64,000 bases of DNA, taken from positions 4,288,972 through 4,352,971 of the forward strand of contig NC_045146.1 of the NCBI RefSeq assembly GCF_008831285.2. The letters run 5' to 3'. Under the pieces are notes generated by a model. The model made no database searches and was not told the DNA's origin. It worked only from the letters and a program-made list of their open reading frames with translations. The DNA is from Nymphaea colorata (lineage: Eukaryota > Streptophyta > Magnoliopsida > Nymphaeales > Nymphaeaceae). The position numbers and the translations under genes are program-made. How positions within the stretch are numbered: the first letter of the stretch is position 1; each line of letters starts with the position of its first letter. Shown here in pieces: positions 1-64,000 of this stretch.

Positions 1-719
1 ATCGCTCGAGACTAGATTGACAATGATCTAGGTCAATCAAGCAAAGAGTTGCTCAAGCGAGCTTACTCTTTTCAACATTTTCGAAATGAACTAATTCTAG
101 AAAGATAATCGATGTTTTCAAAACAAAGGAAAATAGAGAAGGTGACTAAAGATTAGGTGTTTTCTTTGATCTCTTTTGGAATTTCCCAAAAGACTAAAGG
201 GAGCAGCCTAAAATAGGTGTGCCCCTCCCTTATTTTCAATTTAAAATGAATCAACAAAGATTCAAAAAATAAAAAAATAAAAAATTTTAATGGCAGCCCA
301 GCTGGGCATGTCATTTAGGTTGGTTTCAAGAATGAAACTAGAATTTTATCCCAAAAACTAGAATTGTTCTCAAATAAATCACCAAAATCTCGAAAACTTC
401 TGAAATATAGAAATGTTCTCAATCAAATCCAAGTTTTTATTCAACATGAACTTTTTAAAATCCAAAATCCAATTTTTGCACGTGAATGTAGGCAAAATAA
501 TTTGTCAAGCTTGAGAAATCGTAAACTTTGGGTTGATTACCTCTGTTAATGGCAGTAAAAACAGTCGATTCTCTTACCGATGGACGGGTATCTTTCTCTT
601 AAGAACTATTTTCAAGCAAAAACCAAAAATTTTCTGCTTCACGCATGACCCCACACTTCTACGAGAAGGACGAGGTGCGAACAAAATTGGATTGTACATT
701 TTTTAATAGTCCACTCTCT
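1..719. other. Non-coding stretch, no gene seen
   Basis: AT-rich sequence with no recognisable coding match. The only open frame (364-549, plus) is lysine/asparagine-rich, low in complexity and resembles nothing I know. The stretch may belong to the 3' flank of the Copia remnant that starts at about 720, but no LTR boundary is visible. Confidence 0.5.
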
Positions 720-3700
720 ATTATTGATTGCACTCCTTAACAACCAGCCTTGCTTTGTAATAAGCAATTGTCTTATTTGACCTTTTTTTTATTGTAAGAA
801 ACCATTTGCATCCATGCAAATTCTGTATGTGATTGTGAGCTTCCAATGACAAAGTTCGGTTTTTATGAAGTTTTATTATATCTTCTTGAGTGAGCTTGGA
901 GCCATTCAAGATTTGAGACAGCTTGGACATGATTACCTGACTCTTTCTTCTCATCAAATTTAAGAAGAGTTATAGCAGAATAGGTTTTTGGAACTCGTGT
1001 GTAGTCTACAGACAAGTCAATAGTTTGATTTGTTCTAGGTGAAATTTGAGAGGAGACCTCATTATTGGAGTTTTCGTTCGAGGAGGGGCCTAAGCTTTGA
1101 TTTAAGCATTACTCTGTGGTTGGGTCTTGATTTGATGATGATGATAACCTGCATTCTTGCTTTTCCCCACTTTGAACACCAATGGAACTTGGAAGAAGAA
1201 TGTCGTGAGGAGACTCATGCTGCACTAGATAGGACATTAAGATTGGACGTTGGCCTTGATTGATGTGTGGGCATTTTCATTGATTTTTATCCAATTAGCA
1301 ATGCCATTTTTTGTAATAGGGCCTTCTGTTTTCCAAACATAAGAAATTGATTTCATTTAATTGAACATGTCTTGAACTAACAATTTTGTCAAAACCATAA
1401 AACAAGAAACTTTTGTGAATCGCTCCATAGCCAAGAAATGTACAATTATGGGATTTTCGTTTAGCATTGTTTTCCTTTTATGGTACTAGAAGTGGATAGC
1501 TAGTACAATTAAAAACAAATCTTAAAACGGGTATATGAAGGCGGATTCTTCAATAACATCTCATATGAGGTTTTTTCTTGAAGATTGATCATGGGAAGCC
1601 TATTTATAAGAAGATTGAAACACGTTGGACCAAAATTGTAAAGGCATACACTTATGAATGATTGGAGGCAACGTCCTATTGACAACCATATTACTAGAGA
1701 TGGCTGACTAGATTCTCCTACATGAAGAAGCTGCCACGAGGTCAACTAAGAGTCCACTAAGAGACAGCCACTGGTACGAGAGAAGACTACGCATGGAGAT
1801 GTTCACATTGAAGCATGCTCTATTCTTCCCCATTTTGTAATTGGGTACAAAAACAATGCACTCCTGCTTACATATAAATTTTGTGGTCTTATGCACAAAC
1901 TAAGAGAAAAGAAAATACTCACATCTATCTAAAGAAATAGCGACAAGACCCAATAAATCGGTATGAGGATTGGATGTTATTAGTACCTGTACTAGGTGTA
2001 ACCAATCCAAGGCTCAAACTACTTTGTTTAACAACTAATGAAAAACGCAAAACATGAAATGCATATGTTCCTATAATTTGAAAAGGGAATTGATTTTATA
2101 AACTAAGGAATGCTTAGGGCAGCAATAATGAAGTTGTCAAAATTGTCCTTATCATCATCAGGTTTATGAAGTGAAATTTTAGTTGGATGATGCATGCTAT
2201 ATGCTTTTAGAAAAAAATTGAGAAAACAAATCAGGAACCAAGGTGGAAAATTGAATTTGAAAATGGATGTAAAAAATATTTTTGAGAGAAAAAGTTAGAA
2301 GACATGATGCATGTTTTAAAAGTATGTTCCAAAAGATACAAAGACATGCATTTGAGTGGCTCATCCCAGTTTGCACTATATGATGATATTTTCTTTCTAC
2401 CACATCATTTTGTTCAAGTCTATATAGAAAAGTGAACCATCTTCTCATTTCACTTTGGCATAGACAATCATTAAAATGACTACTAATAAATTCTTTCTCA
2501 GGACAGTGGAAAAATTTAATATGAAAGACCACTTGGTTTTTTACTTCTACTTTGAATTTTTGAATACATTGAAAAACATCAAATTTTGCAATGATTGAAA
2601 ATAACTAATATAGTAAAATTATCAACAATGTACAAATAATAATGATGACATTCTCGTGAATCAACTAGGACAGATCCCCAAAGATCAACATGGAGCACTT
2701 TAAAAGAGCACTTACATAAAAATCAACAGGTTCTTGTGCAAAATTACTGGGAGAGATGGCAAATCAAACAACAATTTATAGCTTTGCAAATGCGACCAGT
2801 GGAACAAAATAGTTTATGCATAGAAGTAAAGAATAGCGACTCATTATTTAGATATGGTAACATCTTCTCATTAGGATGTTCCAAACTGTAGTGCCACATT
2901 TGAGCGCCACTTTATTTCCAACAACAATGTTAGCTAAAGGTTAAACAACCGCTGAATCCTTCGTTATAGACCATCAATTATAAAGCTGTTTATGCTTTTA
3001 ACCTCAATGCAACACCCTTCCTCTTTTACTATCTTTAACAAGAAACTCAATAAAACAATTATTGATGACCAAAAATTGAGCAATTGATAACAAGTTTTTA
3101 TGAATATAGGAACTTGCAGAACATTGTTCAATTGAAATTATATTGAGAATCAAGTAATATGCTACATATCGATACAATTTGGAGAGGTGCACTATTACCC
3201 ATTGTAAGTTTTTCATTTCAAGTATAAGTGGATTTAATGTTGATATTGTTTGAGTTGAAGATTGTGTGATATGTTATGTCGATGCTCAGGTACCAAGATG
3301 GATCAATAAGTCTCATCCATTGACTATGCAATGAATGTTTTGGGGATGTCATAGCATTGACGGGTTGTATGGTATTTGACACTAGGGTTGGAGGTAGGTG
3401 TAGGAAATTGTCCACACATGCCCACAAAATGTGTTTTGTTTTCATATTGAAACTTTATGACAGCTCTTTCATTTACATATATGCACTCATTCAAAATTTA
3501 AAATTATATAACTAGTACCCCTTAGCCAAAATTTTTTTACTCCACCCCTACTTGCGACAAAAAACTAGACGTACACAAGGCACTCAAATTGTTTCTTGTT
3601 GTGAGATTTTGCCTTGAATAGAATATTTAGAGATGTGCATACATCATTGTGGTTGTAATTTTGTGGACAGTTATTATAGAACTAACATCCCCATCCCCTA

Positions 3701-3915
3701 TTATGAAGGTTTTGATGTCTACAACCATGACCAAATTGATAGAAGGAGGCAATTGCTGCATTATCTAATGGTTCTTTGGGAGTTGGAGAATACAGTTGAC
3801 TTGTTGTCAGCAACATTGAAAGATAATAAAAGGCCTACAACAACAATATAGGATAAATAGATCAGAAAACATGCACTTATGTCTCAATAACTAGTGTTGA
3901 AGCTTTGATACTACA
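720..3915 (-). mobile_element. Decayed Ty1/Copia retrotransposon, minus strand
   Basis: Copia polyprotein pieces appear in the expected order when read on the minus strand from high to low coordinates, with frameshifts and stops between them. At about 3004-3130 is a protease/GAG-pre-integrase junction (HKNLLSIAQF, then KDSKRGRVLH). At about 2820-2900 is the GAG-pre-integrase core (WHYSLEHPNEK). At about 2340-2420 is the integrase core (NDVVERKYHHIVQTGMSHS). At about 1509-1630 is INRLPM with YEMLLKNPPSY. At 721-830 is the start of the reverse transcriptase domain (GCKWFLTIKKRS, YKARLVVKECNQ). The catalytic reverse transcriptase and RNase H are missing at the left, so the 3' part is lost. A primer-site-like AGTATCAAAGC on the minus strand near 3900 may mark the inner edge of a 5' LTR. 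Non-functional remnant; the outer limits are inferred. Confidence 0.85.
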
Positions 3916-4700
3916 TTAATAATTAATGTGAAGAGCAAGCAATAATAGATCAATGCATAGGTATATATAGCCATTCAGCAGAAGCCCACATCTAATCACC
4001 CTCTTTCTCAATGTTTCAATGAGAAGGGAGATTTCGCTATGTAAAGCATATGAGTTGTTACATCAATATCTTTTTAGTGAGACTGATAAATGGTTTCTAT
4101 GACTGTTCTTCAGCTCAATCTTTTGTTTCCTTTCAACAATAACATAAAACGTCTCCTTTCCTTCATTGGATTTCTCATTTGTAATGGTTCCTTTTCTAGC
4201 ACCAGTATGACATTGGAAGTACTTACAAAATCCTGAATATACACATACACTACATATGTATATGTGTGTGTGTGTATATATATGTATATGTATATATATA
4301 ACTTTTACTAACATTTTAAGCATGTGAAAACTTTAATTCGATGCAACTATGTCACAGATGTGGATTCTATGCATTATTAAAGAATGAATGGAACAAATTA
4401 ACATATATACAAGAGAAAAATAAAAAATAAAGAACAAACAAAGAACAAGAAAATGTCCAAATGTGTTCAAATGTTTCCTGAAGGATTTAAGAAGAAACGA
4501 GAAATGAATCCTACTGATCACCTCCTTGCAAGGATTCCCACAGCATAAAGTGAAGGTAGACAATTTGTTATCCTTCAAGTTCTGAATGTTATGCATAGTA
4601 GAATTGATACATTTCTTTTAGAAACTTGGCCTTGCTACAATGCCAGCCCGACATTTCAACCAATTAAATCCAATAATAAACTTATCAATGAGAAAGTATT
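3916..4700. other. Non-coding stretch, possible Copia 5' LTR
   Basis: No gene supported. On the minus strand this lies just upstream of the primer-site-like motif of the Copia remnant, and a TATATATAG box at about 3963-3970 would suit an LTR promoter, but no TG...CA ends could be set. A (TG)n(TA)n microsatellite lies at about 4256-4300. Confidence 0.3.
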
Positions 4701-6360
4701 CATTTCAACCAAAGCTATAATTTGCCCATAAGACTCCCTCATATTTTAAAGCATTATTTGCCCCTTCTATAAACCCCGAAACTTTGAAGAAGTGGGTAAC
4801 ATTCATCCTTACAGTCACCATAAGATAAGCAAAACCTCCTAAATTAAGCCAAGGATCAGGCCTGACTGTTGTTAACAACCATAGATAGACATCCTCTCGA
4901 TGATTTAGGCTCCAATTAGTGTTACATATTATATCTCTCTCATCCCATAACAAGATACCAGATTAGTCCCACTTCTCCCTTGGTGTTCATGTAGGGTCAA
5001 GTTACAATTCTTCCATAATCTCTAAATTGATAAAGAAAAGATTAGCACCGGCTTCTTTGGAGCCATTTGATTCTGAATTTGCAACCCCTCTACCATTACC
5101 ACTTCTCCTTTACAGAAAAACCACATGGATCTTTTTTGTCAAAATGTTCATTGAGAAGTGTCCACTGAGCTCGCAGAATAACATCGTTATGTGAAGCATC
5201 AATCACTTCTCTAGAGGGTTGGAAAGGCTTTGTCAAAATAGCATAAATTTTCATCCACTTGAGATCTTTTACATTCAGATTTCCTCAACACAAAGAATCT
5301 TAAGCATTATGTAGCCTTAGAGAAGAAGCTATAAGTCTGATCCAAACAAAGGAGACTTGTGCATTGAAAACTCTCTATTCAACACTCTCACTTGATGAAC
5401 ACTTAAAGTCATTAAAGGTTTATATCTATTTAAATCATCACTCGCAACTTTGAATGACATTAGTGCCTACCATTTGACATTTCGTAAGCACACTCGCAAA
5501 GTTTTGGCTTCACCTTCTTGGACTTTAAAGGAAGGGAACTCATCAAGGTACATAGTGAGTATCATTTTGCCTCAATCAGCACTCCTTTCAATCTGATAGT
5601 TGGCATTAACTCATCAGATTTTCAGAAAGAACTCCTTTCAATATGATCTTGAAGGTCTTTCTCAACGGAATTGTTGAAGCTTTTGAGTTCAATTAGACAA
5701 GAGCGTACACCCCGGCCCTAATTATCATTCCAAAAGTTAATTTTCTTTTCATCTCCAAGTTTTCATTGAGTCATATAACTCACTTCATGCACCCTCATAT
5801 TATTCTTTCCAAATTCAAGAGGCTTTGCTAGAGGGATTAAGGTTTTAGAGATTTTTCCTTTTTTTCCTACATAAAAACAATGCTCAAAAGCACTCCTTAG
5901 AATAAAGTTGAAAGGCTAAGAAGATCAATTGTGCCTTGTCAAAGAGAACAAAATTGAAAAGGCCTAGCCACCATCCTTGTTTTATAGACAGATAGTTTGT
6001 CTGTTAATAAAATGGATTCATCTGTGTTGATCAACATTTCTTATGCATTCTAATCAACCCACCATGTAGATAAAGCAACATCATCCAATATTCAATTATA
6101 TGATAGATTGCATGTCCTATAAGTCAAACTCGACTAGCAGCTCATAAAACTCTACTTTTTCATCTCAACAATAGGAAGCCTTGATATTGCCTTAAAAAAG
6201 GGGGTACGTAGAGGTAGGATGTGGAAAATTTGGGCACGCTCTCAACCCAATATATCCACAATAATATTATAGGTATTAGTGGGAACATGGAAATGGATGA
6301 GGTGTGACTTTGTAGGATTAACTATAGGCTTCATTTCTCATCAAATTTTTTAAACTCAAC

Positions 6361-6933
6361 TTTGCAAAAAAGCATGATATCATCAACATAAAATATCCCA
6401 TAAGAGTTAACATTGGCACTTAAAGATCTAGGCAGTTTAATATATTTCATGCTTTTCCCCCAACAGAGACTTCTAACAAGAACTTCCATTAATAAAATGA
6501 AAAAATATGAGGAAATTAGATCCCTCTGTCTAAAACCACAACTACTCTCAAAGAAAAATCATTATCTTCAATTTAGAACCATAGCAAATGATGCAAAACA
6601 TAGGCAAACCATATACAATGTATATATCCAAAACTCATTAAAACCTAGGTTTCTTAGGTTGACTTTAGGCCTTACTTTATCATAGGCTTTTAATATGTCT
6701 AATTTTAATGACAAAGCTGGACTTATGCAGTTTTCTAGATCATTAACCATCTCATGCACTTCAAGCAACCGTTCATAGATTTTGCACTCCGGGATAAACG
6801 CACCTTGATCAATACCAACAATTCTAGCAATAATCATTTTAATGTGTAACATTATTACCTTAGTAATGGCTTTGTAGAAGACATTACATAAGGCACTAGG
6901 TCTGTAACTTTTCATGTCTACTAAATTTGTCAC
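6361..6933 (-). pseudogene. LINE reverse transcriptase fragment
   Basis: The longest open piece (6568-6933) covers the N-terminal fingers of an L1-type reverse transcriptase. After a frame disruption the palm continues to the YVDD catalytic box at about 6361-6408. In plant L1 elements this box is usually F/Y-A-D-D, so YVDD is a mild variant. Part of the surrounding 4.7-8.9 kb element, with no cellular role inferred. Confidence 0.85.
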
Positions 6934-7812
6934 CTTGAGAATTAGAATAAGATGTAATCTATTGACCTTCTTAACCCATTTATCTATTTTAAAAAAATTC
7001 TTAGCTGCTACTCACACATCCTCATCAACAATGTTTCATAAATGCTTGAAAAATTTTGTTATGAATCCGTCAAACCCAGGAGCTTTTCATATTAAAATGG
7101 CTTTCTTCAATTTTTCATTTGAAACTAATACCAATGAAGATTGATTTTCAGTCATGGACACAACTTGACTCTTGCAGGTTACACAACATCTTAGTTCTAC
7201 CACTAGTGTCTATGAAAAACTCTTGGAAGCATTATTTACATACTATGTGAATACTTTTCAAGCCTTCAAATTTCTGCCAAACAACTTCGATCACCTTTAT
7301 CATCCTCTTATTTTGTCTATTTTTTATATAGCATGATAAAAAGAAATATTTTTATCCTCAATAATAGCCACTGTGTTCTAGGCTATTACTTCCAAAAAAG
7401 CTCTTCCGCTCTTAATCTTTGGTCTAGTTCACTTTTCAAGTTCCAGTCCAGCCCTATATGATATATCTTCCCACAATCTCTATCAAATTGGATCTGCGAT
7501 AGTTTATTCTGCAAGGCTTACACTCTTTGTAAAAGATTGCCATAAAATCTGAAATTCCAAATTAAGAAGATCTTACAGATAACTTCTAATTTCTATAACT
7601 GTTTGATCAACACAACCATAAGTGCAAAGCTGTCAACTTTCTCTTACTTTTTGTTCACATTCATTTCTCATCAACCAACACTGAAAAAAACCTAAAGATT
7701 CTTCTTCCAAAATGTTTATCGTGAATGCACATCAAAGATGCCAACAAAGGTTGTGCTCAGAAATAGTTCTTTTTAAGATGCTTAGTTTCAATGAACTCCA
7801 TTGTAAATCCCT

Positions 7813-8082
7813 TCACTTTTCATTGACGAGAACCCTGTCTGGGCGGCAACGACAATAGACTAAGGCCTCATCCAGGTGATTGTTTGACCAAGTCATATCA
7901 TGTTTTCTATCTTCCAAACCATGTAAATTGTAACTATTTATAAAGGCATTAAACTCCCCACAAGAAGCAGCATTGGGAAGACTGCTAGATTTATCATAGG
8001 ATCCCACATACAATTGAAATTCCTTAATACAATATAAGGAACCTGACTCCCTTATAATAAACTGGACATTTGCCAAAACCAC
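7813..8082 (-). pseudogene. LINE endonuclease fragment
   Basis: C-terminal part of an exonuclease-endonuclease-phosphatase domain of the L1 type. Visible are the FN motif of the catalytic GDFN segment (here GEFN, so the aspartate is changed), the TWSNN strand, and the closing RPDRVLVNEK, which matches the family's R-[IL]-D-R-x-L-V-N. The upstream half is broken by stops. It lies 5' of the reverse transcriptase piece, as expected for ORF2. Confidence 0.75.
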
Positions 8083-10531
8083 AAATTCCTTTTAGCATGT
8101 TTAGTACTAAGACATACACCAAACAAATTAAAACTATGGGAAATTCCAATCAATTGAAATCCAAAAACGAATGTTCCATGCTATAAAATTCATAAATGAA
8201 ACTAGCAAGAAGAGGTCATTACCTTTGAAACACTTGTTGAATCTACCAAGAGTGATCATTTTTATTCTTTGGGAGTCTAGAGAATTTTTAGAAGCAAAGC
8301 TTCTATTGAGATATGAAATAAGGGCCTAACTTTTTAATGGCCTTTTCCCTTCTATAGTGAATTGTAGCAATCTTTCCACGATGACTTTCATCACAGACAC
8401 TCATCTTCTCCTCTGGACATATATTTTTTTGAATATTTAAAAAGACTTGAAGGAGGCCTCGGAAATTGGTCTGAATTACTTCAAATAACTAGTGAAAGAG
8501 ATCTTTAGAAGTGTTTCCTCTTTCATTTTTAGGGCCAAATATAGAACCATGAACAGAAGCAACCTGATCTTTCTATTCCTTATTCAAGTTCGCCTTCGAG
8601 CAAGACTTCTTCTGAACAAATGGCTTCACTTTAGAATCCATATTTGTAATGTCTTCCAAGATTTTTTTTTCTTTCATTTCCTTTTATACTTTATAGAAAT
8701 CACGCCCCAATGGAATTTTATCATTTGCCCCAATCTTGTCTAAGACCTTCCCCCCAATTTCATTTGGGTCTGACTCTAAAGTCAAGACTTCAAACTTGTT
8801 AGAAAATAACCCATAACCAAGAGGGGCCAGGAAGTTCCCTCACCATCCTTTTGCACCTAAGACCCAACAAATCTCTACCTTTGCCTTATGCAAAAATGCA
8901 CCTCAGACCATCCTTCTTTGTAAATTGTCTCATGAAAACTCTCATTCTCCTAAACCATCTTGCATTGAAAGGTTGAATGTGTTGTCGCTTGGTAGAGAGA
9001 GAAAAATTTAATAGTTGAACTAGGGTTTATCGAGTCCCCATCTCCCCCCTACACATAATTGATTAATACTTGTGTGAAAACTTTAATTGCATAATTTACA
9101 TTTTATATACTTGAGTGTAACTTTGAATACAACTAAGAAGTATTTAAGTTGGATATGTAGTGCCAACTTATTGAAAATTCTATTGTCCTATAGGGAATAT
9201 TGAGTGCCCCATTTATGGTTGATGGGCTCACTTTTGGACATGTTTGGCTGTTCAGTGTGGAAAGAGAAACCCCACTAATGTCTATCCTCTCTATGCACCA
9301 AGTTTTCCAAGATTTTGGCAGACCAATTGCCAATTAAATTTGGAAAACAACTAGTTTATTTTCTAAATTAACCAATCACTAACTCCAACGATCCTTTTGA
9401 GTATGAACCCTACTTACACATTTGTATATGATTCATGACAGGAAAATTTTGTTTTTCTACAATGGTTAATAATGAGGAAGGGATTTAATGTTGGAGATAA
9501 AAATAAGAGATTAATGAGGCAAACCTGTCTTTGTCAAAACACATTCATTTGCTCTCGTTCTCATCCTTTTTTGGAAGGATTGAAAATATACAATTTTTTC
9601 ATTCTCATCTAAGTATAATTTTCTCTAATCCTTTTCTTCTACTCATTTATAATTTGACACCTAATTCAACGTACTCTAATCTATTCTTTCCATTTTTTCA
9701 CTCTATTTGTCCAATCTTATTGTTACTTTTGCTAGATGGTAGAGTAGGAATTCAAAGTTATATATCCTTTTAAAAGAATTAAGATCAAATAATAAGTTTT
9801 GAAGATAAAATTTCACTTTTAGTTAAATATTCTAAGTTACCTTTACTGTACATTCATATAAATGAAACTGCAAGTGTATCAGGCATGTGGGTGGCTGAGC
9901 TCATCTGTATTATCCATGCAAACTTGGTTCATGCTCAAGCTCGATTCATTTAATAAGCTAGTGAAATTCTATGAAAGGGAGAAGCATATATATTGCCTTC
10001 AGTAATTTGACAAAGTAATTTCATGAATGCAGGTCTCACTAATTTTTGTACCCACAATGAAACGGGACAGCTTTGGCACTAAGTTAATATCAACACATTA
10101 GTTCTATCCCATCTTTTTAGGGGCAGGGGCATGATTCCCCTCCCCCACTTTTGAAATTTTAAATTTTTACCAGTTAATGTTCCAAAAAAATTAGTTTTGG
10201 TCCCAATGGAATCTTTGGGAAATCAAATAATGCTCACATGCTAAAAATATCTTGGTTCTGCACTACAGCAATGGTCATTAGCGATGGTCAAAACCATGGC
10301 TAAAAATACTTTCAGCCATGGTGTTTATTGTGGCCATTAACAAAAGTGGTTGTGGTAATAGCCCTTGTGACTATTGATCTTTTGCTATGGTTCAAACTAT
10401 GGCCATTGCATCCATCAGCCACAGTTTACTTGGACCATTAACCATGATTTTAGCTATGACTATTACTTACAATTGTCATCGCTTACTTATGCATTTGCCA
10501 TGGAAAAAGCCATGCCTTATATAACTATTTG

Positions 10532-10532
<1 letters not shown>

Positions 10533-10606
<74 letters not shown>

Positions 10607-10607
10607 A
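10533..10607. repeat. Compound microsatellite (TA)n(GA)n
   Basis: An uninterrupted TA run (10533-10580) is followed directly by a GA run (10581-10607). The same TA-then-GA order recurs elsewhere in the window. Confidence 0.95.
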
Positions 10608-13600
10608 ACTTATTCCCTCACAAAATAATTCAAAAAGGTAGATAAACTCTCCAATTTAATTGAATCTAGTGTAATTTTGAACACAGAAACAATAAAGAGC
10701 AGAAATATATTCTAAAATATTGCTCAAAGCAAGCTTCTTTTGTTGCTGCTACCACTGTTGCTGCCTTGGAGAAGCCTGGTTCATCCACTAAAGCCCACTA
10801 GTCAGCTTCTTTTCTTTTATGTGCCTGGCCACTACCTGAAACAAAATATGTTGAAGTATTTCCTGAACCTGGACTTGAACTTATCACTGCTTCTAAGTTG
10901 GGAAATGAAACTCAACATCTTGGCCTCCCACATAGTAACGGAAGTTACACAAAAAAATGTATGAACAAACTTGACAACTTACATTAATTGTGCATATAAG
11001 AAACAACTAAGCCAGTCAGCAGAACATTGTGTACCATAGCATGCTAAACTCACAGCAAAAACAAGCATCACTGCAGCAAAAAGATCTAAGTAAACCTACA
11101 AAGAACCACAAGTTTTTATAAATGTTGGCATTGAGATAAATTATAGCTCAGTATATAACATGTTACGTGAATTGTAACAGTCCAAAACCACAAGTCAGAG
11201 TCATTTTTTTATTTGAAGGTTAGCAGTACAAAATGCTTGATGCATAAGAAACATTAATGGCCATTAAATTATGAATCAATCATGACCATGCTATGTTTGC
11301 GTCCAGTTTCAGATAAGCTTTAGCGAAACATTAGAAATTAATCAAGATGGATAAGAAGGAAAATAAAATCAGTTGTGCTTGATTGATGACAAACTACGAA
11401 TTCTGTGGCCACTAATGATAGAGTATATACCTTTTCTACATTACTAAGTCTCAATCATTCTTTTGTTGGATGCCCTTCTGATACCTCAGATCAACCATGT
11501 ATATTCTTCAATCTACCTACATGATTTTTGAATAGAGAATATTGTCTTTGAATATGAAACTTGCCTTTAATTAGATATTATGGATCATAGATTCGACATT
11601 TACTATGAAAGCAGAACAAAGCTCCATTCTATTGATTGGAGAACCAACACAGAATAAGATGGAAGTACTGACTATTGAGGGAAACAAGTGGAGAAAAAAA
11701 TACATTACTCTGCATTTTGTCAAAGTATGAACATTATCTTATAGAAGTTTTTATATGAAATTTTTTTTCTCAAGTGCTAGCTTAGATACCCAAGGTGGCC
11801 ATGTCTATATTCTTTAAATGAAAAAACTATTGCATTCATTAATAAACGTTTCACATAGTTTAGAGATGACTTTTAAAAGAAAATTAAAAAAAACAATATA
11901 TGTTACACAACATAATCGTTGCCCATACATGTGTTATAAATAATGAATCAATAGGATTCTTCCCCATGCCAATGCACACGAGCACCAAAGTTGCTATTGC
12001 TAAACAAAACATAAACAAAATTACCTGGAAGGGGAATAAATCTCAAAATTAGCAAATAGCACATTGGCTGATCTCACAGCAAAAGCATAATTCACCATAG
12101 TATTTGGATTTGAAATCCATTGGTAGCAATCAAATAGAAGCAACACAAGATAATTTTTTCACACTACCTACCAGTATTACAATTTTCTGTCAGCTTCCAA
12201 TATGCATGTCAAGCACAAGGCAACACTTTCTACGTGCTAAACACTTGCTTTGGTTTCTAGCTTCTGCAGTGACAACTGGTAAATAGAATCATCTTCAAAT
12301 TATGAATCACAGGCAGTTTTAGATGAACATCCAACAAAAGCTACAAGAATAAAAAAATCTGTCTCGTCAATCAAATGGATAGCAATATACAACTTTAAAG
12401 ATGGATACAAGATAGCTAGCAATAGAAAACTGAACCTAATAGAAATTTTGAAAGTATTCTGAACTGAAAGTGTTAGACCAACAATTGCAAACATGCAGCA
12501 TGTGATCAACCAAAAGGGCAATTTTGAACAGAAAAGGATAGCCCCAAAGACTGACAAATAAATCGAAAAATGGTATAATAAATAAGACTAAGAATTTGTG
12601 TTATAGACAACATATATATATGGAGTGAAAAAGAATAAACATACCTTTAGGTTTACATTTATAAAAGTTTAATTTTTCATTGTTTTGGCTTGCAAAAATA
12701 TCATATGAGCTCCAATATACCTATGTCATTAAATTCTACAACGAAAACTATATATATATATATATTAGATTAAATTAATAAGATGCATGCATAATTTGCA
12801 ACATGCTAAAACAAATTTTCTGAAAGCAAAAGATCCATAAGGTTGTCATATATTATGAGCAAATGAGCTCAAGAACAAGGAAAACATACAAGAAGATAGA
12901 AAATTTTTTGTTGACAAGTTGCATGGAGGCACGTTTCCCAATTTAAAGACACTTAGAACAAATTATTTATAGGTAGAAAAAAAAATGTATCTTGCATGTC
13001 TGATACTTGATGGCTCCCAATTTCCACAAAGAACCTGTCAAAGAGATATGCTTTAAATAGTTTGTTTGAAAACATACATAACAGAGAACATGGATGGATG
13101 ATCTTGATTGCCTCCTCTTATGGCAGCCTGCCTGGAAATTAACTCGGCCTGAAGAGAGGAAAGATATAAAAAAATCTGTTGATAGAATGAAAAGCGAGAA
13201 AAATTTGGTAAAATACAAGAGGTTTTTATTAGTGCATATTTTCATTTTCCAGATACACATAGAACGCTAAAATGAATGTATCACAAACAAAGCAGAAAAA
13301 ACAGTATCCCAAATGAAAAGTGATTGTTCTTGCACCTCTTATCATCCTCGCCTTAAGATTTCTTCTACGAAAGGGAAATGCAGAGAGTTCCAAGAAAGAC
13401 ATAAAACAGACTGTCAGAATCCAAAAGCTTGACCAGATGCTTTTCGCCCTTTCTGCTCAAAAAAACTCCGGCTCAGTTCCATGCTAAAAACTTGAAAAAT
13501 CGTGAACACTCCTAACCAAATGCAAAAAAAAATTGGTCATTGGGGTGATGGTGGATGAGGGAGGCGATACAAACCATCTTGAGTATAAAGAAGATGGGGA

Positions 13601-14479
13601 AAGCATAGACCAGTGGTTGTCGACGAGCTCTTAGGCGGCGATGCACATGATAGGCAGGCACTCTTCAGCCAGGCCAGCACGGAGCAAGAGATCGCTTATT
13701 CCGTATTCACTAGGTAGTGACTGCAGTAGCACTGCTATCTCGATCCTTCGATAAAAAATTCTACATGGAAACCCTTTTACTCTAACCTCTCTCGCGAATG
13801 AAAATGTTCACTCAAAAACGAAAAGACCGATGGAAACGAAAACTGGATTTGTGGATCGAGGTTGCAATTCCCGTATACAAGACCCTTGCATCTAGTTATG
13901 GCCGCAGTCATTTTCATGGGACTGGACTGTAGCCATAACATGAAGTGCTGCCACTACGTCTTTCTACTAGAAAGCTTAAGCAAAGTCGATCGCAATGAAG
14001 GAAAACTTAAAAGCATAACGGGTGGTTGAACTCTTAAGCGCACTCAGAAAACTGCTATTGGAACTCCAAGAGAGTGCAGGCAAAGCTCCGGCCTTGCACT
14101 AAATTAATGGGGCCTTAGTTTTCCGTGATTTTGTGCTTGTAAAGGGAGAAAGTGACCATAACCTGCTTTCTCGACCTCATTTATGGTTGCCAGCAACACT
14201 AAGCCACCCGTGACGGCAGAAATAGTGAAGTAGGTGATCTGCGATTGGTCATTTTTTTTACGGGCGCCATCTTGAGAATGTAATGCGATGTTCCCCAATC
14301 ATGCGTGTTAGGTCTTAATGCGATGTTCCCCAATCATGCTTGTTAGGTCTTAAGTCGAATGATGGAATTTAAAAAAAAAAAAATGTTGGAGAAAGCTTAG
14401 AGAAAAAACAAGTAAAATTAGAATTACAGGCATAACATTGTTCCTTTTATGCTGATTAATTTGTTGTCAGTAACATTTA

Positions 14480-14487
14480 CACACACA

Positions 14488-14536
<49 letters not shown>
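14480..14536. repeat. Compound microsatellite (CA)n(CT)n(TA)n
   Basis: Short CA run, then CT (14489-14510), then TA to 14536. Read on the minus strand this is again (TA)n(GA)n. Confidence 0.95.
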
Positions 14537-15213
14537 CACCAAGTGCATCTTGATGGTATGGAGATGTAATGATTTGGGTTGAGGGTTGCCGTTCTTGATA
14601 TTAATGTCTCTCTCTCTCTTTTCACGGATAAGAACACCTGCAACCGTTGAAAGCTAAAATATGCACCAAAATGCTTTTCTAAGACTTAGAAAGGAGTTGA
14701 TATGCAATGATAGGGTTCACCCTCAAAGACAAGCGTTGGAAAAAATTGTGTACAAATGAATCAGTGAAGCTGCATGCAGGCTGATTCACCGATTCGATTG
14801 TGAATCTCTAAATTGGCTAAACATTATTTCAAGAAAACAATTCAAACTAAGCAATTTTGAAATATCTGAAAATTATAAAAATTAACCCGAGACACTCTTG
14901 AATCAACTAAAACGTTAAGAAGGTTCGCCAAGATTCAATTCTAATTGGCTTGCGGAGGCCGATTCTGACGCTTGCACAAGCCAAAGCAGAATATGTCCAA
15001 GCAAGCCATCATTAGTTTAATACGTTTCCATGGCTGCTTGTGCAGGAATTAATTAAGAAGAAAAGCTAAAGTTTCCTTTTCATTTCCATGAAGATTTTCT
15101 TGCTCACACAATCTCTCTCCCTCTCCTTCTCTCCACCGACCAGTCACAACAGAAAGCCTGAACTAGAAAAACACAGGAAAGCTCCTCATCTTTATTTTTC
15201 AGCAAAAGATGTA

Positions 15214-15500
15214 GCATAACTGGTCGGGCGAGCGATGATATGTTAACATCCAGGCCGGGGCTGTGATATGTTAACATACACGTTACAAGTTCGATTTTCA
15301 TGGATGCTACCCATTAAGCGGGAATGTCGTGTAATTCTCATGCACATCACATGTTCATTTTTCATGGGCACGACCCATTGAACAGGCATAACTGGTCGGT
15401 CCGATGATATGTTAACGTCCAGGCCAATGATACACGCCATTAGACGGGGATGTCCTTCACAGGTTCCATTTCCGTGGGCACTACCCATTAGACGGGCAAT
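15214..15500. repeat. Diverged direct repeats, about 172-bp spacing
   Basis: GCATAACTGGTCGG followed by GATGATATGTTAAC and TCCAGGCC begins at 15214 and again at 15386. A second motif, a variant of GGGCACTACCCATTAGACGGG, occurs at about 15300, 15365 and 15475. The units are imperfect, so this is an old tandem array. It lies a few hundred bases past the 3' end of the WRKY gene. Confidence 0.8.
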
Positions 15501-15912
15501 CCGGTGTTGCTCAACTATTCCATGTCCCACAAAATCAAAACAAAGTTATCCATGGAACGACCCATCTGTCCCAATGAATCCATTTATCACCATCACTTCA
15601 TTTTTATGCATTAACAGCACGGCCCTTCCCCTCCCATTCGCACATGGGACACAGCAACTCGATGGTCCCCAAGATAAAAAGAAAAAGAATCCTCACTTTA
15701 TTTCCCATAATTTCTTATTGTTACTATTGTACACCAAATCCACCAAAGCCAGAATTATTTTTAGATAAAGAAAGAACAAGAAAGACGAAAGAAAAATCTC
15801 TTTGTCAGACGTTACATCTCCTATGAAACATCAGTTCAGCAAGAGGACAAAAATCAACAATGGAAAATTTTGAGAGAGAGAGAGTGTGTGAGAGGGGTGG
15901 GGGGAGCTGTAC

Positions 15913-17164
15913 TTATCCAATACTTGCCGTGCTAAGGCCGCACTGGCGGCGCACCTCCTCTTCTATGACCCCAACCGGCCGGAAAACTATCGAGCTCTCC
16001 GGCAATTCGCCGAGATCTGCGAAGAAGTCATCGTGGTCGTCTAACTCGCCTGCGCCACCGCCACCACCAGAAAAACCGCCATGGTTCTGGAAGCAACCCA
16101 GTTCCGCATCGTCGATATCGAGCGTCGAATCCGGCAGGAGGACCGCATCCCCGATGTCGGAGAACCATCCTGCGTCGTGCCCCATCAGCACGCGGCCGTC
16201 CAGCTCGAACCTGGCCCCGTCGACGTCGAGCTCCGGCTTCGGTTCAGGTTTCTTCGTTTCCTCCGGCGCGGAATTCGCGGGTCCGGCATGGTGGGGACCG
16301 CGAGAGGTTGCCGTAAAAGGGTGATTGTGGTCGGAGGAGTACGTGACCAAGAGAACCGTGGGGTCGAGGCGGCTTCTCTCCACCTGCTTCCTCGCCGGGC
16401 ACCCTTTGCTGCTGCTGCACCGATAGTACCCTCTGCAGGACACAAAGGATGTCGGAAAACGAGAAAAGGAGCAAAGGAGAAGGGAAAATCAATACAATTT
16501 ATACACGTTTTCTGAGTTTCCAGAATCCATATGGAAGGGAAAACTCGATCGCAGAGATCTAAGATATTTTCGTTATACACAACAGTGTTAGAGGTATTTT
16601 CGTCCATATGAAGTCTCTACTCTCCTCTTCCTCGGCCGACGTCCATTTAACGCGTCCTCTTTCTCACTGCCGTATCATCTGAATTACGAAAATACCCTTA
16701 CCTTAAGGCAGCCTTCGGAAAGAGAATCAACCAAACACGAGTTATGAAGACTCAATTTGGTTTGGTTTACGAAGACAAAATGAAGAAGAAGAAGATTCAG
16801 GAATAAGATGAGATGATCAACCTCGGGTAAGGAGACCCCTTGATCGGTTTCTGGCCGTATTTCCGCCACGCCCAGGAATCCGGTGGCGGCGGCGTTTCGC
16901 CTTTCTGCCGCGATCCCTCCAGATTGCCAATGGGAACGGTGACCACTCTTTTCTGAATTGCCTTCTTACTGAATTTCATGCAGTAGTCTGATTAATACAA
17001 TTCGTGAAAGCAAAAGGCATGACACTCGGATTCTTCTTGGATCAAGCTTACCTTCTCTTGAGAGACGAGCCGGATGCTGATTTGCCGGAGGATTGCCGGA
17101 AACCTTCCGTTGAAGTCGCAAGCTCCCGATCATCTTCCAAGATTGAGAGGCTCCCAGCGTCCAT
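15913..17164 (-). CDS. WRKY transcription factor, group IIe (WRKY65/69-like)
   Basis: Sequence-specific transcription factor that binds W-box (TTGAC) DNA in the nucleus. The exons are 17052-17164, 16822-16968 and 15913-16432. Junctions are AAGAGAAG/GTAAGC, TTCAG/T, CCGAG/GTTGAT and TGCAG/A, and both introns are phase 2. They join to 259 codons. The second intron splits the arginine codon of PYPRG, the position conserved in group II/III WRKY genes. WRKYGQK is at residues 72-78 and the zinc ligands are C92, C98, H122 and H124 (C-X5-C-X23-H-X-H). The segment before the domain (KRVVTVPIG, then [20 protein letters not shown]) is typical of the IIe WRKY65/69 branch. The tail is rich in Asp/Glu and Gly, a likely acidic activation region. 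The start is the only ATG in frame with the first donor. Family and structure are clear; the exact orthologue is inferred. Confidence 0.95.
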
Positions 17165-18872
17165 GGCGTTGAAGATGAATTAAGACGGAGCAGAAGTAGT
17201 GGTGGTACAGGGGCCAGAGATCTAGAGAGTCCTCCTCAAGAGACTCATGCTAAGTATGTGGCACGTCGAGCAGCTGTCGGAAAAATCGCCGGAAAATCGA
17301 GGCTTGTCGGAAGCAGTGCAATCGAAAAGAGGTTGGTTGGTGGGAAGAGGTGGGGGCGTCTGACTATGGCATTTTTATGCAGCATTTTTGAGAAATGAAT
17401 GAGAGATGCTTATTTTATTGGGTCGTGCGTCCCTTGTTTATTTGTTTATTTCTTCTTAATTGTCATTGAAGTTACCTGCTTGCCCTCGACGCTTTTTTCC
17501 TTTTCAATTGTCAATACTTGAATAATACCTACGTCATCTCTAGTACTGTCAATACTTTGAAAATATCGTGATTTTTCCTGATAAATTCTTGTTTTATTTG
17601 TCGCAGCATGACGCCCCCAAATTAACATGTCGTCATTATTCATGTCATCAACTATTGTAATTGTTATTTACAAGTGCTGCATTTTGTCTGTTTTTTTCAA
17701 AAGCTTTTAGCTGCGGTTAATCTTATCAAATTCGTTTAAGGGGCATAACAGAACCAAACCAGCTGGCATGAGCAGTTGCCCACATCAGCAACAAATTTGT
17801 TATTTATTTATATATATATTTTTTATAATCATTTATTTATTTATATATATTGTGTTCCTTCAAAAATAAAAATTTGTATAACAGTGCCGGAATAGCCAAA
17901 AAGTTCGGGCTCCCCCATTGACAGTAAAGTCGACTCACAGTTAAGGGTTCTACATTTGAATCCCTCAATAACTTTCACGCTCTGGTGCAAACAGTCCATC
18001 CAAACTCTAAATTTAGGTAAAAGTTTAGAGATATAAAGGTATAACCTTAAAGGATTTTATGCTCAAAGCGATTTCTCTCAAATAAACATTAAAAAAGATT
18101 TATAAAGTTTTATGTTGGAACGAACGTGACGCTGATATTTTAAGTTCGGCATCCAGAACTCTCACAACCGTGTCAAACTCCCCAATGGAACAAGAAAAGA
18201 AAATAACATGCAAGACCTTCCTTCTGAAGAATCTGCCAAGAATTTGAGAGATAGAGAGGCGTGATGTTGATTGTATAACGAAGTCATGAAGTCCATGAGC
18301 GTTTTGTTGAAAACTTACCGATTCTGTAGAAAATTTTGATGCGACGCTAGAAGATAACCAATGTTCAGCTTATTCTAATGTTCAGAAAACCAACAATCTT
18401 TTTCAATTATAATACATACATATTTTTTCTATTTAAATGCGATTACTTTTGAATTTTCTTTAAAGAAAACAAAAGAAGTTAGAACAGTAATTATAAGAAT
18501 TTTTTTTTTTTCGCTCATGTGTACAGCATATATCGACATTGTGATGGGAACGAAAACATGGTCCGGACGTGGAAAGACGGACGCGGGCAGAATCATAGAA
18601 GTTTCTGAAGACTTCACTTTATGGCCAAAAAATGGATGGCCAAACATGCATGCGCCCTTATCCACACGGTGTCTCAATCAAGGAACATGTTAGGCAAAGT
18701 CAAAAGCGTGTGGATATTTTGTGAATACAGCAAGTTCCTTGATGATCGTGATTCATGGGGCATTCCGTTCTGTTTTTTTAATTCATTTATTTTAACTGTC
18801 AAAGAATATGGACTTATTTAAAACATTTGGAAGAGTTGATCCATCACATGGCTGCTTACTTCCATGATGGGA

Positions 18873-18875
<3 letters not shown>

Positions 18876-18953
<78 letters not shown>
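18876..18953. repeat. Compound microsatellite (CT)n(TA)n
   Basis: CT run to about 18912, followed without a break by a TA/AT run to 18953. This is the reverse complement of the (TA)n(GA)n arrangement at 10533. Confidence 0.95.
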
Positions 18954-18957
<4 letters not shown>

Positions 18958-20599
18958 TGAAATCCTCTAATCATCCCATCGTCGATGTAAGGGATATGAT
19001 TAAATACATTGCATCCAGTGGTGTATGAGACACGAAAAAATTTCTTTATTGAAAAATCCAAGGATTATACAAATACCAGTGGCATTATTTTGTCAATCTT
19101 AGTTATTGATGAACCAAAACTAAGTGCAACATTGCATTTTATCTATATGACATTAAAGGCTCTTTGACAATAAGAAAAATAATATATTGTTTCATGTATC
19201 TGCATAAAGATTGGGTAGACCCATAAAATGATATTGATGTAGCATCATATGAATCCACCTTAAATTTTGAGACAGATTCATGCTACATTTTGTTGTTATT
19301 CCATAAATCTGCCTCCAAGCAGTAACAAATTGCTATTCTCATCATAAAAAAAGGAAAAAAACTTGGCATGTGGGTGTGGGAACTTTTCTTCTTCTAATTA
19401 GTTAAGTGAACTCTAAATGAGCTACCAACAAGGACTTCGTCCACCCACGTGTAGGCTCGCGAAGCTGGTTATATGCATGCTGTTGTGTGTGCACAGAGGC
19501 ATGTAATACAGTGCCCTTGAAAAAGTGAAAAAGGAGGGTTCTGAAAAAAGATTAAAAAAAAAACTATAAAAAAAAAAGTAAAAAGACCAAAAAGTACACC
19601 TCATGATCAAAATTTTTTAAAATGTGCCAACCCTCTTTGTTTTTGATGGTTGCATATTTGTTGCATGCATAGGCTGATGCATGCAGCTCGATCTGGCAGG
19701 GTTGGAGGTTGCATTTAAGACTATCATGGTGATGAAATTCAGTTGAGGCTGGAGGTCAATTAGGGCTAAGAAAAGACGCAAAAACAAGCAGAACAAGGCA
19801 TGCTATGTGACCCACGTCATTAGTAGCTCAAACTCGGTTCATGTTTGTCACAAGCCAATTGAGAGTCATTTAATGAAGAACTTACCTTGTTCCGGCTTCT
19901 CTCAAAACCATTAATTGGTATAATAATTAATGAAGTTGAAATTTTATTCAAGTTAGATAGATGACTTAATGATCACAAGAATATTGTATGTTTTGAAGGT
20001 GCTTAGTTGATTTTGCTTAAGAGTTTGCATGGATTAACATAATATATATATATATGTGTGTGTGTGTGTGATTTTGGTTTTTTAAAGTCACCCAACTTTT
20101 TAACCAAGACTGTATAATCTATCACGATAAATGGTTAAAAACAAATTTTTCATTATCTATTATTGGTTTACACATTTTTCTCTTTGTTTTTCTTTCAAGT
20201 ATCTATCTACTTCAAACCTTGGTTAGATAAATGGGTGATTCAAAGCTGTCAAAGTTCATTTATATATATTTGTTACTGCATGTAACCAAAACAGGCTCCA
20301 CATGTATATCCAAGCTTCCTCTAACTATTCTAAATGAGCTCAATTTGAATAAACACATGGCTCACTATTTCAATTCATGTTCCAACTCACTCACTAGTTC
20401 CCAGCCCTACCTAGGGCTATGTGTCTGATCTCCAAACCAGTGCTGTTAAATGTGAAATAAAAAAAAAATTGAATGTGGACAATTCCCACACATAACCACA
20501 AGTGACTTTGCCCTTGCTTTTGATCGGATTGGGTTAGTGTATTGGTTCCATGCCCGTAAGATATCACAGGCAGATACAGGGTGTCAAATTTTTTCATTT

Positions 20600-20950
20600 T
20601 TTCTAAGGGGCCCAGGTACTCGACGGGTACCCAGCTCGATCAGGTCTGGGCTTAGGCCTGAAAAAGGTCGGCTCGATGCGGCTCGATTCGGCCTATTTTT
20701 TATTTTTATTATATTTATTTAATAATAATATATGTTTTATTATTAAACATATATTTTGTGTTAAATAATTTTTCTTTTATATTTTTAAAAAATTATTTTT
20801 TATTTTAATGTGATCGAGCAGGGTCAGGCTCGAGCTTTGGGTATTGGGCATCAAGCTCGGGCCCGGACTTGGGTTTCCGGGGTAAGGCTGACCTAAGCCT
20901 GAGTCTTATTATTGTGTTGAGGTGGCTTGATGCCCAGATCTACTTTTTTT
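20600..20950. repeat. GC-rich relic with TCGAGC/GCTCGA motifs
   Basis: Two GC-rich arms (20610-20695 and 20815-20945) carry motifs such as GCTCGATGCGGCTCGATTCGG and TCAAGCTCGGGCCC, separated by an AT-rich core. The right arm ends GGCTTGATGCCCAGATCTA. The layout suits a non-autonomous hAT-like element, but no clean terminal repeats or target duplication were found. Confidence 0.4.
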
Positions 20951-21579
20951 TTTTTTTTTTTTTTTATAAAAGTAAATTTCTTATCTTTTTAAGTGCAGAT
21001 AACGAAAAAAAAGCTAGCGATGTGGCCAATTTGTAAGTTGTAATAAGACGTAAAGACGAATATGCGAAATTGGTGAGCACGATTGGCGCCCACGCTGACA
21101 TTATTTACAATAACATTGCTTCACATTAATTACTTGATGGCGAAGATTGGACAGCCAGCTTGCCCCTTACGGGCGCCACCAATGGCAACTAGAAGGTAAA
21201 TGCCTACAATAACTGCACCTTGAGATTACTTGCAGACGAAGTCTAGGAGAAGCAGGGAACTCAGAGAAGGCTGCGCCTACAATAGCTTGAATAGTGAATA
21301 CCCTCCAAACATTGGCACAGCAATTGTTGGTTTTAAGACGGTGCTGAATAATATTGAATTTACAAAGATCCATACAGCATATATACAGGTGGAAGGACTA
21401 GTAATTCCCATAATCAACTCTATTTTCCTGCAAGAACCAAAGCGGGTCTTAAGGCGGCCATGCGCATCCTACTTTGATTTTTATCTCTATCCTTTGAATG
21501 CTATATTTTAGTAAATATCAACTCCAAAGGCTCAACATGGTGGGAAGGAATCTTCCAAAATATTTTACCATTCATTAAT

Positions 21580-21582
<3 letters not shown>

Positions 21583-21638
<56 letters not shown>
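21583..21638. repeat. (AT)n microsatellite
   Basis: Continuous AT dinucleotide run of about 56 bases. A shorter one lies at 21778-21805. Confidence 0.95.
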
Positions 21639-21640
<2 letters not shown>

Positions 21641-24600
21641 CGAGTGGTAATTCAAGTAAATATAAACTCCAAAGGTAAATATGGTAGGAAGGAGTATAGC
21701 GAAATATTTTAGCATTAATTCTATTGGGGTACAGAACCAGGTTTTTTTTTCATTGTTTCTCTTTTCAACAAGAAAAGTATATATATATATATATATATAT
21801 ATATTAGGTGAGTGAGTGGAGTATGTACGGCTTGAGTTGAAAGCTGAAGTTCTCCTTTTTCCTTACCTTTAAGGTTTAAAGTTTTATCATTGTCTAATGT
21901 AAAGCTCTGAATGTCAACATATCCTATTTGGATCAGATATTTGATTGAATCATTTAAAAAAAATTGGATACGAAAAAAAAAAAGATTAATATTCTATTAA
22001 GAAATCGGATTGTATTCAGATTTAAAAAATGACACTTGATCATATTCATATTCGGATATATATAAATATCTGATCAGATTCAGATTCAGATCGGTTTTAG
22101 TTTCAGATAAACATCTTATATTCAATGCGTTTACATTTTGAAAATCGGCCAAATTCTTTCTAAAAGTTAATATAAAAATTAGATTTGGATTGGATTCAGA
22201 TTATGAAATTGGATTTCAGTTATGACTTTCTTTGCTCACATTCAAATCTAAATATATAAATATCCGAAAAAGCGGATACAATTAAAAGTAGATTTGATTT
22301 GAATTTGATCCATTGACAACTTTATGTGTGCACATTAGCTAGTACAAGAGAGTTGCTACTCCTGGCCTAAGCAAGTGCACTAAAACGGCCCCTTGGAGCC
22401 ATAAACCATATGGTACTTTGTTAAATTTCGTATACAGTTGCTCCCTTTGTCTACTTCATCCTCATTAGTTAATTTGGTGTACAAAGGGGAAACCATATAC
22501 TCGACTTCATCCAAAGGGTCAAATGGACAATTAACTACAAGTGTGACCTTGATATTATCCATAAAGAAAGGGGTACCAATTTGAACTTCTTTTGATGTGA
22601 ATCTAAAATGGCAGAAAAAATATGTCTTTTAAGTTTGCTTGGGCAACCCACGGTTTCTGGTGTTGACCATAGAGAAGGAAGTCTGCAAATTGAAATTTCA
22701 AAGTTTTTACGTGTACGCAAGAAAAAGAACAAAGTGGGTTTGGGGTAGTATGAGCCTAAACTGTAAAAAAATGTTTAGGCTTATTTGGAAACTAAATTAT
22801 TTTCACATGACCGCCGTTTGTAGACAAAGAAAAAAACTGTAAAGTGAAAAATTCAAAGTTAATACGTGTACGTAATAAAAAAGGACGGTGCACAAAATCC
22901 CAAGCTCATCAGTCATCACCTGCATATGGGCAGCTTATCACAAATTTTGCTTTCTTACGATCGACAAATTTATCAGGCTATTTTTGCTTTGGATATTTAG
23001 ATTTAACCTTTTGATGCTTAACATATCAATTAGAACAGTTTTATTCAAAATCACGACATCTTGTTCATATTTATTAGGGGGAAACAGGTCTTACCTTTTT
23101 ATTCCTCCAAGGTTCTAACTTGTTTCGAGGTTTAAATTTGATATTAAAATAGCCAAAATGAGTTTGATAGAATGATGCAAGAAAGATGATGATGAAATTA
23201 TCTTGAAATCGTAAATATTGTCGATTGGTCAATCAGGGTAATGTGAAACGAACATATTGAACGCCCATAAGGTAGAGAATAATTTGTGGAAGACCCACAT
23301 GGGGAAATTCTATGTTGCATGATGTACAAATGAGAATAAGATTTTCAGCCAAATAATGAGCAAAAGAATTGTTTAGAAGTAGATCAATGTGTTCCTCACC
23401 TGTTCAATAATATGTAAGTAAAAAAAAAAAACCTTTTTGTCGAATTGCCCACACGATGACCACACCTGCCTCCACCTGTTGTTTACTGAGGGGCTGGCCC
23501 AAAACCATGGTCTAAGCACAAAATCTAGCTAGTAGATACATATGCCCCATTGCATGATTTAATTAATCTACCAAAATATATATATAAATTGGGAAGCAAA
23601 GGATTCAAGTACATATAGTCATTGATATTTTTCAAAACTTTGGACATATAACTATTTTCTTTCAATTTATTTCTGCAATATTGTGATGTCATAACCTATA
23701 TGCTGTTCGGAACATGTGTTCTCATGTGTTAGAACATGTAGGTTTGATTGTTCAATGCGCGCGTACGTCTTCGATATCAAATGAACAATAACTTGATCTA
23801 CAACTTGTCTGAGAACTTTTTAATATCTCAATTTGCTTCAATTAATGGCAGAAATAAATTCGGGAATTGATTGCCCAATTCAGTATCAGAAAAAGTTCAA
23901 CATGCTAGCTTTGGGCTCTCTTTTCATAAACTATTTCTTTTGTAGATCTTAAAATATGAGCATGGACACTATTAAATATGAGTATTTCTTACAAACTAAT
24001 TTCAACCATCTGATCAATGTGCTGGGATAAATTATAGTGAATGAATGTAAAATATTTTTTCAAAAAGTTAACTAATAATCAGTACTATTATGAGTTGGCA
24101 GTTTCCTTTTGAGTTGATAAGCTTTTCATTGCTAATGAGGTACGTAACATGCTCTAAAGATTGCAATTAGTGAATAGATAGTCATCATGGAGTCAAGGTT
24201 TCGCATGTGCTTTGGCCCCACCTTAATTTTTTTTTAAATTTACATGTAAATTTTAAAAAATTTCACTTGTTCTATATAAAATTTTTGAAAAATGATATTT
24301 CAACCCTAGTCAAAATTTAGAAACTTTAATTTGATTTTCCTCATGAAAAAATTGTGGCTCCACCCCTAAGTCGTTAATATTCGTATTTGGTGGTATTCTT
24401 ATTTTGACAACTAAAGTGTAACAAATTTTGTTATCATCTCAAAAGTTACTATATTTTTATGAAGTTTTCCTATTATCGTCGTAAACAGAGTTAAACAAAA
24501 TATTGTCGTATAAAGTGTTCATCCCAACAACTAGGGTATCACTTACCTCCATTTGCAAACGCTATTAAGAGTAGCATCCATAGAAATCAATCTGATGACC

Positions 24601-24700
24601 AAGTTCAAACCAGCTATGTTGTGCCCCTCAAGGTACACATTTGACGCACACACAGAATTGATCAAGTGTTATCAGAAGGGGCACATTTTCATGGTGAGTG

Positions 24701-25030
24701 AAAGAACCTAACACCCGAGTGAGAGAGGTGAAACCTCCTTTCCTCCACCTTTCTCCTCTCCACAAGGTCTAGAGCTGTTTTGGGACCCTAGTGAACTTAT
24801 GGTTACGCCTTTTACCTCGAGAGTAGTGCCTAGCACCATTTGAAATTCAAAAAACTAACTCACTTATGGTTAGGCCCTTCACCTCGAGAGTAGTGGCTAG
24901 CACCGTTTGAAATTCAAGAGACTAACCCACAAAAACGTGGCAACAACCACGGGGATTTGAAAACCAGACCCTCTTTTTGTGAATCACCTTGCCACCCGGT
25001 TAGGCTATGCCCTGATAGCGAGACATCCAA
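24701..25030 (-). mobile_element. Possible tRNA-derived SINE with internal duplication
   Basis: On the minus strand from about 25020 downward there is an A-box-like TAGCCTAACCGGGTGGC, then about 30 bases on a B-box-like GGTTTTCAAATCC, the arrangement of an RNA polymerase III promoter in tRNA-derived SINEs. Farther along, a unit of about 64-68 bp (CTTATGGTTACGCC...GAAATTCAAAAAACTAAC as read on plus) occurs twice, at 24795-24858 and 24863-24926. Neither an end nor a target duplication could be set, so the call rests on the two boxes. Confidence 0.4.
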
Positions 25031-27960
25031 GCCCAAATATTGTAAAGCAAAGGTGATCAATTTTGAGAAAAGCCTATAGAAAACCAAATCGATGTCTAGT
25101 CTAGATTTGATCATCATCGGTGTATACTTTCAAATACCAAATCTTCCTGTTCGGATATTTATGTTAATTCCGGTGCAATGCCGCTGGGAGATGGCTCCTA
25201 CCTTTTATTGATAAAGAATCAAAGAATGTTCGTTCGATGTGTATGTCAATTCATCACTGAATTTGTCAACCATGAAATCACTAGTAGAATCACTACCAAT
25301 ATTTCCATATAAACATGGCCAGTAGTACCGATAGCACACGGAAATGAGGACTTTAATAAGATTCCATCACAGTCATAAATCTTGATGATGACGAGAAGGA
25401 ATCTTAGAATATCTTAATGGTAGGGTTTTAGTGAAAACGAGATAAGAATTTAGAACATAAAAATTAAATTAGATGTGATTTTTGGTGAAATATCATGTGA
25501 GTGGGACCAAGAAACAGGTTTTGACATATTGATGTTGCGTTAAAATTAAACTAATATTTTCGAGATCATAACATTTCTGAAAACCGTCTTTTTGTTCACT
25601 ATCATCTCTGGTGTAATCTTGGAGTAAAAAAATTGCTTCTAACAACGATCGAATTTCACTAATATTAAGATATAGGTTCTTTTCAAATCCAATTCTGAGG
25701 ATAGTGTGTTTATATATTAATTAATTAATGGGATGATGTGAGTTTGATTAGTCAAGTATATGGCATTAACGTCACGTTAAAGGGCGTAATTAACTATTTA
25801 TCACTTTGGACTCCTACACGCAATTGCTTTAATTTGAATCTGAACCCTAGTCTGAACCAAATCCCGGGGCAGATTGGGCTTCAAAGTATAGTCCGGCTTG
25901 GATTCATTTTCTAGAAAGTTACATCCAAGTTGGAGTACATATCCTTGACCCATTAAATTATATTCCAGCGAGCATGGTCAACCCACTGCCTGGCAGAAGG
26001 CCGAAGCTCCCACTCAACAACTTGTCTCTCTATGCTCGTTTGGCAAATAAAATAATTATTTTATGAATCTACTATAAAAATTGAGAAAAATTCATAGAGC
26101 ACTTTTTAAGGTGTTCCGTGAATTTGTCCTAATCTTTGGGCCATATTCATGGAACAGTTACATATTGTTCTGCTTGCAAAGCAAAAGAGATCCCTAAAGT
26201 ACCAGGATGGCTTCTAGTGCCTCAGGGTAATTTGCTTATGCCGCTTTAATCACGAGTCTGAGTTCGGTGATGCAAGATTATGTTATATTGAAAAAAAAAA
26301 AAAAATACAACCACAACTTGAATCCCTGTCATTTAAATTTGTAAATGCATGGAAAGCAATTGGATTCAAATCAGACTGAAGGCCAAAATTCGCAAGACCC
26401 CTCTTCTCATTTCTCAGTCAGGTTTATGCTTTAATATCCAAGTACAACTTAATCGGACCCGGTCCACGGCTTGGATTCATCAACTCAGACTTGGGCACGT
26501 AATATCATTTCTAAACTGGCCTCGAATTCAACTAGCTTAACGTAAAATTCCCATTGGGGTTTGGACTTGGGATGCAGATCCAAGTTTGAAACTGAATGCA
26601 CGACTTGAATCTAATTATTAACCAGCTAGGTCTCATCTTCTCTTCTGAACCCAACTAAACAGGTTTCGGTTCAAATTTATATTAGAAAACATCTATCCGT
26701 TGAAACACGACCTTCATATTATGTGATCTGAAATCAGAAAAGTGCTCCCCAAGTGGAAAGCACTAACATACATGTTTTATGTCATAAGGACATGCCACAC
26801 TTTGGTGGTATTAATTTTAGTTAGATTCAATAAAATGACTTTTTATAGCATTAAGGCGCCAAAAATCTATTTTCATTTTAAAATTTTTTACATGTTTTAT
26901 ATTACTTTGAAATTTTTAAAAAATCCCAAGTCTTATGATGCGGGTTTTTCATTTCTTTTTTTATCTTTCCTAGATATTGTCAATGTCCTAGAAGAAATGG
27001 CAGACCTAATCTGGATCCAAGTAAGAGTTTAGTCAGAAATTTTCGGTTAAACAGCACTAATAATAATTTTTTTTAATTTTTAATCAGCATAAACAATTAC
27101 ATGAGAAAAATTGTCCTAAAGTGTTAATATAAAAATAAACATTTTTTATGGTTTCGCGTGAACAATGTTACATGCTGTCCACATCTGCCTCCGCCCCTAG
27201 ATACAAGTAATAATAATAACGATAATGATAATAAATATGATGCTTAGGAGGCCAAGATTCAGCTTGGGCAAGGTTGGAACTTGAGTCGTCTCTCTTACCA
27301 TGACCTCCACGCTGTAATAATTTATCAATGAGTGCGTCAGGATCTGCCTAAACTCAATTAAAAATATTCCCCTTGAAAGCAACCTCAACTTAAAAAAGGA
27401 AAAAGCATGCTAAAGAATGTTTCCATAAATTGAAACATCACATAAATATGTGAACCTTCATGCCAAATTGCTATGGATTTGATATTAATTGAAATTAAAT
27501 TAAAATTAATTGTTCAGCACCACTATTCAGTTATGATTTTTAAGGGATTTATAAATAATTTTCGATAATTAATCAAAGTGCCCAGCTTGTGGCCTAATGC
27601 AAAATGAGCCCAATTATATATATTGAGGTTAACAATGAATCACTGATGAAGTATAGCAATATTACAGAAACCGTCAAGAATAGACAAGTGTCAGTGTTGC
27701 TCTTATCCAAAGGTTACCCAAACCAAGATTTTTAGTTTGCATGATCCATATAGATTTAATTCCGCCCATTCCCGTCTCTTCAAATTAGATTGTTTCACAT
27801 CTTCAAATTATTGCCGCCCATTCCCGTCCTTGGGTAATGCAATGATTAAAAGAGGTGAATGAAAGTATGGAATAGGAGTCGAGCTAGAATTTTTTTTCAT
27901 GTGGTACTAAGCATATAATTAGCAAATTTTTAATTGGTTACAAGACTCGTGGGGCTGTCC
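25031..27960. other. Intergenic, no supported gene
   Basis: AT-rich sequence with no gene, no clear transposon ends and no recognisable protein fragment on either strand. Confidence 0.5.
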
Positions 27961-29110
27961 TATATAACTTGACCGAGATCCATCCAAGTTCAACCATTAA
28001 TTTAAGCTTTCATAGAATGGGCTATGTGGAACGCCGCAAGTCACACCCTCATATACATGAGCAGAGTGGAGTAGTAGAAAGAAACCATCAATGCACCTTT
28101 ATAACATGACCCAGATCTGCCCAAGTTCAACCACTAATTTAAGATTTCATAGAATGAACTCCGTTGAGATCCTGCACAACAAGTCACACCCTCATACACA
28201 TGAGCAGAGTGGAGCAGCAAAAAGAACCATCAGTCTGTTAGAAAAACAAGTCTTGCCCCTTAAACATGCATAGTGGTGGTGTGTTATTGGTGTTTTCGAC
28301 TTCCGACTTGCACATTTTGTACATCCACTTATTTGCTGAACCCAATTCCCAGCAATGGTCTTCATGGCAAGTCAACATGTAAATTTTGGTTTCAAAACGA
28401 CACCCGGCTATGAGAGTGAGTTGCATGCATGCAAACCATTGGTGGAGCCACATGAACTGCCCACACCAATCTCTTAAAATTTCTTTCTTTATTTTTAAAT
28501 GGTTATCTTTAAACATTTATCCTTATATATATATATATATATATATACCCCACCGGATATGAGTATTTTTAAACGAGTGTCCTTCTAGCCAATTTTTCTG
28601 GCTCCTCCACTGCATGCAACATACATGTAACAGAAAAAAAAAAGAAAAAAAAAAGGGTGGGAGTTGTGTTTTTTTGGGAATTTAAAGGAAATGTTTTTGT
28701 TTATTATGAACCTCCATAATATGATCTCTACACCCCGAAATGGGGCCCGATTTCTGAAAACCTGCTTAGCTATAGCATACCTTCTCCCCCCCTGCCCTTC
28801 TCTTCAAATTAGATTGTGATCAACAACCAAAAGCATAAACTGGAATGATCAAATCGCTACAGTGGAAGAAAGACAAGAACAAAGAAATGCAGTAGACTGA
28901 TGGCACCTTGCAGTCCTACAAATCGAGATTAGTTACGAAAGCATACAATAAAATCGAAGGAGTAGATTCTGAGACATTCAGTCCAGTTGTCAAAAGCACC
29001 ATTGGCCGAACTATAGCGTCTATTGCTACTCCTCTTTGATGACAGTTCACCAACTCAGTGTCAACTATGCCTTTCTATATGGTAGTCTTGTTGGAAATGT
29101 ATAATTTCAT
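27961..29110 (+). mobile_element. Copia retrotransposon fragment with duplicated integrase piece
   Basis: Two Copia domains are readable on the plus strand. At 27961-28234 a piece of the integrase core occurs twice in tandem with a 137-bp period. The copies end in HPHIHEQSGVVERNH and HPHTHEQSGAAKRTI, both variants of the family's CPHTPQQNGVVERKH. At about 28885-29100 lies the start of the reverse transcriptase: YKSRLVTKAYNKIEGVD, ETFSPVVKSTIGRTIASIA, then MPFYMVVLLEMY after a frame change. The sequence between the two domains is shorter than in an intact element and contains stops. Dead fragment; no LTR found. Confidence 0.8.
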
Positions 29111-30869
29111 GATCCAAAATGTTCTCCATACGTTTGCAAACTCTGCAACTCTCTATATGGATTCAATGAGACTCTCCGTAGTTGGTATCATCATTAGGTC
29201 GTGCTCTTATCCATGTGAGATTCAAATTCTCTTGAAATTCGAGTTTTATAAACTCAATCCGGTAAACTCCATTAAGCTAGAGTCCTTTTTGGCCGTATAG
29301 ATGCATTTTTTATATTCACGGGACCTAAATATACGGACGCCAAAGAAAGGGCCTGTCGTCAGCTATGTCACCATAGTGTAGTGTGCGGGTGTCGGTGCCG
29401 GTGCGGGTGCCAGAACGGCACATCCCAAAAAATTTAAGTGCGGTGAGGATATTTTATTATTATTATTATTATTTCTCCCTCTCGCTCTCTTCATGTTAGC
29501 TTCATGAAGTAGTTAAATTATCGAGATTGAAAATCTACCACTGCCTTTTCATTTTTCTTCTTCTTTTCTCCATTGAGAAGTACGTCTTGTTCATTAACAT
29601 CACGGAAATTTTCTGTTTCTACTTTGAAATATCGCTAGAAGGGATTATATTCCGAGCTATGGACCACATGGCAACGGCCTATATCCATGTCAAACTTTAG
29701 CCCGAGCGTCTACCCCTTTTCAATCGCCCTTTTCATTTTGTTTTAGATCTTTGGCATATTTCTTCCCCACCCCCGTTGCTTGGATCGAGCTTTGAATATT
29801 GCTATAAGTCATTATTTTCCCAGGTGCAGTTTACATGTCCCGCATCAGAAGTCAGATACGCTATGAAACTGGGAGCAGACATATAGGCTACGTCTTCGAA
29901 AAGAATTAAGCTTCAGACCTCTCACTATCTGTTAATTTAAGTTGTAAGCAAATAATGTAGTTAAAATCCCACCATTTAGAGGCACATTATTTGCTTACTA
30001 CCAGAGAGAGAGACTGCTGGTCAGAACTCCAGGTAGGCCATAGATTTGTAGTTGTGACCCCCCCCCCCCCTTCTCATTTGTTTGCATGTGTGTGTTTGTG
30101 TAAGCATGCCGTTATATATCCACTGTACTTGATTTTTTATTTTCTCACAACTTAGTTTCATTATAGGGCTGTTCATTAGAAACGAACTAAAATGCTTCAG
30201 CTTTGGTATCTCACGGGTTTGTATGTTAGTATGTGTGTGCGCGCGCTTGCGTTTAACGCTGACAGTCTAATCTCTCGTTCAATGCTTAACCGAGAGGACT
30301 GTATATATATAGAGAGAGAGAGATTGTATGTATATATATATAGAGAGAGAATTGCCAGGGTCACCTCATCAGTGGGTAAAGGATCGACCCAGACTACTCT
30401 CCTGTACAGGAAAATGTTTAACCGGACAACTCTCACACTCTCTCTCCGCAGATAGTGCATAACTTTTTACTCTCACTATAATAATTGGCCATCAGATTAT
30501 TTCAAGGGACAAGTCCAAATATTTAATCATTTCACATCAAAATATTACAAGGAAAAAATCCATATTTTCTGTCGTGCATGCATTTAGTACGCAGCAACCA
30601 CCAAAGTCATGAAGGAAAGGTTTCAAACCCAGAATCCTTCAAATACCAAATAATACAGAGTCACATGATAAGGAACTGAATACAAATTTTGGCTCTATAT
30701 ATATTCCAATTCATGCATTTATACCCAGAATTCACACAAAGACAAGTATAAAATTGAAGCTAAGGTACAATTTGTTACACAAGAAGAAACAATCGCACTG
30801 GACATGTAAAGTAGAAACAGCAGCTAAAACCAACCATAACTAGGCAAATGCAGAAACTACAGTGATCCA
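29111..30869. other. Intergenic / 3' flank of the Rab gene
   Basis: No gene supported. At 29365-29430 is a block starting CTATGTCACCATAG followed by GGTGCCGGTGCGGGTGCC, which resembles the ends of the 36220-36810 transposon. At 30304-30350 are two TA-then-GA microsatellites. The last roughly 350 bases before 30870 probably include the Rab 3' untranslated region. No polyadenylation signal was assigned. Confidence 0.45.
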
Positions 30870-45505
<14,636 letters not shown>

Positions 45506-45623
45506 CTATCTGGGCAACAACATTCCTTGTGTAAACTTAAAATGCATTATCAAGACCATAGAAGAAGCTATTCAATTCTGCGAGCCTCATAGGCACTTTC
45601 AAGGCAAAAAACTGATCAACCGC
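45506..45623 (-). pseudogene. PATROL1/unc-13-like (DUF810) exon with in-frame stop
   Basis: Minus-strand exon of 118 nt with acceptor TAG/GCGGTT and donor ATAG/GTGAGC. It reads AVDQFFALKVPMRLAELNSF, then FYGLDNAF, a stop, then VYTRNVVAQI. The family has AFQVYT here, so the TAA at 45537-45539 replaces a glutamine CAA/CAG codon. Members of this plant family (PATROL1, MUN/MHD1 domains) help deliver proton pumps to the guard-cell plasma membrane. Splice sites remain canonical. The stop and the inverted neighbouring exon make this copy unable to give a full product. Confidence 0.85.
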
Positions 45624-45837
45624 CTACTCGTTAAGAAAAGAAAAAGATATAAGACATGAGGGCATGAAAAGTTCTCTCTCATAAAGCATGAAGTAAGAAG
45701 AACCAACATTGTATGTCAAGAAAGAATATGAAAATCCACAAGTGTTGGCAAAGAACATTCAAGAGCACACAAGTCAAACATAGGAGAAAATGATTAAACA
45801 GCTGCAAGCTGTCACCCAGAGGAAAACCTGCTGGAAG

Positions 45838-45927
45838 CCAGGGAGTTGATTCTTTCCATTAGAATAGGTCCGGTATCAAAATCCAGGGAGTTGATTCTTT
45901 CCATTAGAATAGGTCTGCTATCAAAAT
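45838..45927. repeat. 45-bp tandem duplication
   Basis: Two adjacent 45-bp copies starting CCAGGGAGTTGATTCTTTCC (45838 and 45883) that differ at two positions. It lies between two DUF810 pseudogene exons, so it is recent and non-coding. Confidence 0.95.
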
Positions 45928-46799
45928 GAACTGATGAAAACAGATCAAACGTTCATTAGTAAGACATGGTAACTTTAGTATACATAAGTGTTAGAGGCAC
46001 CCAAAGATGCGCCTGCATGACAATCCCATGCAGCGGTTCGACGACAAAAAAGAAGATACGTGAAAGATTCACCTCTAATGTCAACATATCAAGGAATAGA
46101 ATAGAAACATCAATCCCATGACCAAAATCAGCTACAAGATTTTTTTATTTTTTTAGCCACTCCAATACATGCATCATGAGCAATACAAATTAGACTTAGT
46201 TGTGGGGTACTATTGATAACAAGACCATTGCATCAATACACTTCAAATGCCAGTAACTTTAGAAGAAAAAAAAAGAATTTGACTAAATGTAAGGTTGAAA
46301 TGCTGAATTTAGGACTGCTAAGCATTGCCAATAAAGGACAACCTTTAACAAGAGAAACATGAAAGTTCCAAAATAATCAAGGCAAGCTTTGGAAAAGGTG
46401 TTTCGCAGTGAAGGAAACCTAAATTCTTTTCAGAAATTCTCAAGAACACACCAAAATATTTAAAAATAATAAAAAACATGCCTAATGCTATTCATCAAAC
46501 CAGAGTTTTTGCCCTGTTAATAAGAAAGGCCTCATGTTAATTGAACCATAGCTTGTTCATTAATTACATTAGGTTAATGAGATCAAATTATTAAATAGCA
46601 TCCATGTAAACAATAAATTTACAACCGACCACTCAACCTTTGGGCAATAACAAATGGATCATCATTTTTTGCACCACAATAAATAGGCTGTCTTCTTATA
46701 AAAAAGACATTAAAATATATACATAATTTGCCATTTTAACCTTTCTTTAAATTTATTTTTAGAAAATAAAATTTAAATTAAAAAATCACCAGCTGCAAT

Positions 46800-47200
46800 G
46801 GGAGACAGTGGCCATCCATAGATCTCCACCAGATGCTGAGGATTGAGGCGGCAACATCCAATTCCTAGTTGCTCGCGAAGGGTCGATTGCTCAACCCTTG
46901 TTATCCCACTCACTCCCTTGTCATGGAACAAGGATGGTCAGGACACACAATCCTTGTTGTTCTGGCAAGGGTCGAACCATTGCCCTGCCCAACAGTTATG
47001 GTCGAGGACAGCCCTAATCTTCACTGATCCGTTCGACAACGAGGATCGCTTGGCTGAGGGTTGGGTCATCCTCAACCCTCATCCAAAAAGGGCGAGGGCT
47101 CGACTAGATCGATGAGGGTCAAAAAAGCAATCTAGATGCCGCTGCTCCGATCCTTACCATCCAGCCAAGGTTGACAGCTGACAGGTGGCTGCTCCTCATT
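46800..47200. repeat. GC-rich island with repeated GGGTCGA motifs
   Basis: About 400 bp much richer in GC than its surroundings, with several AAGGGTCGA/GAGGGT/AACCCTTG motifs in both orientations. No protein match was found; the 90-residue plus-strand frame here looks accidental. Probably a transposon relic. It lies just before the inverted DUF810 exon. Confidence 0.4.
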
Positions 47201-47320
47201 CTTGGGGATTTAGCTAAGTGCAGTGTCTGTGTCTATTTTCTGCCAATATTCATTTGCTTTCTCTTCTTCTTTTTCTCCATTTTCGCTTCTTGTGGTTAAT
47301 GTGTGCTGCAATACTTTCAG

Positions 47321-47392
47321 AAATGGGAACCTTTATCACCTCAACAGCACCATGGGAGTTCAATTGTTGAAGTATATCAGATCATAGAGGAG
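47321..47392 (+). pseudogene. PATROL1/unc-13-like (DUF810) exon, inverted relative to its neighbours
   Basis: Plus-strand exon of exactly 72 nt with acceptor TACTTTCAG/AAATGG and donor GAGGAG/GTATAT. It reads KWEPLSPQQHHGSSIVEVYQ, then IIEE. In the family this segment follows ERAIQQE directly and precedes VDQFFALK. Both of those flanking exons are present nearby on the minus strand (47616-47708 and 45506-45623), and phase is preserved at both joins (0/0 and 0/0). Position is therefore collinear but orientation is reversed. Confidence 0.9.
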
Positions 47393-47615
47393 GTATATGC
47401 ACAGTTACCCTTGTGTGTGTATGTGCATGCACACATGTGCATGTATACATGTGTGCTATGTGTGATAGATATTCCAATTTACAATGCCTACAAATAAGAA
47501 AGGTGCATTGTTGAAATACTAGAGACATTCGGCTTGGGTTGACTAAAGATCTCAAAAAAGTGGTAAAGTGTCGCATTGATTAGATTCAATAAAAAGTTAG
47601 TATACTGCAACTCAC

Positions 47616-47708
47616 CTCCTGCTGAATTGTTCTTTCAACCCACCCTAAAATCCTTTCCATCTGAGAGTTTACCCAACGCATTACCAGCATTCCTGATATT
47701 GATTCGAC
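47616..47708 (-). pseudogene. PATROL1/unc-13-like (DUF810) exon
   Basis: Minus-strand exon of 93 nt, acceptor CTTGTAG/GTCGAA and donor CAGGAG/GTGAGT. It reads VESISGMLVMRWVNSQMERI, then LGWVERTIQQE, matching the family's VESLSG...LRW(I/A)NSQL...ILxWVERA segment. It is intact in itself. The next exon of the gene is the inverted one at 47321-47392, so a transcript from this strand would skip or misread it. No upstream exon was identified with confidence. Confidence 0.88.
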
Positions 47709-50700
47709 CTACAAGCACATGCAAAAACCAAGGTTAGAAGGCATACAAAATAGCACATAAATCATTAGTTTAAATCATAAGCTAGAGTGCTCGTGTTGTG
47801 CAAATGATATGTCATTCATTTACCCTCAGTACCGTACAAGCATCAGGATGCATTTCGCATCAATATTGTTGAATCTCTAGAAGGGATGCCTTTCAATTTC
47901 CAAAACATGAACATAAAGGAACCATTCTCCACGTTTTAGAAAATCGAAAAGAGGAGTAGATATTGACCCAAGGATTGCACATCCACGAAAAATCATTGCA
48001 TTCAATTCCTCTGAGTTCAGCCTAAATGCCATTCATCTCTTGGCACACCTTTTTTTGGTTTTCTTGCTTTTTTTCTTTTTTTTTTTTGCATTAAGCTTTT
48101 TGCCTTTTTCTTTTTTTTTTCTTTCTTGCTTTTGATTTTTTTTTAGGCTGACCTTCACCTTTGAGGGAATACCTCACCACCCCAAAGGGCAAAGACTACT
48201 AGGGAGCTCTACCGCTTTGGTGGTGATGTGAATCTCACCATTGTTCATTAAGATCCATGGTGCTCCCATATCTACAGCGAAAGAGACACACTCTTATTGA
48301 TAGACTGAGCTTTGCTTTGAATCTATTTAATTTTAACTCTCGCTCAACAAACATATGCTGGTTCGACAGTTTTATTCTTGATGCTTGTATGGCTATTTTC
48401 TCTCCTTTCTAGATTGCTTGGTTATTCATATTTCAGATGCAACGGATGCCTAGAACATGACAAGGCTTTCTTCATGCACCCAATGGTAGACTTGGGAAAA
48501 GGATGAACACCCTCTCGGTGCCACTAGAACTAGTGTGTTGTATTTCACAGGCAGATTTTTCTGACAAAAAATCATATCTAAAATGGCAGAAAAGGCAGGT
48601 TTGTGGTCTGTAGATTCTTCATGCTGTAGTTGTGAGATCTTCTTTTCCAATCTAGGAGTGAACTTTTGCTTTTTCTGTTTTTCTTTAGTAGTTAAATATA
48701 CTAGAAGAGGACTTCTACACCATCCTGCGATGCCATATGTTGAGTCAGACTGTCCTTTTGGCAAAGATTGAAGAATCTGAGGTATTGCCCCTGCACTTGC
48801 TTAAAGGCCTGCAGGTGGTGATCTTACAGGTGATGACTATCACTAGGCAGATGGTTACCATCTTAATGTCAAATTATATAAGAAGCTGCTATTTAGTGTT
48901 TTTGTCATATTGGACGAGTGAAATTGTTAGCAACGGTTAGCTAAGGGATACATTAATTTGTCTGTCAAGCGAAATGAATTGTGGGGAGAAACCGAAAGCC
49001 GGCAAAAAAAAAATGTAGAATTTATTTTTACAAGGATGGATTGTTAACAATGGTGCGGAGCACCAACTGTCACGTTTTTGGCCCCCTTTGAATGGTTGAG
49101 GGAACAAACGAGGTTTTGCACATAAGTCAGGTTTTTGAGAAATTAGATTTGCAAATAACTTGAACTTAACTCTTTCTTTTTGAATTTCAAAATTTGGGTT
49201 TGCAAACAAAAAAGGTAGACCCTAGTCAATTCAGTTTCCATTTTATATATTGGCAGTCCTCTGTAAAAGAAAGGTAGATCTTTTTCCTGCGTTTTGGCGA
49301 AGGTTGTGCAAATTGGTATAGGCATGATATCATTCTGATCGACTGGTGGCCGGAAAATGGTAGAGCTTCTCCCCCACCGTGAAGTGAATTAGATGGAAAG
49401 GGTGAAAACATTGCCCTCTCTCCCTGAGTTTCAGAAACCTGATCTTCTTATCATATCAGCTAAGAGAACGGGAAAGTATGATTTTATATAAAAAATTGGT
49501 TTGACTCTTGAAACCAAAATTTCAACCTGATTCCAGATGCGTTAGGCCTTTTCAAACCTCACGTAATCACTTAAAGGTAATAACATAACCAAAGTTCATT
49601 TAGCCTAAGATGAAAATTTTTTGCCTACCCAAACCTGGACCTAATTGTAATTCAATTCCCGCATGGGACTTTGTGGAAAACCTAGTTTACCTTAATGACA
49701 GTAATAATATCAAAATGTGACCAGACCAAGTCAAATTCAATGTAAAATTAAAATGGGTTTACTCAGTTTTCACCATATTCTCTTTCATATATGATTATAT
49801 TTCAGTACAATGAGTTAAATTTATGTACCATAAGGCCTCGATTTGAAGCTTTTGAGTATTTTCAAACCTAAATAATCAATTACTTGGACATTAGGGATAT
49901 GATATGATTTATGTAATCAATATTGCTCCTTATCCAAGCATATCGGCTGATAATTAAGCATTGTATTAGCCCCTATTGATATGATAAAAGACAGTACTAG
50001 TTCTTTTTTATTATTTATCTTTTTGTTTGTCATTGAATTTGAAATATTTTGGATTTTTTTTCAACTTATGAAGCAAAAAAAAAAGGTGATAGGCTTTAAT
50101 CTTATTTAACAATACATTTCGGCCTTAAAGTGGCAAGATTTTCTATGGAAAGGGGACACCCAACGAGGAAGGTGCCTTGGAAATTTTCTTTGGTGACTTG
50201 GAAAAGGTTTTGTATGGCCTTATTAATCGCTACTTTATGAACTTTATAATCGATCTGCAGTTATCTTGGAAAGATCTCATGTGGTTCTTTTATGGTAGGA
50301 TGAAGATGTCGTTGAGTTGAAGTTGGGTTCTCGTGCGTGTCTTACAGAGTGTTAAAACGGTTTTTTTGAGAGCTATCATTGGTTAAAGGTTGTCAGAACT
50401 CCTATATTCGTCTACTACTAAGGCTTGTTGACATGATGCCGAACTGAGGCAAGTATTAGAGACTGGAACTTTTGGAAAATCCGGTGCTGATCAGTGGGTG
50501 TTATAAAAAGTGGTGCACCTTAGGTATTTAAATTCTTTACTATTTCAACAAGAGAGGACCTTAGCTTGAGTTCAAATACCTAAGGAAGTCGGTCAATACT
50601 AGTTATATATTTTATTCTTTTACATGTTTCGATGGCTGAAAAGACAAAAATGCCTTCAAAAACATAGAAAGGAACTCCGTCTAAAGAAAAAATTGGAAGG

Positions 50701-51740
50701 AGAGTTCTCTTTTCATTACCATCAGGAACAAACGTAGCCGAGCTCTACAGATTTTATTGCACATTCTCTGATGTGGATCTGGCATAGCATATTTTAACTG
50801 ATGTAGCACAAGGTCTTTTATAAAATCTATTCATCATAAGATAGGCCTTAGATCCAGATTTATGATTATATAGGAAAAAGGTTGGTTGGATCTAAAATCG
50901 AAGGGGGTGGGTCTGATCTGGTTTTCAAATTCTGATGATCTCGAAACGCCTACTAAGACATAAGGCATAATGCATTTGCACAAAGGATAGGATGACGATG
51001 CCTATGTCATACTACCTGTTAATTAGGTTGAGCCGGACACTTGTGCTGTTCTCAACTTGTGCTGGTTGCCAAGGAGTCAAGCAACTTGGCGGGTTCAACC
51101 CCCTAATTCATGTGCATGCAGGGTGCAGGGAAATGGTTTTGGGGGGTGGGGGCGCTGGCAGGGGCCATGCCCCACTTCACATTTGAGGAACCAAAAAAAA
51201 AAAATTAAAATCTCATGTACAAATTTTGAAATGTTATTCAACCCTCTCAACAAAAGATTTTAGGTGCGTTGAGCACTTTACCTTTCATTACCCAACTTTT
51301 GCCCTTGCTTTTGGGGATTCCTTTACAATATGACTTATCCTTTTTTTTCACATTTATTTGGGATATTTTGGTACCGCAAAGAGGAGGATGTGAAGTCCTC
51401 TCACCGTCTTTAGTTCCATCTAACTATGGCCGTTGCATCGGGCAGATGTGATTAAATACAGCCGTAAAAAGCCACTACATGTACTCACTGGGTTGCTGCC
51501 AGTTCCAACAGAGAGTTTTTCATCTTCGGAAGGGAGGGGCAGATTATGAAATGAACACATTCCCATCAAGTACTGAAACCATCTATCAGCTTCTTATGCT
51601 CTACATGATCCCTAACTACAAAGCAGAAAAACTACAAGAAGTAAACAAAAAAGGACCACCGGAAGTGGATGGATGAAAAATTAACATGGAAAAACAAGAT
51701 TATCTAAAATATCAGATAAATAGATAAACATTTAAAATGA
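47709..51740. other. No supported gene; one possible stray DUF810 piece
   Basis: AT-rich, with T-rich tracts at 48050-48150. At 48755-48781 (plus) the reading LLAKIEESE ends exactly at a GAG/GTATTG donor-like site and resembles a short segment from the N-terminal half of PATROL1-type proteins, but nine residues are too few for a call. At 50138-50152 the plus reading DFLWKG recalls the C-terminal part of L1 LINEs. Nothing else was recognised. Confidence 0.35.
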
Positions 51741-52260
51741 TCATGAGTGAGAAGACAGAAACCTGCACAGTAGAATTTGGATCTGCCATTGCTCAATACT
51801 CTTACAAGCATATGGACTTTCACCAACTTCAAAAAGTTGAAGCCTTTTACTATTTCTGGACTGACAAATTTGGATGCTCAATACTATAGGTTCAACAATT
51901 TCAAGGCTTCTGACAAATATTGAAGTGGATAAAATTCCAGCCACCACTAGGAACACAAGTAGGAAAAGAAGAACAAAATTAGGTTAATGCTACATGCAAT
52001 CTTCCACTCAGGTGGCCAATCTTTATAATGCAAAATCAAATGACAAAAGGACAGTAAAACTTAAAAAAAAAAATAATTAACAACACGTTAAGACATCGCT
52101 GAATGATAAATCACAGCAACGAGAAAAAATGATAAGTGATATCCAGTGAAACAATACCGAGAAATACCTCCAATGATGTTGAGTTTCAGTGTTCACATCA
52201 CCATCTTCTTCATTGGCATGTACTATGACACCGGATGGAACCCTGACTAGGGAACTGAGC
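51741..52260 (-). CDS. Putative exons of an unrecognised gene (downstream part)
   Basis: Minus-strand exon 52168-52260, acceptor CTCCCAG/GCTC and donor TTGGAG/GTATTT. It is open in one frame and reads LSSLVRVPSGVIVHANEEDG, then DVNTETQHHWR. A second open stretch at about 51773-51955 is bounded by TTCCTAG/TGG and CTGTGCAG/GTTTCT, but its frame does not join the first cleanly. I do not recognise the protein. The exons probably belong with the better exon at 52622-52780, though phases do not match directly, so an exon is missing or the gene is damaged. Confidence 0.35.
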
Positions 52261-52621
52261 CTGGGAGTGGGTCACGTCGTTACAATAAAGCCTAGCTGTT
52301 GAAAAACCAACCAAAGTGTTAGATTATTAGTGAAAAGGGGGAAAGAAAAGAAAGTCTCTAACAGAGGGAGAGCGCTCCACTTTTTTTTTCTTTTTAAAAT
52401 GGATCTGTTAAGAAGAGGCCACCCAGCTTCCCCAATATGCAAACTCATACTACTAGTTTAGGATACCGTTTGACAGAAAGTGGTGGATTATCAAATCATG
52501 GAATAAGTGAAGTATTTATCTGCTGCAATCAATGGTGGTAGAGGGGCTCTGTTGCACACAATCAACCGCACCTACAAATTTAGAACAAATACCCAACCAA
52601 CTGAATACAGATAAACCATAC

Positions 52622-52780
52622 CTTTTGCATCCACTTATAATTGAATTCGAGGCCCTTGTAAGGGCAGGGTCTACATGCCATGAAGCACCGCTTGTCTTTT
52701 TCTAGGATTTCAAAAAACTCTTCTTGGAATGGATGAGGCACGCTATAATCTTTCAACAAACTTGGTGCAACTTCTCTAAA
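52622..52780 (-). CDS. Well-formed exon of an unrecognised gene
   Basis: Minus-strand exon of 159 nt (53 codons, phase 0 at both ends), acceptor CCTACTGCAG/TTTAGA and donor CAAAAG/GTATGG. It reads FREVAPSLLKDYSVPHPFQE, continuing with EFFEILEKDKRCFMACRPCP and YKGLEFNYKWMQK. The composition is balanced and coding-like, with a short cysteine pair (CRPC). I cannot assign it to a family. A truncated Copia element begins about 70 bp upstream, so the 5' neighbour exon is either beyond it or lost. Confidence 0.5.
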
Positions 52781-52849
52781 CTGCAGTAGGCTAAACAATA
52801 AATGACATTGAAGTGTCACATCAAAAGGACAGATTTTTTCTCTCGTAGG

Positions 52850-53607
52850 AAAAATATATCTGAGATATTTTAAGGCGAGCAAACATAGAGAATACAAAAT
52901 CTTGGTAACGTCTGCTGCTCCAAATGTTCCTCTATCTAAACTTGATGGTGAAAAAATGAAACTCAGTACCGACAAATCGTGGGAGCACTTCAGTATGTCA
53001 CTTTAACACGCCCAGATATTACTTTTGCAATGAATAAGGCTTGTCAGTTCATGCACCAGCCTACTTCAACTCACTAGATTCATGTCAAAAGAATTTTACG
53101 ATACCTTAAAGGTACCATGCAGCATGGCTTTGAATTTTCAAAATCTAATTCTTTCATTTTATTTACTTACTCTGATGCAGATTGGACTGGGTGCCCAGAT
53201 GATCGAAGATCCACTAGTGATTATGTTAAAAAAATTGGACAGAATATCATATCTTAGAGATCTACCAAACAATAGACAGTGGCAAATGAAAGATTTCATA
53301 AGTGATATGACTAATTAACTTGATGAAAGATTTGGGAATTCAAACTAAGGAAAAACCAGTTTTGTGGTGCGACAACATTGGAGCAACATATTTGGCGGCA
53401 AATCCAGTTTTCCATGCACGAACGAAACACATATAAATTGACTATCATTTTGTTAGAGAAAAGGTGGCAGACAATACAATTGAGATTAAATATGTTCAGT
53501 CGGAAAAGCAGTTCTGATATTTTTACTAAGCCATTACCAGGACCAAGGTTTCATTATCTCAAGGAAATGCTAAACATCCTTGAAATGAAGATTGGATCGA
53601 AGGAGCA
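52850..53607 (+). mobile_element. Truncated Copia polyprotein (RT tail and RNase H)
   Basis: Plus-strand Copia pieces in order: [20 protein letters not shown] (from about 52911), [60 protein letters not shown], then RNase H pieces [47 protein letters not shown] and SDIFTKPLPGPRFHYLKEML (to about 53575). Stops and frameshifts lie between pieces. GAG, integrase and most of the reverse transcriptase are absent, so it is 5'-truncated at about 52850. A purine-rich tract leads into the LTR at 53608. Confidence 0.9.
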
Positions 53608-53957
53608 TGTTAGAGATAAGGTTGCTGATCCTATTCATCCATTATTCTTGCCAATCTTGCAACGTAATTCAAATTGCTTGGATCAAGTCAAATATGGAAG
53701 AAATGTGATTGACGCAACAAATGCTCCAACGTTCGAAGATATCAAAATCTATTCCAAAGGAAAAGAAATTCAATTTTGTAATCAAGATCCAAAAATATCG
53801 GATCGTGACAGACCAACTTGAAAAATCCTATTTAGCTTTCTTTCCTCTTCTAAAACTTCGGCCGTTGTGAAGAGAGAATTCATTTTCCAGAATTGTAAAG
53901 GAGAGAAATTATCATGGACGTAGGTCGATTTTGACCGAACCGTGTGTGCTCTTTCTC

Positions 53958-53994
<37 letters not shown>

Positions 53995-54018
53995 TGTGTC
54001 TATACTTTTACTTCTACA
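53608..54018 (+). repeat. 3' LTR of the truncated Copia element
   Basis: Starts TGTTAGAGATAAGG directly after the purine-rich tract GGATCGAAGGAGCA and ends near TTCTACA, giving TG...CA ends and a length of about 411 bp. A (CT)n run lies near its 3' end (53955-53990). No 5' LTR partner is present in the window. Confidence 0.65.
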
Positions 54019-55578
54019 GCTACATATGTAAGGATCATATTAATTTCTAATTTGAACAAAGGCAGAACAAAGTTACATATTCACAAAGTTTTCACTCAGC
54101 CAAGGTAGTGAAAATAGAGGACCAAGAGATCCTACTGGACATGGCCTTACCTGAATAGTATGAATTCAAAGAAAACAAATAAATTTTTAAAAAAACGTAA
54201 TCAAGGATGTTTATGGACAATAAATGGCTAACTTTTTTTTTATTATTCACACATTCATTCTCATGTTGAAGCTTCTTATAAAATAAATTGGACGCTTCCG
54301 AGATCAATATTAGTAAACGGCACACATAATACTAGAATCAGGCCAGAGAACAAAACTGTGGAAATATCTTCAAAAGAAAAACTTCCTTACTCCCCAATCA
54401 ATTTTAGGGTGTTATTTTCCTGTACATAACCAATAATTTAAAATTTTGAAGAATGAATTAAATAGAGACTATTTGGCTTGGGTCTCTTCTAATCAAACGC
54501 TGCAGCTTGGAGGCCCCATTAGTAGTAGTGGTCACAACACGAGGTGATCAAATACAAACCTTTAGTTGGGTAAACTCCATTAACGTTGCAAACCAACCTT
54601 CCGATACTTTCGTATTTCCTGTACTTGAAGCATTAGATAGAAATACAAGAGCAGGTGCTCATCGAAGATCGACCATGAAGAGCCAGCAGATTATGCGCCA
54701 AACACAAATGGACGGCCAATTTATGTTGTAGTACGTAATGGAATTGGCATTCTTCAAGTTAGAAAAGAACCTCCTGTAAGCGGATACATAAATCTTGCTT
54801 CTGCTGCCATTTACGTTGCCACAACATCTCAAAACTGTACAAAACGGAAGAAAAACAAAAATATTTAAACACAGTTTTATTTGCCAAGCATCCTTTGAAA
54901 GCGTGCAGAGAAAAAAGAAGAAGAAACAAAGCAGCAACACTTGACATGGCAATCTGATGAAGGAAACAAAGAAGATATCCATGAGCTTGGGCAGAGACCA
55001 CTCAATCCACAATGAGTACAATATTAATTCCTGAGTAAAGCTAAAAAGCATTGTGACAAGATGACATGGTTTTATTTAGCTGACCAAGCAAATAAATGGT
55101 AATTGAAGCAGTTACTTCTAGATGGTCCTTTCAGATGGTCAGCCATATTGAGACTAGAGACAGCCTGGTCAAAATGGGGCATGAAGAAACCTATATCTTA
55201 AAAAAAGCTGCTTCATCCTTATATTTCTATCCTAATATTCCCAAGATTGAACTTGTTCAACGTGCTATTGTCATTCAATTTAATTTTGACTTAGTTTTCT
55301 TGAATGGATTTCCTCTAATATCCTAAAGAACGTAATAATAACTTGTGTGTGCAGCTCAAGAACACTAAGTTAAAATTTTGCAGCCACACCCACACTCGGT
55401 TCATAACCGACTCAGGTAAAAGGCAGCCGATGTCAGGCTGCCGCATCCGTGTGACACAGGCTTCGAGAAATATAGCGATCCGCCAAATTAGAAAAAAGTT
55501 TGAAACAGCTAAAAGTAATTCCTCACAAAGAATACCCATCACAAATATCCAAAATTATTCTTTTAGTAAAAAATATGG

Positions 55579-55647
<69 letters not shown>

Positions 55648-56141
55648 GAGAGAAAGAGAGAGCAAGGAAAGTTGGTAAAAACCAGACCACTTGGGTAAGG
55701 GAGAAAATCCAGGCCCATTATAATTAAATTTTAAAGTATTCTTTTTCTACAATTTAACTTTACAGATATGATCTGAAGAGTGATTTGGTGAGAAACATAT
55801 ATTAAGTTAGTCATTTTTTAATTTAATATTATTTTTTAACCAAAAAGTGAACAGCTCATATACCATCAAAATTTTGATAGTAGAAAAGACCGATTTTTTT
55901 AGAAAAATCACTTGAACTAAGACATGATTTATCTTTAAATTAGTGTCTCTAAACATATTAGAAAGTTTACATTTTGTTTAAAACACTTTTTAACACAAAT
56001 TTAAGAGGTCTAGTTTTTATCCCTTACCCAAGTGGTTTAGTATTTACCAATTGATCATATATTTATGGGCATGAAGTTTTGCTTGCAGCGTTGCTAAGCT
56101 GAAAAGCAACACACATGCATGGTAACCAAAAATTTTACCAT
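54019..56141. other. No supported gene
   Basis: Mixed AT-rich sequence. At 54095-54155 (minus) an open stretch follows an AG acceptor-like site but matches nothing known. At 55395-55460 is a block ending GCATCCGTGTGACACAGG, similar to the CTATGTCACACGG transposon ends in the Rab intron. A microsatellite lies at 55587-55642. Frames at 54507-54731, 54659-55051 and 55096-55326 are unrecognised. Confidence 0.4.
55587..55642. repeat. Compound microsatellite (AT)n(AG)n
   Basis: AT run to about 55616 followed directly by AG, in the same order as at 10533. Confidence 0.95.
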
Positions 56142-56286
56142 GTTGGAAAATAAGTCTAGTTCATTACGTGGTTTTTAGCAATTTCTAGAAGTTAATAATG
56201 TTCTTACTCTTTTTATTTGAGTAAGAACATTATTAACTTCTAGAAATTGCTAAAACCAACATAACCAACTAAACTTATTTTCCAAC
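56142..56286. repeat. Long inverted repeat / foldback hairpin
   Basis: The left arm (56142-56209) begins GTTGGAAAATAAGT and the right arm (56219-56286) ends ACTTATTTTCCAAC. The inner 37 bp of each arm, from TTTTAGCAATTTC to GTTCTTACTC, are perfectly complementary, and only a 9-base loop separates the arms. The outer parts pair with a few mismatches. It lies about 90 bp past the stop codon of the sugar-transporter gene, so it could be inside that gene's 3' untranslated region. A foldback MITE is most likely; a small-RNA precursor is an alternative. Confidence 0.9.
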
Positions 56287-56372
56287 ATTCCAAATATTAA
56301 GTTATCTCCCGAACGACTAAAACAGAACAATTACCTCATTGTCCAATTTATGTCAATTGAGAACTATGTTTT

Positions 56373-59300
56373 TCAAGCTTCCTCGTCCACCTCTTCTATA
56401 TCATCAACAATGACATATCTTGCTGTTCCATTTTCATGTAATGAACCAATTGTCTTTTCATGTTCACTTAGATGGCCTTTCTGAAGCTTGTGGTACCTGA
56501 AAATTCAACATTAGCAGTCACAGACCTTGGTTTCTTTGTTCTCAAGTATCCATGTAACTGGTGTAGATATTGAAAATTAATAACTTCAATCTATGCTGCA
56601 GGTTGACCATCAAACATGCCGCAATTTAGAGCTTGTAACTAGACATTCAGCATGTTATAATCTAAGGAAGAAAGGGTTGGTAAAAAAGCTAAACAAACCT
56701 TGCAATCATGCACATGGGGTAACAAGTTACCCTTATATGGTTAGAACAAGTCAAAAAGTTTTACTTACTTGTACCAGTTAAATAAACTGACACCAACCAT
56801 TATGATGAAGAGACCAAGTCCTTTCAACAAATTGAACTCATCATGGAAGTAAAATATTGCAACCTGAGTTAAAAATAAGTATTAGACTATATGTGATATA
56901 ATTAATATTATAGCTAATCAAGATCTAATGTCAACTATGTAACTAAGACTTAAAAATCAACTCCGCAGATTAGGAAAACCGTTAGATTTATGATTATGAT
57001 GAAAGACAGAAGCATAGATAAACTGAGGCTCATGATCCTTGCGACTGAATTTCATGACCGGAACTGAATGAATAATGCAGATGTGACAAATTTCTCTTGA
57101 CATTCATTCGTATAAGAAAACTGAAATCATGAAGCAGGGCAAGAAAGACGTTTCCAAACTCAAAGATACAGGTCGAGATATGGTGATCCTGAAGATCTCA
57201 CGATAAGATCATGCTATTGTACCCATTACATAATGAGCAACATAGATTGTGGTAAGTCCAGTGAAGAGGAGAACTCCCATGTCATTGTAATAAAGATGAT
57301 GAAGTTTCTGATTTAATCAGAACAGGCAAGAGAGATTTTGTGTGTATAAATTCCATCTATCATCTAAAATGCATATCAGAATTAGATCGTTAAGAAACTG
57401 ATCACATCAAAACTGTCAAAAGAGGGGGATCTGAGTGTGTTGTAATAATGTTCATATAAGTTGATTGCCGTGTGACAGTAAAAAAAAAAAAGGATTGTCT
57501 GCCATTTCTTAGAGATGCTATAAATCTGTTTCAATACAGCGCATGTCACATCAAAATCCATCTACATAATTAACATAATTAAATGCAAATGAGGCTGTCA
57601 ATATTGGCCATGGAATTTTCACATTGGAAAAATGGAAACAGCCCACAAAAACCAAACACTGAACCATGATCAAAATGGTTGCAGAACAAGTTTTTTAATC
57701 TGATCGGCAACGGGCCAGGGAGATGAATCAAACATGGAAATAAGAAGGAAGTAACATGCGTATGCATGAGTATCAAAGAGAAGAGTGCATGAACTTGCAG
57801 CATACACCACCGAAGAAAACAAAGGACAAAAAATAGATTTTCAAAAACAACCAAATAAAATAATCTGAAAACAATAAGACTGGCCTTAAGTCCAACGGAT
57901 CTTGTAACTTCAATAATCAGGTTACCGGACAAAGGGAAAAAAGGTTGGAGAAACTCAAACATGCACGATATAAACTGTCGTAAGCTTTGGAGTGGCAAAA
58001 ATATCTCACAAATATATAAAGGCAGCACTTCAAAATATGAAGGGAAAATGTGGACCGTTAAGCCAATCTAACGTTTACAACTTTACAATGCCAGTATTTT
58101 CAAAATATCAAGACTACGTCAGAGTGATTATTTTTCTCAGAAAGACAACGGAAAGACAAAAGAATAATAATAAAGCATTACCTTTTTTTTCTTAATATTC
58201 ATTTTAAAACTTTAGCGCATCTAATCTTAGCAATACTTCAAAGAAAAGTAAAAATGCCACAACAAATTAATGAATGAAAGGGCCGCCTTTAAGTTTTTAT
58301 TATGATGAACTGGCTTGTCAATGAGATAAACAATTACCTTTGTCTTTTAGAAAAAAAAAAAGATAATCAGGGAAATAAATCCATAACATGAACCGGGCTT
58401 AAAAAATGAAAAACATGGAAACGCTTGAGATAAATTAGGATTTTATGTTGAGAAATTAATAGGGTTCAAACACGTAGGTGCTAGTCTCATAAGGAACCAT
58501 CTCAACGTTTAATTTTTCCTGGATTAACAGTTGACAAAAAATGAAGGAGTAAAATGAGCTGGGGCATTTTGATCATCCAGTATTAATTCACATTTTTTCT
58601 CTTTTTTTCTCAACTGCCAATCAGGAAAAATCAAAAGCTGAGATGGGTCCGTAGAAATTTAGCACTTAAGAGTCTGGCACCTGCCAATTTCTCTTTATAT
58701 TGTTGCTTCCTTTTATGGTTCTGAAAATGAATAGGAGTCAATAATTGACTCGTGGTCATGGGTATAATTAGTTTGGCAGGATTAGAGTTCCTTGTATAGA
58801 TATGCAAGGTAAGTAAGGGACTGTTGGTATTAATAAAAGAATGGAGGTGCATCCTTTGAAGAAGGATTGCTTTTCCCTCCCTTTAGCTCGCTCTCTGCTT
58901 CTCTCCAAGCAGTATCCTGAAACATACCATCTGGTATTAGAGAAAGACTAACGCCACGTCAAGGAGGAACAAAACTTTCAAGTTGGACAATGTAAGGGAT
59001 AAACAGCAAAGAATTCAGGTGCTCACTCACTGCTCACTGCTAGCATCAATTGGGTGGAAGCATCAGTTTAACAAATGGTAGGAAAACTTGGTTGATTTTT
59101 CCAGAGAAACCCCATTGACTATTGAGATGAGAACTCCAATAGCAAACGCCTCTGTGGGCAGGGAACAGCAAGGCATCCATGTCAGAATGGCGAGGATCAG
59201 TTTTCCATATTCAGTGGGGATAATTCCTTGGGTTGGGTTTTGAGGTTTGAGCAGCTCCAGAGTGCAACGCACACCTGACGACCAGAAAGCGTTGATAGTG

Positions 59301-61524
59301 ACTATTGACCGGAAGGGCTGAAGTACTACTTAGTTTTTAGGAGGCACAAAGGGGTAGGGTGCCAGAGATTTTTCAGTTAAACCCTACGCTCTTAGACAGA
59401 CTACAAGTACTTGAGACTTGAGAGTACATGTTCCGAGGACATGTCTTTGTTCAAAGAAACGTAATCTGATTACGTTCCGCGTTTGACTGTATAGGAACAA
59501 CATCTATAATCATACCATATTTTCTAGAACTGTAACATGGTGTTTATGGAACGTCTTCTAGGAACATGTCTTCCGAGTTCAAAAAAATCTTCATATCAAA
59601 TGCCCTCTTATGCACTACTTTGATCTTGCAAGTAAACGACTGGGAAAACTGGAGAGTAGTTCTCAAACAAAATCAGAGCCCTGTCACTTCAACAAGCAAA
59701 TACATAAGAGGAAGCAAGAGTATTTTCAACCGTGGGAAAGAATTACTTGCCATCATTCTCACAGTTGCAAAAAGATGCCCATACATATTAGGATGTAAAT
59801 TTGTCATTTATTCAGATTGTCGCAGCTTAAAATTCATCATGGACTAATGCATCAATACTCCCCTGCAGCATATATGGATCTTGCACCTTATTGCTACGAT
59901 TTTTTAGTCAGATATTGCAAAGAAGCACTCTCATGACTAAAGGGTGAGAGTAGCCACCCTTTCAAGCATGCCAAATTCAATTTCAAATACTCAGCTACAA
60001 CAGGAAATGGACTTGGAAAATCTAAAAAAAGTTAGCAACTGCAAAAGTATCCACCAAGAAAGAAAGAGCCAATTAGGATGGAACTCAATTTTCACAAGAG
60101 TGAATTCCAGTCTCCAGACCCTGCTAACCATGCAACTACACTACACCAATTGCATGATATGCCCAGTGATGTCACAAGGAATATATAATCACACACTTCA
60201 TGGATTGAAGATTCATTTGGAAATGAATGTGGAGAAGCATATACGTAAAGAAACGTGTTGTACATCGATACACCAAAAAGGAGTCAATATAGCCATTAGC
60301 CCTATTGCAACCCTGCTCATTCCTGAGGGCATATGGTAGGAGATTTCTCTAGATATAGGGGAAAGGATTACTCCATGTTAGGCATAAGTCAGTCATCTTA
60401 GTGGTTGAACACCTTCCCAATTGTGGACCCTTCATTCCTCTAGGGTAGCCATACCAAAAAAAGGAAGTAGTTCCAATATTATGGACCATGTTGCAAAGCT
60501 CTACATCATAACAAAATTGATAATAGGCCACCAGAACTCGACTTTTCATAACTACAGACTGGGACATTCTCATGATTCCTCCTCAAAGGCAGCAATTATT
60601 TTATGGTAGGTTGCTAATTGCTAACCAGAAGTTAGCACACCAACATTGTGGCACTTTCAAGTCTAACTGCAGATCAATAAAGCAGCCTGTAAGTTTAAGT
60701 TACAGGCTACTTCTGCTATACACAATGTTTTCTATGCATCCAACTTCCAAGCTCAAGCCTATTATGGAACACCATCAAGGATGAAGTACTCTTTGAATGT
60801 AGCTGTAATGCCCATGCTCATCCCCTTGTATCTCCTAGATTGACAAAGGTGGATTGTAGCAGACAACTCACTTAAAGATCCAAACTGAATTACACTTAGG
60901 GGCCACAATTGAGATACAACTTGGGAGACAGAGGATGAGTTCCTAATGTTATCCCACTTACCATCACCTAGAGGGCAACATCTATTTCAGGCAGGAAGTC
61001 AGATGGTGCAGTCTTTTATAGTTTAAAAATGAATACCAGCTACATAACCTCCATTACCATTATAGGAATTGGATCATGGGTGTTTTCAGATATGTGGTCA
61101 TCGAAACACAACCTGCCCTAGTAGGACCAGGATTTTCTTGTATAAACTCCCATTGTCATAGATATTCGCTAGATTTTCAAAAATCTCACAATATCTATGA
61201 GAAAATCAAATAAAACAAAAAAGGAAAAAATGTGAGATTTTGAAAATCCTGCCAAAAATAAAATTTTCGAGAATTTGTAGCAATTTTTCCCTATCTTTTA
61301 ATTGTTAAGGTTTTTATTGTTTTTTTAATTTTTAAAAATTGTTGAGATTTTCCTGAGGTTTACCCGAGATGAACAACTTCACCAAAAAATACCGGAGAAA
61401 TTTCCAAAATCATGGTGTAAACTGCATAAGGAAATGTACGTATGACAATATGCATTCTTGAAACAAAAACTGAGGCACCTTCCTTGGCCCTTGCAGTATG
61501 CCTGCTTCTCTCTCTCTTTATATC

Positions 61525-61588
<64 letters not shown>

Positions 61589-62420
61589 AAGAGATGAAGT
61601 GGAGAGAGAGAGAGAGAAGAGGAAAAGTGGGCTGGGTGGTGGAGGATAAGGAGAAAAGCACCACACTTCAAGTAACATCAGAGTGTAAAACCCACAGGAA
61701 AATGTCAAAGACAGAAATTGGTGGCCCTTGAAATATGGCATCACAGAAGTAAAATTCTATATAAGCATGTCTTAGAGGGTACTATACCACAATAGTCACA
61801 GCTTCCTTGACAACACCTGCAATTGTGACTGTCACAGCACTCGTTGCGGAAACAAGAATGTACTCCATTAAAACCTGCAAAGATAAGTTAAATCCGCAAT
61901 TAATAGATAAAATACACGACGACATAAGGTTATCTTCACGAAGTTTCCGATATGTTGTCTGTGCAAGGGGATATCAATCTGTGTCAAGATGGAATATCAA
62001 CATGACAGCCCAGAAAGCATAAAATTAAGAAAACAGCTTGAATTAGAAAGAAATACGGCATCACAAGCCACTTACCATAAAAAATGCAAGAGCACCTCCA
62101 ATAATCATGAGCAAGCAGCTTCGAATGATGTGCCGTGAATCATCAAAGTAGCTGCTTTGCTTAAAATGGATCCAAGGATCAAACAATAGTGAGAGTAAGG
62201 CAGTGGAAAAAGCCATGATTGGAGCGATATAGCTCATAAAAGTAATAGGATTCTTCAACCCTGAATAACGTCATAAGAGTAGCTCATTATAAAGGAAACA
62301 GATGCAATGAATTCTACAAGTAGAAAAAAAAAAGAGAAAGAATTGACACGTACCATATGCTTCTCTCTTCAAGTTGTTGAAATTTTTCAGTTCAAAACAA
62401 AGAGAAAAAATGTGATGGTT
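56373..62420 (-). CDS. Nucleotide-sugar/triose-phosphate translocator family, C-terminal exons
   Basis: Membrane antiporter of the DMT superfamily (TPT domain), probably Golgi or ER. Minus-strand exons are 62076-62260 (LKNPITFMSYIAP... to GALAFFM), 61788-61874 (VLMEYILVSATSAVTVTIAG, VVKEAVTIV), 56769-56863 (VAIFYFHDEFNLLKGLGLFI... to SLFNWY) and 56373-56496 (YHKLQKG... to VDEEA, stop). All junctions are canonical and phases join without a break. An upstream exon ending KREAYG at 62354 fits the family's QKEAYGLKNP join, but its 5' limit is unclear. KNP, the SATSAVTVTIAG helix and LFNWYK are family hallmarks. The tail after LFNWYK is hydrophilic and acidic, facing the cytosol. The N-terminal helices are not seen, so the gene either extends past the window or is a 5'-truncated copy. 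The intron 56864-61787 (4,924 bp) holds a Gypsy remnant. Confidence 0.88.
58632..58946 (+). repeat. Possible Gypsy 5' LTR end and primer-binding site
   Basis: TGGTATTAGAGAAAG at 58932-58946 is a near match to the usual plant primer-binding site complementary to initiator methionine tRNA (TGGTATCAGAGC). The preceding sequence contains TATAGATATG and CT-rich leader features and ends near CA, as expected of an LTR. The left LTR limit is a guess. Confidence 0.5.
59540..61010 (+). mobile_element. Ty3/Gypsy (chromodomain-type) remnant in the transporter intron
   Basis: Plus-strand Gypsy domains in order: RNase H tail with KELLAIILTVAKRCPYILGC and SDCRSLKFI (59566-59847); integrase zinc-finger region with MNVEKHIRK and SIHQKGVNIAIS, ending LLIPEGIW before a stop and EISLDI (about 60190-60360); the LQATSAIHNVFYASNFQA segment that precedes the chromodomain (about 60700-60757); and a chromodomain-like TTWETEDEFLMLSHLP (about 60915-60965). 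Stops and frameshifts interrupt it throughout. GAG, protease and the reverse transcriptase palm are missing, so internal deletions are large. It is antisense to the transporter gene. Confidence 0.85.
61171..61247. repeat. Short inverted repeat
   Basis: GATTTTCAAAAATCTCACA near 61172 pairs with TGTGAGATTTTGAAAATC near 61229, with one unpaired base. The loop is about 38 bases. It is in the transporter intron just past the Gypsy remnant and is probably a MITE relic. Confidence 0.7.
61507..61617. repeat. Compound microsatellite (CT)n(TA)n(TG)n ... (GA)n
   Basis: CT, TA and a 46-base TG run in sequence, then a GA run at 61601-61617. It lies about 170 bp from the 61788-61874 exon, inside the intron. 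Confidence 0.95.
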
Positions 62421-63000
62421 AGGCTTCAAGGAAGGAAGAAAATTGATAAATGGATACCTAATGGGAGCGTATTGTCAACAACTGTAAAGGGAAAAAAGAA
62501 AACAGAACATGGGAGCCGTAATATCAGAAAAGCAGCCCTACAACAGACAAGCTACAAATTAAGGGATAGCCTCTGATTTAAGATCTAAGGTGATTTAAAA
62601 TAATTGAGAATCTTAGATCGACAATCGATGAATTTTACAGAACCCACTCCCTCCCCCAATCTGAGGTTTTAGCCCATAAATTAAGATCTCAAATCCTTTT
62701 TTTCATATAATGGTAAAATTGTTTATACCGTGGGTCTTACATGAAAATAAAAAGAGTTTTAGATCAATCTCCCCTCTAAGATCGGAAGCTATCAAACACA
62801 CCTTACTTTCCCTAAAAGCTTTCAGGAGATCCACCCATGAGGCACAGAAATAATCCCACATTCCAGCAGCTATCCGTATCCATATCGAAGGTTACGTGGT
62901 TCTTGGAAAATCCAGGTAAATCAAGCGTCATACGGAATAGTATAGGATTAAATAAATCCGTTTTGTTGGAACAACATGTTCTCATTATCAAACACCGGAC
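62421..63000. other. No supported gene; transposon-like right end near 62805
   Basis: Contains several AAGATCT/TTAGATC motifs in both orientations (62580-62800) and ends AGATCGGAAGCTATCAAACACACCTTA, similar to plant DNA-transposon termini of the GGTGTGTTTG type. No matching left end was found. The missing N-terminal exons of the transporter were sought here on the minus strand and not seen. Confidence 0.4.
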
Positions 63001-63875
63001 TAGTAAACGCATTGAGATGAACCCATCCTCCCTCGCTCTCTCGTACGTGCGTAGGTTCTCTCTCTCTCTCGCCCCCTCTGTCTCTCTCCCCCTCTCTCTC
63101 ACATCGCGGTTTGCGTACCGCAGAGAGCAGCTCTCCTCTTCTGCCGTCCACAGTGTCTTTTTCTTCACTTGCGTCTTTTCCTTTTGCCAACTAGAATTGC
63201 TATTGACTCCACGTCCACTTCCACCGTTTTGTGCCCTCCTCTTTTCCGCCTTCTACAACAGATCCTGGTATGCGTATTCGTTTCGTCAATCACCCTTCAC
63301 AAAAGCAAAAGGAGGTTCAAGGCCATCTCCCTCTCTCTCCCAACAGGCAAAGGTGAGCCGCAAGCACTTCATCCCAAGCATCACTAGACCTGTCATATAG
63401 AATGCATGTTTGTGCTTTTTTTTTTCAAGAGCGGTTGCTGGAAGAGAACTGGCGCCTTAATCCGACTTTTTTCATGTACACCAAATGTTTGTCAGAATTT
63501 CCCGAAAGGCAACTGCTGTGAATATAACATTTGCAAATGCCCTGGCTTTGTCCTCATCATGCTCTGGCTTCTATTTTTGCCTTTGCATGTCATTTAGGTC
63601 CAGTGATGTTTAGGGATGAAGTGCTTGCAGCTCACCTCAGGTTTTTTGCCCTTCAGTTAGAGCAGGTAATGTAGTTTAAACTTGGTTATAAAACAAATAC
63701 ATTTCCCTGTGACAGGAGATCACCAAGATCATGAATGTGAAACTTGCCATTACATGTGTCATTTTTGTTACTCTATTCTGTTTTCTTTGATGCAGCTGTG
63801 GCCTTACAAGCGACGTAGCTTTTTAGAATTGTCAATTGATGTCTCTAGTGTGGTATCAGTTGCCTTTTGGTATTA
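63001..63875 (+). CDS. Possible 5' end of a plus-strand gene (unrecognised)
   Basis: A CT-rich leader at 63025-63260 is typical of a plant 5' untranslated region and ends at a donor-like CCTG/GTATGC. An exon at 63600-63666 (acceptor GTCATTTAG/GTCCAG, donor GAGCAG/GTAATG) reads PVMFRDEVLAAHLRFFALQL, then EQ. It joins in frame to a stretch from about 63796 (acceptor TTTGATGCAG/CTGTGG) reading LWPYKRRSFLELSIDVSSVV before a stop at 63873-63875, unless a donor is used earlier. I do not recognise the protein. The gene would continue beyond the window. Confidence 0.35.
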
Positions 63876-64000
63876 GAAGCAATGTAAGTTTGTTAACGTT
63901 TGCCTTCGCTTAATTAATTAGGTAACAAGTCTGAGTTATCATTGAAAGGGTGCATGTTTGGTAGCATCATCCATTGATGGTACCATTCGCATTGGAGAAC

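Follow-up and report, generated by a model that had tools for sequence, protein, structure and literature searches.

The closest described systems are two kinds of small inversion. Microinversions were surveyed in introns and genes of birds (PMC3123225), and a delINVdel class has been described in human genomes (PMC5338099). In one reported human case, two deletions of nearly 6 and 10 kb flank an inversion of 298 bp, and the second deletion removed the first 5 exons of CEP78 (PMC6286558). A flip of a single exon in a plant nuclear gene was not found in a narrow literature search of titles and the starts of abstracts, which leaves the absence of such reports unproven. The stretch analysed here (the window, 64,000 nucleotides, C9:4288972-4352971 in the searched assembly of 407,766,735 bases, or 407.8 Mb, in 783 contigs) contains a copy of a PATROL1-like gene in which one exon is reversed between its neighbours. 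Very probably, this arrangement goes back to one small rearrangement that took place in an early PATROL1-like duplicate; the carrier was already a pseudogene or became one, and had its DNA copied later.

Exon 15 (A) occupies 47616-47708 on the minus strand (93 nt, phase 0) and is open, with the translation VESISGMLVMRWVNSQMERILGWVERTIQQE when read from 47708 to 47616. Exon 16 (B; 72 nt, phase 0 at both ends) lies at 47321-47392 on the plus strand, flipped relative to its neighbours, and translates as KWEPLSPQQHHGSSIVEVYQIIEE. Exon 17 (C) is found at 45506-45623 on the minus strand (118 nt) and reads, from 45623, AVDQFFALKVPMRLAELNSFFYGLDNAF*VYTRNVVAQI, with an in-frame TAA at 45537-45539. Each of the three is preceded by AG and followed by GT on its own strand, so the splice sites are intact. 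The original prediction had found these exons correctly ordered and the middle one on the opposite strand, and had described the latter as a 72-nt exon of matching phase in a PATROL1-like (DUF810) gene. The translations and splice sites confirm order and reversal, the size and phases of exon 16 agree, and the three exon peptides joined, with X at the stop, belong to Pfam family PF25761 (TPR_PATROL1) with E = 8.1e-27 and a score of 94.5 bits, the cut-off being 27. With the exon 16 peptide from the paralogue X2 (see below) as query, 47321-47392 is matched at 50.1 bits; shuffling the window 30 times by a first-order Markov model gave at best 20.4 bits, and chance is therefore excluded for exon B.

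At this locus, PATROL1-like gene fragments and repeats form a mosaic. Part of the gene's exon 20 lies at 44948-44993 on the minus strand, and the plus strand carries remnants of exon 6 (48452-48601, with a stop inside) and exon 8 (48784-48918, with stops inside), which the original prediction did not mention. Their orientation is head-on to that of exons 15 and 17 and marks a second, larger rearrangement. A functional PATROL1-like gene has an open frame over collinear exons; the window copy instead has the TAA in exon 17, a reversed exon 16, stops in exons 6 and 8, and no exon 18. Since the TAA in exon 17 is in frame, this copy is a pseudogene. The predicted exon set was thus found, but not in an otherwise intact copy. 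A repeat with a sharp left edge (44098-44947) borders directly on the gene fragment, the join being at 44947/44948; among the matches listed for it, 34 of 70 start at 44081-44108, with 70-97% identity. The same join of this common repeat to the gene fragment occurs in the window, at L009 and at C9:3.80. A Pack-type transposon, whose dispersed copies would have common ends and target-site duplications, may be considered as a carrier of the fragment. Another repeat of ~485 nt (47748-48233), with copies on many contigs, lies between the minus- and plus-strand gene fragments, and 52900-53400 holds what, by eye, we take to be a decayed fragment of a Copia-type retrotransposon.

An intact-looking PATROL1-like gene, X2, is present in the same genome (C1:36482138-36503207). 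It was located with a PATROL1 probe sequence, the matches being ordered and on a single strand. The model from spliced alignment has 25 exons, all of them on one strand, and its 1084 codons contain no stop; an in-frame TAG lies two codons past its end. The start codon falls outside the model, so that "intact" here means open over the modelled exons. Exons 15, 16 and 17 of X2 are found at 36494719-36494811, 36495096-36495167 (72 nt, phase 0 at both ends) and 36497524-36497641. The uninverted order is taken from one locus, X2, together with the exon order of the PATROL1 probe sequence; among the loci found with exon B, X2 alone has it. A gene at C2:30702501-30712500 was considered as an outgroup for the breakpoints and rejected, as the peptides of exons A, B and C had no match there at the threshold used. 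It shares 28-53% identity with the PATROL1 probe in four pieces and 39-49% with X2 in five pieces, and judged by these values it is a more distant relative. Three more PF25761 genes were seen (C12:19229476-19230742, C1:29060177-29061354 and C6:8634362-8635546). Their best matches of >300 positions each lie in one open frame, which implies fewer introns than in X2.

Alignment with X2 delimits the reversed segment. It covers 47186-47537 on the plus strand and comprises exon B together with intron sequence on either side, 135 nt ahead of the exon and 145 nt behind. Window positions 47544-47748 align in reverse, 47186-47537 forward and 46339-47180 again in reverse, the corresponding X2 segments being 36494668-36494883 (minus), 36494971-36495312 (plus) and 36495937-36496822 (minus). 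The flipped block, 352 nt long in the window, corresponds to 342 nt of X2 at 92% identity, in an orientation opposite to that of its flanks. The original prediction of a small inversion with breakpoints in the two flanking introns is supported by this comparison with a paralogue from the same genome, which places them at 47181-47185 in intron 16 (C-side) and at 47538-47543 in intron 15 (A-side). The same reversal in place between collinear flanks is seen at two other loci. X1 (C1:36470108-36476761), ~5 kb upstream of X2, is collinear with it over ~12 kb of gene; the match starts at exon 12, reaches exon 20 and continues into intron 24. Gaps have taken exons 14 and 18 among others, and only the flipped block is reversed. 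At L013 (C8:5.07 Mb) the block is reversed between flanks of a single orientation, and exon A is gone.

The junctions are shared far beyond the window. The C-side junction was found at no fewer than nine loci on five contigs: the window, L009, L010, L013, C9:3.80, C1:2.9, X1, and the tandem copies X3a and X3b on C5. The genome search scores best candidates only, and all counts of loci and copies are therefore lower bounds. Beyond this junction only about 51 nt of the flipped segment remain at C9:3.80 and about 43 nt at C1:2.9. A second search, for which 701 nt of X2 starting at 36495300 served as query, gave 18 matches; those of all nine junction loci start at query base 637-643, and the others are X2 itself, C12:5721651 and seven matches to the end region of a transposon. 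The A-side junction is present in six of the seven copies aligned (window, L009, L010, X1, X3a and X3b), L013 diverging just beyond it. Exons A and B are on opposite strands in all six inverted-lineage copies that have both, as are exons B and C in all five that have both. X3 has two exons B, both reversed, within a tandem repeat of the A-B unit; at C5:25041830-25045110 (L012), the unit of exon A and flipped exon B occurs twice in tandem in one pseudogene copy.

These copies bear directly on other explanations of the reversed exon. Similar copies elsewhere, with 79-98% identity in aligned pieces, make it conceivable that the 352-nt segment was placed backwards in the window contig by misassembly. 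The identical C-side junction, however, recurs at those nine or more loci on five contigs and the A-side junction in six of seven copies, and the aligned copies differ by about 1-8% and have private indels; an assembly error is therefore rejected, with a negligible chance of being correct. It is also extremely improbable that exon B belongs to a separate plus-strand gene copy. The exon 6 and 8 remnants at 48452-48918 do lie on the plus strand, but they leave exon 16 unexplained: it precedes exons 6-8 here where it should come after them. Moreover, exon B is reversed in X1 and L013 too, although exons 6-8 there lie on the strand of exon C (in X1 on that of exon A as well), and the intron around B stops where the A-side and C-side introns pick up.

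An insertion of exon B in reverse from another copy, with separate loss of the native exon, would produce an identical final sequence, but it would need two events at one place. In the inverted-lineage copies, no forward exon B was seen between A and C, and the segment carries local intron sequence on either side of the exon, which makes this route very unlikely. Comparison of the copies favours instead an inversion that arose once in the ancestor of a pseudogene lineage, which was then copied. The predicted inversion thus holds, but its placement at this locus does not: the shared junction puts the event elsewhere. Nor was it a simple flip, as intron sequence is gone on at least one side.

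The order of events can be approached through further shared changes. The TAA triplet in exon 17 is present in all six inverted-lineage copies aligned (X1, X3b, window, L009, L013 and C9:3.80), and X2 and X4 have CAA in its place; X3b has further changes just ahead of the TAA, including an earlier stop. X1 and X3b share a deletion of exon 18 with identical edges (X2 36497793/36498316), and the window has also lost this exon in a slightly larger deletion. X4 (C5:18.66 Mb) lies outside the inverted group; it has kept exon 18 and lost exons A and B, and is therefore uninformative on the orientation of exon B. When 8 sequences of the exon 17 region are placed in an unrooted tree, X2 and X4 stand apart from the other six with a support of 0.986. 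A tree of the flipped block (8 sequences, without X4) separates the window, L009, L010 and L013 from X2, X1, X3a and X3b (0.944), a split that is compatible with an inverted lineage and by itself does not place X2 as the outgroup. Pairwise identity in the block is 92.8-94.7% between X2 and the seven inverted copies and 97.1-98.8% among the window, L009, L010 and L013, from which it follows that the flip predates the dispersal of the latter four copies. In X1 and L013, exons 6-8 form a block right after a piece of intron 24 and share the strand of the other gene parts; the opposed strand of this block in the window therefore points to a further rearrangement in the sub-lineage of the window.

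Intron 16 contains an inverted-repeat transposon at the C-side break. In X2 both ends of the element are present (36495658-36495786 and 36496408-36496536), forming inverted ends of 129 nt with 76% complementarity. Related end sequences are present at other sites too, as would be expected for a family of transposons; at two of these, C14:9.18 Mb and C1:15.37 Mb, they form opposed pairs ~1 kb apart, and C12:5721651 is a separate copy that continues through the breakpoint. The intron 16 part of the window (46339-47180, minus strand) holds the right-hand remnant, with the terminal-repeat region at about 46610-46740. Since the inverted copies keep the right part of the transposon (in part) and lack the left, with the break inside the element, at least 279 nt of the left side were lost, and probably also the stretch back to X2 36495314, either during the flip or at this site at a later time. 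On the A-side, 87 nt are present only in X2; these may possibly have been lost as well, which would make the event a "deletion-inversion-deletion", and a later insertion in X2 would look alike. By eye, the junctions share at most about 3 nt and contain a few extra bases, about 7 on the C-side that resemble adjacent sequence. End joining of two breaks and template switching would both fit such junctions and are given about equal weight. We propose that in an early PATROL1-like duplicate, ~342 nt with exon 16 were excised and rejoined in reverse at the same place, either by joining of two breaks with little homology or by template switching during replication, with the intron 16 transposon as the likely source of one break. 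The carrier would have been, or have become, a pseudogene, as the common TAA in exon 17 and the loss of exon 18 suggest, and its DNA would later have been copied elsewhere, the window included.

Sequence comparison gave no sign of a new function of the flipped exon. By its orientation, exon B cannot be joined with exons A and C in one transcript. With its 72 nt and phase 0, exon 16 could be skipped in frame, yet translation would still end at the TAA in exon C. Taken together, these two features make a function unlikely, and the flipped exon 16 likely has none. It is improbable to a high degree that putative transcripts of the flipped-exon copies, with antisense sequence of exon 16 or else of exons 15 and 17, pair with X2 mRNA and feed small-RNA silencing; if they did, pseudogenes with a flipped exon would regulate the intact gene. 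Reversed exons with kept splice sites could mislead gene finders. The copies also illustrate that one flip event can multiply through later duplication, the common junction marking one copy lineage.

Compared with PATROL1/DUF810 genes of plants (PF25761), the window copy is alike in exon content and protein similarity and differs in being fragmentary, with stops and reversed parts. With microinversions as presented in the available part of the avian survey (PMC3123225), it shares a reversed segment of <400 bp in place between collinear flanks; it differs in that the segment includes an entire exon and belongs to a lineage of pseudogenes copied to several loci. The delINVdel variants, as far as the portions consulted describe them (PMC5338099, PMC6286558), likewise combine a short inversion with flanking deletions, and the missing left half of the intronic transposon provides such a loss on the C-side. 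Unlike those, the flip in the window is fixed in duplicated plant DNA and is not a disease allele, and its flanking losses amount to hundreds of bases or less, that on one side being unproven. As a mutation, the flip belongs to a known class, of which it is a well-resolved case: a single exon in plant nuclear DNA, resolved to the base, with an intact-looking gene at hand for comparison.
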